64,000 bases of DNA from Chloroflexota bacterium (GTDB taxonomy: Bacteria; Chloroflexota; Dehalococcoidia; Lucifugimonadales; UBA3495): positions 1-64,000 of the forward strand of contig JAPPCX010000054.1 in assembly GCA_028875655.1 (NCBI GenBank). Reading direction: 5' to 3'. The notes below the pieces were generated by a model. It ran no database searches, was not told the origin of the DNA, and worked only from the letters and a program-made list of their open reading frames with translations. A program made the position numbers and the translations under genes. Shown here one piece after another: positions 1-64,000 of the stretch. Numbering within the stretch: position 1 is the stretch's first letter; every line of letters starts with the position of its first letter.

Positions 1-24
1 CGGACCTGTGGCCGGAGGTCGCCC

Positions 25-2055
25 ATGCTGTACCAACGCTACCGCTACTCCCAATGGGATGGCACCCAGCAGATCTTTGACATCGACGCCAGCGAGTTGA
101 TGGACGCGCTGTCGGATGACCTCTTGCAGCACGGCGACCTGGCCCGAGCGTTACGCGACCTGTTCCGCAACGGTATGCAGAACCGCGACGGCTCCCAGAT
201 GCCCAACCTGCGCCAACTCATGGAACAGCTCAAGCAGCAGCGCCGCCAGCAGTTGCAGCAGAGCAACCTGGACTCGGTGGTGGACGACCTCAAGGAACGG
301 CTGGACAACATCCTGCGCACCGAGCGCGAGGGCATCCAGCGCCGCCTCGACGACGCGGCGGCTCAGCCCGAGCCGGAGGACATGGAAGGCAAGGAGCAGC
401 AGCGGGCGCTGAACCGCCTGCTCCAGGAACGCGCTCAGCGTAACCTGGACAAGCTGGACGACCTCCCCGACAGCATCGGCGGCCAGATCCAGGAACTCAT
501 GGAATACGATTTCATGGACCCCGACGCTCAACAGCAGTTTCAGGAATTGCTGGATATGCTGAAAAGCCAGATGGCGCAGAACGTCTCTGACCAGATGCGC
601 GAACAGATGCAGAACATGACCCCGGAGCAAATGGAGGCCATGCGCGAAATGATGCGCGACCTCAACCAGATGCTCCGCGACCGCATGGAAGGCCGCGACC
701 CGGGCTTTGAGCAATTCATGCAGAAGTGGGGGCCGATGTTCGGCGACGACCCGCCGCAGAGCCTGGACGAGTTGATGGAGCGCATCCAGCAGCAGATGGC
801 GCAGATGCAGTCCCTCATGGACAGCCTCTCGCCCGAGGCCCGCCGGGAGCTGGAAGACGCCATGCAGTCGGCCATGGACCCGCGCCTCATGGACGAAATG
901 GCCGAGTTCGCCGCCTTGATGCAGTCGCTCATGCCGCCCGACGAACTGGCCCGCCAGTACCCCTTCCTCGGCGACGACAGCATGACCCTAGAACAGGCCA
1001 TGGAGGCCATGCAGCAGATGCAGTCGCTGGACCAGTTGGAGCAGTCGTTGCAGCAGGCCATGCGCACCGGCAACCTGGACGACGTTGACCCGGAGCAGCT
1101 GGCCGAGTTGCTGGGCGAGGAAGCCCGCCGCGCCTGGGAGGAAATGGACCGTCTCCGCCAAATGCTCAAAGAGGCCGGCTACATCACCGGCGACGACGAT
1201 CTATCCCTCACCGCCCGGGGCATCCGCCGCATCGGCCAGAAGGCCATGCGCGAGGTTTTCCAGCATCTCAAGAAGGACCGCATCGGCAACCACGACCTGG
1301 ACACCCGCGGCGCCGGCGGCGACCTGCTCGGCGACACCAAGACCTACGAGTTTGGCGACCCGCTGCAACTTGACCTGCAAACCACGGTGAAGAACGCCAT
1401 CGTCCGCGGCGGCCCCCAGGTTCCCGTGAAGCTGCGCCCCGACGACTTCGAAATCTACCGCAACGAGCACATGACGCGCGCTGCCACCATCGTCCTGCTC
1501 GACCAGAGTCGCTCCATGGGCCTGTTCAATAACTGGGCGGCCGCCAAGAAGGTGACGCTGGCCCTGTTCGCCCTCATCCGCCAGCAGTATCCTCGGGATA
1601 CGCTGCACGTGGTTGGCTTCTCCGACTACGCCCGCGAACTGGAAGAGGAAGACCTCGCCGGGCTGACCTGGAACAACTGGGTCTCCGGCACCAACCTCCA
1701 CCACGCGCTTATGCTGTCCCGCAAGCTCCTGTCCCGCGAAAAGGGCGGCACCCGCCAGATCCTGGTGATCACCGACGGCGAACCCACCGCGCACCTGGAA
1801 GGCGACCAGGCCTATTTTGCCTATCCGCCCAGCTACCGCACCGAACTGGAGACGCTGAAAGAGGTGCGTCGCTGCACTCAGGAGGGCATCGTCATTAACA
1901 CCTTCATGCTGGAAAACAGCTACCAGTTGGTCAACTTCGTGGATCGCATGACCCGTATCAACCGGGGCCGGGCCTTCTACAGCAGCAGCGAAAACCTGGG
2001 CGAATACGTGCTGGTGGACTACATCAACAACCGCCGCAAACGGGTGGCCGGCTGA
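25..2055 (+). CDS. VWA domain protein with long Gln/Met-rich coiled N-terminal region (CoxE / Mg-chelatase D-like)
   Basis: 676 aa ORF; C-terminal MIDAS-like VLLDQSRSMG and ITDGEPTAH motifs; Q/M-rich helices in N-terminal half. Confidence 0.8.
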   Translation: MLYQRYRYSQWDGTQQIFDIDASELMDALSDDLLQHGDLARALRDLFRNGMQNRDGSQMPNLRQLMEQLKQQRRQQLQQSNLDSVVDDLKERLDNILRTEREGIQRRLDDAAAQPEPEDMEGKEQQRALNRLLQERAQRNLDKLDDLPDSIGGQIQELMEYDFMDPDAQQQFQELLDMLKSQMAQNVSDQMREQMQNMTPEQMEAMREMMRDLNQMLRDRMEGRDPGFEQFMQKWGPMFGDDPPQSLDELMERIQQQMAQMQSLMDSLSPEARRELEDAMQSAMDPRLMDEMAEFAALMQSLMPPDELARQYPFLGDDSMTLEQAMEAMQQMQSLDQLEQSLQQAMRTGNLDDVDPEQLAELLGEEARRAWEEMDRLRQMLKEAGYITGDDDLSLTARGIRRIGQKAMREVFQHLKKDRIGNHDLDTRGAGGDLLGDTKTYEFGDPLQLDLQTTVKNAIVRGGPQVPVKLRPDDFEIYRNEHMTRAATIVLLDQSRSMGLFNNWAAAKKVTLALFALIRQQYPRDTLHVVGFSDYARELEEEDLAGLTWNNWVSGTNLHHALMLSRKLLSREKGGTRQILVITDGEPTAHLEGDQAYFAYPPSYRTELETLKEVRRCTQEGIVINTFMLENSYQLVNFVDRMTRINRGRAFYSSSENLGEYVLVDYINNRRKRVAG

Positions 2056-2125
2056 CCTGGGTTACGCAATCCGACGTATAGCTTACGAAATCAGCCATTC
2101 TACTATTCCCGGAACCGTCGTACCG

Positions 2126-2134
2126 TGCTAGAAT
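2126..2134 (+). promoter_or_regulatory. Putative extended -10 promoter (TGC-TAGAAT) of the pyr operon
   Basis: TGCTAGAAT about 30 nt upstream of the pyr leader; no clear -35. Confidence 0.4.
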
Positions 2135-2160
2135 AAATGGCACGAAATAGTACGCCGCTT

Positions 2161-2884
<724 letters not shown>

Positions 2885-2885
<1 letters not shown>

Positions 2886-3919
2886 TGGTAGCCACCGTTG
2901 CCAACGATAACGAATTGTTCCAGGGGAACGCAGTACCCGTTCCCGGTCTGCGCCGGCACGTCCTGGATTTGGACGACTTCACCGCCGAAGAGATCACGGC
3001 GACGCTGGACAACGCGGCTGCCATGCGCGCGGTGCTGGAACGGGACGTCAAAAAGGTCCCGGCCCTCCGCGGCCGCGTGATCATGACCCTGTTCTATGAA
3101 GCCAGCACGCGGACGCGCATTTCGTTTGAAGAGGCTGGCAAGATCCTCAGCGCCGACGTAATCAACATGACGGCGTCGGCCAGCAGCATCGAAAAGGGCG
3201 AATCGCTGCTGAACACCGGGCTGACCTTGCAGGCCATGGGCGTGGACGTGATTGTGATCCGCCACCCCCACGCCGGCGCGCCGCACTTCCTGGCTCGCAA
3301 CCTCAAAAACGTCGCCGTGATCAACGCCGGGGACGGGGCCCACGCGCACCCGACCCAGGGGTTGCTGGACCTGTACACCGCCCGGGACCACCTGGGCGGC
3401 CTGGCCGGGCACAAGGTCGTGATTGTCGGCGACGTGTTGCACAGCCGGGTCGCCCGCTCCGCCGTATGGGGATTTGCGAAAGCGGGAGCGCGGGTAATTT
3501 TGTCCGGCCCTCCCACACTCATGCCCGATCCCTTGACGCCGGGCGGATGGGGAACCACCGGCAATAACGGCGTCGCTAACCCATTAGCCAATGTCAGCAT
3601 CGAACCCAGCCTCGACGCCGCTATCGAGGGCGCGGATCTGGTGATGGCGCTGCGGTTGCAGTCGGAACGCCAGCAGCGCGGCTTCTTCCCCAGCCTCCGC
3701 GAGTACATCCGTCGCTGGCAAGTGAACGACCAACGCATGGCTCGCGCCAACCCCAACGCCCTCCTGATGCACCCCGGCCCGATGAACGAAGGCATTGAGG
3801 TGAGCAGCGGCCTGGCACATGGCGAGCGCTCGCTGATTGAGGAGCAGGTCACCAACGGCGTGGCAATTCGCATGGCGCTGCTGTACCAACTGGCCGGCGC
3901 CGTGGCGGTTGAGAACTGA
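2885..3919 (+). CDS. pyrB: Aspartate carbamoyltransferase catalytic subunit
   Basis: FYEASTRTRISFEEAGK, HPTQGLLDLYT, MHPGPMNEGIE motifs; TGATG overlap with pyrR. Confidence 0.95.
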
Positions 3920-3922
3920 GCG

Positions 3923-5299
3923 ATGGCATTGCCACAGCAAAAAACCATCCTGATTACCGGCGGGAGGGTGATTGACCCGGCCAACGGCAGAGACGGCGTG
4001 TTCGACGTGCTGCTCTCGGACGGAGAAATCAAGGCGGTTGACAGTTCCATATCCGCCGACTCCCTGGACGGAGCAGTGCGCGTAATTCAAGCCGGCGGCC
4101 TGGTGGTGTGCCCGGGTTTTATCGACATCCACACCCACCTACGTGAGCCGGGTTTCGAGTACAAAGAGACCATCGCCACCGGCGCGGCGGCCGCGGCGCG
4201 CGGCGGATTCACCACCATCTGCGCCATGCCCAACACCGACCCGGCCATTGATAACGCAGCGGTGGTGGATTACATAGCGAACCGCGCCGCCAATGTGCCG
4301 GCGAGGGTGAGGGTGTTCGGGTGCGTCACGAAGCAGCGCGCCGGGCGCGAATTAGCGGACATGGAAGAGCTGCTCTCCGCCGGCGTGGTAGCCTTCAGCG
4401 ACGACGGCGACCCCGTGTACGACGCGGGAGTGATGCGTCTCGCGCTCACGTACAGCGGGGACCTGGGCGTGCCAATCAGCAACCATTGCGAGGATCATGC
4501 TCTTTGCCCCGGTGGCGTGATGGCCGAGGGCTGGGTCAGCAGCCGTTTAGGCTTGGCCGGCATACCCGCGGTGGCGGAAGAAGCCATGGTCGCCCGGGAC
4601 ATCTCGCTGGCGGAGCTGACCGGCGGGCGGTTACACCTGGCGCATCTAAGCTCGGCCGGCAGCGTGGCAATGGTGCGGCAGGCCAAGGACCGGGGCATCC
4701 CGGTGACCGCCGAGGTGTGCCCGCATCACCTGCTGCTCACGGATGCTTGGGCTCTAGGCGGCAAGGGCGATCCTAACGTGGCGGCCGGCCCGCTAGCCTA
4801 CGACACCTACACCAAGGTGTACCCGCCGCTGCGTACCGATGCAGACGTCACGGCTTGCGTGGCGGGGTTGGCCGACGGAACCATCGATTGCATCGCCACC
4901 GACCACGCGCCCCACGAGCCGGTGAGCAAGGAATGCACCTACCACGACGCGGCTTTCGGCATCAGCGTACTGGAAACGGCGTTAGGCACACTGATGTCAA
5001 CGGTACACAACGGCGATGTGAGCCTGCCCACGATGATTGAGCGATTGACCACCGGGCCGGCCAGGGTGCTGGGCAACGGGCTTTCACCATACACCGCCCT
5101 CACCCCGGGTACGCCTGCGGACCTGACGCTGTTCGACCCCGACGCTGCCTGGACGGTGGACGTGAGCAAGTTCGCGTCGATGGGGCGCAATACTCCGTTA
5201 GACGGCGTCGAACTGCGCGGCCGGGTCGCCGCGACGATGGTGGGCGGACGTGTGGTGTTCGAGGAACCTGAGGCGCTGAACAAAGGAGACGTGGCGTGA
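3923..5299 (+). CDS. pyrC: Dihydroorotase
   Basis: GFIDIHTHLREPG, ATDHAPH motifs; operon context. Confidence 0.95.
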   Translation: MALPQQKTILITGGRVIDPANGRDGVFDVLLSDGEIKAVDSSISADSLDGAVRVIQAGGLVVCPGFIDIHTHLREPGFEYKETIATGAAAAARGGFTTICAMPNTDPAIDNAAVVDYIANRAANVPARVRVFGCVTKQRAGRELADMEELLSAGVVAFSDDGDPVYDAGVMRLALTYSGDLGVPISNHCEDHALCPGGVMAEGWVSSRLGLAGIPAVAEEAMVARDISLAELTGGRLHLAHLSSAGSVAMVRQAKDRGIPVTAEVCPHHLLLTDAWALGGKGDPNVAAGPLAYDTYTKVYPPLRTDADVTACVAGLADGTIDCIATDHAPHEPVSKECTYHDAAFGISVLETALGTLMSTVHNGDVSLPTMIERLTTGPARVLGNGLSPYTALTPGTPADLTLFDPDAAWTVDVSKFASMGRNTPLDGVELRGRVAATMVGGRVVFEEPEALNKGDVA

Positions 5300-6426
5300 G
5301 CGGTCTGATACATCTGGTCCTGGAGGACGGCTCGGTATTCACCGGCGAGTCCTTCGGGGCGCAGCGGGACGGCTGGGGCGAGGTGGTGTTCAACACCACG
5401 ATGACCGGCTACCAGGAAGTGTTGACCGACCCGTCCTACGCCGGGCAGATGGTCGCGCTCACCTACCCGCTGGTGGGCAACTACGGCATCAATCGCGCCG
5501 ATTTCGAGTCGCGGCGCATCCAGGCCGCCGGCCTCATCGTGCGGCAGCACTGCGACCTGCCCAGCCACAGCAGCAGCAATATGACACTGGACGCGTTCCT
5601 TAAAGAGTACGACATACCCGGGATCAGCGGCATCGACACCCGCGCCTTGACCCGCCGCCTGCGCACGCACGGCGTGATGATGGGACTGATCACATGCGAC
5701 AACCCGGACGTGGCCCAGCACAAGCTAAATGAACTGCCCCGCTACGACAACCTCGACCTGGTGAGCACGGTCACCACGCCAGGCGGATACGCCTGGGACG
5801 GTTCCGAAACTGCGGGTTATCCTGCCACACCGCCTGCGGATGGTGTACGCCGCATCCTGGTCACCGACGTTGGCCTGAAGTACAACATCCTGCGCCTGTT
5901 GCAAAGCCGGGGTTGCGAGGTGATCGCCGTTCCAGCCACCACGCCGGCCGATGTGATGCTGGCTATGCAGCCGTCGGGCCTGCTGCTCTCTCCAGGGCCG
6001 GGCGACCCGGAGCTGCTGGGCAGTATCGTCGAGAACGTGCGAGGGTTGATTGGCCGCGTGCCCATCATGGGCATCTGCCTGGGGCACCAGTTGGCGGCGC
6101 GGGCCCTGGGCGCGCACACCTACAAGCTCAAATTCGGGCACCGAGGCGGGAACCACCCCGTCAAAGACCTGGAATCCGGCCGAGTCCACATCACCGCGCA
6201 GAACCACGGTTACTCCGTTGATGCCGATAATCTGCCTTCCGGTTTGGAGGTATCCCAAATCAACCTGAATGACAACACGGTGGAAGGGCTGCGCCATAGT
6301 GAACTGCCGCTCTTCACCATCCAGTACCATTCCGAAGCATCCCCCGGGCCGAAGGACAACGAGTATCTGTTCGACCGTTTCCTCGACATGGTTGACGACG
6401 CGCAGCCGTTGGGGCGGCATCGGTAA
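5296..6426 (+). CDS. carA: Carbamoyl-phosphate synthase small subunit
   Basis: LEDGSVFTGESFG, PIMGICLGHQLAARALG glutaminase motif. Confidence 0.95.
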   Translation: MSGLIHLVLEDGSVFTGESFGAQRDGWGEVVFNTTMTGYQEVLTDPSYAGQMVALTYPLVGNYGINRADFESRRIQAAGLIVRQHCDLPSHSSSNMTLDAFLKEYDIPGISGIDTRALTRRLRTHGVMMGLITCDNPDVAQHKLNELPRYDNLDLVSTVTTPGGYAWDGSETAGYPATPPADGVRRILVTDVGLKYNILRLLQSRGCEVIAVPATTPADVMLAMQPSGLLLSPGPGDPELLGSIVENVRGLIGRVPIMGICLGHQLAARALGAHTYKLKFGHRGGNHPVKDLESGRVHITAQNHGYSVDADNLPSGLEVSQINLNDNTVEGLRHSELPLFTIQYHSEASPGPKDNEYLFDRFLDMVDDAQPLGRHR

Positions 6427-6456
6427 TCGCCCGCACGACACAGCAAGGACACTCCA

Positions 6457-9400
6457 TTGAGCGATCTCCCCCAGCCACCCCACAAAGTCCTGGTCATCGG
6501 TTCCGGCCCCATCGTCATCGGCCAGGCCGCCGAGTTCGATTACGCCGGCACCCAGGCCTGCAAAGCCCTCCGCGAGGAGGGAGTGTCCACCATACTGGTC
6601 AATTCCAACCCGGCCACCATTATGACCGACCGGGACATCGCGGATCGCGTCTATATCGAGCCACTCACCGTCCCGGTGCTGGAGCGCATCATCGTTGCCG
6701 AACGTCCCGACGGAATCCTGCCGACGCTGGGCGGTCAGACCGGCCTCAACCTCGCCGTTGCCCTGGCCGACGCCGGTGTTCTCGACCGCTACCAGGTTCG
6801 TTTGCTGGGCACCCCGTTGGAGACTATTCGCAAGGCCGAAGACCGCGACTTCTTCCGGCAATTCCTGCTGGACATCGGCGAGCCCATGCCGCCCAACCGC
6901 ACGGTGTCCACCATGGCAGAGGCGAAGGACTATCGTAACGATGTCGGGCTGCCGCTGGTGGTGCGACCGGCGTACACCCTGGGCGGAACCGGCGGCGGCA
7001 TCGCCGAAACCGACGAGGATTTCGTCGCCATCGTGGAGAGCGGGTTGTCGGCCAGCCCCATCAGCCAGGTGCTGCTGGAACGGTCGCTGGTGGGCTGGAA
7101 AGAGGTGGAGTACGAGGTCATCCGGGACGGGGCCGACAACTGCATCACCGTGTGTAATATGGAGAACCTGGACCCCATGGGCGCGCACACCGGCGACAGC
7201 ATCGTCGTCGCCCCCAGCCAGACCCTGACGGACAAGGAGTACCAGATGCTCCGCACCGCCAGCCTCAACATCATCCGAGGCCTGGGCATCGAGGGTGGCT
7301 GCAACATCCAGCTGGCCCTGCGCCCCCATCCCGACGCCCTGCGCAACCGGCCGGGAGACTGGGAACCTGAATCGGATTACTACGTCATCGAGGTCAACCC
7401 CCGGGTCAGCCGTTCGTCCGCCCTGGCCAGCAAGGCCACCGGCTATCCCATCGCCCGGGTGTCGGCCAAGATCGCCGTGGGCCGCCGGTTGGATGAAATC
7501 CCCAACGCCGTCACCGGCAGCACCGGCGCCGCCTTCGAGCCGGCCCTGGATTACTGCGTCGTCAAAATCCCCCGCTGGCCTTTCGACAAGTTCCCCAACG
7601 GCGACCGCAACGTCACCACCCAGATGAAAGCCACCGGCGAGGTCATGGCCATTGACCGCAGTTTTGAGTCGGCCTTGCAGAAAGCCACGCGCGCTTTGGA
7701 ACAGCCCAACTCGTCGTTGCTCTGGGAGGACAAGGACTGGCGGGAGCTGAACGCGCGGCAGGGACGCCAGCAGTTGCTGGACTCGCTGCCCCTGCATCCC
7801 AACGACCTGCGGCTGTGGGCCTTGACTGCCGCCCTGCGCCGCGGCATCACCCGCGACGAGTTGGTGGCGCACACCAGCATCGACCCCTGGTTCGTCGCCG
7901 CGCTGGAACGCATCGTTGACCAGGAACGACGCCTGCTGGGCAACCCCTTGACGCCGGCGACACTGCTGGCCTCCAAGCGGCTGGGATTCCCCGACCTGGA
8001 CATCTCAACCTTATCCGGCCTGCTCCCGGAGCAGGTGCGGCAGATGCGCCGGCAGCACAACGTCAGGCCCGTGTTCAAGATGGTGGACACCTGCGCCGCC
8101 GAGTTCGAGGCGGCCACCCCGTACTACTACAGCGCCTATGACACCGAGAACGAAGCGCCGCCGCTGGAAGGGCCGAAAGCGGTCGTCATCGGCAGCGGAC
8201 CCATCCGCATCGGCCAGGGCATCGAGTTCGACTATTGCAGCGTGCATGCGGCGTGGGCGCTTTCGCAGGCCGGCGTTTCCAGCATCATGGTCAATTCCAA
8301 CCCCGAGACCGTTTCCACTGATTTTGACACCAGCGACCGACTGTACTTCGAGCCGCTGGACGAGGAGGCGGTACGGGACATCATCGACAATGAGACTGTG
8401 GACGACAACCCACCGCCCAGCCTGGTCCAATTCGGCGGGCAGACCGCTATCAACCTTTCCCAGTCCCTGGCCGCCGCTGGACTGCCGATTCTCGGCTCCA
8501 GCGCGGAGGCCATAGATATCGCCAGCGACCGCCAGAAGTTTGAGCGGTTCCTGGTGGACCTGGGCATCCCTCAGCCGCCCGGCGCAACCGTCCACTCCGT
8601 GGACCAGGCGTTACGCGTGGCCCAACGCATTGAGTATCCGGTGGTCGTGCGGCCCAGCTACGTGCTGGGCGGCCGGGCCATGGAAATCGTTCGCAATGCC
8701 ACCGAACTCATCCGCTACCTGACCATCGCTACCGAGGTGACGCCGGAGCGCGAGGTCCTCGTTGACCACTACATGGAAGGCCGCGAGTGCGAAGTGGACG
8801 CCATCTGCGACGGCGAACGGGTCCTGATTCCGGGCATCATGGAGCACGTGGAGCGGGCGGGCGTCCACAGCGGCGACTCCATGGCCATCTACCCTGGGCT
8901 GAACCTAACGGAGGCGGAGGTGGATACGCTGGTAGATTACACCACGCGCATCGGGCTGGCCCTGGGCGTGCGCGGGCTGATGAACATCCAGTTTGTGCTG
9001 CAAGGCGGCAGCGCTTACCGCAGCCCAAGCCTGCCGGTGGCGGACTCCGACGCAGCGGAGCAGTCAACGGTGTACGTGCTGGAGGTCAACCCCCGCGGCA
9101 GTCGCACCATTCCCTTCATCTCAAAGGTGACCGGCGTGCCGGTGGCTAACCTGGCGACCCGGGTCATGCTGGACGACAAGCTCGCGACCCTGGGCTACGA
9201 GGGCGGGCTGTGGCCGCGTCAGAAGCTGGTGGGCATCAAGGCCCCGGTGTTCTCAATGTCCAAGCTGGTGGGCGTGGACTGGTACATGGGGCCGGAGATG
9301 AAATCAACCGGCGAGGTGATGGGCATCGACTGGGATTTCACGGGCGCGCTCACCAAGGCGTTGCAGGCAGCCAGTATCAACCTGTCGCCGGGCATGGGTG

Positions 9401-9798
9401 TGTTGCTGAGCATCTCCGACTATGCCAAGGCGGACTCCCTGCCGTTGATTCGCGGCTTGGCCGACGCCGGATGCCAACTGTACGCTACCGAGGGCACGGC
9501 AGCGATGATCGCGGCCATGAACCTGCCGGTCACCACCATTACCAAGCGCATCGGCGAAGGCTCTCCCGACGTGCTGGACGTTATCAACGACGGCACCGTG
9601 GGCGCAGTAGTCAACACCCTGTCGGGCGACACTTCGGTGATGCGGGACGGATTTTTCATTCGCCGCGCCGCCGTGGAACGCCGGATACCGTGCTTCACCT
9701 CGCTGGACACGGCCCGCGCCGCCATGGAAAGCATGCTGAGCGGCCTGGACAACTACAACATCCTGACCACCGACGAATACCTGGCGACACCGCGATAA
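6457..9798 (+). CDS. carB: Carbamoyl-phosphate synthase large subunit (TTG start)
   Basis: Duplicated ATP-grasp halves; KVLVIGSGPIVIGQAAEFDYAGTQ. Confidence 0.95.
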   Translation: MSDLPQPPHKVLVIGSGPIVIGQAAEFDYAGTQACKALREEGVSTILVNSNPATIMTDRDIADRVYIEPLTVPVLERIIVAERPDGILPTLGGQTGLNLAVALADAGVLDRYQVRLLGTPLETIRKAEDRDFFRQFLLDIGEPMPPNRTVSTMAEAKDYRNDVGLPLVVRPAYTLGGTGGGIAETDEDFVAIVESGLSASPISQVLLERSLVGWKEVEYEVIRDGADNCITVCNMENLDPMGAHTGDSIVVAPSQTLTDKEYQMLRTASLNIIRGLGIEGGCNIQLALRPHPDALRNRPGDWEPESDYYVIEVNPRVSRSSALASKATGYPIARVSAKIAVGRRLDEIPNAVTGSTGAAFEPALDYCVVKIPRWPFDKFPNGDRNVTTQMKATGEVMAIDRSFESALQKATRALEQPNSSLLWEDKDWRELNARQGRQQLLDSLPLHPNDLRLWALTAALRRGITRDELVAHTSIDPWFVAALERIVDQERRLLGNPLTPATLLASKRLGFPDLDISTLSGLLPEQVRQMRRQHNVRPVFKMVDTCAAEFEAATPYYYSAYDTENEAPPLEGPKAVVIGSGPIRIGQGIEFDYCSVHAAWALSQAGVSSIMVNSNPETVSTDFDTSDRLYFEPLDEEAVRDIIDNETVDDNPPPSLVQFGGQTAINLSQSLAAAGLPILGSSAEAIDIASDRQKFERFLVDLGIPQPPGATVHSVDQALRVAQRIEYPVVVRPSYVLGGRAMEIVRNATELIRYLTIATEVTPEREVLVDHYMEGRECEVDAICDGERVLIPGIMEHVERAGVHSGDSMAIYPGLNLTEAEVDTLVDYTTRIGLALGVRGLMNIQFVLQGGSAYRSPSLPVADSDAAEQSTVYVLEVNPRGSRTIPFISKVTGVPVANLATRVMLDDKLATLGYEGGLWPRQKLVGIKAPVFSMSKLVGVDWYMGPEMKSTGEVMGIDWDFTGALTKALQAASINLSPGMGVLLSISDYAKADSLPLIRGLADAGCQLYATEGTAAMIAAMNLPVTTITKRIGEGSPDVLDVINDGTVGAVVNTLSGDTSVMRDGFFIRRAAVERRIPCFTSLDTARAAMESMLSGLDNYNILTTDEYLATPR

Positions 9799-9875
9799 GC
9801 ATCGCAATCCGGATTTGGCGCTGGATTCCCACTTTCGCAGGAGTGTCTGTGGAAGAAGCGGAGAAGACAGGTAAT

Positions 9876-10829
9876 CTACCAGTCCATCACCATGCCAATG
9901 TCCCGCGCTTCGGCCTGCTCCCAAACCACTTTGGCCGCCGCCACGTCTGCAAGTCCGGTGCCCATTAACTTGCAATAGACGATTTCGTCGGCGGAGGCGC
10001 GGCCGGGCACGGTTCCTGCCACCACGTGGCGCAACTCGTGGAACTGGCTCCATTGCACCAGGCCCAGGTCCACAGCGGCGGAGATGTCCCCACATTCGAG
10101 CGGCGCCTGCTCCAACGAGTCCACGAACCGGCGGCTCGCCCTGACCAGCGTGCTGTCGTCCACTTCGCGGTATCTCCGCAGGGTCGGGCCGGCTCCGATC
10201 GCCGTTGCTCCGGGAGACAGCCACTCGCCCTGTACTACCGGGGTTTGGGCCGAAGCGATGGCGATGACGATGTCGCAGTTCCTCACGGCGTCCTCATTCG
10301 TATCGGCGGCAATCACCGGAATCCCCAACTCGTCGGTCATGCGGGTTGTGAAAGCCCGTCGGTTCTCGGCATTGCGGCTAAAAGCCCTCACCTCGCGTAC
10401 CTGCCGCACCAGGCACGTGGCCCGCAACTGATCGCCGGCCTGGTTGCCCGTCCCGATAATCCCCACCGTAGCGGCGTCATCGTTCGCCAAATGCTTCACG
10501 GCTACCGCCGTCGTGGCTCCGGTCCGCAGCAGGCCAAGCCGGTTGGCCTGGGTATAGAGCAATAATTCACCACTCTCGGCGTCGTAAAGGCTCACTTGGA
10601 ACGAGTAGCCGTTCCGGGTGTGGGTGAACGTTTTGACGCCGAACACGCCGTCGTACATCAGAGCGCCGCCCATTACCGCCAGGTAGCCGCCGGGGGTGGC
10701 GATCCGGCGTCGGGTCAGGTTGGCCGCCTCTCCGTTGCCGTAGTTGGCGGCCATCGTCTCGATGGCGGGCAGGACGTCGCCGATGCCGACGCACTCATCG
10801 ACCTGCGCGTTGGTGAGGAAGCGGGCCAT
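9876..10829 (-). CDS. Ornithine cyclodeaminase / mu-crystallin family protein
   Basis: TVGIIGTGNQAGDQLRA Rossmann motif; family-like architecture. Confidence 0.8.
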   Translation of the reverse strand: MARFLTNAQVDECVGIGDVLPAIETMAANYGNGEAANLTRRRIATPGGYLAVMGGALMYDGVFGVKTFTHTRNGYSFQVSLYDAESGELLLYTQANRLGLLRTGATTAVAVKHLANDDAATVGIIGTGNQAGDQLRATCLVRQVREVRAFSRNAENRRAFTTRMTDELGIPVIAADTNEDAVRNCDIVIAIASAQTPVVQGEWLSPGATAIGAGPTLRRYREVDDSTLVRASRRFVDSLEQAPLECGDISAAVDLGLVQWSQFHELRHVVAGTVPGRASADEIVYCKLMGTGLADVAAAKVVWEQAEARDIGMVMDW

Positions 10830-10850
10830 GTCAGAATTCCCGAGGGAGGG

Positions 10851-11093
10851 CTAACGGGCGAAGTAGAGACGATTGGTGCGGACGTACTCGCGCATATTGG
10901 CGGGCACGGTGAACTCATCAAATATGGCGGAAACCGGGCACACAGCCACACAATAAGCGCAGTCAATACAGTCATCGGGGTTGATGTAGTACATCGGAGC
11001 GTCGTCGTCGGAATGGATGCAGTCCACGGGGCAAACGTCAACGCAAGAGGCGTCTTTGACTCCCTCGCAAGGCTGTGTGATCACGAATGCCAT
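10851..11093 (-). CDS. 4Fe-4S (7Fe-type) ferredoxin
   Basis: CVDVCPVDC and CIDCAYCVAVCPV cluster motifs. Confidence 0.9.
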   Translation of the reverse strand: MAFVITQPCEGVKDASCVDVCPVDCIHSDDDAPMYYINPDDCIDCAYCVAVCPVSAIFDEFTVPANMREYVRTNRLYFAR

Positions 11094-11231
11094 CAGATTA
11101 CCTCGGCATACGGGCGAATAATCGCGGCAATTTCGGGCGCCGGTTGCCCAACCGACGCGAACCGTGAGTAGCCCGTTAGTAAGCCGTATTCTGCGGTTTG
11201 TTCCGATATTTTGTCAAGGCATACGGACACT

Positions 11232-11307
11232 ATATCGCTATCGCCGAAAGCGATATGGGAGTTACTTCCACATTGCATTATCCATTATTCTGATATATTA
11301 TATCGCT
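11232..11307. promoter_or_regulatory. Inverted/direct repeat cluster ATATCGCT upstream of LysR gene (candidate operator)
   Basis: ATATCGCT (11232-11239), its reverse complement AGCGATAT (11249-11256), and ATATCGCT again (11300-11307). Confidence 0.6.
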
Positions 11308-11358
11308 CAATCGCACGGATTTGCCCGCAACAGGTTGATACAAAAGGTGGACCGCTCA

Positions 11359-12317
11359 TGGAACTGCGAGAGATCATCAGTTTTTACCACGTAGCCCGCC
11401 TGCGCAGCGTATCCAAGGCTGCTCGCAAGCTGGAACTTGGGCAGCCGACGGTTACCACCCACTTGCGGAAACTGGAGGGCGAATTCGGCATCACCCTGTT
11501 CGACCGCATCAAGAGGCCGATTCAACTCACGTCCGAGGGTTCCCTGTTCTATGAACTGGTCACGCCCATCGTAGAGTCCATTGACACTTTGAAAACTCAG
11601 ATGGACTACTCTGAAGGACGCGGCTCATTCGTGGTGGGCGCTTACCCCGACATCGTTTCTTACCATCTGCCCCGCCCGATACGGCAGTTCCGCTCCCGAT
11701 ACCCCGACGTTCGCATGAGGCTGGTGGCCCGTTCCTACGCCAACCTAATTCAACTGGTCAAGTCCGGCGAGGTTGACCTGGCGCTGTGTTCCGCTCCTCC
11801 AACGGATGACCCGTCCCTGGAATTTTCCGAGCTGTTTGACTACAACGTGGTGCTCATCACCGAGCCGAGCCACGAGTTGTTACAGCGCGACCCCGTCGCC
11901 ATTGAAGACATGGCCAAGTTCCCCTTGATTTTGAACAGCCCGGAGAGCCTGAGCCGGCGGCGCGTGGAACAGAAACTCCGTGAGCGCAGCGTCAACTACG
12001 ACGTGGTGCTTGAAATGGACAACACCGAGATGATCAAGCGGTATGTCGCCATCGGCATGGGCATCGCCATCGTCAGCGACTTCACCCTGCATCCGGAAGA
12101 CCACGACCGGCTGGCCGTGGTGCGCCTGGACCACCTCTTTCCGTCGGCGAACATCGGGGTCTGCACCCTGCGTGGCAAGTTCCACGGACGGGGCGTGCGC
12201 AACTTCATCAACACCTTGGCCGAGAACCTGTCGGGATTCCACGCCGACCTGTGGGACTGGGACGTCGATCACGGCGGCGAGCCGCGAACCGAGAGCATCG
12301 CCGTCGCCACGCAGTGA
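11359..12317 (+). CDS. LysR-family transcriptional regulator
   Basis: N-terminal HTH SVSKAARKLELGQPTVTTHLRKLEGEFGITLFDR plus substrate-binding domain; SD aaaggtgg. Confidence 0.9.
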
Positions 12318-12318
12318 A

Positions 12319-13065
12319 TCATGATATCCGCGCCAGGAACTCGCCGGCCCCTCTCGCCACCCAAGCGTTCCAGGACGTCATCAGGAACCGGGCTCCTTTG
12401 TCAACATACGCGGCCACGTTGTCGTCGTTAACCAGCGTGCCCGCCGTGCGCCCTGCGTTGACGATACGGGCGATGGCATCGTCAATGGAGGCCTGGACTT
12501 CCGGGTGGCCCACGTTGCCGATGTGCCCCATGGTTTGTGACAGGTCGGTGGGAGCGACGAAGAACACGTCGATGTCGTCCACCTTGAGGATTTCGTCCAG
12601 GTTGTCCAGCGCCGTCACTTCCTCAATGAGGACGACGACCATGGTCTGGTCATTGGCCTTATGCACGTAGTCAGGCACACCGAAAGACTGCCGGCCGCCG
12701 AACATCCCGCGATAGCCCAAGGGGGCGAACTTGGCCGCGCCGGCGGCGGCTTCCGCCTCTTCCCGGGTGTTCACGTGGGGCAGCACCACGCCCATGGAGC
12801 CACGGTCCAGCGTGCGCGTGATGAGTCCCGCGTCGTTGGCGTTGCAGCGGGTGATGGACGCCATGCCCCACAGGTCGCAAGCCCGGGTCATGTCGCCGAG
12901 AGTTTCCCAGTCCACCGGGCCGTGCTCGCACTCCATCCACACCGAATCGAAACCCACGGGGCCCAGAAAGTCGATGATCTCGCTGCTCATAAGGCCGGAG
13001 ATGCAGGTTGCGGGTTCGCCTCGCTGCAACTTTTCTTTCACCGGGTTGGGACGTATCGCTGGCAC
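12319..13065 (-). CDS. HpcH/HpaI aldolase/citrate lyase family protein
   Basis: DSVWMECEHGPVDWETLGDM, VVLPHVNTREEAEAAA. Confidence 0.85.
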   Translation of the reverse strand: MPAIRPNPVKEKLQRGEPATCISGLMSSEIIDFLGPVGFDSVWMECEHGPVDWETLGDMTRACDLWGMASITRCNANDAGLITRTLDRGSMGVVLPHVNTREEAEAAAGAAKFAPLGYRGMFGGRQSFGVPDYVHKANDQTMVVVLIEEVTALDNLDEILKVDDIDVFFVAPTDLSQTMGHIGNVGHPEVQASIDDAIARIVNAGRTAGTLVNDDNVAAYVDKGARFLMTSWNAWVARGAGEFLARIS

Positions 13066-13147
13066 GGTCGGGCCTCCTGTTCGCGGGAGTCTGTCTCAAA
13101 TTTCGGCGCAGTATAACAGCAACTACCGCTTGGCCTCGTATCCACTC

Positions 13148-13183
13148 TGTCATTGCGAGGAGCGACGCGACGCGGCAATCCCG
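13148..13183. repeat. Dispersed repeat, 'cattgcgaggagcgacgcgacgcggcaatcccg' type
   Basis: Sequence resembles the widely seen cattgcgaggagc...ggcaatc interspersed element; abuts the cobJ stop. Confidence 0.6.
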
Positions 13184-13960
13184 TTATTGTTTGGCTTCGT
13201 AGCCCCGGGGCGTCACCATCCTGCCGTTGTGGACGTAGGTGTTGGAATTGCCGATGACCACGGTAGTGAACATATCGACACCTAGCTTTTCCCCATCTAG
13301 TCCGCCCAGATCCGCCAGCGAAACGGCCTGCTCGGGCCGAAAGGCGTGCCTCACGATGCCCACCGGCGTATCGGGGTTGCGGTGCTCCAGGTAAATCTCG
13401 CGAGCCTCTTGCAACTGACTCACACGCCGCTGGCTGCGCGGGTTGTAAAGGACGGTAACGAAATCACCGGTCGCGGCAGCTTCCAGGCGTCGCCGTATCT
13501 GCTCCCAGGGCGTGAGCAGGTTGCTTAGGCTGATGGCGCAGAAATCCTGCATCAACGGGGATCCCAGCAGCGCCGCCGCCGACTGCAAGGCTGAAACGCC
13601 CGGCAACGTTTCCACCGCCGGATACTGTCCGTCCCACTGCCGGTCGGTCAGGACGCGAAACACTGGCCCGGCCATCCCATAAATGCCGGCGTCGCCGGAT
13701 GACACCACGGCGACGGTCTTACCGGAATACGCGATGTCCACGGCCAGGGCGGCCCGTTCCAGCTCCTGGCCCAATTCCATGGAGTGGCTGACCTTGCCCG
13801 CCACCTCGCCAGCTATCTGCTCTATGTAATAGTGGTAGCCGACCAACTCGTCACTGTCCACGATGGCGGCGGCGGCGGCCGGCGTCAGATGACCGGCATC
13901 GCCGGGTCCCAGACCCACCAGGTAGAGTTTGCCTGTGTTCATATTCGACTCACCAGTCAA
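13184..13960 (-). CDS. cobJ: Precorrin-3B C17-methyltransferase
   Basis: LYLVGLGPGDAGHLTPAA; SSGDAGIYGMA; cluster context. Confidence 0.9.
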   Translation of the reverse strand: MTGESNMNTGKLYLVGLGPGDAGHLTPAAAAAIVDSDELVGYHYYIEQIAGEVAGKVSHSMELGQELERAALAVDIAYSGKTVAVVSSGDAGIYGMAGPVFRVLTDRQWDGQYPAVETLPGVSALQSAAALLGSPLMQDFCAISLSNLLTPWEQIRRRLEAAATGDFVTVLYNPRSQRRVSQLQEAREIYLEHRNPDTPVGIVRHAFRPEQAVSLADLGGLDGEKLGVDMFTTVVIGNSNTYVHNGRMVTPRGYEAKQ

Positions 13961-15084
13961 CTTGACCGTTTGGGGACGCGCGCCACGGCCACGGTAGCGC
14001 GGTCCGACTTGGTGCGCGGCGCCACCAGCCCATCCGCTCCGGCCGCCAGCATCGCCGCCGGTTCGGAAACGCCGAACACGCCGAGCAGATCCTGCGCCGC
14101 CGACGGCGTGGGACGGTTCAACTCCCCGCCGGTTTCCAAGTCAATGGCTCGGCTACCCACGACGTTCAATTCCTCGGCGGTATAAATCGCCAGCGGAACG
14201 CCCAGGGATTCCGATAGAGCGATGATCCCCAGTTCGTCCGCTTTGATGTCGGCCGTGGCGATTCTGGCTATGCTGGACATGGCTAGGCCGTGCGCTTGCA
14301 ACGTGCTTTCCAGTAATTCACGCAGATGCTCGGCGGCAACGCCCCGGCGACATCCCATGCCAGCAACCAGCGTAGGCGGTCGGTACACGACCAGTGGATG
14401 ATCGACCTCGACCGGCAACAGCCGGTCCGACACTATCAGCGTAGCAGCGTATTCGTCAGCCACCGCCTCGGCAAGGCTGTTCACCTCAACTATGCTGTCA
14501 GACTTTGAAGACTCTTCCGGCCACGCTACGCCGCAGTCAGGATCCAGCCACAGCGCCACGGGCTCGCCGTTCACGACGGCGGCCGCGGCTCGGGTCAGAT
14601 CGGTTGAAGAGGCGTCAATTCGCCAGCCCTGCGCTTTGCCCACCAGGTCAATGGCGGTGACGTTCAGCGCGTCGGACGCTGACGTGATGACGGGTTGCGC
14701 CCCAATCGCCTCGGCAACCTGCCGGGCCAGTTCGTCGCCGCCGCCAACGTGGCCGGACAGGACGCTGATGGCATAACGGCCGCCATCATCCACGCATACC
14801 ACGGCAGCGTCTCGCTTTTTGCCGGCAAACACAGGCGCCAGCAGGCGGACGGCAGCGCCGACGGGCAGGAATACGATCAGCGCGTCACGGTTCACAAAAA
14901 GGTTCTGCAATACCGGACGCAACGGAAGGTCGTAATACCGCGCGTTGTCATCCTCGCCGGCGACGAGTTTCCGCTCCAGATGCAGTTCCGCGTCAGGTAC
15001 TGCTGATGTCAAACGCCGGGCCAGCGCAGCGCCGGGTTTAGACACGGCGACAATCGCCGTTTTCGTGCTATAAGCGGACGACAC
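13957..15084 (-). CDS. cbiG: Cobalamin biosynthesis protein CbiG
   Basis: LSGHVGGGDELARQVAE and VAGMGCRRGVAAEHL motifs. Confidence 0.9.
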   Translation of the reverse strand: MSSAYSTKTAIVAVSKPGAALARRLTSAVPDAELHLERKLVAGEDDNARYYDLPLRPVLQNLFVNRDALIVFLPVGAAVRLLAPVFAGKKRDAAVVCVDDGGRYAISVLSGHVGGGDELARQVAEAIGAQPVITSASDALNVTAIDLVGKAQGWRIDASSTDLTRAAAAVVNGEPVALWLDPDCGVAWPEESSKSDSIVEVNSLAEAVADEYAATLIVSDRLLPVEVDHPLVVYRPPTLVAGMGCRRGVAAEHLRELLESTLQAHGLAMSSIARIATADIKADELGIIALSESLGVPLAIYTAEELNVVGSRAIDLETGGELNRPTPSAAQDLLGVFGVSEPAAMLAAGADGLVAPRTKSDRATVAVARVPKRSS

Positions 15085-15096
15085 GGCTCGTTGCTG

Positions 15097-15996
15097 CTAG
15101 TCGTCGCCGGTGGACGCGGGCGTCGGCGCGGCCGGCTCCGGATGGATCTCGTAGCCGCCGGCGTCATATAGGTCGGCGCGGTCGGCATCGGCGTGGGAGC
15201 CTTGCCCGGCGCGGCGGTACAGGTGGGTGTATTCATCCGAATACAGATGCGAGACCGCGACCTGTTCTTCGGAATCTGGATTGAGCAGTTCGGGATCAAC
15301 CGCCTTGCCCACGATGATCAGGGCTTGCAGGGTGATCTTGGCCTCGCGTACCTTCTCAGCGATGTCCGCCAGCGTGCCGCGTATGATTTTCTCGTCGGGC
15401 CAACCGACGCGATAGGCCACCGCCACCGGTGTGTCGGCACGATAACCGGCTTCCAGCAACTGGTTGGCGATGCGGAACATCCGGGTGACGCTGAGGAAAA
15501 TCGCCAGAGTGCTGTGGTGGCGCGCCAAGTCAACCAGCGCTTCGCCCTCTGGCATCGGTACCCGACCCTCGGCGCGGGTCATGATTACGGTCTGGGAAAC
15601 CTCGGGCACGGTCAGCTCGGCCTTCAGCACAGCAGCGGCGGCGAAAACCGCGCTGACGCCGGGGATGATTTCGTAGTCAACCTGCTCCCGTTCCAGGATC
15701 CGCATCTGTTCCAGCGTCGCGCCATAGAGCGCAGGGTCGCCGCTCTGGATGCGGGCTACGGTTTTGCCTTCGCTCACCGCCCGCAGGGTGACCTCCATGA
15801 TCTCGGGCAGGGCCATCTCCTTGCTGCCGTAAACCTGCGCGCCCGGCTTGGCAAATCCGGCGATTTCGGCCGGCACCAACGAGTCCGCATAGATAATCAC
15901 GTCGGCATCGTCGATGATCCGCTTTGCTTTCAGGGTCAGCAGTTCAGGGTCGCCCGGGCCAGCCCCGATGATGTAAACCTTGCCGTGGTTGTTCAT
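15097..15996 (-). CDS. cobM: Precorrin-4 C11-methyltransferase
   Basis: VYIIGAGPGDPELLTLKA; IQSGDPALYGA. Confidence 0.9.
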   Translation of the reverse strand: MNNHGKVYIIGAGPGDPELLTLKAKRIIDDADVIIYADSLVPAEIAGFAKPGAQVYGSKEMALPEIMEVTLRAVSEGKTVARIQSGDPALYGATLEQMRILEREQVDYEIIPGVSAVFAAAAVLKAELTVPEVSQTVIMTRAEGRVPMPEGEALVDLARHHSTLAIFLSVTRMFRIANQLLEAGYRADTPVAVAYRVGWPDEKIIRGTLADIAEKVREAKITLQALIIVGKAVDPELLNPDSEEQVAVSHLYSDEYTHLYRRAGQGSHADADRADLYDAGGYEIHPEPAAPTPASTGDD

Positions 15997-16025
15997 GTGG
16001 TGTCCCTCCGGGGCGCTCTCTCCGG

Positions 16026-16754
16026 CTAGCGCCGGATGATGAGCAGAGAGAAGTAGTCTAGGTCTTCGGCGGACAGTTCCTGAATGTTGCGCACCACTCG
16101 CTCGCGTTCGGTGGTGGCGCGGCGCACGTAGATGGTGCGGCCGGCCAACCCCAACCGCTCCAGGTTGGCCAGGGCGTCCAGCAGCGTGCGGTTGACCTTC
16201 ATCAGCACGATGGTGTCGTACAGGGCGATGGCCTCGCGCAGGTCGTCAATGCCGTACACCGCCGGCAGGATGGCGAGACGCTGGCCGTGATGCACCAGCG
16301 GAGCCGCCGCCGATGCCGCCGCCGCCATCACCGACGACACGCCGGGAACTACCTCCACCGGCAGGTGCGGGTATTCTTCCTGGATGGTCTCCAGCACGTA
16401 GGCGAAGGTGCTGTACAGCATGGGGTCGCCTTCAGTGATGAAGGCCACGTCCTTGCCCGCCTCCAGATGAGCGGCCAGGTCGCGGGCAGCGTTGCGCCAG
16501 ACTTCGCCGGCGGCCTCTTCGTCGTTGGTGGGGAACTTGGCCCGCACCACTTCCTGACGGCTCTCGTCGATAATGTTCTTGACGATGCTGTAGGCGTAGC
16601 TTTCGGCGCTGATCCCGGCTTGCGGCACCCAGATTACCGGCGCCGCCAGCAACACGCGCTGCGCCTTGACGGTCAGCAACTCCGGGTCGCCCGGCCCCAC
16701 GCCGACGCCATAAAGTCGTCCGGGGTTGGAGGCGGTTGTCATTTCTGCCCCCAC
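16026..16754 (-). CDS. cobI: Precorrin-2 C20-methyltransferase
   Basis: LYGVGVGPGDPELLTVKAQRVL; ITEGDPMLYSTF. Confidence 0.9.
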   Translation of the reverse strand: MGAEMTTASNPGRLYGVGVGPGDPELLTVKAQRVLLAAPVIWVPQAGISAESYAYSIVKNIIDESRQEVVRAKFPTNDEEAAGEVWRNAARDLAAHLEAGKDVAFITEGDPMLYSTFAYVLETIQEEYPHLPVEVVPGVSSVMAAAASAAAPLVHHGQRLAILPAVYGIDDLREAIALYDTIVLMKVNRTLLDALANLERLGLAGRTIYVRRATTERERVVRNIQELSAEDLDYFSLLIIRR

Positions 16755-17410
16755 ACTACAAAAACTGGGTTCATGGCTTCCAATCGCAGGGTTTCATCCG
16801 GTAGCTCGCGTCCCCTTGACGCCGCAACCATGGTCAACTGCGGCGACATCGACGCCTGTTTCATTGCTTGATACGTTGCGTTGGCCCGTTCCATGGCCGC
16901 GAAATTGGCGACCACCCGGCCTCCGGGCCGCAGCCGGTCAACCACCTCAGCGATGATCTGCGGCATTGCAATCCCGCCGCCGCCGATGAACACCGAGTCG
17001 GGATCGGGCAGTTCTCGCAATATCTCCGGGGCGGCGCCGATGGTTATGTTGACTCGTCCATCGCCGTAGCGAGCTACATTGCTCTCCAGCAGTCCGGCGC
17101 TCTCCACGTCCTTGTCCACCGCGTAAACCTGCCCACGGTACGCGATCCTGGCCGCCTCAACCGCGACCGAACCTGTGCCGGCACCGATGTCCCACACGAT
17201 GCTGTCGAGCCGCAAACCGAGCGCATATAGGCTCACCGCGCGCACTTCGGACTTGGTAATCTGGCCCCGTACCGGCCGGCGCTGCTCAAATGCGTCGTCG
17301 GCGAGTCCCAACGGACGCTCCCGACCGGGGTCGCCCTCCACAAGGACGGTTGGCGCTGCTCCCACCATCGAATCAGCTTTCAACATTGGCCGCCACAGTC
17401 GCTGGGTCAC
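16739..17410 (-). CDS. cbiT: Precorrin-6B/cobalt-precorrin-7 C15-methyltransferase (decarboxylating), CbiT type
   Basis: GQITKSEVRAVSLYAL; VWDIGAGTGSVAVEAAR; VFIGGGG. Confidence 0.9.
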   Translation of the reverse strand: MTQRLWRPMLKADSMVGAAPTVLVEGDPGRERPLGLADDAFEQRRPVRGQITKSEVRAVSLYALGLRLDSIVWDIGAGTGSVAVEAARIAYRGQVYAVDKDVESAGLLESNVARYGDGRVNITIGAAPEILRELPDPDSVFIGGGGIAMPQIIAEVVDRLRPGGRVVANFAAMERANATYQAMKQASMSPQLTMVAASRGRELPDETLRLEAMNPVFVVWGQK

Positions 17411-18608
17411 GCATGGGAATGCCGTCCGCCGAGGTGCTGGCAGAACCCAGCAGGTTGCCCTCGAAATCGAAACACAGAGCGTCCACTACAATAGCGTCGC
17501 CATCATCGCCCAGGTACTTTCGCGCCTGTTGACACACCAGTTGGCACATCACCGGAAACACCTCCATCACCCCATGTTCCTGTGCGAGTTCCTGGAAGTG
17601 CCGGCCGCTGGCGGCGTTCCGCATTTCTTCTTGCAGTTCCGGCGACGCTCCACATTGCCCGGCAAGCTCGGCCAGGAAACCGCAGTCCACCTGGTTGCCG
17701 GCCACATGGGTTACGAAATAGCCCATGGCCATCTTAGAGAACTTGCCCACCATGCCCACGTGGGCCACCCGCTTGATACCCTTGCTCACGCACCGCTTCA
17801 TGGACGGGCCGGAGAATATGCCGGCTTCGACGTAGGCCATATCAGGCAGATCCAAGAGCTCACGCGTGTACTGTTCGCTGCGGGTGCCGGTGGAGAGAAC
17901 GAGGTGGTCCAGTCCGTTAGTCGCCGCGACGTCGATGGCAAGGTGGACGCTGGCTCGCCACGCCGCAGTGCTGAACGGCTGCACAATGCCGGTGCTGCCC
18001 AAGATGCTGATGCCGTTGAGCACGCCGAGTCGCGCGTTGGTGGTCTCCTTGGCAATCTCCTCTCCGTTGGGTACCGAAATGCGCGCCCGCACGCCGGTGT
18101 CCGCCGGCCAGCCACATTCTTCCAGCCCTTCGGCGACGGCGTCAGCCATCATCCGACGGGGCACGCGAGTTACCGCCGGCTCCCCAACCTCAATGCCCGT
18201 GCCGGGGCGAGTTACAGTGCCCACGCCGGGGCCGCCGGTGATCTGCAACCCCTTGATGCCGTCGGGCAGCCGCCAGACCCCGACGACGATCTCTGCCCCG
18301 TGGGTAACGTCCGGGTCGTCGCCGCCGTCCTTGATGACCGAGCAACGGACTCCCTCAGAGGGTTCCATCGCCCAACTGTTGTGTACCTTCAGCGTCGCGT
18401 AGCCGCGTCCGCCCGGCAGCGGGACCGATACCTCACCCGGCGCATGGCCCGACAGCATCAGGACTACCGCCGCTTTCGCGGCAGCCGCAGCGGTGGTGCC
18501 GGTGGTGTACCCGGTACGCATACCGCGCGGGTCCCGCTTGGTGGGGCGGGAGTAGTCGCTTTCGGGGCGCACCGATGCACTGACGTTATTTTCCGGTTCG
18601 GATGACAT
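17373..18608 (-). CDS. cbiD: Cobalt-precorrin-5B (C1)-methyltransferase CbiD
   Basis: RTGYTTGTTAAAAAKAA; GPGVGTVTRPG. Confidence 0.95.
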   Translation of the reverse strand: MSSEPENNVSASVRPESDYSRPTKRDPRGMRTGYTTGTTAAAAAKAAVVLMLSGHAPGEVSVPLPGGRGYATLKVHNSWAMEPSEGVRCSVIKDGGDDPDVTHGAEIVVGVWRLPDGIKGLQITGGPGVGTVTRPGTGIEVGEPAVTRVPRRMMADAVAEGLEECGWPADTGVRARISVPNGEEIAKETTNARLGVLNGISILGSTGIVQPFSTAAWRASVHLAIDVAATNGLDHLVLSTGTRSEQYTRELLDLPDMAYVEAGIFSGPSMKRCVSKGIKRVAHVGMVGKFSKMAMGYFVTHVAGNQVDCGFLAELAGQCGASPELQEEMRNAASGRHFQELAQEHGVMEVFPVMCQLVCQQARKYLGDDGDAIVVDALCFDFEGNLLGSASTSADGIPMRDPATVAANVES

Positions 18609-18700
18609 ATTTGATCTGCGGATTCGGCCTACTCCGGTATCTATGATTGTAACCCATCATCGCGATCGACGTTGACGGGATCGTTGTCTCACACACCGTG

Positions 18701-19597
18701 TCAGCCGGCGGCCTGCGCTTCTCGCACCCGGTCGCTGGCGACCTGCACCAGCCGGTCATCCACACCCAAGGGCGGCGCCACCGACATGGGAATATCGGGA
18801 TAGGCTTGCTGCAACTTGTTCATCGTACCCAGCACGTTGCGCTGCAATATCAGGCCCGGAAAGAACAGGTACGGCGCGCAGATGATGCTGCCTACCCCGC
18901 GTTGGTCAACCAGTTCGGCGGCGGCGGATTCCATGGTCGGATCGCCGTAGTGCGATTGCGCTACTGAAACGGCGTACTTTTCGCCCAGGTCACGCTCAAC
19001 CCAGCTGCCCAGTTCCTTGAGCCACAGGCAGTCGTCATAGCGCGTTTGCGTGCCTGCCTTTACCAGTATGATGCCGGTGGGTCGGCTGTCATCCGGGGGC
19101 GTCACGTATTCCGGAAGCGTGGCAATGCGGTCCTGCACCAGGTCGGCAATGCGGATATCCGCCCCGAGGCCCTGTGCCAGCCGCAATTCGACGCCCGGCG
19201 TTTCAGCCGCGATTTCCTCCAGCACTTCGTCCATTTCCAGGGTGGCGTGCTTGCCGTTGCCCAGCAGATACGGCGCGATGACCACGCGACTGACGCCGGA
19301 TTCGGCCAGTATCGAGACGGCTTCGGGGGGATGGGGCGGCAGAAACTCCAGGCACGATACGATCACCTGCTCGGCGTCGCCAGCCAACGATTCTGCCAGC
19401 CGCTCGCCGGCCTGCCGCAATCCTACGGGCGTGTTGGGACACCCCAAACACCAGGCGGGGAACCTCGCGCCGTCGGCGGCCCAGGCGCAGGAACATTCGT
19501 CACGGCTGGCTCCGCGCTGGCTGCCGTGGCACAGCAGCACCACACCCCAACCGCCGGAGGTGCCGTTTTCGAGGCTTTCGGCAGCCATATACGTCAC
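18701..19597 (-). CDS. cbiX: Sirohydrochlorin cobaltochelatase CbiX (two-domain, Cys-rich insert)
   Basis: VLLCHGSQRG; CSCAW...CLGCP; second-half SICAPYLFFPG. Confidence 0.85.
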   Translation of the reverse strand: MTYMAAESLENGTSGGWGVVLLCHGSQRGASRDECSCAWAADGARFPAWCLGCPNTPVGLRQAGERLAESLAGDAEQVIVSCLEFLPPHPPEAVSILAESGVSRVVIAPYLLGNGKHATLEMDEVLEEIAAETPGVELRLAQGLGADIRIADLVQDRIATLPEYVTPPDDSRPTGIILVKAGTQTRYDDCLWLKELGSWVERDLGEKYAVSVAQSHYGDPTMESAAAELVDQRGVGSIICAPYLFFPGLILQRNVLGTMNKLQQAYPDIPMSVAPPLGVDDRLVQVASDRVREAQAAG

Positions 19598-20241
19598 TCC
19601 TCTAACAGATCCAGAAGGGCGTTGACGGTGGCAGCGGCAGCCGAACTTCCGCCACGCCTTCCCAAAATTGTGATGTGCGGCACAACCCGTGCCGCCAGTT
19701 CCGCCTTGGATTCCGGGCAGGCGACAAACCCTACTGGCATCCCGATTACCATCGCCGGCGACACCTGCTTCGAGTCAATCAAATCCAGCAGGGCCAGCAA
19801 GGCTGTCGGGGCGTTGCCAATGGCCACCACCGCACCATCCATCTGCGGGGCCAGTTCTCGCACGGCGGCGACGCTGCGGGTGGTTTCCTCCCGTCGCGCG
19901 CGCTCGGCAACCGTGGGCGCGTCGATGAGGCAGTCGGTTTCGACGCCCCGACGCGACAGAGCCGCCCTCGAGATGCCCACCTGCACCATCCGCACGTCCG
20001 TCACCACCCGCCGGGTGTCCTGCAACGATTTGAGGCCGGCATCGACTGCATTGTTTGCGAACCTGACATCGGCCGAGATAGCGGGATCGCCTTCCGCGCG
20101 CACGATGCGGTGCAGGACATACCGCTCGGCAGGCGACAACCGCGCCTCGGACTCATCGCCCTCAAGGCTCTCCGCAACCATCACCAGGCTCTGCCGGTCA
20201 ATTTCCTCCGGCAGCAGCGCGTATTTGTCAACGAGAGTCAT
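19594..20241 (-). CDS. cbiC: Precorrin-8X / cobalt-precorrin-8 methylmutase
   Basis: IGNAPTALLALLDL; VIGMPVGFVACPESK; ATG at 20241. Confidence 0.9.
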   Translation of the reverse strand: MTLVDKYALLPEEIDRQSLVMVAESLEGDESEARLSPAERYVLHRIVRAEGDPAISADVRFANNAVDAGLKSLQDTRRVVTDVRMVQVGISRAALSRRGVETDCLIDAPTVAERARREETTRSVAAVRELAPQMDGAVVAIGNAPTALLALLDLIDSKQVSPAMVIGMPVGFVACPESKAELAARVVPHITILGRRGGSSAAAATVNALLDLLEE

Positions 20242-20272
20242 ACGGGAATACGTCACCAATGGCAGTATTGCC

Positions 20273-22753
20273 CTACCCCACCACCACATTGACCAGCCGG
20301 CCCGGCACGTACACGACGTTGCGCACGGTTTTGCCGTCCACGTGGGCCTGCACCCTTTGGCTGTCCAGGGCCAGTTGCCGCGCATCGTCCTCACCAATGC
20401 CGGCCGAGACGGTGATACGATCCCGCACCCGGCCGTTCACCTGCACCACCAGCGTGATCTCTTCCTCTGCGGCCAGGTCGTCGTCCCAGATTGGGAAAGC
20501 CTGCTGATGAACGCTGTAGGCATGTCCGTTGCGTTCCCACAACTCTTCCGCCACGTGGGGCGCGATTGGGGCCAGTATCAACAGGAAGTTTTCTATGCAG
20601 TCCCGCCACGTGCCTGCGTCCACCGATTGGTCGTTCCACACCCGGCTCAGGTGGTTGACCAGCTCCATCAAAGCGGCGATGGAAGTATTGAACTTGAACT
20701 TGTCCAAGTCATCGTAGCATTTCCGAATCGTCCGGTGCAGAACCCGTTGAGTGTCGCGGACGGCTACCGGATCCGTGGGATGCGCGTCCAGCTCGCGGGC
20801 GTCGTACTCCACCAGGCTCCAGACCCGGTTGAGCCAGCGCACCACGCCGTTGATGCCCTCGTCGCTCCACGGGCCGCCCTGATCCCAAGGACCGATGAAC
20901 ATGAGGAAGCAGCGCACGGCGTCCGCTCCCACCTGGCCCACAACGTCGTCGGGATTGACCACGTTGCCTCGGCTCTTGCTCATCTTTTCGTGGTCGGACC
21001 CCAGGATCACACCCTGGTTGAACAACCGCATGAAGGGCTCGTCGATGTCCAGCATCCCCATGTCGCGCAAAGACTTGATAAAAAACCGGCTGTACAGAAG
21101 GTGCATCACCGCGTGCTCGGCGCCGCCGGTGTACTGCTGAACCGGCATCCAGTCGGCGGCGGTTTCCGCCTCGAAAGGCCCGCCGTCGAATTGGGGGGTG
21201 CAGTACCGCAGCATGTACCAGGACGAGTCCATGAAAGTATCCATCGTGTCGGTTTCCCGCCGGCCGGGCCCGCCGCATTTGGGGCATACCGTATTCACGA
21301 ACGCCTCGTTGATCGCCAGTGGGGATTCTCCCGTGGGGCGGAACTCGGCGTCCTCCGGCAACAGCACCGGCAACTCCGATTCCGGCACCGGCTGCACGCC
21401 GCATTCGTTGCAATAGACCATGGGAATCGGCGTGCCCCAGTATCGTTGCCTCGAAATCAGCCAGTCCCTCAGGCGGTAAGTGACGGCGCGATGTCCCCAC
21501 CCGCGACGCTCCACGTCGTTAGCGATGGCGATGGCGCCTTCCTCGTCAGTCATCCCGTCGTAAGCGCCCGAGTTGGTCATGAATCCCGGGCCGATGTGAG
21601 CTTCCTCGGGTTCTCTGCCGTTCCACTCGATGGGAGCGATGACGGTGCGAATGGGCAGCCGATACTTGCGGGCGAATTCAAAGTCCCTGGTGTCGTGAGC
21701 CGGTACGCCCATCACCGCGCCGGTGCCGTAGGTGGTCAGTACGTAATCCGCCACGTAAATGGGCACCTGCTCGTTGTTCAGCCGATTGCGCGCGCTGGCC
21801 CCAATGAACACTCCGGTCTTTTCCCGCTCCGCGGAAAGGCGGTCGATTTCCGACGCAGCCCGGGCCTGCTCGACGTACGCCTCAACCTCCGCGCGCTTGC
21901 TCGCCGAAGTGAGCTTGGCAACCAGCGGATGCTCGGGAGCGAGGACAATAAAGGTCACGCCGAATATGGTGTCGATGCGCGTGGTAAAGGTGCGGATTTC
22001 ACGCTCTTCCAGGCCGTAGTCGGAGATGTCGAAACCGATCTCCACTCCCTCGCTCCGGCCGATCCAGTTGCGCTGCATGGTAAGGATCTTGTCGGGCCAG
22101 TCGTCCAGCGTGTCGAAATCCAGCAGTTCGTCGGCGTAATCGGTGATTCTGAAAAACCACTGCTCAAAGTCGCGCCGCGTGATCGTCGTGTCGCAGCGTT
22201 CGCAGACGCCGTTCAACACCTGCTCGTTGGCCAGCACGGTCTGACAGGACGGACACCACACTACCGGAGCTTTGGCCCGGTAGGCCAAACCCTGTTCGTA
22301 GAGCTTGATGAAAAACCACTGGTTCCAGCGGTAGTATTCCGGTAGGCAGCACACTACTTCCCGGTCCCAGTCGTAGATCGCCCCCAGCGACCGCAACTGC
22401 CGGCGCATGTTCTCCACGTTGGACATGGTCCACTCGTAAGGATGCACGCCACGGGAAATGGCGGCGTTTTCGGCCGGCAATCCGAATGCGTCGAAACCTA
22501 TCGGATGCAGCACGTTGTAGCCCTGCATCCGCCGAAACCTGGCATGGGCATCCGACGGAGCCATGGCGTACCAATGGCCGATGTGCAGATCCCCCGAAGG
22601 ATAGGGATACATGGTCATCTCAAACCACTTCGGGCGCGGGTCGTCGTCTTCAACCCGATAGATCCGGTCTCTTTCCCACCGCTCCTGCCATTTGCGGTCG
22701 ATGGCAACGGCGTCGTAGCGGGGTTCGACTTGACGCTGGGCTGTGGTCGTCAT
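20273..22753 (-). CDS. leuS: Leucyl-tRNA synthetase
   Basis: MYPYPSGDLHIGHWY (HIGH) and KMSKSRGNVV (KMSKS). Confidence 0.97.
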   Translation of the reverse strand: MTTTAQRQVEPRYDAVAIDRKWQERWERDRIYRVEDDDPRPKWFEMTMYPYPSGDLHIGHWYAMAPSDAHARFRRMQGYNVLHPIGFDAFGLPAENAAISRGVHPYEWTMSNVENMRRQLRSLGAIYDWDREVVCCLPEYYRWNQWFFIKLYEQGLAYRAKAPVVWCPSCQTVLANEQVLNGVCERCDTTITRRDFEQWFFRITDYADELLDFDTLDDWPDKILTMQRNWIGRSEGVEIGFDISDYGLEEREIRTFTTRIDTIFGVTFIVLAPEHPLVAKLTSASKRAEVEAYVEQARAASEIDRLSAEREKTGVFIGASARNRLNNEQVPIYVADYVLTTYGTGAVMGVPAHDTRDFEFARKYRLPIRTVIAPIEWNGREPEEAHIGPGFMTNSGAYDGMTDEEGAIAIANDVERRGWGHRAVTYRLRDWLISRQRYWGTPIPMVYCNECGVQPVPESELPVLLPEDAEFRPTGESPLAINEAFVNTVCPKCGGPGRRETDTMDTFMDSSWYMLRYCTPQFDGGPFEAETAADWMPVQQYTGGAEHAVMHLLYSRFFIKSLRDMGMLDIDEPFMRLFNQGVILGSDHEKMSKSRGNVVNPDDVVGQVGADAVRCFLMFIGPWDQGGPWSDEGINGVVRWLNRVWSLVEYDARELDAHPTDPVAVRDTQRVLHRTIRKCYDDLDKFKFNTSIAALMELVNHLSRVWNDQSVDAGTWRDCIENFLLILAPIAPHVAEELWERNGHAYSVHQQAFPIWDDDLAAEEEITLVVQVNGRVRDRITVSAGIGEDDARQLALDSQRVQAHVDGKTVRNVVYVPGRLVNVVVG

Positions 22754-22794
22754 TAGAAGGGGTCCCTCATGCTGCTATGAATACGGTGTCGTCC

Positions 22795-22803
22795 AATATA
22801 GCA
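22795..22803 (-). promoter_or_regulatory. Putative extended -10 promoter TGC-TATATT for leuS-cbi
   Basis: Reverse-strand TTGTGCTATATTGG upstream of leuS. Confidence 0.4.
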
Positions 22804-22905
22804 CAATTGACATATTCCCCGTTGCGCTGATAATAACGCTGGCCGCGTAACGCGGCAGGGCCTCCACCAACAGCAACCAGTTCCGTCTTTTCTGACACTC
22901 GCGTC

Positions 22906-24378
22906 GTGAACCAACCAAACGAAGGCCCTACCGAGTCGGCAATCCCCGTCGCCCGTTGGCGTGGAGCGCCGCCACTGCGGGTGCCAATCCGGAGGCGAGT
23001 CCCGCCACGCAGATGGACTTCAGCGCCCGCAATTCTCCTGGGTATTTTCCTTCTGCTGAACATCGTAGGCGGCGTCTTGCTGTGCCTTCCTTTGGCCGCC
23101 GACGGGGACCGTGCCAGTTTCCAGGTCGCTTTCTTCACGGCGATTTCCGCCTCGACCGTCACCGGTCTAACGCAGGTGGACACGCAGACCTTCTGGTCGC
23201 CGTTCGGTCAGGTTGTCCTGTTTTTCCTCATGCTCGTGGGTGGCCTGGAGTTCATGACTGCGGCCACCGTACTGGTCTTTTTCGGCCGCCGCACGACGGT
23301 ATTGGAAGAGGAAGTGTACCGGGACACGGTCGGCTCCGGCCATACCTCCAACGTCGCCAGGGTCGCCCGCAACATCGTCCTCGCCTTTATGCTGGGCTAC
23401 TTCATCGGCGCGGCGCTGATTTTTTACCAGATGCGAACCATGCCCGACATGCCGTTGGCCCAGGCCGCCTGGCAATCGCTGTTTCTGTCGGTATCGGCTT
23501 TCAACAACGCTGGCCTCTCCATCCTGCCCAATGCCGCCAGCGGCAACAATCTGGACACTCTCGGCGCCTATCCATATCTCGCCGGAGTCATCACGCCCAT
23601 GATCATTCTTGGCGCGCTGGGTTGGCCACTGATGGTGGACCTGCGAAGAAACTGGCGGCCCGGGTTCGGACGCCGTCAGCTCGCCGGGCTGTACCTGTTC
23701 AACTTCTCCCGATTCACCCTCGACACTAAGCTGGTCCTCATCCTGACCCTGGGCCTGTACGCGCTCAGCGCCGCTGCTTTTCTGTTCGCGGAGTGGAACG
23801 GGGTGCTCGCCGGCCATTCCCTGCTGGGTAAAGCGGGATCCTCGATATTCCACGGCGCCAGCGGCCGCACCGCCGGCTTCGCGGCGCTGGAATGGAGCGG
23901 GGTGCGGGACTTTACGTTGCTGATTTATGGCGGGCTGATGTTTATCGGCGGTTCCACCGCGTCGGTAGCCGGGGGCATCAAGGTTAACACGGTGGCGGTG
24001 CTGCTGGCCGCGGCTCGTTCCGCGGCCCTCCGGCAGCCCAGGACCGAAATATTCCGGCGTGAAATCGGCGCAACCCTAGTTGCTAGGGCCCTTATGATCG
24101 CCCTGATTGCCGTTGCGTATCTCGGCATAGTAGTTCCGATATTGACTTACACGGACCCGGCCTTGAACTTTGAGAAGCTGATGTTCGATGCCGTTTCTGC
24201 GTTCGGCACCAACGGAATGTCCACCGGGGTATCGGCCGACCTAAGCCTGGCCGGGTCTATAATCTTCATGGTAACCATGCTGGCCGGTCGCATCGGCCCA
24301 CTGACCCTGGTGATGCTGCTGGTGCCTCGGGAAGGGGCATCCTACCGTTATCCCGAAGAACCCGTTAGAATTGGGTAG
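22906..24378 (+). CDS. TrkH/KtrB-family K+ uptake channel subunit
   Basis: Multi-TM; P-loop-like segments TAISASTVTGLT, SAFNNAGLSI, GRTAGFAAL, SAFGTNGMSTG. Confidence 0.9.
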   Translation: MNQPNEGPTESAIPVARWRGAPPLRVPIRRRVPPRRWTSAPAILLGIFLLLNIVGGVLLCLPLAADGDRASFQVAFFTAISASTVTGLTQVDTQTFWSPFGQVVLFFLMLVGGLEFMTAATVLVFFGRRTTVLEEEVYRDTVGSGHTSNVARVARNIVLAFMLGYFIGAALIFYQMRTMPDMPLAQAAWQSLFLSVSAFNNAGLSILPNAASGNNLDTLGAYPYLAGVITPMIILGALGWPLMVDLRRNWRPGFGRRQLAGLYLFNFSRFTLDTKLVLILTLGLYALSAAAFLFAEWNGVLAGHSLLGKAGSSIFHGASGRTAGFAALEWSGVRDFTLLIYGGLMFIGGSTASVAGGIKVNTVAVLLAAARSAALRQPRTEIFRREIGATLVARALMIALIAVAYLGIVVPILTYTDPALNFEKLMFDAVSAFGTNGMSTGVSADLSLAGSIIFMVTMLAGRIGPLTLVMLLVPREGASYRYPEEPVRIG

Positions 24379-24383
24379 CAATC

Positions 24384-25040
24384 ATGGCGAATCAAGTTTG
24401 TGTCATCGGATTGGGCCGATTCGGCGCCAAGTTGGCTACTACCCTGTTCCAAAGTCAGCATGAAGTCCTGGCTATTGACCAGGACGACCTGAAAGTGCAG
24501 GCGATGCTGGGCCGGGTAACTTACGCCGTTGAGGCCGACGCGACCAGCGAAACCGTATTACGGGACCTGGGAGTAGCCGACATGGACGTCGCCGTCGTAG
24601 CCCTCGGCAGTCAGATCCAGTCCAGCATCATCACGACCATGTTGCTGAAAACCATGGGCCTTCCCTTCGTCATTGCCCGCGCCACCGATACTCGGCACGC
24701 GGAGATCCTGCACCGGGTTGGAGCCGACAAAGTGATCTTTCCCGAAGAGGAAGCCGCCATACGCGCCGCCAGCCTGGACCTCACTCCCAATTCCATCGAC
24801 TTCATCGGAATTACCGAGACCGATGGGATCCACAAGCTGCGCCCACCGGAGCATATGCGGGGACGCAGCCTGCGCGACGTGGGGTTGGGAGGCGACAACC
24901 CCCACCGCATTATGGCGATGGTAATACAGCGCGGGCACGAGTACATTATGAATCCCGACGAAGACGAGCTCATCGGAGACGGCGACATCCTCGTCGTTGT
25001 CGGCAGCCACGAGCAGATTGCCCGTACCTTCGAACGATGA
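24384..25040 (+). CDS. TrkA/KtrA-family K+ uptake regulatory subunit (RCK)
   Basis: VCVIGLGRFGAKLA; TrkA-C-like C-terminus; adjacent to trkH. Confidence 0.9.
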   Translation: MANQVCVIGLGRFGAKLATTLFQSQHEVLAIDQDDLKVQAMLGRVTYAVEADATSETVLRDLGVADMDVAVVALGSQIQSSIITTMLLKTMGLPFVIARATDTRHAEILHRVGADKVIFPEEEAAIRAASLDLTPNSIDFIGITETDGIHKLRPPEHMRGRSLRDVGLGGDNPHRIMAMVIQRGHEYIMNPDEDELIGDGDILVVVGSHEQIARTFER

Positions 25041-25074
25041 CCGCAAACCAACACGCTGCCAGCGGTGAACACTG

Positions 25075-25911
25075 ATGCCTGACCTAATCGGTTACCTGGG
25101 GCCGGCCGGAACGTACACCGAGCAGGCCGCCCTGCTCTACGCCCCCGATGCCGTACTCGAGCCTTACCCTACTATCAGCGCGGTGGGCTCCGCAGTCGCC
25201 GAAGACGAGCTGGACTCGGGAGTGGTGCCCATAGAAAACAGCCTGGAAGGTTCGGTCACCTTTACCCTTGACCTCCTGATCGCCCAGTCCGGCCTGTCAA
25301 TCAGAAACGAAATAGTGATCCCCATCGACCACTACCTGGTCGCTCCGCCCGGCGTGTCGGCGGAAACGGTGGAGGTAATCTACTCCCATCCCCAGGCTCT
25401 CGCCCAGTGCCGGGATTATCTGGGTGAAAACTTTCCCACCGTCGCCCGGGAAGCGTCGCTGAGCACCGTGGCAGCGGTGATCGACATGCAGGCCAGCCGG
25501 GTCCCGGCCGCGGCCATCTGTCCCCAGCGCGCCACCGAGATCTACGACGTGCAGATCCTCGCCCAAAGCATCCAGGACAACTCCGCCAACCAGACTCGTT
25601 TCGTCGCGCTGGCCCACGAGGACCACCCGCCCACTGGCCATGACCGCACTTCAATCTGTTTCGCCTTTGCCGTGGACCGTCCGGGCAGTCTCTACCGCGC
25701 CATCGGAGAATTTGCCGAGCGCAACATCAACCTGGTCAAAATTGAAAGCCGCCCGACCAAACAGGAATTGGGCCGGTACATTTTCCTGATTGACTGCGAC
25801 GGGCACCGCGAGGAGCCGGAAATTGAGGCTGCGCTACAGGGCTTGCGCGAGTTTGCCGACGTGTTCAAAATTCTGGGTTCCTATCCGCACTGGGAACCTC
25901 CCGGCCGCTGA
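25075..25911 (+). CDS. pheA: Prephenate dehydratase
   Basis: GYLGPAGTYTEQAAL; GVVPIENSLEGSV; ACT ESRPTK. Confidence 0.95.
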   Translation: MPDLIGYLGPAGTYTEQAALLYAPDAVLEPYPTISAVGSAVAEDELDSGVVPIENSLEGSVTFTLDLLIAQSGLSIRNEIVIPIDHYLVAPPGVSAETVEVIYSHPQALAQCRDYLGENFPTVAREASLSTVAAVIDMQASRVPAAAICPQRATEIYDVQILAQSIQDNSANQTRFVALAHEDHPPTGHDRTSICFAFAVDRPGSLYRAIGEFAERNINLVKIESRPTKQELGRYIFLIDCDGHREEPEIEAALQGLREFADVFKILGSYPHWEPPGR

Positions 25912-25918
25912 CGACCCT

Positions 25919-26440
25919 ATGCGTTTGTTCCGGTCCGCCGCCGGGTTCGTTGTGGGCGCGCCTGCTTTCCTCTTCCGATCCCACTTTCGCGTTCACGGCG
26001 ACAGCATGAGGCCGGTTTTGTTGCATGGCGACCTGTTGCACGTATTGCCCGGATCATGGACGCCCGGCGGGTTTGAACGGGGCGCGGTCGTAGTGGCGAC
26101 GTCGCCGGTTACGGCGGGTTCGTTCTGGGTAAAGCGTGTAGTCGGACTGCCTGGCGAATTCGTGGCTTTCGCCGACGACGGTGCCATCCTCATAAATGAC
26201 GATCCCCTGCAGGAACCGTACTGCTCAGGAACTCCGTACGAGCCAGAAACGCCCGGTGAGCGGCAAATTTCGCCTTCCTGGTTGTGCGACGACGATGAAT
26301 ATTTCTTGCTGGGCGACAATCGGGCCGACAGCAACGATAGCCGTCGCTACGGGCCGGTGTCGTCGCGAGCGATCATCGGCCGGGTGTGGTTTCGTTGGCC
26401 TCGCCGGAGTGTTCCATCGAGCCGAGGGCAGAAGCAATGA
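25919..26440 (+). CDS. lepB: Signal peptidase I (S26)
   Basis: GDSMRPVLLHGD, VKRVVGLPGE, YFLLGDNRADSNDSR. Confidence 0.9.
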   Translation: MRLFRSAAGFVVGAPAFLFRSHFRVHGDSMRPVLLHGDLLHVLPGSWTPGGFERGAVVVATSPVTAGSFWVKRVVGLPGEFVAFADDGAILINDDPLQEPYCSGTPYEPETPGERQISPSWLCDDDEYFLLGDNRADSNDSRRYGPVSSRAIIGRVWFRWPRRSVPSSRGQKQ

Positions 26441-27411
26441 TCCTGGATCGAGCCTCCGAGAAAGTCTCCAACTGGGTCGGCGGCATTTCATGGCTGCTGC
26501 ACCTCAACCGGCAGATGGAAGCAGCGGCCGCCAGATGGCGACCGGTACGGGTCGTTCTGGCCACCCTGGCCGCCGTAACCCGGAACGACGCGCAACAGCT
26601 GATCGCCGGCGTGGCCTACTACGGCATGGTGGCGCTGATTCCGGTATCCGTCGCCCTCTTGCAATTTTTGGGGCTGGCCCTGGGGCCCGAGCTGTCGCTG
26701 GGCTGGTTCGAGTCATGGTCATCCCGGCTGCTTCCATCCAGCATCGACCTGGGCGGATTACTGGCCGCCGGGGACTCCGCTATCGTCGGTATTACCGGCG
26801 TGTTCGCTCTGCTCGGCCTGGTTTGGGGATCGTACAAACTGTTCGGGGCGGTGGGCGTCGTCGTCAACCGGATGTGGGGCATCGCGCCGGCACAGGTGGG
26901 AATCTTCGGCAAGACTCGTCAGTACCTGTTGATGAGCGCCACCGCTATCGTGCTGTTGCTGTCTAGCGTTTTCACCTACCTGATATCCCAGGACGTGGCT
27001 CCCTGGGTGCTGCGGCAACTGGACCTGACCGGTTGGAGCGACACGCTAATATCCTCCGCCGCCCGGGGCTGGTGGTCCAACCTGATCGCAGGACTATTGG
27101 CCGGAACGGCTTTCCTGATCGTTTACCGGTACGTCCCGGAACGCCCGGTGCGCTGGCGCTGGGCCGCTATCGGAGCCGGCGTGGCCGGTATCGCGCTGCA
27201 GATGGTCAACATCGGCGTGGCGATCTTCATCGCCTACCTCGCTCCGTCCCACCTGGTGTATGGTCCGCTGGCATCGGTGCTGCTGGTTCTGGTCTGGCTC
27301 TTCGCGTCATCGGTGACGCTGGCGTCGGGCGCGGCGGTGGCAGCCTATGGGCAGAGCGTGTATGACGGCGACGGACCAACCCCAGGCCCCGGTTGGTTCT
27401 TGGGCAGTTGA
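26437..27411 (+). CDS. YihY/BrkB family inner-membrane protein
   Basis: Multi-TM, DAQQLIAGVAYYGMVALIPV; ATGA overlap with lepB. Confidence 0.8.
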   Translation: MILDRASEKVSNWVGGISWLLHLNRQMEAAAARWRPVRVVLATLAAVTRNDAQQLIAGVAYYGMVALIPVSVALLQFLGLALGPELSLGWFESWSSRLLPSSIDLGGLLAAGDSAIVGITGVFALLGLVWGSYKLFGAVGVVVNRMWGIAPAQVGIFGKTRQYLLMSATAIVLLLSSVFTYLISQDVAPWVLRQLDLTGWSDTLISSAARGWWSNLIAGLLAGTAFLIVYRYVPERPVRWRWAAIGAGVAGIALQMVNIGVAIFIAYLAPSHLVYGPLASVLLVLVWLFASSVTLASGAAVAAYGQSVYDGDGPTPGPGWFLGS

Positions 27412-27498
27412 CCCCGCCCGCCAAGCCGTTTACAAACGGAACTGGGGCGATATCCAGCCTCGGCGGATCGCCCCGGTTCCGTTGCCGTCGCGGGCCGG

Positions 27499-27768
27499 CT
27501 ACAGTTTCCAGAAGCTCCCAACCTGGCAGACTATGTCCACCTTGTTGATAGACTCCGCCGGCCAGCCCACCATGTTCAGCCAGTCCTCGAAATGCGACTG
27601 TTCCACGGCCTCGCATTCGGAAATCAGCTTGCCGTTTTCCAGGTCCCCGTACACCTTGAGGATTGTGGTACGCCGGTCAGGCCGCCATTTTTTCACGGCG
27701 TCGAGCTTGCTGCGAAAGTCCTCTTCCGTGATGCCCGGTATGTTGTGGACGGCGATGAATCGTGCCAT
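27499..27768 (-). CDS. Small conserved hypothetical protein (DUF-type ferredoxin-like fold suspected)
   Basis: 89 aa compact ORF between genes; no clear family recognised. Confidence 0.5.
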   Translation of the reverse strand: MARFIAVHNIPGITEEDFRSKLDAVKKWRPDRRTTILKVYGDLENGKLISECEAVEQSHFEDWLNMVGWPAESINKVDIVCQVGSFWKL

Positions 27769-27786
27769 TGTTTCAAGCTCCGTAGT

Positions 27787-27837
27787 CCTGGATTCCCGCT
27801 TTCGCGGGAATGACGGGGGGTTAGCGGGAATGACGGG
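27787..27837. repeat. Dispersed palindromic repeat family A (ggattcccgctttcgcgggaatgacggg) plus an extra half-unit
   Basis: ctggattcccgctttcgcgggaatgacgggggg + gcgggaatgacggg. Confidence 0.9.
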
Positions 27838-27841
27838 AGGG

Positions 27842-28402
27842 CTAGTCGGCCGGCGGTACGAAGGGATACGGAATCGGCGGCCCGTCTTTGAGCGGCAGCA
27901 CCACCGTCGCCGTGCCGGGCATGCTCTCGATACCGTCCTGGGTCTTCATGCCGATTTCCAGCTCGATGAAACCCATTTGGCTCTTTTCGTACTTGCTGGT
28001 CACCCGGCCCCACATGATCAGGATGTCTCCGGGAACCAGCATGGCACGGTGCTCAAAGCGCGCCTTCCACGGCCAACCGTTGGGCAGCGTCCAGTCCTTC
28101 AAGTACTGGGGCACCACGCTCTGTTTCCATGAACCATGCACCAGGATGCTGGGGTTGCGGTCGTGGTTCAGGCCGAAGTCCAGATCGTAATGGATCCGGT
28201 GGAAGTTCTCGATGGCCGCGCTCCACCGGAAAAGGTGCGTGGGCGTCGGCTTGTAGATGTACTTGGGCAGTTCGTCGCCCTCGTTCACGTCCTCGTAGTA
28301 GATCTGGCCTTTGTCGCGCAGGCCGTCGGCGTCGGGCCGCTCGTTGCGCCGCCAGATTTCTTCCGGTTCCATGTTAAGGAGGTCGTCAAGCAGTGTGGTC
28401 AT
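27842..28402 (-). CDS. MaoC-like hot-dog dehydratase family protein
   Basis: Hot-dog-type sequence, paired with adjacent gene 28451-29005; ATG at 28402 (the upstream ORF part is repeat-derived). Confidence 0.6.
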   Translation of the reverse strand: MTTLLDDLLNMEPEEIWRRNERPDADGLRDKGQIYYEDVNEGDELPKYIYKPTPTHLFRWSAAIENFHRIHYDLDFGLNHDRNPSILVHGSWKQSVVPQYLKDWTLPNGWPWKARFEHRAMLVPGDILIMWGRVTSKYEKSQMGFIELEIGMKTQDGIESMPGTATVVLPLKDGPPIPYPFVPPAD

Positions 28403-28413
28403 CGTCAAGACTC

Positions 28414-28440
28414 CTGGATTCCCGCCTTCGCGGGAATGAC
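28414..28440. repeat. Dispersed palindromic repeat family A
   Basis: ctggattcccgccttcgcgggaatgac. Confidence 0.85.
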
Positions 28441-28450
28441 GTTCCAAAAG

Positions 28451-29005
28451 TTAGCGGCGGATGGTGGACGCGCGGGTGATGCACAGCGTCACGTCGTCCT
28501 GATTCCAGTAGCGCGTTTCCCGGGTGATGATCAGGAAGGGCGTGCCGTCGCGGCCCAGCCGTTCCCGAATGTCGGAATAGCTATTCTGGAAAAATATCGT
28601 GTCGCCGATGCTGGGGTAGGCGTACACTTCGATTTCATTGCCCGCGTTGAGCACCCGCACCAGGTCGGTGGGCACCGGCGGCAGTTCGCCGGGGCGGGCC
28701 ACGGAACCGATGCCGTCGGACTCCGGGTTCTCTTCGAACGCCGCCGTGATGGGGTCGTCCATGTCCGGCCGGATCCGGCTGGCCAGGTAGCTGACCATGA
28801 TCGGAGGCGCGATTAACTCACCGTAGCGCGTTGAGCTGGCGAAATCATCGTCCCAGTAGCGCGGGTCGGGGTCCATCAGGGCCTGGGTGAACCGGCGCAT
28901 GTACTCGCCGTCCACCACACCCCAGGATTCTACGATATCCCCGCTGACGCCGATCATGGCCTGCACTTCCGGCGTCAGCGCGGTGGGAGGGGCTTGTTGT
29001 GTCAT
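28451..29005 (-). CDS. MaoC N-terminal (FAS1-like) hot-dog dehydratase domain protein
   Basis: Sequence style and pairing with 27842-28402. Confidence 0.6.
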   Translation of the reverse strand: MTQQAPPTALTPEVQAMIGVSGDIVESWGVVDGEYMRRFTQALMDPDPRYWDDDFASSTRYGELIAPPIMVSYLASRIRPDMDDPITAAFEENPESDGIGSVARPGELPPVPTDLVRVLNAGNEIEVYAYPSIGDTIFFQNSYSDIRERLGRDGTPFLIITRETRYWNQDDVTLCITRASTIRR

Positions 29006-29083
29006 AACAAAACGCTCCGAAATTTGCGGATGCTGTACTGCCGAAAAGCCTAGCGCAGCCCGCCCGGTTCGTCAATGCGATGG

Positions 29084-30013
29084 CTATCCACCGTAGGCTC
29101 GCTCCAGCACCGCGTCCAGTTCGTCCATTGTGTAGCGGTACTCCTGCGTGCCGCGCTGCTGGATAACAAAATGCGCGCACGCCGAGCCGATCTGCGCGGC
29201 GCGTTCCAGCCCCTCCTTGCGGATTAACCCAAGGATCAGACCGCCTCGAAAGGCGTCGCCGGCGCCCGTGGGGTCCACCACGTTCTCGGTGGGCACGCAG
29301 GGCACGATGACCTCACCCTCCGCAGTGGTGATGCGCGTGCCCTGCTCGCCCAGCGTAGTGACCATGGCGCCCGTCAGTTGCATCAACCCGCTCTTGTCGA
29401 TGCCCGTCCGCTCGGAGATCAGCGCCATTTCGTAGTCGTTGGCGATCAGCAGGTCGCTGTTGCGTATGCACTCCGTCAGGCCTTCAGCCTCCCACACCGG
29501 CAGCGATTGGCCGGGGTCGAAAATGGTGTAGATGCCGGCCTTCTTCGCGTCCGCAGTGAAGTTGGACATATCGGTCAGGTTGCCCGGGCCTACTATATTG
29601 ATGGCCTCTGAGGGATCAAGTTGGCTGAAGTCAAACCCCGCCGCGTGTTTCATCGCCCCGGGATTGAACCCCGTTATTTGGTTGTCCGCCAGGTCGGTCA
29701 CGATGAACGCGGACGCCGTGGCCTCCTCCTCCACGATCTTTATGTCGTCCGTGGGGATGCCGTTCGAGTTCAGCCGGGTGAAGTAGTCCCGGTAGTCATT
29801 CCCGATGGCCGCGATGAGACGGGGTGTCTGCCCCAGCATCGCCAGTGAGTACGCGATGTTGCCGGCCGTGCCGCCGAAGTAGGCGTTGAACCCGTCCACC
29901 GTGAAACTCAGGTTGATCTGGTGGACCCGCTCGGGGACGATGTGGTCGCCGAAACGTCCGGGGAACGTCATGATGCGGTCGATGGCCAGGGAACCGGATA
30001 CTAGTATTTCCAT
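29084..30013 (-). CDS. PfkB-family carbohydrate/nucleoside kinase
   Basis: FGGTAGNIAYSLAMLG; DPTGAGDAFRGGLILG. Confidence 0.9.
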   Translation of the reverse strand: MEILVSGSLAIDRIMTFPGRFGDHIVPERVHQINLSFTVDGFNAYFGGTAGNIAYSLAMLGQTPRLIAAIGNDYRDYFTRLNSNGIPTDDIKIVEEEATASAFIVTDLADNQITGFNPGAMKHAAGFDFSQLDPSEAINIVGPGNLTDMSNFTADAKKAGIYTIFDPGQSLPVWEAEGLTECIRNSDLLIANDYEMALISERTGIDKSGLMQLTGAMVTTLGEQGTRITTAEGEVIVPCVPTENVVDPTGAGDAFRGGLILGLIRKEGLERAAQIGSACAHFVIQQRGTQEYRYTMDELDAVLERAYGG

Positions 30014-30057
30014 TTACGTTCATTCCTTCAGGTAGTTTTGACATGGATGTACGGGAT

Positions 30058-30085
30058 GATCCTTCGACAGGCTCAGGATGCGCGG
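30058..30085. repeat. Dispersed repeat family B (catccttcgacaagctcaggatgagcgg)
   Basis: gatccttcgacaggctcaggatgcgcgg. Confidence 0.85.
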
Positions 30086-30108
30086 GGTTTGTTGAAACGC
30101 GACGGGAC

Positions 30109-30858
30109 TCAGCAGCCCCATTGGCCGGCGATTTCGCCGCCGAACTTGACGGTGTCGCCGGCCTCAATCCCGTGCATCGCTGCCTGGCCCGCGTTCAGCT
30201 CCAGGATGAAGCGCACCAGACCGGCCGACGGATACAGTTTCAGCCGGTCCCGGGGCGTGTCCAGCGGCGGATTTGGCACGTCCGCCGTTACCCCGGCCAC
30301 GATACAGTCCGCCCGGATCCAAACCATGTCCAGCGGAAAGTGCATGTTCGGCATCCAGAACGAGCGTGGCCCATCCGCTTCGTACACGAACAGCATTCCC
30401 TGATCCTCGAGCATCGACGGCCGGCCCGACAGCCCCTGCTGCCGTTCTGTCGGAGTAATCGCCAGGTCAACCGTATAGACGGTGTCTCCGATACGCAGCA
30501 GTGGAGCATCGGGCAGCGGCGTGTCGGTGGGCACGGGAGCCGGGGTCGCCGTGGGTGGTGTAGTGGTAATGGGGCCTACCGTGAGCGTCGTCAACATAGG
30601 GGTAGGCTGTGCGGTAGGCGTTGGAGGCGAATGCGTCGCCGTTGGCGCTGACGTCCGGCCCGCAGGTTGGGTAGGAGCAGCGGCCCCCGGAGTCTCTGAC
30701 AAGTTGCCGCACGACGTCATTGCCAACAGCAACACTGCCAGCAAAACCGTCGCCTTGAGCCACTGGATTCCCGCTTTCGCGGGAATGACAGGTGGACGGC
30801 GGGAATGACGGTCTTTCGGGCGGGAATGACGGCCCGCCGGAAGCAAATCAAGTTGCAT
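30109..30858 (-). CDS. DUF192 family lipoprotein
   Basis: C-terminal DUF192-like ITPTERQQGLSGR...FWMPNMHFPLDMVWI; signal plus lipobox-like LLAMTSC; N-terminus overlaps repeat family A. Confidence 0.75.
   Translation of the reverse strand: MQLDLLPAGRHSRPKDRHSRRPPVIPAKAGIQWLKATVLLAVLLLAMTSCGNLSETPGAAAPTQPAGRTSAPTATHSPPTPTAQPTPMLTTLTVGPITTTPPTATPAPVPTDTPLPDAPLLRIGDTVYTVDLAITPTERQQGLSGRPSMLEDQGMLFVYEADGPRSFWMPNMHFPLDMVWIRADCIVAGVTADVPNPPLDTPRDRLKLYPSAGLVRFILELNAGQAAMHGIEAGDTVKFGGEIAGQWGC
30762..30832. repeat. Family A repeat with two extra half-units
   Basis: ctggattcccgctttcgcgggaatgacaggtggacggcgggaatgacggtctttcgggcgggaatgacgg. Confidence 0.9.
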
Positions 30859-31644
30859 CTAGCCAATATCTGCCCTTATATCCGAGATGCGCTGTTGCAG
30901 CGAGCGGAGCAGCAGCGCCGTGGGCGGGGGCGCGACGTGGGTGTAGCCCACGCCCATGTCCTGCAGCTCTTTGGCCGTGAGCGGGAACGCCGGGTGATTC
31001 ATCGGCATGGACAGTTTGGCGCCGCCGGCCGCCTTAACCTCCGCCGCCAGCTCCTCAAGCCGCGCCCGGATCACCGGGCTCTGCGGATCCCGGATACCCA
31101 TGTACTCGGAGAAGTCGGTGGGCCCGATGGACACCAGGTCGATGCCGGGCAACTGCGCAATCTGCCCGATTTCGCTGATGCCTTTCTCGTCCTCGGTCAT
31201 CACCGACAGGACGATATTCTCGTTGGACGTGCGCGTGTGTTCGTCCCAGCTTACGGTGCCGAACCGGGCCGCGCGCGTGCCGCCGGCCCCACCCCGGTGT
31301 CCCAGCGGCGCATACCGCACCGCGTCCACGGCGCGCCTGGCCCCTTCCAGCCCGTCGATGTGCGGGATGATGATGCCCTGCGCGCCGGCGTCCAGCAGCC
31401 GGAGGATCAGGTTTTCGTCGTTGCCCGGAATGCGGATCATGGACGTCACGCCCACCAGATCCGCGGCCATGATCATCTGCGTGACCAGGCCCAGGTCAAA
31501 GGTGGTGTGCTCCATGTCGATAAACGCGGCGTCGAAACCGGCCAACCCGATGATCTCCACGACCTGCGGGTCGGCGAAGGTCACGTATGTGCCCAGCGCC
31601 AGCCGATTTTCGCGCAGCGCGCGTTTGACTCTATTCTCCTGCAT
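30859..31644 (-). CDS. HpcH/HpaI aldolase family protein (second paralogue)
   Basis: FDAAFIDMEHTTFDLGL; IIIPHIDGLEGARRAVDA; DLVSIGPTDFSEYMG. Confidence 0.85.
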   Translation of the reverse strand: MQENRVKRALRENRLALGTYVTFADPQVVEIIGLAGFDAAFIDMEHTTFDLGLVTQMIMAADLVGVTSMIRIPGNDENLILRLLDAGAQGIIIPHIDGLEGARRAVDAVRYAPLGHRGGAGGTRAARFGTVSWDEHTRTSNENIVLSVMTEDEKGISEIGQIAQLPGIDLVSIGPTDFSEYMGIRDPQSPVIRARLEELAAEVKAAGGAKLSMPMNHPAFPLTAKELQDMGVGYTHVAPPPTALLLRSLQQRISDIRADIG

Positions 31645-31676
31645 GGGAAACGGGCTCCTTGACTGAGGTGGCAAAC

Positions 31677-31685
31677 ATCATAGCA
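31677..31685 (-). promoter_or_regulatory. Putative extended -10 promoter TGC-TATGAT
   Basis: Reverse-strand gtcTGCTATGATGtt upstream of the aldolase gene. Confidence 0.35.
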
Positions 31686-31706
31686 GACGGGGCGGGGGCG
31701 ATGGTT

Positions 31707-32420
31707 TTATAGTATGTCCAGCAACTCGGTGAGGTTCCCGATCTCCCGGTGCGGCGTTATCCCGGTCTCGTTGGCGACGCCATCGCGGTTCAGCCACACG
31801 CTCAGCATGCCGTAGTTGTTCGCCCCCAGCACATCGCTTTGCAGCGAATCGCCCACGTGCGCCACGCTGTCCGGCTTGTCGCCGAATCCGGCAAGGGCAA
31901 ACTCAAAAATGCGCGGGTCGGGTTTGGGAAACCCGCACTCGTGGGCGAACACCGTGAAATCGAACACGTCGTCCAGGCCAACCATCTGCGGCGTGTTGTT
32001 CCCGTTGGAGATGATGCCCAACCGGAAACGGCCCTGGAGCGCCTCAAGGACGCCGGCCACGTCATCGTAGGGCCTTGCTCCGGCGACGCGAGCCTCCCAG
32101 TAAAGCCGGTACAACTCTTCCGCCGCGCCACGAGCGCGGAATCCGACGTGTTCCACGGTCCTGACCATGGCCGTGTAACGGATTTCCTCCTGCGTTGTCG
32201 CTCCTTCTCCCAACTCCGACGCAACCTCATCTCGAATTTCCATCATCCGCCGGACGGTAAGCTTCCGCGCTGCATCTCCCGGCGCCATGACCCGCAACCG
32301 TTCCAGCGTCAGTTCCAGGGCCCGCCCCATGGCCGCCTGAAAATCCCACAGGGTGTCGTCCATGTCAAAGGTAATTGTCGTGATATTCCGCTGATTCGTC
32401 AGCCTTTCCAACGTCGTCAT
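31707..32420 (-). CDS. HAD-family hydrolase
   Basis: TFDMDDTLWDF, GFPKPDPRIF, HVGDSLQSDVLGA. Confidence 0.85.
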   Translation of the reverse strand: MTTLERLTNQRNITTITFDMDDTLWDFQAAMGRALELTLERLRVMAPGDAARKLTVRRMMEIRDEVASELGEGATTQEEIRYTAMVRTVEHVGFRARGAAEELYRLYWEARVAGARPYDDVAGVLEALQGRFRLGIISNGNNTPQMVGLDDVFDFTVFAHECGFPKPDPRIFEFALAGFGDKPDSVAHVGDSLQSDVLGANNYGMLSVWLNRDGVANETGITPHREIGNLTELLDIL

Positions 32421-32471
32421 GGTCCATGATTCCTGGTCGTATGGCAGCGTTCCGTTCAAGGTCAACGCAGA

Positions 32472-32804
32472 TCAGGGCGCCGGGGCGGGCAGGTCCCAGC
32501 GGAGGAAATTGCGGTAGCGGTCGCCGCCGGCCCAGGGCAGCAGGTCGAGGACGATGCGCTCAGGCTCGGGGACATCGCCCTGACGTATGGTGTCGTCGAG
32601 GTAACGGCGCAGTCGCATGAAGGTGGGCAGGCGGAAGCCGGCTTTGGCGACGCGCTGGATGACGTCGTGGGGTTCCGGGGGTTCGCCGGGATCCCAGTCG
32701 TCGCTGACGGCTTGGGCGAGGCGGCGCATCTTGATGATGGCGAATTCGGGGGCGAACCTGCGGTTGAGGGCGTTGACGCGGCGACGGATTTCGGAAAGGG
32801 TCAT
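32472..32804 (-). CDS. Hypothetical protein
   Basis: 110 aa ORF, no recognised domain; flanked by low-complexity/repeat DNA. Confidence 0.5.
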   Translation of the reverse strand: MTLSEIRRRVNALNRRFAPEFAIIKMRRLAQAVSDDWDPGEPPEPHDVIQRVAKAGFRLPTFMRLRRYLDDTIRQGDVPEPERIVLDLLPWAGGDRYRNFLRWDLPAPAP

Positions 32805-32832
32805 GGGATCACCTCTTACGGAGAGTTATTGG

Positions 32833-32858
32833 CATGGATCAACAGGATGGACGGGATT
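32833..32858. repeat. Dispersed 'catggatcaacaggatggacgggatt' element
   Basis: Shares catggat-nnac-gggat with catggatgtacgggatgat at 30042-30060. Confidence 0.4.
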
Positions 32859-33149
32859 ATGGGATTTTCCGCTTATTTCCGCTCATTTTCGTTCGTTTGA
32901 GTAGGGCGTTGGGGTAGGTTATGGGGGTGAATGGGGGCGGATTGAGCGGGTGGCGGGCTACATGAGCGGGCGGCGGGAGAATCGTGATGGAGTTGGGCGG
33001 TTGCATAGTTAAATGGTACGGATGGGTGTAGGGTCAGGGCAAGGGGGAAGTGTCACCAGGTGGCGTTCCGTATTGTTTCATTGACATCGCAAGGGCCTGT
33101 TGGTACGCTTTCCCCCGCATCGCCAGACCCGACCGGAGAATATATCAAC

Positions 33150-33359
33150 GTGCCCAAACAGAACGAAAACGTCCACAATAGAACCTCTCGCCGCCGTTTC
33201 CTGGGCGTGCTCGGCATAGGCATTGCCGGTGCCGCCGTGGTGGCCGGATTGATGCCCTTCGGCCGGCGCACCCAGACCGCCGAGGCCGCCAGCGAGTTCC
33301 CGGGCCCGGGGTCGATGTTCCACCCGGCGCAGGACCCTCGCACCGACCCGCGACGGTAG
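33150..33359 (+). CDS. Small Tat-signal protein (GTG start)
   Basis: TSRRRFLGVLGIGIAGAAVVAGL twin-Arg signal; SD ggaga; 69 aa. Confidence 0.6.
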   Translation: MPKQNENVHNRTSRRRFLGVLGIGIAGAAVVAGLMPFGRRTQTAEAASEFPGPGSMFHPAQDPRTDPRR

Positions 33360-33419
33360 GCAGCCAACATATTGCATGTCGGGGCGGGTCCGGTACCCGC
33401 CCTATTCGTTGGCGCATTT

Positions 33420-35165
33420 CTAACGCCGGCCGAATTCCCGCTCCAACTGGTACTCCGTAAAGTGGATCACCGTGGGCCGGCCGTGGGGGCAGTGGTGGGG
33501 GTTTTCGGTAGTTTCCAGTTGCCGTAGCAGCGCATCCATCTCGTCCGTGCTCAGGATATCGCCGGCCCGCACCGCGCCGTGGCAGGCGATGGTGGCGACC
33601 AGCGCGTCCTCCCGTTGCATCACCACCTGCTCCACGGCTACGGCGTCCAGCAGATTGGTCAGGGCCAGCGCCGGGTCGGGATTGCTCCGCCCGGTGAGAG
33701 TCGCCGGAACCGCCCGCACCAGCCACGCCTCTCCCCCGAACGGTTCCAGCAGAAACCCATACTCGGAGAGCATATCGGCGTACTCCTGCAGGGTGGCCGC
33801 CTGAGCCAGGTTCAAATCCACCGGCGTCGGCGCCAGCAGCGGCTGCGACCCATTATCCCGCGACTGGCCGCGGGGCCTGATCCGGTCATATACGATCCGC
33901 TCGTGGGCAGCGTGCTGGTCAACCAAGTACATGCCCTCGGAACCCTCCGCCACGATGTAAGTCTGACGAATCTGGCCCACCACTCGCAGCCCAACCAGCA
34001 CGTCCCGCAGGGAACCGCCGACCGACGTGAGTTCGGCGCTCGGCAGCGCCAAGCCGTCCGTCGGAGGACTTCCCGACCCGATTGCCAGGGCCGGCGCAGA
34101 GCGATAGTTCAACGGTAGCCCCGCGCCGGACGGCGCTTCACCGGGCACGCTGAACGCGCGGCTCGCCGGCCGCACGGGAGCGTGGGCCACCAGCGCGTCG
34201 CTGACGGCGCGCCGCACCGCCGAAAAGATTCGGTTCTCGTTGCGGAACCGCACCTCGCGCTTGGTCGGATGCGAGTTGACGTCGACCTCTGCAGCCGGCA
34301 GGTTAACATTGATGACCGCCAGCGGGTAGCGCCGGTCGGGCAGCGTTCCCTGGTAGGCCTGCTCGATAGCGTACATGATCGAGCGGTGATAGACCCAGCG
34401 CCGGTTGACCAGCAATGTCACGTGGGAGCGGTTATGCCTGCTGAGATCGGGCGCGCCGGTGTACCCGAATATCGAGGCGTGGGCGTCCGTGCCGGATACC
34501 GGGAGCATCCTGGCCGCCACGTCGCCGCCGTACAGCGACAGGATGACGTCCTGCAGGTTGCCGCTGCCCGGCGTGTTGACCTGCTCGCGTCCGTCCGCGG
34601 CCAGCGTGAACCGCACCTCGGGGCAGGCCAAGGCGTAGCGGGTCACCACCTCCTGGATGCGGGCGGTTTCGGCGGCGTCGGAGCGCAGGAACCTGCGACG
34701 GGCGGGCAGGTTGCCGAAGAGCTCGACGACCTGGACGGTCGTTCCCACCGGGCATCCGACCGGCCCCTCGCCGACCGGTTCCCCGTAGCGAAATTCGATG
34801 CGCGAGCCGGCTTCCGCGTCGGCTACTCTGGTGGTGCAGGCAACCCTGGCCACCGCCGCGATACTGGGCAACGCCTCGCCGCGGAACCCCAGGGTAGCCA
34901 CGGTTTCCAGGTCGCCGGCCGTGGCGAGTTTGCTGGTGGCGTGATGGCGAAACGCCAGGGAGAGTTCATCGGCGGGTATGCCGCAGCCGTCGTCGGTGAC
35001 GCGGATTTCGGCGATGCCGCCACTGCTGACCGATACGGCAATGCGGGTGGCCCCGGCGTCCAGGGAGTTTTCCACCAACTCCTTGACCACGGAGGCGGGA
35101 CGCTCCACAACCTCGCCAGCGGCGATCTGTGCCGCGACGTTGGGAGGGAGTTGGCGTATGGGCAT
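33420..35165 (-). CDS. mutL: DNA mismatch repair protein MutL
   Basis: QIAAGEVVERPASVVKELVENSLDAGAT; LGFRGEALPSIAAV. Confidence 0.97.
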   Translation of the reverse strand: MPIRQLPPNVAAQIAAGEVVERPASVVKELVENSLDAGATRIAVSVSSGGIAEIRVTDDGCGIPADELSLAFRHHATSKLATAGDLETVATLGFRGEALPSIAAVARVACTTRVADAEAGSRIEFRYGEPVGEGPVGCPVGTTVQVVELFGNLPARRRFLRSDAAETARIQEVVTRYALACPEVRFTLAADGREQVNTPGSGNLQDVILSLYGGDVAARMLPVSGTDAHASIFGYTGAPDLSRHNRSHVTLLVNRRWVYHRSIMYAIEQAYQGTLPDRRYPLAVINVNLPAAEVDVNSHPTKREVRFRNENRIFSAVRRAVSDALVAHAPVRPASRAFSVPGEAPSGAGLPLNYRSAPALAIGSGSPPTDGLALPSAELTSVGGSLRDVLVGLRVVGQIRQTYIVAEGSEGMYLVDQHAAHERIVYDRIRPRGQSRDNGSQPLLAPTPVDLNLAQAATLQEYADMLSEYGFLLEPFGGEAWLVRAVPATLTGRSNPDPALALTNLLDAVAVEQVVMQREDALVATIACHGAVRAGDILSTDEMDALLRQLETTENPHHCPHGRPTVIHFTEYQLEREFGRR

Positions 35166-35168
35166 GGC

Positions 35169-35606
35169 CTAGAACAGGGGGACTTTGGTGCCCTTGGCCC
35201 GGTACTGGCGGTCCTCGGAATCCCCGGTTTCCGCGAAGTCGCAGATGATGCGGTAAATGCGGTCCATCTCGTGGTCAACGCTGCGGGAGAAGAAGTAGGG
35301 CGGCACCCAAACGCCGCCGAAAGCGGCGACTATCTCCGGATAGTCGTCGATGACGAATTCCGGCTCGAAGGGTATTTTCAGTTCCTCAAGCCGTTCGTGG
35401 AAGTGGTGGGTCGGCTTCTCGTACACCCCGCTGACGAACCTTTGCAACTCGTGCTTTTCGATGACTTCCCATCGTTCACCCATCCCGGACCAGATGTATA
35501 TTTCGTGCCCGTCGTTCAGCAGTTTCTGGAAGGTGTCAACGGTGCCCGGACGCAGAGTGTCGTCCAGTCCCAAGATGGTGTAGTCAACGTCAAAAAAGAT
35601 TTTCAT
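35169..35606 (-). CDS. HAD-like phosphatase domain protein
   Basis: MKIFFDVDYTILGLDDTLRPG; FVIDDYPEIV. Confidence 0.6.
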   Translation of the reverse strand: MKIFFDVDYTILGLDDTLRPGTVDTFQKLLNDGHEIYIWSGMGERWEVIEKHELQRFVSGVYEKPTHHFHERLEELKIPFEPEFVIDDYPEIVAAFGGVWVPPYFFSRSVDHEMDRIYRIICDFAETGDSEDRQYRAKGTKVPLF

Positions 35607-35649
35607 GGCAGGTCGTCGCTTTTGCGGTCCGTGGCGGGTGTTCCGTCGG

Positions 35650-36012
35650 TCAGTCGCTGAGGGCCTCGGTAATCGCCTTGACGCTGGCCCCGATCAGGAG
35701 CCGGTCTCCCAGCCTAACGATGGGGCGGCGCACCAGCCGGGGTTCTTCGAGCATCAAGGCCAGCTTGCGCTCGTCGGAGAGCTCCGCCGCGTTGAGGCCC
35801 ATCTTCTTCAGCGACGGGCTGCGGCTGGCGAACATCGCGCTTACGCCTGGTTCCCCTACCTCGGCAACCAGGTCATTGAGCTCCGTTTCCGTGAACGGTT
35901 CTTTGAAATAATCTCTTTCGGTTACGGTCAGACCGTTTTGTACGAGCAACTCCCGCACCTTGCGGCAACTGCTTCAACGTGGCCACCAATACATTGTTGC
36001 CGTATCACTCAT
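35650..36012 (-). CDS. ArsC/Spx-like thiol oxidoreductase, predicted selenoprotein (Sec encoded by TGA at 35974-35976)
   Basis: ATG at 36012 with SD ggggaga; reads MSDTATMYWWPR-U-SSCRKVRELLVQNGLTVTERDYFKEPFTETEL...RRPIVRLGDRLLIG; TGA lies at the first Cys of CxxC; SECIS-like hairpin directly downstream. Confidence 0.88.
35945..35973 (-). promoter_or_regulatory. Bacterial SECIS element of the ArsC-like selenoprotein
   Basis: RNA after UGA: AGCAGUU-G-CCGC AAGGU GCGG-G-AGUUGCU; 7 bp + G/G mismatch + 4 bp, apical loop with GGU. Confidence 0.85.
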
Positions 36013-36116
36013 CTTATCGTCTCCCCGTGATCAGAAATTTCCGTATTTTACCCGGAAGGACAGTATAAACGGAAATTCCACGGATTTCGCGCACGAGTGG
36101 CTATCATACGGTGGGG

Positions 36117-38774
36117 TCAGACCTGGCGAGCCTGCTCCTGCAACTCGTAAAGCTTGTTGATGGCCTCCAGCGGGGTGAGATTGCCGATGTCCAAGTCCAG
36201 GATGGCTTCGGCGAGTTTTTCTTCGTCCGCCGCGAACAGGGGCAACGCCAGTTGGGGCGGAGGAGGTTTACCGTCGCGCTTCGAACCGGCGGCCGGACGG
36301 TCGCGTTCCAGCTCCGTCAGGAGTTCCTGGGCGCGGTTGACCACGGAGGGAGGCATTCCGGCCAGCATCGCCACGTGCACGCCGTATGACCGATCCGCGC
36401 CGCCGGGGACAATGCGATGCAGGAAAGCGATGTTACCGTCCTCCTCCGACACGGCGACCCGGTAGTTGCGCACGCCCGGAAGCGTGGCGGAAAGTTGGGT
36501 CAGCTCGTGGTAGTGCGTGGCGAACATGGTCTTGCAGCTGACCCGAGGGTTGTTGTGCAGGTGCTCCACGACGGCGCGGGCTATGGACAACCCGTCGTAG
36601 GTGCTGGTTCCCCGGCCGATTTCGTCCAGGATGACCAACGAGCGCCAGGTGGCCTGGTTGAGTATGGCGGCGGTTTCCACCATCTCGACCATGAAAGTGG
36701 ATTGCCCCGTGGCCAGGTCGTCCTGCAGGCCGACGCGAGTGAATATGCGGTCCACCAGGCCGATGGTCGCAGAGGTGGCGGGAACGAAGCTGCCGATCTG
36801 GGCCATCAACACGATGATGGCGACCTGGCGGATGTACGTGGACTTGCCCGCCATGTTGGGGCCGGTGATCAGCATGATCTGGGCATCGTCCGAGTCAAGG
36901 GCCGCATCGTTGGGCACGAACGCGCCGGCGGCGGGACCGGTCGAAGGATCCAGCACCCGCTCCACCACCGGGTGCCGGCCGCCGGTGATGGCAATCGCGT
37001 TTCCGTCGTCCAGGACGGGACGCACGTAGCCGTGGCGCACCGCGACACCGGCCAGCCCGACGAACACGTCGATGCGCGCAATCGCCGAGGCGAAGCGGGA
37101 GATGCTTTCGGCGTGGTCGCCAATCTGTTGGCAAACCTGCCGGTACAAGGTGCGCTCCAGCTGTTCCAGCCTTTCACGGGCGTCAAGGGCCTGGCTTTCG
37201 TATTCCTTCAGCTCCGGGGTGATGTAGCGTTCTCCACCGGTGAGGGTTTGGCGACGCTGGTAATCGTCCGGCACGGAATCGAGATTAGCGCGGCTGACCT
37301 CGATGTAGTAGCCGAATACCTGATTGAAACCGACCTTGAGGCTGCGGATGCCGGTGCGCTCGCGCTCTTTGGCCTCCAGGTTGGCGATGAAGCCCCGGGC
37401 ATCGCTGGCCATGGCGCGGATGCGGTCCAGTTCGGGAGAGAACCCGTGCCTGATGACGCCGCCGTCGCCGGGTTGTGCCGATGGCTCGTCCGCAATGGCG
37501 GCATCAATAAGGTTGCTCACGTCGGGCGGCGGGCGCAGGCCGTCCGCCAGCCAGGCGACGGCGGCGGCATTCTCGCCGGACAGGATGGGCGCCAATTGTT
37601 CAGCGGCGGCCAGGCTCTTCCGCAACGCCAGCAGGTCCCGGGGCGGCGAGTTCTGCGTCCGGACGCGCGTGAGAATGCGCTCCAGATCGGCGACGTCGGA
37701 CAGCGCGGCAGCTGCGTCGTTCCGACGGAATGCGTCATCGAAGAAAAACTGCACGGCATCCAGCCGGCGTTCCAGTCGCTCCAGGTCCAGCAGCGGCCGG
37801 CTCAACCATCTTCTCAGCAGCCGGGCGCCCATCGCGGTGCGGGTGCTGTCCAGGGCGGCCAGCAATGAGAAGTCCTGAGATTCCCGCCGTCCGGCTTCAA
37901 AAAGCTCCAGGTTCCGGCGGGTCTGCGGATCGAGGGTCATGTAGGCGTCGCTGTCCCAAACTCTGGGTGGCGCCAGCGGAGGCCGCTCGCCCTGCCAGGT
38001 ATATCGCAGGTAGTCAACGATGGCGCCGGCGGCGCGCACCGCCAGCGGCCCGGACGCCGTACCGGACAAGGCCGCGCCATGAGATTCCAGGCCGTAAGCT
38101 TCCAGAGAAAGCACGCCGTAGTAGTCCAGCAGGGTTCGTCGCGCAACATCCGGGTTGAACGCCGAGGCGTCCAGCGCGGTAACGGTCGCCTCTCCGCCGC
38201 TGCCGGCTGGAATCTCCGGCAGCTCATAGCCGGGGGGAACCAGTATCTCGGATGCCTCCAGTCGCGACAGTTCCAGGAGCAGTTCCCCGGACGGTATCTC
38301 AGAGACGACAAATTCGCCGGTGGTGACGTCAACGTAGGCCAGGCCAGCCCGGTCGTCCGCAGCGCAGACGGCGGCCAGGTAGTTGTTGACCCCCTGATCG
38401 AGCAGCGCAGACTCCAGGATCGTACCCGGCGTCACCACCCGCACGACCCCGCGTTCCACGATTCCCCTGGACAGCGCCGGGTCGCTGAGTTGCTCGCAAA
38501 TCGCCACCTTGTACCCCTGGCGAATCAGGCGGGCCAGGTTGGACTCCAGGGAAACCGCCGGCACGCCGGCCATGGGAATGCGGGTGTCCTTCCCCATGGA
38601 GCGGGAAGTCAACGCGATTTCCAGGGCGTCGGAAAGCGTTTTGGCGTCGTCGTCAAAGCACTCGTAGAAATCGCCCATCCGGAACAGCAGGATGGCGTCC
38701 GGGTAGGAATGCTTGATGGTGAGGTATTGGCGCCGGACGGGGGTGAGGCGCGCGCCGGCCGTGGACGTGGTCAT
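36117..38774 (-). CDS. mutS: DNA mismatch repair protein MutS
   Basis: LITGPNMAGKSTYIRQVA; LDEIGRGTSTYDGLSIA. Confidence 0.97.
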   Translation of the reverse strand: MTTSTAGARLTPVRRQYLTIKHSYPDAILLFRMGDFYECFDDDAKTLSDALEIALTSRSMGKDTRIPMAGVPAVSLESNLARLIRQGYKVAICEQLSDPALSRGIVERGVVRVVTPGTILESALLDQGVNNYLAAVCAADDRAGLAYVDVTTGEFVVSEIPSGELLLELSRLEASEILVPPGYELPEIPAGSGGEATVTALDASAFNPDVARRTLLDYYGVLSLEAYGLESHGAALSGTASGPLAVRAAGAIVDYLRYTWQGERPPLAPPRVWDSDAYMTLDPQTRRNLELFEAGRRESQDFSLLAALDSTRTAMGARLLRRWLSRPLLDLERLERRLDAVQFFFDDAFRRNDAAAALSDVADLERILTRVRTQNSPPRDLLALRKSLAAAEQLAPILSGENAAAVAWLADGLRPPPDVSNLIDAAIADEPSAQPGDGGVIRHGFSPELDRIRAMASDARGFIANLEAKERERTGIRSLKVGFNQVFGYYIEVSRANLDSVPDDYQRRQTLTGGERYITPELKEYESQALDARERLEQLERTLYRQVCQQIGDHAESISRFASAIARIDVFVGLAGVAVRHGYVRPVLDDGNAIAITGGRHPVVERVLDPSTGPAAGAFVPNDAALDSDDAQIMLITGPNMAGKSTYIRQVAIIVLMAQIGSFVPATSATIGLVDRIFTRVGLQDDLATGQSTFMVEMVETAAILNQATWRSLVILDEIGRGTSTYDGLSIARAVVEHLHNNPRVSCKTMFATHYHELTQLSATLPGVRNYRVAVSEEDGNIAFLHRIVPGGADRSYGVHVAMLAGMPPSVVNRAQELLTELERDRPAAGSKRDGKPPPPQLALPLFAADEEKLAEAILDLDIGNLTPLEAINKLYELQEQARQV

Positions 38775-38838
38775 GGGGCGATTTTACCCCACCGGTGCAA
38801 TGGGGAGGCGTCGCATGGAGGGACGGTTTCGGGAACGT

Positions 38839-38847
38839 TGCTATAAT
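38839..38847 (+). promoter_or_regulatory. Extended -10 promoter TGC-TATAAT for DUF433/DUF5615 pair
   Basis: gttgcTATAATggcg. Confidence 0.5.
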
Positions 38848-38895
38848 GGCGTGAGGACTACCGTAACCGATGGGCCACTGACTGGAGACTGCATT

Positions 38896-39216
38896 ATGGA
38901 CTTGCGTGAGCGTATCGTTAGCGACCCGGACATTCTGCTCGGCAAGCCGGCGGTGCAAGGAACGCGGATTTCCGTGGCCTTCGTGCTCAGCCTGCTGGCA
39001 GGCGGGACGGGTGAGGCCGAAATCGTCAAGTACTACCCGAACCTGACGGTTGAGGACATCCGGGCCTGTTGCCTTTACGCCAGCGAGAACCTGGCTTGGG
39101 ACAAGCCTGCCTGGATGAACGGAGCCAGCTTTTTGGACACCGGCGATTGGGAATGGGTAGAAGGAGGCCCAGAGACGGTCCCAAGAAAGTCGGACGCGAC
39201 AGGCATTAATGGGTGA
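38896..39216 (+). CDS. DUF433 domain protein (putative antitoxin)
   Basis: RIVSDPDILLGKPAVQGTRISVAFVLSLLAGG; overlaps next gene. Confidence 0.85.
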   Translation: MDLRERIVSDPDILLGKPAVQGTRISVAFVLSLLAGGTGEAEIVKYYPNLTVEDIRACCLYASENLAWDKPAWMNGASFLDTGDWEWVEGGPETVPRKSDATGING

Positions 39217-39572
39217 TGCGGTTAGTCATTGACGAAAATATGTCCCCCGTTATCGCGACGCTGTTACGCAACTACGGGCACGACGTCATAGCGGTGGCTG
39301 AGGAATCGCCACGGTTGCCCGACCCGGCGGTTATGGAATGGGCCGTGCGAGAAGACCGGATACTGGTCACATCCGATAACGATTTCGGCGCTTTGATCTA
39401 CCATCAGGGCTTACCGTCGCCCCCGGCAGTGGTTCTGTTTCGCGTAGCAAATTTGTCCGGCCACGAACTGATCGAGTTTGTGGCTGAAACCTTGCGAGAG
39501 GAGCGAGACTGGGAGGGCTTCTTTTGGGTAGCGGAAACCGGCGGAATACGCCGGCGCCGGTTGCCACCTTAA
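39213..39572 (+). CDS. DUF5615 PIN-like protein (putative toxin)
   Basis: LVIDENMSPVIATLLRNYGHDVIAV; ILVTSDNDFGALI. Confidence 0.85.
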   Translation: MMRLVIDENMSPVIATLLRNYGHDVIAVAEESPRLPDPAVMEWAVREDRILVTSDNDFGALIYHQGLPSPPAVVLFRVANLSGHELIEFVAETLREERDWEGFFWVAETGGIRRRRLPP

Positions 39573-39607
39573 GGCGCCAAGAGGGCTGACAATCGTTGCC
39601 CGCGAAT

Positions 39608-40366
39608 TTACTCTTTCCAGAAACGTTCTTCGGTCCAACGCCAGCCGGCGGCGGTTACTATTTCGCGGCTGGATTCGATCATCCCGGGATGGCCGCAGGC
39701 GTAGATCAGGGTGTCATCGCGGTTGAGGTCAAACTTGTCGAGGTAGGCGGCGACGATGTTGTTCAGGCGGCCGGTTTCACCCGCCCACGCGGAGTTGCGG
39801 GATTCCGTGGGCCGGCTGACGGCGGGGACGAATGACACGGTTTCCGCATATTCAGCGGCCAAGCCGGACAGTTCGACGTCATAGACGAACTCGTCCAGAT
39901 AGGAGGCGCCTTCGAGGATGTAGAAGTGATGACCGGCGTGTCCCCGGTGGAGGTAGTCCCGCACGATGCTGATGTAGGGAGCCACGCCGGTCACAGTGCC
40001 CAGCATCAGGTGTTGCGTGGCGGAGCGGTCCATGAGAAAGATGCCCTTGGCCCGGGGCCGGATCGACATGGTGTCGCCAACGTCCATGCGCCACATACGG
40101 GGCGTCAACTCGCCATCGGGCACCAACTCTACGAAAATCTCCAGCAGGGGTTCGTGGGGAGCGGAAACTATGGAATATGCCCGCTCGATGCCATCCAGGC
40201 CCAAGGTGCAGTATTGGCCCGGCTTGAAGTTGAACTCAAAGCCCTGGGGTTCCAGTTTGATGACCATGAGATCATCGGTGTAGTCGAAGCGCTCGACCAG
40301 ACGGGCGCGGGGGAGGTTGACGGTACGGTCGCGGGTAGCGGTGGCTGCGGGTTGGACGCTCGTCAT
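39608..40366 (-). CDS. Ferredoxin-NADP+ reductase family (Fpr-like)
   Basis: FKPGQYCTLGLDGIERAYSIVSAP; LGTVTGVAPYISIVRD; YACGHPGMIES. Confidence 0.85.
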   Translation of the reverse strand: MTSVQPAATATRDRTVNLPRARLVERFDYTDDLMVIKLEPQGFEFNFKPGQYCTLGLDGIERAYSIVSAPHEPLLEIFVELVPDGELTPRMWRMDVGDTMSIRPRAKGIFLMDRSATQHLMLGTVTGVAPYISIVRDYLHRGHAGHHFYILEGASYLDEFVYDVELSGLAAEYAETVSFVPAVSRPTESRNSAWAGETGRLNNIVAAYLDKFDLNRDDTLIYACGHPGMIESSREIVTAAGWRWTEERFWKE

Positions 40367-40441
40367 TATTGCTCCGTAATCAGTTGGGGTATAACTTAGC
40401 CATGATACCCCGTAAATGTTACGCCGGTGTTGCCGACTTCG

Positions 40442-43300
40442 TTACCGGTCCAGCGGTTCCACCCGGCACGGTTCGATCAGCAAACCCGGCACGCGGGCCA
40501 TGGGATTGACGTCCTCCGAAACCTGCAACTCCACAGCGAGTTCTCCGAACAGGGTGGTGATCGCGACGACGCCGGCCGGAACCAGCGCGTCAATTCCGGC
40601 GACGCCGGCAATCCTGCTGGCAGCGGTTACAACGTTGACCGGCACTCCGTCCACGATGTTCCATGCGGCGGCGTCATCCGGATTGAGTCGCACCTCTTCG
40701 TCGCGGACAATTCGATTGAGTTCGCCTCGGTTGGAGTCGCCGGGTTCGATGACGGTTTCTCGCTCGCGTTGCAGCAGGACCCGACCCGGCGCCAGGAGCG
40801 CGGGAAATTCGGGATCGGCCGGCCAGTCCGCCGCCCGGAAGCGCGGCGCTCCGGGCTCCGCTTTGCCGTTGGGGAAACCATCGGCGTAGAGAACCGGGGA
40901 GGAGGGGTTGTCGGCGTCCGGGCACGGCCATTGAATGCCGCGTTCTTCCCGGGACGTATAGAGTATCTGGGTGGGACGGGGCGATTCGACACCGGTTTGC
41001 ATCACCAGGGCCGATTCCCGAGCCAGCCGGTCGTAGCTGACGCCGCCGTAGTTCCGGGTAACCGAAGCGATCTCATGCATCAGCGCCGCCGGGTCGGCGT
41101 AGCTGATACCGGTGATACCCAAGCGCTGGGCCAGTTGCTCGAACAGCCAGCCTTCGGGTTTGGCGTCGTTGTTCTTCACGGACACCGCCGGACGGACGCG
41201 TTGGATCCGGCGTTCCAGGTTGGTAAACGTGCCGTCTTTTTCGGCGAACGTAACCCTGGGAAGGACGACGTCCGCGATCTGGGCCGCGGGAGTGAGGAAC
41301 GTGTCCATCACCGCCAGAAAGTCCAGCTTTTCCAGCACTGCCAGTCCGTCCCCGAGCAGGCCGTTGGTGAAATTCGGGCTGTCGCCGACGACAATCATGG
41401 ACTGGATGTCCCCCGAGGCGGCCGCTTCGAGCATTTCGGCAACGCCCATGCTGTGCTGCGGCGGCGGGAGGGTGGCTTCCCAAACCGCTTCCACGCGGGC
41501 GCGGTTTTCATCATCAAACAGCGGGCCGCCGCCGGGCAGGCGATTGGGGATGCAGCCTATGTCGGTAGCGCCCTGGGTGTTGGCGCCCTGCCGCATGGGG
41601 AAGAGACCGCCGGCCGGCTTGCCGACGTTGTGGGTGAACAGGGCCAGGTCGCACAGGGCCACAACGCAGTCGCGGGTTATGGCCGAAGGCACGTTGTCCA
41701 ATCCGTACACAATGGCCGAATTCGCGGCGTTGGCATAAAGCCGGGCAGCCTGGGCAATATCGTCATAGGGGACGCCGGTAGAGGCGATGGCGGCCTCGTC
41801 GATGCGTTCCAGTTCGTAGAGCAGAGTGTCGTGGTCGTCCACGTTTTCCGCCATCCACTCGGCATCAACCAGACCTTCATCGAGCACCGTCTTGAGTATC
41901 GCGCCAATGAGGAGCAATTCGGCACCGGGCACGGGGCGCAGCCAAAGGTTGGCATACCGCGTCAGTTCCACTTCCCGGGTATCTATGACGATGAGGGAAG
42001 CGCCGTCGCGGGCGGCCTGTTTGATGGGGACGCCGACGACGTTGTGGCTCTCGGTGAGATTGGTGTTGAAAACCAGGATGCAATCCGAGTTCTTGAGGTC
42101 CCAGATGGAGTTGGTCGCTCCGGGATAACCGAGCACGTCCTCCAGGCCCCTGGTCAAGTCGGGCTGGACGTTGCCGGAGTGGTCCAGATTGTGGGTGTTC
42201 ATCCCGATGTGGGCGAACTTCTGGGCCAGGTAAAACTCTTCGTTGGTGCTGTCGGCAGCGGTCACCAGGCCGAATCCGTTGCCTGACCGGTGGGGTCGCA
42301 GGCGTTCGGCGATCAGGTCGAGGGCCTCGTCCCAGGTGGCAGACTGCAGGATCCCGTTCCGCCGGATCAATGGACGCCGCAATCGTTGTCCATTGGTGAG
42401 ATGGCCCAAGCCGAACTTGCCCTTGTAGCAGGCCTGCCCACGGTTGGCGGGGGCGTTGTATTCAGGGATGGCGCGGATCACGCGACCCTGTTCGTTGATT
42501 TCCAGGTTCATCTGGCAGCCCACCGGGCAATGGGTGCAGATGGTCCGTTGCACGCTGGCGGCCTTTTCCCACTTGTTCTCCCGCTCGGTGAGGGCTCCCA
42601 CCGGGCAAACGTCCAGGCAGGCGCCGCAAAATTCGCAACCGGATTCCAGAAGGGAGGTGCCGAAAGACGTACCCACCAGGGCCTTGCCCGAGCGTTCGGT
42701 GAAGCAGATGGCATTGTCGCCGCGCACCTCCTCGCACACCCGGACGCAACGGCCACAGGTGATACACAGGTTGTAGTCCCGGTCGTAGAAGGGATCGCTG
42801 ACTTCCAGAGGAATGTCCCGGTACGCATAGGTCATCGGGGATTCCAGTTCCATCCCCAGATAACGTACCGTGTCCTTGAACTCGCAGCGCTCGTTCTTGG
42901 GGCAAGTTACGCAGCGGTCGTTGACGGAGACGTGGCGGAGGCAAACGTCGGAAGGGCCGCAGATGTCCACGCGGTGACAGGTGAGGCAGCCGTTGGGATG
43001 CTCGGCAATGAGCATCTGCATGACGGAGCGGCGCAGCTCGTTGACGTCCGGGGTTTCGCTCCAGACGGTCATGCCGTCGGTGGCGGCCAGGGTGCAGGCG
43101 GCCGGGAAGCCCGGTACCCTGCCCCGCTCGTTTTCCGCGACCACCACGCACATCCGGCAGGCCGCGTAGGGCTTCATGCCGGAGTGGTAGCACAGATAGG
43201 GAACGTAAACGCCGGCGTCGATGGCGGCTTCGAGCACCATCTTGCCGGGTTGCGTACGGATTTCCACCCCGTCGATTGAGATGGTTATGTCGTCAGGCAT
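40442..43300 (-). CDS. NuoG/formate-dehydrogenase-alpha-like molybdopterin oxidoreductase with N-terminal 2Fe-2S/4Fe-4S domains
   Basis: 2Fe-2S (YLCYHSG..ACRMCVV), CITCGRCVRVCEE, CEFCGACLDVCPVGAL, TICTHCPVGCQ; catalytic Cys/Sec motif absent. Confidence 0.85.
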   Translation of the reverse strand: MPDDITISIDGVEIRTQPGKMVLEAAIDAGVYVPYLCYHSGMKPYAACRMCVVVAENERGRVPGFPAACTLAATDGMTVWSETPDVNELRRSVMQMLIAEHPNGCLTCHRVDICGPSDVCLRHVSVNDRCVTCPKNERCEFKDTVRYLGMELESPMTYAYRDIPLEVSDPFYDRDYNLCITCGRCVRVCEEVRGDNAICFTERSGKALVGTSFGTSLLESGCEFCGACLDVCPVGALTERENKWEKAASVQRTICTHCPVGCQMNLEINEQGRVIRAIPEYNAPANRGQACYKGKFGLGHLTNGQRLRRPLIRRNGILQSATWDEALDLIAERLRPHRSGNGFGLVTAADSTNEEFYLAQKFAHIGMNTHNLDHSGNVQPDLTRGLEDVLGYPGATNSIWDLKNSDCILVFNTNLTESHNVVGVPIKQAARDGASLIVIDTREVELTRYANLWLRPVPGAELLLIGAILKTVLDEGLVDAEWMAENVDDHDTLLYELERIDEAAIASTGVPYDDIAQAARLYANAANSAIVYGLDNVPSAITRDCVVALCDLALFTHNVGKPAGGLFPMRQGANTQGATDIGCIPNRLPGGGPLFDDENRARVEAVWEATLPPPQHSMGVAEMLEAAASGDIQSMIVVGDSPNFTNGLLGDGLAVLEKLDFLAVMDTFLTPAAQIADVVLPRVTFAEKDGTFTNLERRIQRVRPAVSVKNNDAKPEGWLFEQLAQRLGITGISYADPAALMHEIASVTRNYGGVSYDRLARESALVMQTGVESPRPTQILYTSREERGIQWPCPDADNPSSPVLYADGFPNGKAEPGAPRFRAADWPADPEFPALLAPGRVLLQRERETVIEPGDSNRGELNRIVRDEEVRLNPDDAAAWNIVDGVPVNVVTAASRIAGVAGIDALVPAGVVAITTLFGELAVELQVSEDVNPMARVPGLLIEPCRVEPLDR

Positions 43301-43357
43301 GTGCGCTCCCAAATCCGGTTTGCATTACCTTTGAAGGAGAAATCCCAAGCGGAGTTC

Positions 43358-43387
43358 TTGGACAGATGAATAAATTGTCGGTACAAT
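43358..43387 (+). promoter_or_regulatory. Sigma70-like promoter TTGGAC-N18-TACAAT for brnA-like gene
   Basis: -35 at 43358-43363, -10 at 43382-43387; SD gaggagg before ATG 43415. Confidence 0.55.
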
Positions 43388-43414
43388 TTGTGAGCAGAGC
43401 GGAGAGGAGGACGT

Positions 43415-43723
43415 ATGACAGAGAGCGACCGTGAAATATACATCCTCACCGATGAAGAAGAAGCCGAAGCGCAACGGGAAATCGCCCTTGATCCAGACGC
43501 CCCGGAGTGGACGGATGAGGACTGGGCTAGAGCGCGGCCAGCCAGCGAGGTTCTGCCGCATCTAGTCGCGGAGTATCGGCGCACCCGAGGCAAGCAGAAG
43601 GCTCCCGTCAAAGAGAAAGTCACGCTCCGACTCGATGCCGACATACTGGCCCACTTTCGCCGTGAGGGAAAAGGTTGGCAAACCAGACTTAACGATGTGC
43701 TGCGTAAGGCTGTCATGGGTTGA
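43415..43723 (+). CDS. BrnA-like antitoxin (solitary)
   Basis: C-terminal KVTLRLDADILAHFRREGKGWQTRLNDVLRKAV typical of BrnA. Confidence 0.8.
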   Translation: MTESDREIYILTDEEEAEAQREIALDPDAPEWTDEDWARARPASEVLPHLVAEYRRTRGKQKAPVKEKVTLRLDADILAHFRREGKGWQTRLNDVLRKAVMG

Positions 43724-43760
43724 TTGCATTTGCTCGGTACGATTGACATACGGAGCGGGG

Positions 43761-45521
43761 TTATCTGCGAGTCAACTTGGGTGAGAAGACCTGTTCCGGA
43801 CAGTCGCCGGTGTGTCGCTTATCGCGTATGTGGGCCTCGAACTCGTCGCCGAAGTAGCGCAGGGCGGACGATACCGGGTTGAAGCCCAGCTGGCCGTGGC
43901 CGCACAGGGAACCGGCCTGCATGTTCTCGCCGATGTTCCGCATCAGGGCCAGGTCTTCCTCGGTGCCCTCCAGGTTGCTGATGCGCTCCAGGATTTCCAG
44001 CAGGTGGCTCATCCCCATGCGGCAGGGGAAGCACTTGCCGCAGGATTCGTACTGGCAGAAGGCAATCAGGTTGCGGGTGAGGTCAACGGCGCAGGTGTCC
44101 TCGTCGCAAACGATGATGCCGCCGGAGCCGAGGATGGCGCCCGCTGCGCGGAACACGTCGAAATCCAGCACCAGATCAAGGTTGGCATCGCTGGCGGAAA
44201 GCACGCCGCCCAAGGGGCCGCCCGTTTGCAGCAGCTTCATGCTTTTGCCGTTGGGAACTCCGCCGGCCATATCGAAAAGCACCTGCCGGAACGTCATGCC
44301 TAGGGGCACCTCGATCAGGCCGGGGTAAGTGATGTCGCCGGAAAGGCAGAGGATGGCGGTGCCGCTGCTGCCGTTGATGCGGTTGTCCGGGTCGGGCCGG
44401 GTGCCGATGCCGGCGAACCACTCGCCGCCGCGGGCGACGATCTCCGGCACGTAAGCCAGCGTCTTGACGTTGTTGATGTTGGAAGGCTTGCCGAAGACGC
44501 CCACTTGCGCGGGGAAAGGCGGGCGGTAGCGGGGCATGGAACGCTTGCCTTCAATTGCCTCCATGAGCGCGGTTTCCTCGCCGGAAACGTAGGAGTCGCC
44601 GGTGAGCGCCACCTCAACGTCAAAGGAGAAATCGCTCCCCAGTATGTTCTGGCCCAGCAACCCAAGCTCGTAGGCTTGCTCGATGACGGCGCGGGTGCGG
44701 TCTATGGGCTGGTTGTGGCCGTGGCGGATGAAGACGTAGCCACGGTTGGCGTTGCAGGCGTAGCCGGCGATGGTGATGCCCTCCACCACGGTGGCAGGGT
44801 CGCTTTCCAGGATTCCCCGGTCGTTGAACGCGCCGGGATCGCCCTCCTCGCAGTTGCAGAGGATGTACTTGTTGGGGTCGGGGTTGCCGGCGAGGAACCC
44901 CCACTTGACGCCGGCGGGAAACGCCGCGCCGCCGCGTCCACGGAGGCCGGAAGTGAGCACTTCCTGGCGGGCCTCGTCCGGTGTCATGGCGGTGAGGGCC
45001 TTGTTCAAGGCAGAGTACCCGCCGTTGGCGATGTACTGGTACAGGTCCGAGGGGTCGATGTGGCCGGCGTTGCGCAGGGCGATGCGCTGCTGCTGCGCCA
45101 GCATGGGATGATCGTTGAGATCGGGGATGCCGTCCTGGGCGGCGCCGGCGTCGCCCAGGTAACCGAGAACGTGTTCGGACACCGGCTCTCCGCCGGTTAC
45201 GTGCTGGCTCACGATGCGCTGTGCGATTTGGGGTGTGACGTTGCGATAGAAGATGCGCGGGCCGTTGGGCATCTGAACGTCCAGCAGCGGCTCGGCGAAG
45301 CACAGTCCCAGGGTGCCAACCTCCGACACGTTGGCCTGGATCTGTCGCTCGGCCAGGACCGCGTTCACTGCTGCCACAACCTCAAAGCCGCCGGCGGCCT
45401 CGCCGGCAAGGCCGGTGCCGACGCGAACCCACGGGCGGTCACCGTTGGTCAAAGCCTGCCAACGCCGTTCGGCCTCGGCGAGGATGGAATCGAAATCTGC
45501 GGTGGTGGTAGAAATAGCCAC
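43761..45521 (-). CDS. NuoF-like NADH-binding subunit with N-terminal thioredoxin-like 2Fe-2S region
   Basis: GLRGRGGAAFPAGVKW; NCEEGDPGAFNDRGILE; YESCGKCFPCRMG. Confidence 0.9.
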   Translation of the reverse strand: MAISTTTADFDSILAEAERRWQALTNGDRPWVRVGTGLAGEAAGGFEVVAAVNAVLAERQIQANVSEVGTLGLCFAEPLLDVQMPNGPRIFYRNVTPQIAQRIVSQHVTGGEPVSEHVLGYLGDAGAAQDGIPDLNDHPMLAQQQRIALRNAGHIDPSDLYQYIANGGYSALNKALTAMTPDEARQEVLTSGLRGRGGAAFPAGVKWGFLAGNPDPNKYILCNCEEGDPGAFNDRGILESDPATVVEGITIAGYACNANRGYVFIRHGHNQPIDRTRAVIEQAYELGLLGQNILGSDFSFDVEVALTGDSYVSGEETALMEAIEGKRSMPRYRPPFPAQVGVFGKPSNINNVKTLAYVPEIVARGGEWFAGIGTRPDPDNRINGSSGTAILCLSGDITYPGLIEVPLGMTFRQVLFDMAGGVPNGKSMKLLQTGGPLGGVLSASDANLDLVLDFDVFRAAGAILGSGGIIVCDEDTCAVDLTRNLIAFCQYESCGKCFPCRMGMSHLLEILERISNLEGTEEDLALMRNIGENMQAGSLCGHGQLGFNPVSSALRYFGDEFEAHIRDKRHTGDCPEQVFSPKLTRR

Positions 45522-45535
45522 GACGAAAGCCGGAT

Positions 45536-46015
45536 TCAGTGGGACGGAGCGGATTGCAGGGCGGTTGCGATTCTATCGCGAGCGGATTCGGGAGTGACGC
45601 GGCCGGCCAGGTGGTGGTCGATGGCCATGACCGGGGCGTGGGCGCACGCGCCCAGGCACGTATTGTACCGGAGCGTAGCCTTGCCGTCGGGGGTATCGCC
45701 CTCGTCGGAAAGGCCCAGGGCATCCTGGGCCGCGGCTATGATGCGGCCGGCGCCCATGACGTGGCACGACGGGCCCCAGCAGACCTCAACGCGGTGCTCC
45801 ATGGGCGGATCGAACCGAAAGTTGGGGTAAAAGGTTGCGACGGCCCAAACGTCGTTAACGGTGGCGTCCATGCGGGACGCGACGGCTTCAACGGCCTCTT
45901 TGGGGATGTAGCCGATGGCGTCCTCGACCGCCAGGAGGGACGAGAGGACGGTTACGGTGGATTGCGGCTGATTGTTGACTGCGTCGGCAATCAGGGACTG
46001 AGTAGCGGCGTCCAT
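45536..46015 (-). CDS. NuoE-like 2Fe-2S subunit
   Basis: VEVCWGPSCHVMGA ... YNTCLGACAHAPVM. Confidence 0.9.
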   Translation of the reverse strand: MDAATQSLIADAVNNQPQSTVTVLSSLLAVEDAIGYIPKEAVEAVASRMDATVNDVWAVATFYPNFRFDPPMEHRVEVCWGPSCHVMGAGRIIAAAQDALGLSDEGDTPDGKATLRYNTCLGACAHAPVMAIDHHLAGRVTPESARDRIATALQSAPSH

Positions 46016-46140
46016 GGTGCAACGGGGTACTTTGTGAAATTCGGTACAAGGGAGTTGGTCGTCGCCAGTCTAGCACACGGTATGCCGGCGGGCAACGACA
46101 GCCAGCGGCATACCGGTCGGTTGCAGCCGTAATAGCGCGG

Positions 46141-46803
46141 TCAACTCTGATCGGCGGCCCGGTTTTCCAGGGCTTTGTCCATGACCCGCTGGAAGACTTC
46201 GTAGGGCTGCGCGCCCGTGAAGAGAAGGTTGTCGAACACGAACGTGGGGATGCCACGGATGCCGTAGCCCAGGGCCTCGTGGTACTGGTCCACGACGCGC
46301 TGAGCATAATGGCCGGATTCGACCCGTTCCTTCAACTCCGCGCCATCCAGCCCGACGCTGCGTCCGATATCGGCCAGCACGGAGGGGTCGCCCAGGTTTT
46401 CCCGGCGGTCCCAATAGGCTTCGTAGGCGGCGTGGTGGTACTCGAGGAACTTGCCGTGCTCCTGTGCGTATTCGGTGGCCTGCAGGGAGTTCAGGCTGTT
46501 GGGGGTGTATTGGGGCGGGCGCATCACGATGTTCGCTTCCCGCGCCTGGGTGCGCAGCGGGTCGGAAAGTTCGTCGTCGGATTCGCCGGGACGGGGTTCC
46601 CGCACGCGGCCTTCCACCGGGGTGTCGGGGCGCAGGAGGTAGGCCCGGCCTTCGACGGTGATGTCGTACTCATCCGCAAGTTTGTCGACGCGTTCCAGGC
46701 CGACGTAGCACCAGGGTCAAATATAGTCGTACCAGACGATGACGTGCACCGGGTTGGGGTCGTCAGGATGGCTGTGAGCAGGCGGCTGTTGGGCGGTGGA
46801 CAT
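46141..46803 (-). CDS. DsbA/FrnE-like thioredoxin-fold oxidoreductase, predicted selenoprotein (Sec encoded by TGA at 46717-46719)
   Basis: ATG at 46803 with SD gaggtg; reads MSTAQQPPAHSHPDDPNPVHVIVWYDYI-U-PWCYVGLERVDKLADEYDITVEGRAYLLRPD...; C-terminal GYGIRGIPTFVFDNLLFTGAQP; TGA replaces the first Cys of CPWC. Confidence 0.85.
46684..46704 (-). promoter_or_regulatory. Candidate bacterial SECIS of the DsbA-like selenoprotein
   Basis: GUCGGC-CUGGAACGC-GUCGAC starting 13 nt after UGA; loop contains GG at +21/+22. Confidence 0.5.
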
Positions 46804-46821
46804 GGCGGCACCTCAGCGGGG

Positions 46822-46850
46822 CTGGATTCCCGCTTTCGCGGGAATGACGG
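46822..46850. repeat. Dispersed palindromic repeat family A
   Basis: ctggattcccgctttcgcgggaatgacgg. Confidence 0.9.
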
Positions 46851-46901
46851 TCAGATAGGGGAATGAGGGTCAGATGGGAGAATGGCGGCGAGATGGTTTG
46901 A

Positions 46902-47612
46902 TCAGCACATGGCGAGACGGTCGAGCAGCGGGTACAGACCTTCCAGGCTGTCGATGTGGTCGCAGCCGGCCACGTCGGAGTGGAAACCGCCGCGGTCGAT
47001 CAGGACGGGATAAAGGCCGGCCTCGCGGGCGCCCTGGACATCGGAGCGGGGCTGGTCGCCGACGTGCATGGCCTGGTGCGGCGACACGGCCATACGCTCC
47101 AGTCCGGCTTCAAAGATAGCGGTGGCGGGTTTCTCGCCCACCTCGCGCCCGGTGATGCAGAACTCCAGGTACTCGTGGATCCCGATCCGGCGGGTGAGTT
47201 CCTCCATGTCCCGCCGCAGGTTGGTGAGGACGGCCAGGCGGTAGCCGCGGGCTTTGAGTTCGGCCAGGACGGGCCGGGTCTCCTCAAACTCGACCAGTTC
47301 CTTGGGGACCGAGATGGCCATGTCCCAGATTTGCTTGGCCATGCGCAGGGAAACGGCGACTCCCGACTCTTCCAGTATGATCTGCTCGTACCGGGCGAAG
47401 AAAGCATCGCGGTCGGCGGCGTCGCGGTCGCCCAGGGGCATGCGGTGGTTTTCCTCGTTGAAATAGAGGTCGGCGATGGCGTAGCCCCGGGCCAGGCGTT
47501 CCGGTGGAACCCGTATGCCGAGGTTCTGGCAAGCGGCGTGTTGAATCTGGGGCAGAGGCGGCCAGAATCGCACCAGAGTGTTGTAGAAATCGAAGAATAT
47601 CGCGTCGATCAT
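46902..47612 (-). CDS. HAD-family hydrolase
   Basis: AIFFDFYNTLVRF; AMHVGDQPRSDVQGAREAG. Confidence 0.85.
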   Translation of the reverse strand: MIDAIFFDFYNTLVRFWPPLPQIQHAACQNLGIRVPPERLARGYAIADLYFNEENHRMPLGDRDAADRDAFFARYEQIILEESGVAVSLRMAKQIWDMAISVPKELVEFEETRPVLAELKARGYRLAVLTNLRRDMEELTRRIGIHEYLEFCITGREVGEKPATAIFEAGLERMAVSPHQAMHVGDQPRSDVQGAREAGLYPVLIDRGGFHSDVAGCDHIDSLEGLYPLLDRLAMC

Positions 47613-47672
47613 TGGGTTAGAGGAGCGCCCCGACTAGCGAGAGTGGCCAATGGCCCCGGTCGGACGCCGCCA

Positions 47673-47681
47673 ATAATAGCA
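47673..47681 (-). promoter_or_regulatory. Putative extended -10 promoter TGC-TATTAT
   Basis: Reverse-strand GTTGTGCTATTATTGG upstream of the HAD gene. Confidence 0.4.
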
Positions 47682-47742
47682 CAACCGAATTGAGCCGCAT
47701 TGGTGGTTGCCGAATACACCAATAGTGGGATTGACCACAGCA

Positions 47743-48543
47743 TCAACCGGGCCGGAGGCTTTGTCCCGAGGCGAGCTTCGCAAGCGCGTCGCTCACCGCT
47801 GCCGGCGAATCCAGCCGGTATTTGGCGCGGGTAGCGGAGCCGGCCGGGCCGACGAAGACACCGAAACCGCCGACGGCCTGCGCCGCCGCAAAAGCGTCTT
47901 CATCCGTGGCGTCGTCGCCGATGTAGATGGGAAATGCGCCGGGGGCCAGCCGGGAACGCACCAAGTCCAGCGCGCGGCCCTTGTCCCAGTCCACGGCAGG
48001 GCGCAACTCGATGGCCGCTTTGGCGGTGGAAGACCGGATCCGGCCAGCCGTGATTGCGGAGCCGGCGACGTCGTGGACGATTGACTCGACCCGGTGGTGG
48101 TACTGCGGCGGGACCCGGCGGTAGTGCACGGTCAGCGTCAGGGTCTTGTTTTCCACCTGGGCTTCCGGCACGTCGGACAGAGCGGACACAAGGCGGCTGG
48201 CAATTTCGGAAAAGGCAGGAATTGATGCCGCAGCGGCGGGATGCAAGTATTGCAGGTCAGGGCCGGAGATTTCCAGGCCGTGGTTGCCGGCGTACACCAG
48301 GCCGGGGACACCGACGCGGTGGGCCACGTCGTCCAGGGAACGGCCGCTGAGGATGCCGACGGTAGATCCGGGTTTTCGGCTCAGGGCTTCCAGCAGTTTG
48401 GAGTTGCCGGGGCGCAATACCGCGTCTTCGGGACGTGGCGCGATCTCCGAAAGGGTGCCGTCGAAATCGAGCAGGAGGAGGAGGGATGATTGAGTTGATA
48501 CATCCTTCGACAAGCTCAGGATGAGCGGGTCGGGGGGATTCAT
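47743..48543 (-). CDS. otsB: Trehalose-phosphatase
   Basis: LLLLDFDGTLSEIAPRPEDA; YIGDDATDEDAF. Confidence 0.9.
   Translation of the reverse strand: MNPPDPLILSLSKDVSTQSSLLLLLDFDGTLSEIAPRPEDAVLRPGNSKLLEALSRKPGSTVGILSGRSLDDVAHRVGVPGLVYAGNHGLEISGPDLQYLHPAAAASIPAFSEIASRLVSALSDVPEAQVENKTLTLTVHYRRVPPQYHHRVESIVHDVAGSAITAGRIRSSTAKAAIELRPAVDWDKGRALDLVRSRLAPGAFPIYIGDDATDEDAFAAAQAVGGFGVFVGPAGSATRAKYRLDSPAAVSDALAKLASGQSLRPG
48501..48528. repeat. Dispersed repeat family B
   Basis: catccttcgacaagctcaggatgagcgg, lying inside the 5' end of otsB. Confidence 0.9.
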
Positions 48544-48577
48544 CGACTTGGCAGCGGGTCGGCGGGTGGTTGGCGGG

Positions 48578-50095
48578 TCAAGCGGTGGAGGCGATGGTGG
48601 CGGCGAGGCGGGAATGGTCCGGGGTGCTGGCCTGCATGAGGTGCATCATGATGCGGCCGGCCCATTTGTAGATATTGTTTTCCTGGACGGTGTTGCGCAT
48701 CTGGCGCATCCGCATACGGCGTTCCAGGTCGCTCATGTTGAGGGCCTGGTGGATGGCGTCGGCGAACTGCTCGGTGGCGTAGGGGTTAATGATCAGGGAG
48801 CCGGTAAGCTCCTGGGCGGCGCCGGCGAAAGCGCTGAGGATAAGCACGCCGTCCTCATCGACGCGGGAGGCCACGTACTCCTTGGCGACCAGGTTCATGC
48901 CGTCGTGCAGGCTGCTTTCGGCGCAGAAACTGGCCAGACGACGCAGGGCCGAGAAGGTTGCCGAGGGGAGCGAAGTGGGCCAGTAGAGTATGGGCTGCCA
49001 GCCATCGTATCCGAACCGTTGGTTAATGCGGTTGACGATGGATTCAATATCGATGGTGAGCTGCATGTAGGAGTCGATGTTGGTGCGGCTGGTGGCTCCG
49101 GCCTGCAGGAAAACCAGGCGGCCACGGTATTGGGGCCACTTCTCCAGGAGTCGTTCCACGGCCCGGAGGCGATGGGGGATGCCCTTGGTGTAGTCCTGGC
49201 GGTCGATACCCAAGCCCAGGATCCGCCCCCGATTGAGGCCGAGTTCCCGGGACAGTCGGAACATTTCCGCTTCGACTTCCGGAGTGCGGGCCTCGGTGTC
49301 AATGCCGTCGAAGTCGATGCTGATGGGGAAGGGACGGATCAAGGTGGTCTCGTTGCGATAGTCCACCAGGCCGTAGTCGGGGTCAACCTGGGCATCGAGA
49401 TTGGCGTCCACGCAGTTGATGAAGTTCTGGCAATCGCCGGAGAGGTGGAACCCCAGGAGGTCGTTGCCCAACATCCCGTCGAGGATTTCTTCCTGCCAGG
49501 GGCAGATGCGGAGGATATCGGGGTTTGGCCAGGGGATGTGCCAGAACTGGCCGATGATGGCGTCCTGATTGACTTCGCGGATGTAGCGGGGAAGGAGCGC
49601 GAGATGGTAGTCCTGGATGAGGACGATGGCCGGGTCGTCGTCGATTTCGTCGAGAACGAGGTCGGCGAAGCGGCGGTTGACGGACTGATAGAAACCGTAG
49701 TGTTCGGAGTCGAAAAGGGGTTCAGTGTAGGCGATGTGGCAAAGGGGCCAGAGTCCCTCGTTGGAGAAGCCGTAGTAGTAACCGTTGTTTTCCTCCTCGG
49801 TAAGGCTGAGGAGGCGCATACGGTAGGCCGGCGAATCCTGAGGCACCGGAATGCGACCGTGCTGGTCCATGGCGGCGCGGTCGGCATCGCTGCTGCTCTG
49901 GGCGATCCAGGTGCCGCCACAGGCGCGCATCAAGGGGTCGATGGCAGCCGTGAGACCTCCGGGGGGCATTTCGCCGTGGAGATTTCCGGACTCATCGATA
50001 TTGAAAACGTAGGGCTGACGGTTGGAAACCACCAGCAGTCGGTAATCGCTCAGTTCTCTGCTGACCAGCCGTTGTAAATCGTCGCCGGTCCACAT
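48578..50095 (-). CDS. otsA: Trehalose-6-phosphate synthase (GT20)
   Basis: [38 protein letters not shown]. Confidence 0.9.
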
Positions 50096-50155
50096 GCTCA
50101 GGCAACCTTCCTTTTCATGCGGCAAGGCACGATGCCGCCAGGTTATGTGATATTG

Positions 50156-50188
50156 GCATAATAATTATGCGATGGGCGAATTATGCCA
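50156..50188. promoter_or_regulatory. Inverted repeat GGCATAAT ... ATTATGC ... ATTATGCC (candidate operator / otsA promoter region)
   Basis: GGCATAAT 50156-50163, ATTATGC 50165-50171, ATTATGCC 50181-50188. Confidence 0.45.
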
Positions 50189-50325
50189 TAGCGGGGACGC
50201 CGGGTCAACGCGGCGGGCCTGGGCCGGGCGGATCCGGGGATGACGGTGAGGGAGCGGAAATGATGGGGGGTTGGGCAGGGATGGCGGATTGGCTTTGAAA
50301 GGGGTCTGGCGGCGTTCGGGCGCGG

Positions 50326-50354
50326 TTGACATGGACGCTCAGTAGGGATAACAT
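50326..50354 (+). promoter_or_regulatory. Sigma70-type promoter TTGACA-N17-TAACAT for the str operon
   Basis: -35 50326-50331, -10 50349-50354, about 50 nt before rpsL ATG. Confidence 0.75.
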
Positions 50355-50403
50355 CTTTCGGTGTTGTGTCGGGATTTTAACCGCGCACAAAGCAGGGAAC
50401 GTT

Positions 50404-50814
50404 ATGCCTACAGTGAATCAACTGGTACGAAAGGGGCGCAAGCCGGTGCGCAAGGGCACCAAGGCTCCGGCGCTGCACTGGGTGCAGAACTCGCTGCGGA
50501 ACCGGACCCGCTGGGGTCCCGGATGCCCGCAACGACGCGGGGTGTGCATCCAAGTGCGGACGATGACGCCCAAGAAGCCGAACTCGGCACTGCGCAAGAT
50601 CTGCCGCGTGCGGCTGACCAACGGCGTGGAAGTGACTGCGTACATCGGTGGGGAAGGCCACAACCTTCAAGAGCACTCGGTGGTGTTGATACGCGGCGGC
50701 CGGGTGAAAGACTTGCCGGGCGTACGCTACCACGTAGTACGCAGCAACCTGGACACCGAAGGCGTCAGCGGGCGCCGACAGGGCCGCAGCAAGTACGGAA
50801 CCCGTAAGGGATAA
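50404..50814 (+). CDS. rpsL: Ribosomal protein S12
   Basis: [31 protein letters not shown]. Confidence 0.97.
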
Positions 50815-50844
50815 AACGAGGCCCCGGCAGAAGCCACGATTCTT

Positions 50845-50865
50845 CACCCCCCGAGTTGGGGGGTG
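50845..50865. other. Perfect hairpin CACCCCCC-GAGTT-GGGGGGTG in the rpsL-rpsG intergenic region
   Basis: 8-bp perfect inverted repeat, no T-run. Confidence 0.8.
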
Positions 50866-50913
50866 GCTTAATCTAAAACCCAACGCGGAAACGGAAGCTC
50901 AAGGTAGATTGAC

Positions 50914-51384
50914 ATGTCGCGAAGACGCCGCGCAGAACCGCGCGTAATCAAACCGGACCCGAGGTACAGCAACCTGGAGTTGGCGAAGTTCATCAACCGG
51001 GTGATGATCAAGGGGAAGAAGTCAACGGCCCAGCGCGTAGTGTACGACGCCCTGGAACTGGTGCGCCAAGACTCCAACCAGGACCCGATTGTGGTTTTCT
51101 CCAGCGCGATGCGAAACGCCACTCCGTTGGTGGAAGTGCGACCCCGGCGGGTGGGAGGAGCGACCTACCAGGTGCCGGTGGAGCTACGCACAAGCCGCAG
51201 TGAGGCACTGGCGATGCGGTGGATCATTCGCGGGGCGCGAGGGCGCAACGGAATGCGCATGGCCCGGGGACTGGCCAACGAATTCATGGACGCGGCGCGA
51301 GGAGAGGGTTCGGCCGTACGTCGGAAGGATGAACTGCACCGGATGGCAGAGGCGAACCGCGCATTCGTACACTACCGGCGGTAA
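50914..51384 (+). CDS. rpsG: Ribosomal protein S7
   Basis: MSRRRRAEPRVIKPDP; operon context. Confidence 0.97.
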   Translation: MSRRRRAEPRVIKPDPRYSNLELAKFINRVMIKGKKSTAQRVVYDALELVRQDSNQDPIVVFSSAMRNATPLVEVRPRRVGGATYQVPVELRTSRSEALAMRWIIRGARGRNGMRMARGLANEFMDAARGEGSAVRRKDELHRMAEANRAFVHYRR

Positions 51385-51388
51385 TGTA

Positions 51389-53467
51389 ATGATTGCTGAA
51401 CAAACATCCGCGCGCAAAATCCGCAACATCGGATTCATAGCGCACGTAGACGCCGGCAAGACCACCGTTACGGAGCGGGTGCTTTACCTGACCGGCCGTA
51501 TCCGCAAGGTTGGCGGCGTCGATGAGGGCACGACGGCGATGGACTGGATGCCCCAGGAGAAAGAACGGGGGATCACCATCACGGCCGCCGCGACCACGGC
51601 TTACTGGCACGACCACCAGGTCAACATCATCGACACGCCGGGCCACGTTGACTTTACCGCCGAAGTGGAACGGAGCCTGCGGGTGCTGGACGGCGGCATC
51701 GTGGTGCTGGACGCGGTGGCCGGGGTGCAGCCGCAGTCGGAAACGGTGTGGCGGCAGGCCGACACGTACAACGTGCCCCGCATCTGTTTCGTGAACAAGA
51801 TGGACCGGGTGGGCGCGTCCTACGAGCGCACCATTGAGTCAGTGCGCCGGCGCTTGAAGGGCAACCCGGTGGCGGTACAGATTCCGCTGGGAGCGGAGGA
51901 CGAATTCCGGGGCGTGGTGGACCTGATCGACGGCCAGGCCATCATGTATTCGGACGGTCGGGACGACGTTGCGGAGCCGCCCGAACTGATGCCGGTGCCG
52001 GCCGAGGTTGAGAAAGACTTCAACGACTACCGCCAGGAAATGATCGAGAAGATCGTCGAGACGGACGAAGCCCTGTTGATCAAGTACCTGGAGGGCGAAG
52101 ACATCTGCGCCGACGACCTGCGTTCCGCGCTGAGAAACGCCACCATCAACCGGCAGTTGGTTCCGGTTTTGTGCGGCAGCGCGATGCGTGGCAAGGGGAT
52201 CGACCCGCTGCTGGACGCCATAATCAACTATCTGCCGTCTCCGCTGGACGTTCCGGCGGTGGAAGGCACCGTGCCCGGAACCGACGAGGTGGAGCTGCGG
52301 GAACCTGTGGACAGCGAGCCTTTGTCGGCGCTGGCGTTCAAAGTGGTGGTGGACCCTTACGTCGGCAGGCTGGTGTTCCTCAGGATTTACTCCGGCTCGG
52401 TGGAAGCCGGCGCCGCCGTGCGCAACGTTACTCGGGGCAACCGGGAGCGCATGGGCCGGCTGTTGCGGATGCACGCCAACCACCGGGAAGAGTTGCCGGA
52501 GATCACCGCCGGCAACATCTGCGCCGCCGTGGGTTTGAAGGATACCTTTACGGGCGACACGATTTGCAGCGACCACAAGCCCTTGATCCTGGAGCCTCCC
52601 CACTTTCCGGAGCCGGTGGTGTCGGTGGCCATTGAGCCGGCGACCCGCGCCGACCAGGACAAGCTGGGCGAGGCGATGCGGAAACTTTCGGAGGAAGACC
52701 CGACGTTCGTAGTGCGCTACAACGACGAAACGGGGCAGACGATCATCTCCGGGATGGGCGAGCTGCACCTGGAGGTCCTGGTTGACCGGATGCGGCGGGA
52801 GTTTGACGTGGAGGCCCGGGTTGGCCAGCCGCGGGTGGCTTACCGCGAAACGATCACCAAGCCGGTCCGGGTGGAAGGGCGATTCGTGCGACAGACCGGC
52901 GGGCATGGCCAGTTCGGGCACGTGTGGCTGGAAATCGAACCGCAGGAGCGCGGCGAAGGCAACATATTCGTGGATGGCATCTCCGGCGGGGTGATTCCAC
53001 GCCAGTTCATCCCGGCGGTGGAAGCCGGAGTCAAACAGGGTTGGGACAACGGACCACTGGCCGGCTTCCCGCTGGTTGACATGAAGGTCACGCTGGTGGA
53101 CGGCAGCTATCACACGGTGGACTCGTCGGACATGGCGTTCCGCTCGGCGGGGATGATGGCCCTGAGGGACGGCACGCGGCGGGCGGCGCCGGTGTTGCAG
53201 GAGCCGATTTTCGAGATCGAGATAGTTACGCCGGGCGAGTTCCTGAGTGAAGTGCTCAGCGATCTTGGCGGGCGACGGGCGCAGATTCGCAGCATCGAGG
53301 GCCAGGACGACCTGCAGACGGTGAGCGCGATGATTCCCCTGGGGGAGACGTTCGCGTACACCACGGCGCTGCGGTCGCTGACCCGGGGCCGGGCATCCTA
53401 CACAATGGAGTTCCGGCACTATGAACCGGTGCCGGAGAACCTGCTACGAACGGTGGCAAACATCTGA
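51389..53467 (+). CDS. fusA: Elongation factor G
   Basis: [35 protein letters not shown]. Confidence 0.97.
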
Positions 53468-53524
53468 CCAGAGGGCTGCCCGGACCGGGCGGCGCGAACT
53501 ACGGAGAGTTGAAGAAAGATAATC

Positions 53525-53836
53525 ATGGTTGCCAGGCAGCAAATGCGGATAATTTTGAAGGCGTTTGACCACAAGGTGCTGGACCAGTCCAGCGCGCAGA
53601 TTGTGGATACCGCCGAGTTGACCGGGGCGAGGGTGGCCGGGCCGGTCCCGCTGCCGACCCAGATTCGACGCTTTTGCGTGATTCGGGGGCCACACGTTGA
53701 CAAGGACTCCCGGGAGCACTTTGAGATCCGCACGCACAAGCGGCTGCTGGACATCATGGAGCCCACCAGCAAGACCATTGACGCGTTGACCAGGCTGAAC
53801 ATGCCGGCGGGGGTGGACATCTCCATCAAGCTCTAG
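53525..53836 (+). CDS. rpsJ: Ribosomal protein S10
   Basis: [20 protein letters not shown]. Confidence 0.95.
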
Positions 53837-53900
53837 CATGGCCGCCCCTCTCATCTGGGAACGATCGAGGGGGAGCGATCAAGTCGGCAACCCATCAGGC

Positions 53901-53929
53901 TTGAATAAATACTAGACCCGTCGTAAAAT
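53901..53929 (+). promoter_or_regulatory. Internal promoter TTGAAT-N17-TAAAAT between rpsJ and rplC
   Basis: -35 53901-53906, -10 53924-53929. Confidence 0.6.
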
Positions 53930-53941
53930 CATTGTTCCGTT

Positions 53942-54010
53942 GGCGGCAGGCATTTGCCTCTGCCGCCGTTTCATCTACTGGTCAAAACCGCGCGTGGCCA
54001 AAACCGCGCG
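53942..54010 (+). promoter_or_regulatory. Structured rplC leader: 5' hairpin plus direct repeats
   Basis: GGCGGCA-GGC-ATTT-GCC-TC-TGCCGCC (53942-53967); CAAAACCGCGCG at 53983-53994 and 53999-54010. Confidence 0.5.
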
Positions 54011-54051
54011 AGCGACCGGCGGGCAGAAGCAACCAATTACAGGCAAAGAAA

Positions 54052-54684
54052 ATGCTGAAGGCGTTTCTCGGTAAAAAGATCGGCATGACCCAGGTGTTCA
54101 ACGACGCCGGGCAGGTCGTGCCCGTTACGATAATTGAAGCCGGCCCGTGCGCGGTGACGCAGATTCGCACCAATGAAACGGACGGTTACGAGTCGGTGCA
54201 GTTGGGGTTCGGGCGAGTCCGGCGACCGAATAAGCCGGAGGCCGGCCATCTGAAGGGCAGCCAAATCGGGCGGAGGCTCCAGGAAGTGAGCGCCGACGAC
54301 GTTTCGGAGTACGAAGTGGGTCAGCTGGTTTCGGTGGACATCTTCGAACCCGGCGAGATCGTGGACGTGAGCGGCAGGTCCAAGGGCCGCGGCTTCGCGG
54401 GCACGATGAAGAGGCACGGTTTCGGCGGCGGCCCGCGAACGCACGGACAATCGGACCGAGCGCGCGCGCCCGGTTCCATCGGCGGGGGCACCACGCCCGG
54501 CAAGGTATTCAAAGGGCTGAAAATGGCCGGACACATGGGGAACCGCAGGGTGACCAGCAAGGGGCTGGAAGTGGTGCGGGTGGACGCTGAGCGAAACCTG
54601 TTGATGGTGAAGGGCGGCATCCCCGGCGGGCCGAACAGCCCGGTGACAATCAGAAAGACTGGCAAGAGCAAGGCGCAAGCATAA
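54052..54684 (+). CDS. rplC: Ribosomal protein L3
   Basis: LGKKIGMTQVF. Confidence 0.97.
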   Translation: MLKAFLGKKIGMTQVFNDAGQVVPVTIIEAGPCAVTQIRTNETDGYESVQLGFGRVRRPNKPEAGHLKGSQIGRRLQEVSADDVSEYEVGQLVSVDIFEPGEIVDVSGRSKGRGFAGTMKRHGFGGGPRTHGQSDRARAPGSIGGGTTPGKVFKGLKMAGHMGNRRVTSKGLEVVRVDAERNLLMVKGGIPGGPNSPVTIRKTGKSKAQA

Positions 54685-55364
54685 TGGAACTGCCCGTAGT
54701 AAACGGCAACGGCGACGCCATCGATACCATCAACATCAATGATGGCGTGTTCGACGTGCCGATGAATCAAACCCTGGTGCACCAGGCCATGGTGATCTAC
54801 CAGTTGAACCAGCGGCAAGGCACTCATTCAACCCGAACGCGGGCCGAGGTATCGGGCGGCGGAAGGAAACCCTGGATACAGAAGCACACCGGCCGGGCAC
54901 GCCAGGGCAGCATCCGTTCGCCCCAGTGGCGGCACGGCGGCATCGTGTTCGGGCCCAAGCCGCGAGACTACCGCAAGGCGCTGCCCCGGGCGATGCGCCG
55001 GAAAGCCCTCCAGTGCGTGTTGTCCGAAAAGATCCGCAACGGCCGGCTGATCTGCATAGATTCGCTGGGTGAACTGGACGGCCGCACTAAGTCGATGAAG
55101 CGGCTATTGGGCAACCTGGGCATCAGCGGCTCGGTGCTGGTGATTACCGAGGACGCCGACCAGGACGTGGTCCGGGCCGGCAGCAACTTGAAGCAGGTAT
55201 GGACGTTGCCGTCGGACCTGGTGAACGCTAACGACGTGCTGAAGCGGGAAACGGTCCTGGTCGAGGTGGGCGGCATCCGTCGCATAGCCGAGCTTTGCAC
55301 CGCGCCTAGGTTTCGCGCCAGGGCGGCGGCCAGCGCGGCCAGCGGTGAGGAGGCCCAGGCATGA
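54684..55364 (+). CDS. rplD: Ribosomal protein L4
   Basis: RKPWIQKHTGRARQGSIRSPQWRHGG. Confidence 0.97.
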   Translation: MELPVVNGNGDAIDTININDGVFDVPMNQTLVHQAMVIYQLNQRQGTHSTRTRAEVSGGGRKPWIQKHTGRARQGSIRSPQWRHGGIVFGPKPRDYRKALPRAMRRKALQCVLSEKIRNGRLICIDSLGELDGRTKSMKRLLGNLGISGSVLVITEDADQDVVRAGSNLKQVWTLPSDLVNANDVLKRETVLVEVGGIRRIAELCTAPRFRARAAASAASGEEAQA

Positions 55365-55645
55365 ACATCAGCGAGGTGCTGCTGAGGCCCACCATTACCG
55401 AAAAGAGCACCCTACTGCAGGAAGAGGGGCAGTACACCTTTGAAGTTGCGCCCAAGGCCAACAAAACGCTGGTGAAGCAGGCCATTGAACGGCATTTCGG
55501 CGTTACGGTGGTTGCGGTGAACATCACCGTGAATCGGGGGAAGCGCAAGCGATACGGCCCGCGATTCAAGAAGCGGCCCGACGTGAAGAAGGCGGTGGTG
55601 ACGCTCCGGGCGGGCGACCGCATCGACCTGATCGAGGGCCTGTAA
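55361..55645 (+). CDS. rplW: Ribosomal protein L23
   Basis: LLRPTITEKSTLL. Confidence 0.95.
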   Translation: MNISEVLLRPTITEKSTLLQEEGQYTFEVAPKANKTLVKQAIERHFGVTVVAVNITVNRGKRKRYGPRFKKRPDVKKAVVTLRAGDRIDLIEGL

Positions 55646-55675
55646 GAGGATTGGCGTAAAAGCGAGGAGCAACCG

Positions 55676-56512
55676 ATGCCACTGAAAAACTTACGACCAA
55701 TCACCCCCGGCACACGCAACGCGGTGCGGCCTTCCTTTGAGGAGATCACGACCAAGAAGCCGGAAAAATCGCTGCTGGAACCGTTGCAGAAGCGCGGGGG
55801 ACGCAACAACCGGGGCCGCATCACGGCGTACCATCGCGGCGGCGGTCCGAAGCGAATGTACCGCCGGATCGACTTCAAGCGGCGGAAGGACGGCGTTCCC
55901 GCCACCGTAAAGACCATCGAATACGACCCGAATCGGACCACGCGCATCGCGCTGCTGCACTACGCCGACGGCGAGAAGTCATACATCCTGGCGCCGGTGA
56001 ACCTGAAAGTAGGCGACAAGGTTGAGTCCGGCCCCAGCGCCGAGATCAGCCCGGGGAATACGCTTCCCCTGCGCAACATTCCCACCGGCACGGTGGTGCA
56101 CAACCTGGAACTTACGCCGGGGCGCGGCGGACAGCTGGTGCGAGGAGCGGGGACCGGCGCCCAAGTGCTTTCGCGCGAAGGCGACTACGTATTGATCAGG
56201 CTGCCTTCGGGCGAGATGCGCCGGATACTGCTGAACTGCCGCGCCAGCGTTGGCCAGTTGTCCAACCCGGACCACAAGAACGAAAGCCTGGGCAAGGCCG
56301 GGGCCAAGCGACACCTGGGGCGTCGCCCCCACGTGCGCGGAGTCGCCAAGAACCCGGTGGACCACCCGCACGGCGGCGGAGAAGGCCGGTCTCCCATCGG
56401 GATGCCAGGGCCCAAGTCCCCCTGGGGCAAACCGACCCTGGGTCACAAGACGCGAAACAAGAAGAAGACGTCCAGCCGGTTCATCGTCCGCGGGCGAAGG
56501 TGGCGTCGCTAG
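55676..56512 (+). CDS. rplB: Ribosomal protein L2
   Basis: [29 protein letters not shown]. Confidence 0.97.
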
Positions 56513-56563
56513 GAATGAGACCACACTGCGCCGTTGCGCGGGGTTACCAGCGAACATTGCATT

Positions 56564-56848
56564 ATGTCACGTTCAGTAAAAAAGGGACCTTACGTCCATC
56601 CGAAGTTGTTGAAAAAGGTCAACCGGGTACGCGAATCCGGTGAGGCCACCGTAATCCGCACCTGGTCGCGGGACTCGATGATCATGCCCGAAATGGTTGG
56701 GCTGAATTTTGGAGTCCACGACGGGCGCCGGCATGTTCCCGTCTTTGTGACGGAGAATATGGTGGGGCATCGCTTCGGCGAATTCGCGCCCACGCGCACC
56801 TACCGGGGGCACGTCGCCCGGTCCGAGCGATCCAGTAGGGTGAGGTGA
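56564..56848 (+). CDS. rpsS: Ribosomal protein S19
   Basis: [19 protein letters not shown]. Confidence 0.95.
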
Positions 56849-56852
56849 CGCG

Positions 56853-57197
56853 ATGCCAGTGGTACGGGCAATGGCCAAACAGGTGGGGGCTTCCCCCAAG
56901 CGGCTCAAGCCGATCATGGACGCGGTCAGGGGCATGACCGTCAACGACGCGCTGGACCATCTCAGCCTGATGACGTCGCCGTGGGCCCGCTCGGTGGCCA
57001 AGGTGGTGCAGTCGGCAGCGTCCAACGCGGAGAACAACATGTTCATGAACCGCAACGAACTGCGCATCACGCGCATTTCGGCGGACCAGGCGCGACCGTT
57101 GAAGCGATTTCGCGCCAGGGCCAGGGGCAGGATAGGTCGCGTGACGCGGCGCTCCAGTCACATCATCATCGAAGTTGACGAGATACAGGAGGGCTAG
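56853..57197 (+). CDS. rplV: Ribosomal protein L22
   Basis: Operon position; LRITRISADQARPLKRFRARARGRIG. Confidence 0.95.
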   Translation: MPVVRAMAKQVGASPKRLKPIMDAVRGMTVNDALDHLSLMTSPWARSVAKVVQSAASNAENNMFMNRNELRITRISADQARPLKRFRARARGRIGRVTRRSSHIIIEVDEIQEG

Positions 57198-57200
57198 CCG

Positions 57201-57941
57201 ATGGGCCATAAGACGCACCCCCTGGGGTTCCGGCTGGGAATCATCAAGGACTGGAAAACCCACTGGTACGCCAACAACGGCGCCCAGTACCGGGACGGCG
57301 TGCAGCAGGACCTGGGCCTGCGGCGGGCGATTCACGATGAATACGCAGCCTTTTCCGACGCCGGGATCGCGCGAATCGAGATTGACCGTACCGCCCAGGA
57401 AACGATCATCAACATCCATTCGGCACGCCCCGGCATCCTGATCGGGCGGGACGGCGACCGGGTCAAGGGCCTGCGCTCCCGGCTGGAGACGATGAACAGC
57501 GGGCAACTGCGCCTGAACATTGTAGAGATCGAACAGCCGGAAATGGACCCGTACCTGGTGGGCAGGAACATCGCCGACCAGTTGAGCCGTCGAGTCGCCT
57601 ACCGGCGGGCGATGCGCCAGGCGGCGCTGCGCACCATGCAGGCCGGAGCGGAAGGCATCAAAATCATCACCAAGGGACGGATTTCCGGCGCGGAAATCGC
57701 CCGCACCGAAAAGTTGATGATGGGCCAGGTGCCCCTGCACACGCTACGCGCCGACATTGACTACGCGCTGGCCGAGGCGCACACCGCCATGGGCCGGATC
57801 GGAATCAAAGTCTGGATTTACAAGGGCCAAATCATGCCCGCGGTGCCGGAAGAGGACGCAGAACTGGACAGCATCGAGTTCCGGGTTTCCAGCCAGGACG
57901 CTGACGCTGATGCCGAGATGGACGCGGAGTTGGGAGTCTGA
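57201..57941 (+). CDS. rpsC: Ribosomal protein S3
   Basis: [19 protein letters not shown]-terminal acidic tail. Confidence 0.97.
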
Positions 57942-57945
57942 GATC

Positions 57946-58386
57946 ATGTTGCAACCCAAGAGGACCAAATACCGTAAGATGGGCCGGGGCAAGCGCCGGG
58001 GCGCCGCCACCACCGGCAACACCGTCGAGTTCGGCCAGATTGGGCTGAAGGCGATGAGCCCGGACTGGATTACCGCTCGGCAGATCGAGTCGGCGCGTAT
58101 TGCCATCACCCGGCACTTGCAGCGCGGCGGGAAAACCTGGATTCGCATTTTCCCGGACAAGCCGGTGTCCAAGAAGCCGGCCGAGGTACGCATGGGCGGC
58201 GGGAAAGCCGCCAACGATCACTGGGTTGCGGTCGTCAAGCCGGGTCGCATCATGTTCGAGGTGGGCGGCGTGCCGATACAGCAGGCGGAAGAGGCGTTGC
58301 AGCGCGCGGCGCACAAGCTGCCGATTCCGACCAAGGTGGTGTACCGGGACCGGGTGAACTCGCTGCTGTCGGGTTCCAGAGGTTAG
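57946..58386 (+). CDS. rplP: Ribosomal protein L16
   Basis: [19 protein letters not shown]. Confidence 0.97.
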
Positions 58387-58392
58387 TCCACC

Positions 58393-58581
58393 ATGAAGAT
58401 GTACGAGATACGGGCGCTGACCGACGATCAGATTCGCGAGGAACTGGACAAGTCGTACCAGGAGCTCATGAACCTGCGCTTCCGCGACGCCACCAACCAG
58501 CTTACGGACACCAACCAACCGCGCAAGACCCGAAAGGACATTGCCCGCATGTTGACCTGCTTGCGCGAGCGGGAACTCTAG
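58393..58581 (+). CDS. rpmC: Ribosomal protein L29
   Basis: L29-like 62 aa; operon position. Confidence 0.9.
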   Translation: MKMYEIRALTDDQIREELDKSYQELMNLRFRDATNQLTDTNQPRKTRKDIARMLTCLREREL

Positions 58582-58613
58582 CAGATTGACCGATAGGGAA
58601 GGGACATTTCACA

Positions 58614-58976
58614 ATGGCGAAAGCGATGCGAAAAATTCGGGTGGGGTCTGTGGTGAGCACCCGGATGGACAAGACCGCAGTGGTGGAGTTGGTGTGGAAG
58701 CAGCGGCACCGGATTTATCGCAAGCAGATGCGCCGGGTGACCCGCTTCTACGTGCATGACCCGGAAAGCCGGTGCGAGATTGGGGACACGGTGAGGATCC
58801 AGGAGACCCGGCCGATTTCGCGCACCAAGCACTGGCGGCTGCTGGAGATAATTGCTCGCCGGGAAGTGGCAGATGTGCGCCCCATCGAACTGGAAACCGA
58901 CATTGTTATTGAACCCGTTGCTGGCGATGCGGACTACGTCAGCGATTCGGTCAATGAAGAAAACGAGGACGCCTAG
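58614..58976 (+). CDS. rpsQ: Ribosomal protein S17 with C-terminal extension
   Basis: GSVVSTRMDKTAVVELVWKQRHRIY; 120 aa. Confidence 0.93.
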   Translation: MAKAMRKIRVGSVVSTRMDKTAVVELVWKQRHRIYRKQMRRVTRFYVHDPESRCEIGDTVRIQETRPISRTKHWRLLEIIARREVADVRPIELETDIVIEPVAGDADYVSDSVNEENEDA

Positions 58977-58982
58977 AGGTCG

Positions 58983-59010
58983 CATCCTTCGACAAGCTCA
59001 GGACGAGCGG
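58983..59010. repeat. Dispersed repeat family B between rpsQ and rplN
   Basis: catccttcgacaagctcaggacgagcgg. Confidence 0.9.
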
Positions 59011-59018
59011 AGACATTA

Positions 59019-59387
59019 ATGATCCAGAGTTACACCAGGCTCCACGTGGCCGACAACAGCGGCGCGCGCCGCATCCGGCTGATCAACATACCGGGCTCCA
59101 GCCGGCGGAAGTACGCGTCGGTGGGCGACATCATCGTATGCACCGTTCGGGAAGCGGTGCCCAACTCGCCGGTCCGCAAGGGATCGGTGGTCAAAGCCGT
59201 GGTGGTACGCCAGGCGGCGCCGCTGCTCAGGCCGGACGGAACCTACATCAAGTTCGACGACAATGCCGCCGTGCTGATTAACGACAACCAGTTGCCCAGG
59301 GGCACGCGCATCTTTGGCCCGGTGGCCCGAGAACTGCGCGACAAGGGCTTCATGCGTATCGTCTCCCTGGCGCCGGAGGTGGTGTGA
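59019..59387 (+). CDS. rplN: Ribosomal protein L14
   Basis: [22 protein letters not shown]. Confidence 0.97.
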
Positions 59388-59659
59388 TGGCGAGGGCAAA
59401 GATTCGCCGGGGCGACGACGTGCTGGTGATCGCCGGCAAGGACAAGGGGAAAACCGGCCGCGTGCTGCAAATGATTTCCGAGAAGGACCGGGTCATCGTT
59501 GAAGGCGTGAACATCGTCACCAAGCACTACAAGCCGCGCCCGGGAATCAGGCAGGGCGGCCGGGTGCAACAGGAAGCGTCGATTCACATTTCGAACATCA
59601 AATTGATCCAAAGCAACTATACCGAACCCGGCAGTCAATTCCGAAGCCGGGACGAGTGA
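59387..59659 (+). CDS. rplX: Ribosomal protein L24
   Basis: [23 protein letters not shown]. Confidence 0.95.
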
Positions 59660-59664
59660 TTGCC

Positions 59665-60321
59665 ATGACGACTGAACAGCAAACGGAAGCAGCGCAGGAA
59701 CAGGAAGGCCGAGGGCGACGGCAACGCCGGCGGCAGGAAGAGGCCGAGAGCGGCAGCAACGGCGCGACCGAGCTGCCACCGCCGAGCTTCAAGATACGGT
59801 ACCGGGAGGAAATCATCCCGGCCATGGTGTCGGAGTTCGAGTACTCCAGCCCGATGCAGGTTCCGCGCCTGCAAAAGGTCAATCTGAACATTGGCCTGGG
59901 CGAAGCGTTGACCAATGGCCGCGCGATGGAAAGCGCCGTTCGAGACCTGACTACGATATCAGGGCAGAAGCCGATCATCACCCGGGCGCGCCGTTCCATC
60001 GCCGGCTTCAAAGTACGGCAGGGGAACCCCATCGGCACCGCGGTCACGCTGCGCGGCGACCGAATGTATTACTTCCTGGAGCGGTTGATTATCACGGCGC
60101 TGCCCCGCATCCGGGACTTTCGCGGCATCTCCCGACGGGGATTTGACGGGAGGGGCAACTTTTCCCTGGGGCTGAGGGAACAGATCGTATTCCCGGAGAT
60201 TGACTACAACAGCGTTGACCGGCTGCGGGGTTTGCAGGTCACCATAACCACCACCGCCGACAACGATGCTGAAGCGACCCGTTTGCTCGAGCACTTCGGG
60301 ATGCCGTTTATTCGACAGTAG
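59665..60321 (+). CDS. rplE: Ribosomal protein L5 with charged N-terminal extension
   Basis: [17 protein letters not shown]...; N-terminal [29 protein letters not shown]. Confidence 0.95.
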
Positions 60322-60344
60322 CGCAAGGTATGCAGGTGAACTAA

Positions 60345-60650
60345 TTGGCCAAGAAATCATCCATAGCGAAAAACGAACGACGGAAGCGCACGGTCGCCAA
60401 GTACGCGGAGCAGCGGGCTGAACTGCTGGCGCAGGCCAGGGACCTGTCGCGGCCCATGCGGGAACGGTTCGAGGCCAGGCAGAAGCTGGCGCTGCTGCCC
60501 CCCGATGCCAACCCCAACCGGATTCGCAACCGGGACGGGGCGACGGGAAGACCACGGGGATACATCCGGCACTTTGGCCTTTCGCGCATTTCGTTTCGAG
60601 AAATGGCGCTGGACGGGTTGCTGCCCGGTGTCCGCAAGGCCAGCCTGTAG
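60345..60650 (+). CDS. rpsN: Ribosomal protein S14
   Basis: GATGRPRGYIRHFGLSRISFREMAL; TTG start. Confidence 0.95.
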   Translation: MAKKSSIAKNERRKRTVAKYAEQRAELLAQARDLSRPMRERFEARQKLALLPPDANPNRIRNRDGATGRPRGYIRHFGLSRISFREMALDGLLPGVRKASL

Positions 60651-60735
60651 CAAACACGGATTGAAATCGCAGATGTCCGCCGGATCGGACATCGCGGCAG
60701 GAAAGAGAGAACAAAACTGATGGAGCGGTACCGCG

Positions 60736-61134
60736 ATGCCGATTAACGACCCGGTTGCGGATATGCTGACGCGCATCCGCAACGCCATTCATTCCCGGCA
60801 CCAAACGGTGCTGGTGCCTCAGTCCAAAATCAAAACGGCGATTGCCGATATCCTGAAAGCCCAGGGGTACATCCGCGACTGGGATCTGGCCCGGAACCAG
60901 AAATTCCCGACCATGCGGATTCAACTCCTGTACAAAGACGACGAGCAAAATGCCATTCGAGGGCTGAAACGAGTGAGCAAACCCGGCCTGCGGGTACACG
61001 TTGGGCGCGGCGAGATTCCGCGGGTGTACGGCGGCCTGGGCATTGCCATAGTGTCCACCTCGCAAGGCATGATGACCGGCTACGAAGCCTGGCGCAAGGG
61101 TATCGGGGGAGAATTGGTCTGCTATGTCTGGTAG
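60736..61134 (+). CDS. rpsH: Ribosomal protein S8
   Basis: NDPVADMLTRIRNAI; GLGIAIVSTSQGMMT. Confidence 0.97.
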   Translation: MPINDPVADMLTRIRNAIHSRHQTVLVPQSKIKTAIADILKAQGYIRDWDLARNQKFPTMRIQLLYKDDEQNAIRGLKRVSKPGLRVHVGRGEIPRVYGGLGIAIVSTSQGMMTGYEAWRKGIGGELVCYVW

Positions 61135-61141
61135 TGAAACA

Positions 61142-61738
61142 ATGATTAGCTCCGGGGTTGCGGAGCGGATTCCTCCCGAAGAGCGTCCGCTGTCCCGCGT
61201 TGGGCGGCAGCCCATCCCGATTCCATCGGGCGTCACGGTAGAGGTGATCTACGGCGGCGTGGTGGTCACCGGGCCGCAGGGAACCGTCACCCAGAAATAC
61301 CACCCGGAAGTGAAGGTGTCCGTCGAAGGTGACGAGGTCATCGTTGAGCGCCTCACTGACCGCAAGTTTCATCACTCGCTGCACGGCCTGACCCGTTCAC
61401 TCATTGCCAACGCGGTGGTTGGCGTTACCGAAGGTTACAACCGCACCCTGGAGTTGATGGGCGTAGGTTATCGCGTCCAGCAGAACGGGGACGGCATTAC
61501 GCTCAGCGTGGGGTACAGCCACACGGTGGACGTGTTTCCCGAAGCCGGCCTGACCATGCAGGTGGAGGGCAACAACCGGGTGCACATCAGCGGAGTGGAC
61601 AAGCAGAAGGTCGGCCAGTTGGCGGCCAAGGTGCGCAGGGTCCGTCCGCCGAATGCCTACAAAGAAAAGGGAATCCGGTACCAGGGTGAGGTGTTGCGCC
61701 TGAAGCCCGGCAAGGCCGCAGCGCGGCGCGCCGTATAA
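61142..61738 (+). CDS. rplF: Ribosomal protein L6
   Basis: LSRVGRQPIPIPSGV; VGVTEGYNRTLELMGVGYR. Confidence 0.95.
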   Translation: MISSGVAERIPPEERPLSRVGRQPIPIPSGVTVEVIYGGVVVTGPQGTVTQKYHPEVKVSVEGDEVIVERLTDRKFHHSLHGLTRSLIANAVVGVTEGYNRTLELMGVGYRVQQNGDGITLSVGYSHTVDVFPEAGLTMQVEGNNRVHISGVDKQKVGQLAAKVRRVRPPNAYKEKGIRYQGEVLRLKPGKAAARRAV

Positions 61739-61749
61739 AGCGGGGCGCT

Positions 61750-61799
61750 CTGGATTCCCGCTTTCGCGGGAATGACGGGAGTTGCGGTAATGACGGGAT
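61750..61799. repeat. Dispersed palindromic repeat family A between rplF and rplR
   Basis: ctggattcccgctttcgcgggaatgacgggagttgcggtaatgacggg. Confidence 0.9.
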
Positions 61800-61838
61800 T
61801 CCAAAGTTCCGAAGTACGGATTTGAGAGCGATCTAAAA

Positions 61839-62198
61839 ATGCCTAAAGACAAGGATGCCCGGAAACTGCGTGTCGTGCGGCACCGCCGGGTGAGGAACAA
61901 AGTGATTGGGACACCCGAGCGGCCCAGGCTATGCGTCTTCCGCAGCCTGAAGGGAATCTACGCCCAGGTGATCGACGATGCGCGCGGCCATACGCTGGCC
62001 CAAGCGTCGAGCCAGGAGTTGGCCGGCGATGTCGCCACGCCCAAGACCGCCGCGTCCGTGGCGGTGGGCAAGCTGGTGGCTGAGCGGGCCATTGCGGCGG
62101 GAGTAACGTCCGTCGTCTTCGACCGTGGAGGCTATCAATTCCACGGGCGGGTGAAGGCACTGGCCGATGCGGCCCGGGAAGGAGGGCTTAAGTTCTGA
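61839..62198 (+). CDS. rplR: Ribosomal protein L18
   Basis: [22 protein letters not shown]. Confidence 0.95.
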
Positions 62199-63043
62199 TG
62201 GTATCCCCAGCATCCCGCAGAGGTGAGCGCAATGACCGGGGCGGCGGTGAGCGTCGCGGTGGACGCGGCGGACGCGGCCGCGACCGGGAACAGCGACAAC
62301 GCGATGACGACAGCGGCGGATTCAACGAGCGAGTGGTGCACACCCGCCGGATCGCCAAGGTCGTGAAAGGGGGCCGCCGGCTCCGTTTCAACGCGCTGGT
62401 GGTGGTTGGCGACGGCCAGGGACGGGTGGGCGCCGGCATGGGAAAGGCGCTGGCCATTCCGGACGCCGTACGCAAGGGAACCGCAGTAGCCCGCCGGAGC
62501 ACCATCAACATTCCGATCAAGGGCAGCACCATTCCTCACGAGATTTCCGTGCGCAAGGGCGCGTCGATCGTTATCATCAAGCCGGCGCCGCTGGGCACCG
62601 GAATCATCGCGGCCGGCGCGATGCGCGCGATGCTGGAACTGGGCGGAGTTCAGGACGTGGTTGGCAAGTCGCTGGGCTCGCGCAACCCCATTAACATCGT
62701 GCAGGCCACTCTTGAGGCTCTGAGCCTGTTGCGTGATCCGGAGACGGAGCGTGCCAACCGGCTGGGACTCAACCAACCGGCGACCAACGGCGCCGCCGAA
62801 TCGTCCGAAGCAAGCGGAGAGGGTTCGCGGCCGGCTGCGGCGGAAGCGCCGGTCTCTACCGCGGGGGCGGAGACCACAGCGGAAACGGAAGCCACTGCCG
62901 AAGCGTCTGCAACTGATCCTTCCGGAACCGGGCCGTCCGGAACCGACTCTTCCGAAGCGGCCCCGGCCTCCGAACCAGATGCACCGGCAACGGAACCTTC
63001 GGCGGAAACCGGTGCCGACGAAACAGCCCAGAGCGGCGAATGA
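62198..63043 (+). CDS. rpsE: Ribosomal protein S5 with N- and C-terminal extensions
   Basis: VVHTRRIAKVVKGGRRLRFNALVVVGDGQGRVG; roughly 90 aa Ala/Glu/Thr/Ser tail. Confidence 0.95.
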   Translation: MVSPASRRGERNDRGGGERRGGRGGRGRDREQRQRDDDSGGFNERVVHTRRIAKVVKGGRRLRFNALVVVGDGQGRVGAGMGKALAIPDAVRKGTAVARRSTINIPIKGSTIPHEISVRKGASIVIIKPAPLGTGIIAAGAMRAMLELGGVQDVVGKSLGSRNPINIVQATLEALSLLRDPETERANRLGLNQPATNGAAESSEASGEGSRPAAAEAPVSTAGAETTAETEATAEASATDPSGTGPSGTDSSEAAPASEPDAPATEPSAETGADETAQSGE

Positions 63044-63051
63044 GAACGGAA

Positions 63052-63234
63052 ATGGCGCAGATTAAGATTACCTGGAAGAAAAGTTGCATTGGCAGGCCGT
63101 CTTACCAACGTCGCATTGTTGAATCCCTGGGCCTGAAGCGGCTGAACCATTCGGTTGTTCACCAGGACAGCCCGACCATCATGGGAATGGTGAAAAAGGT
63201 CCAGCACCTGGTGGTGGTTGAGCCCGTCGAGTGA
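63052..63234 (+). CDS. rpmD: Ribosomal protein L30
   Basis: IKITWKKSCIGRPSYQRRIVESLGLKRLN. Confidence 0.93.
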   Translation: MAQIKITWKKSCIGRPSYQRRIVESLGLKRLNHSVVHQDSPTIMGMVKKVQHLVVVEPVE

Positions 63235-63244
63235 CGCTCGACGG
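63224..63244. other. Perfect hairpin CCGTCGAG-TGACG-CTCGACGG spanning the rpmD stop codon
   Basis: 8-bp perfect inverted repeat including stop TGA. Confidence 0.7.
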
Positions 63245-63252
63245 TTGGAATC

Positions 63253-63295
63253 GTCTGAATCAGGATTTACGAGATTTTCGGATTTTTCAGGATTG
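63253..63295. repeat. Dispersed 'gaatcaggatttacgagattttcggatttttcaggatt' element between rpmD and rplO
   Basis: Internally repetitive (c/t)aggatt / ggattt units; resembles known interspersed elements. Confidence 0.55.
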
Positions 63296-63359
63296 GGTAT
63301 CTCCTCCTGCCGGGGGACTGGGTACAGGCAGCAGCTGACTTACGGAGCAAGACATAGCC

Positions 63360-63806
63360 ATGATGGAGCACGAAGTATCGCCACCAAAGGGCGCCCGCCG
63401 CAGCCGGAAACGGGTGGGCCGGGGCGACGCGGCCGGGGGCGGCAGCTATGCCGGGCGCGGCATGAAGGGTCAAAAGTCCCGGTCGGGCAAAAGCGTAAGG
63501 ATCGGTTTTGAAGGCGGTCAGCTGCCCTTGATTAAGGGACTGCCCATGAAGCGGGGATTCAACAACCGCTACAAGACCTACTACGCGCTGGTGAATTTGA
63601 GCACCCTTCAGGAGCGGTTTGAAGCCGGCACGACGGTGACTCCCGAACTGCTGCACGGCCTGGGCATCGTGCGGCGCACCAGTTTGCCCGTGAAAATAGT
63701 GAGCGACGGCGAGCTAGACCACGCATTGACCGTGAACGCGCACAAGTTCACGGCAGCGGCCCGGGCCAAGATTGAAGCGGCGGGCGGCTCCGCCGTAGAA
63801 ATCTAG
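63360..63806 (+). CDS. rplO: Ribosomal protein L15
   Basis: RKRVGRGDAAGGGSYAGRGMKGQKSRSG. Confidence 0.95.
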   Translation: MMEHEVSPPKGARRSRKRVGRGDAAGGGSYAGRGMKGQKSRSGKSVRIGFEGGQLPLIKGLPMKRGFNNRYKTYYALVNLSTLQERFEAGTTVTPELLHGLGIVRRTSLPVKIVSDGELDHALTVNAHKFTAAARAKIEAAGGSAVEI

Positions 63807-63831
63807 GCGGAACGGTTTAGTTATGGCAACG

Positions 63832-63888
63832 CCTGGATTCCTGCCCCGTATCGAGTACGGGGTGACGTTCTTTCGCAGGAATGACGGG
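63832..63888. repeat. Composite repeat: family A palindrome interrupted by a 'ccccgtatcgagtacggggtgac' element
   Basis: ggattcctgc|cccgtatcgagtacggggtgacgttc|tttcgcaggaatgacggg. Confidence 0.75.
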
Positions 63889-63936
63889 ACAAGCAAGAAT
63901 GCGGGATAATTTGACGACGGGCGAGTTACGGCGAGC

Positions 63937-64000
63937 ATGATCCAATCTGAGGTGCAGGGCGGCGGCAGATGGCCGCGACTGGTTCAGGCAGCGATTGACG
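63937..64000 (+). CDS. secY: Start of preprotein translocase SecY (truncated by window end)
   Basis: MIQSEVQGGGRWPRLVQAAID; spc operon position after rplO. Confidence 0.7.
   Translation, partial: MIQSEVQGGGRWPRLVQAAID

Follow-up and report, generated by a model that had tools for sequence, protein, structure and literature searches.

The spacer between rplO and secY in the DNA analysed here, a 64,000-nt stretch of a Chloroflexota genome (hereafter the window), contains a CGTC-tagged REP whose loop is occupied by a second palindrome, and this nested form is a dispersed repeat family of the genus, not a one-off. The arrangement is probably best explained as a stepwise mosaic, in which a MITE would have entered the spacer, a small module would have entered the loop of a REP, the composite would have dispersed without a recognisable Y1 transposase, and the arms of the outer stem would have been copied from one another.

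Anatomy of the rplO-secY Spacer

All features described here lie on the forward (+) strand. The upstream gene is rplO (63360-63806), recognised by its ORF and by full-length orthologues in genomes of the genus, and a MITE-like segment starts immediately 3' of its stop codon (63804-63806). This left flank (63807-63832; GCGGAACGGTTTAGTTATGGCAACGC) shares homology with an internal MITE segment, as seen in an alignment with 12 MITE copies of the relative G004 and with a remnant elsewhere in the genome from which the window derives (the source genome). The nested element itself spans 63837-63885 and begins, after a CTGG tail, with the 5' arm of the outer CGTC-1 REP (63837-63844; ATTCCTGC), which is of stem type T/A and is matched in the 3' arm. 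A 26-nt insert follows (63845-63870; CCCGTATCGAGTACGGGGTGACGTTC), which forms a hairpin itself (stem CCCCGTA/TACGGGG, loop TCGAG) and carries a TGACG tag; its boundary is ambiguous by one base, as CCCCGTA...GTT at 63844-63869 fits equally. Next come the residual loop of the outer REP (TTTC, 63871-63874), which is the commonest loop among simple copies, and the 3' arm with its tag (63875-63886), comprising the arm GCAGGAAT at 63875-63882 and GACG at 63883-63886, that is, CGTC on the opposite strand. Downstream are a second, decayed copy of the 3' half of the REP (63893-63909; GCAAGAATGCGGGATAA), a tandem duplication that is also found at other copies and has an intact analogue in the MITE copies L149 and L150, and a MITE right-end segment (63906-63918; ATAATTTGACGAC), part of the terminal inverted repeat and identical to the G004 MITE copies at 13 of 13 bases. 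The start of secY (ATGATCCAATCTGAG..., 63937-64000) is conserved with relatives.

The first-pass annotation had described an outer palindrome whose loop is broken by a 26-nt block forming a second palindrome, and the sequence is as it described; the element does lie in the span it proposed (63832-63888), whose start and end are a few bases too wide. The stretch can fold into a nested structure as DNA or RNA, with a predicted stability greater than that of shuffled sequences (z of about -2.4 to -2.5) and a predicted RNA fold of -24.5 kcal/mol. A different dispersed repeat (TCTGAATCAGGATTT...TTTTTCAGGATTGGG) occupies the rpmD-rplO spacer adjoining the nested site (63245-63300), and the same kind of repeat hosts the 26-bp module elsewhere.

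The Outer Repeat Family

CGTC-1 REPs are defined by a CGTC tag, a CCA tail, an 8-bp stem, and a 4-nt loop (Di Nocera et al., 2013, PMC3733652). By its sequence features, the outer element can be assigned to this family as a dRS3-like, CGTC-tagged REP. It has an unpaired CGTC tag, read here as GACG after the 3' arm, which is by far the commonest tail in the source-genome sample, and an 8-9 bp stem with A-T pairs at positions 1 and 2 and a CCA-like tail (ATTCCTGC/GCAGGAAT, with the tail CTGG on this strand). Simple copies have a loop of 4-5 nt; the nested copy has 30 nt between its 8-bp arms (the 26-nt insert plus TTTC), and it is because of this 30-nt loop with its own hairpin that we class it as a variant CGTC REP.

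A pattern search of the 3.45-Mb source genome returned 256 loose and 165 strict matches to the outer palindrome, with none for the reversed control. Five undisturbed copies of the outer REP lie in the window, where 0.34 would be expected by chance for the loose pattern: at 61750-61776 between rplF and rplR, at 28414-28440, at 46822-46848, and, with duplication of the 3' half, at 27788-27814 (one) and 30763-30789 (several). Tandem duplications of the REP 3' half (GCGGGAATGACGG..., about 17-21 bp) directly follow many copies, including those at 27819-27838, 30786-30830, and 61780-61800 and in L149 and L150. A separate 28-bp repeat (CATCCTTCGACAAGCTCAGGATGAGCGG) has three copies in the window (30058-30085, 48501-48528, and 58983-59010), one of them between rpsQ and rplN, and the ribosomal operon of the source genome thus holds at least four repeat insertions. 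Within the genus, the number of strict-pattern REPs ranges from 0 (G003, assembled as one contig) to 274 (G004), and the spread between G003 on the one hand and G004, G006, and the source genome on the other offers a natural contrast for tracing the mobiliser.

That mobiliser does not appear to be of the RAYT/TnpA-REP type, a link that the first-pass annotation had suggested checking. A profile search for the Y1 transposase (PF01797) found no match in any of 14 genus genomes including the source genome, mostly draft assemblies with three in a single contig, and its controls were positive. On this result we rejected a TnpA-REP/Y1 link. The tag here is also CGTC and not the GTAG tag of RAYT/TnpA-REP systems. 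The survey that named the CGTC REPs likewise found no transposase for them (PMC3733652).

Nested Composites in the Genus

The inner palindrome has 20 pattern matches in the source genome (control, 0), and the nested composites there, written A[B], number 9-10, all with identical junctions (reversed-pattern control, 0). With the strict pattern, 35 composites were found among the matches listed, in 7 of 14 genus genomes (reversed control, 0). The full collection comprises 46 distinct sites with the same junctions, nearly all from the Chloroflexota genus of the window; it was anchored on the inner hairpin, with the constant frame loosely required and the variable pair left free. The pattern search for the nested form returned none from 392 other genomes of the class, and within the family the inner module occurs in this genus and, beyond it, in just one genome of a different genus. 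A search of genome collections returned the same MAG group plus single records assigned elsewhere. The public records that carry the nested form are Chloroflexota or Dehalococcoidia MAGs and one labelled Binatia (L145), in which a composite with a T/A outer stem lies at 2161-2209 of a 454-kb contig of a Candidatus Binatia MAG that shares its sample code with a carrier Dehalococcoidia bin; this composite reflects either transfer between phyla or mis-binning. Judging by their sample codes, several of the carrier MAGs presumably come from sponges. A search of viral contigs for the nested form found none.

Chance juxtaposition or an assembly artefact, for which one could point to two composites at contig ends of the source assembly, is refuted by this recurrence, the same junctions being found in independent assemblies at dozens of sites away from contig ends while reversed-pattern controls gave zero, and its probability is negligible.

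The 26-bp Module and Its Other Hosts

The module (CCCCGTATCRAGTACGGGGTGACGTT) has the constant ends CCCC...GTT. It carries the CGTC tag, as TGACG after the inner stem, and lacks the A-T pairs at the stem base and the CCA tail of canonical CGTC REPs, the stem being CCCCGTA/TACGGGG with no tail inside the host loop; we therefore call it a CGTC-tagged module. With the same ends, it also occupies at least two unrelated repeats beside the outer REP: a GATTGC...GCAATGAC repeat (L215; junction GATTGCCGC|GCTTCGCTCGCAATGAC), of which empty copies exist, and AGAATCAGG...ATTTT repeats (L201, L269, and L271), which have empty relatives. Two-hairpin A[BC] forms, with a further 24-bp hairpin after the module, are present as well, as are A[C] derivatives, from which the first hairpin seems to have been deleted between CCCCGT direct repeats. 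A further nested type is seen in the GATTGCCAC...TCGCAATGAC repeat (L046, L150, L226, and L260), which has a CCCCGYATC..GGGG hairpin in its loop without the TGACG tag.

We suggest tentatively that the module may be among the smallest mobile elements known. It would target specifically the loops of other palindromic repeats, of at least three kinds, while these are folded as single-stranded hairpins, leave no target duplication, and be moved by something other than a Y1 transposase; the balance of our judgement lies against this reading. The corresponding account of the nested REPs is that some enzyme inserted a tiny mobile element site-specifically and repeatedly into hairpin loops, hitting each stem class separately. 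Such an account would fit the sameness of the module's ends across three or more kinds of host repeat, the identical junctions across C/G, G/C, and T/A outer stems, and the lack of target duplication, which is expected for insertion of a single-strand type, but it has no candidate enzyme, Y1 being absent from the 14 genomes. Moreover, module and stem variants occur in most combinations, which could equally well come from a single insertion followed by exchange of modules or switching of stems. All inserts in the A frame have one orientation, with none inverted, and this fits one insertion followed by amplification better than repeated insertion. Taken together, we consider repeated insertion possible but doubtful. 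If a single insertion was amplified, the matched stem changes must postdate it. One element with a reversed hairpin (L113) lies in a related frame.

A MITE Carrier and the Probable History of the Insertion

The relative G004 contains a MITE with the ends GGGCGTGTCGTCAAATT/AATTTGACGACACTCCC, TA on both sides, and a head-to-head pair of CGTC REPs. Its terminal inverted repeats, target duplication, and many short copies (13 by exact ends) are those of a MITE; family members are found at L149-L161 (e.g., also L112) and measure 154, 173, or 180 bp. In the 154-bp copies the REP on the right is simple; in the 180-bp copies, whose backbone is the same, it is nested, and the difference is exactly 26 bp. 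Among copies with the simple REP both the stem (T/A or G/C) and the loop (TTTC, TTCC, TTTT, or GAAA) vary. The empty and filled copies on one backbone, along with the same module in other repeats, support the proposal made in the first-pass annotation that one element had been inserted into another.

To either side of the composite, the sequence of the window locus matches this MITE (GCGGAACGGTTTAGTTATGGCAACGCC to the left, ATAATTTGACGAC to the right), and by this homology the rplO-secY copy is probably a remnant of a G004-type MITE. It retains only the internal segment, the right REP, and a portion of the right end; the left end and left REP are missing. At the start of contig 2 of the source genome is a second MITE remnant, whose REP is simple (L003). 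The rplO-secY spacer is 37-43 nt long and repeat-free in 12 of 13 congeneric genomes, including the closest relative (G008, with RplO 99% identical), so on the scale of the genus the insertion is recent; the spacer of G006 holds an unrelated pair of REPs. A search with the end sequences returned mostly G004 MITE copies and no autonomous parent. The one further match checked (L244, in the relative G007) showed no second end.

Matched Arms: Selection or Template Switching

The first-pass annotation had pointed to paired stem changes on both arms, and these are supported by the composites. In them, the outer variable pair is Watson-Crick at all 46 sites (C/G in 22, G/C in 20, and T/A in 4), compared with a mean of 19.6 after shuffling. 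Among 23 distinct sequences, changes on both sides are seen at the outer pair 6-41 and the inner pair 13-21, and the covariation score exceeds all 500 shuffles and all slid controls, although these tests are inflated by related sequences, the copies not being independent events.

When the check was extended to other copies, as the annotation had advised, the outcome was divided, with compensation at the variable pair and mostly one-armed decay elsewhere in the stem. In a sample of 86 simple copies from about 0.7 Mb of the source genome (reversed control, 3), 68 have a Watson-Crick variable pair (mean after shuffling, 38.3) and 18 of 36 departures at this pair are compensated; at the other seven stem pairs 4 of 44 departures are compensated and one-armed decay is common, a contrast that is indicative only since the copy definition permits two mismatches in those seven pairs and so undercounts compensated changes. 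A looser copy set with three mismatches was dropped as noisy (92 raw control matches), as were gene-context statistics from naive ORF calling, which placed spurious ORFs over 90% of the sequence.

The loop is reverse-complemented beside an unchanged tag in 12 of 112 intact copies, and copies that share one MITE backbone have GAAA or TTTC loops. When the template switches between inverted repeats, the arms are homogenised without selection and the spacer is inverted (PMC8604942; PMC8794818). As template switching produces this combination, we infer from the patterns that template switching is more likely than selection on the hairpin to have matched the arms.

Selection on structure had been the annotation's other proposal. 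In the version considered here, the folded RNA or DNA would act in the rplO-secY messenger or in the chromosome, for example in transcript stabilisation or attenuation, and the nested hairpin would be kept for that reason. The paired changes in both stems, the stable predicted RNA fold, and the position between co-oriented operon genes would suit such a role, but the concentration of compensation at one pair and the loop inversions point to template switching, from which the same covariation is expected (PMC8604942; PMC8794818). One-armed decay outside the variable pair, the repeat-free spacers of 12 of 13 congeneric genomes, and the presence of composites at dozens of unrelated sites also argue against it. 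There is no T run after the stem, so by sequence it is not an intrinsic terminator. We therefore consider selection an improbable explanation of the nested hairpin.

A Proposed Stepwise Mosaic

In the stepwise mosaic that we favour, a MITE (about 154 bp when undisturbed in the relative, with inverted ends GGGCGTGTCGTCAAATT and TA at both ends) carrying a CGTC REP pair would first have entered the rplO-secY spacer, as homology suggests, and lost its left part. In the second step, the discrete 26-bp module CCCCGTATCRAGTACGGGGTGACGTT would have settled in the loop of the right-side REP, lying between the 5' arm and the loop CTTTC and leaving no target duplication. The composite A[B] would then have dispersed in the genus, some copies travelling within the MITE and others as stand-alone repeats, along a route for which no recognisable Y1 transposase is required. 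Finally, the outer arms may have been kept complementary by mutual copying when a single strand folds (hairpin template switching), a step to which selection on the hairpin may also contribute. The first two steps are supported by comparison and the third by distribution; the fourth we infer. On this view a transcribed spacer tolerates the element, which would be mobile or parasitic DNA. In principle the order could be reversed, with the nested form ancestral and the simple copies of the MITE derived by deletion, but simple REPs have a much wider distribution.

The genus studied here bears on how CGTC REPs spread: it contains them by the hundred, and the Y1 search detected no enzyme in its 14 genomes. 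It also has a subfamily of nested REPs whose junctions are fixed, and a MITE whose REP position can be empty, filled, or stem-switched. Two questions are testable in this material. One is whether a palindrome can grow by taking in others; the second is whether paired stem changes, which are usually taken to prove selection on RNA structure, arise instead when one arm is copied from the other.

Comparison with Known Repeats

Our literature search, which covered mainly open-access papers, found no paper on a nested REP/MITE, and a search with the letters of the repeat matched only primers. The closest relatives of the outer element are the CGTC-1 repeats dRS3 of Neisseria and RPE-6 of Rickettsia, with which it shares CGTC at one end, a CCA-type tail, an 8-bp stem opening with AT pairs, simple copies with a 4-nt loop, stem variants with paired changes, and the lack of a known dedicated transposase; it differs in the nested form, which has 30 nt including a second hairpin between its 8-bp arms in place of 4-5 nt (PMC3733652). 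The host is also different, as the survey recorded CGTC repeats in five phyla and gave Chloroflexi for GTAG repeats only, whereas the host here belongs to Chloroflexota (PMC3733652). The G004 carrier resembles MITEs with a TA target in being short, with inverted ends, TA on both sides, and many copies, whereas the window copy lacks the left end.

A hairpin inside a REP loop is also known from GTAG-3 and GTAG-14 REPs, whose long self-complementary loops reach 27 bp in Bradyrhizobium; those, however, belong to the RAYT-associated GTAG superfamily and were described as loop types, whereas the inner part here is a module found in other repeats, with an empty/filled pair (PMC3733652). Likewise, GTAG-23 in T. 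roseum, GTAG-15 dimers in A. variabilis, and CGTC-1 dimers in H. neapolitanus are palindromic repeats seated within another palindrome; in those cases the outer palindrome is not a tagged REP, whereas here both outer and inner parts are TGACG/CGTC-tagged (PMC3733652).
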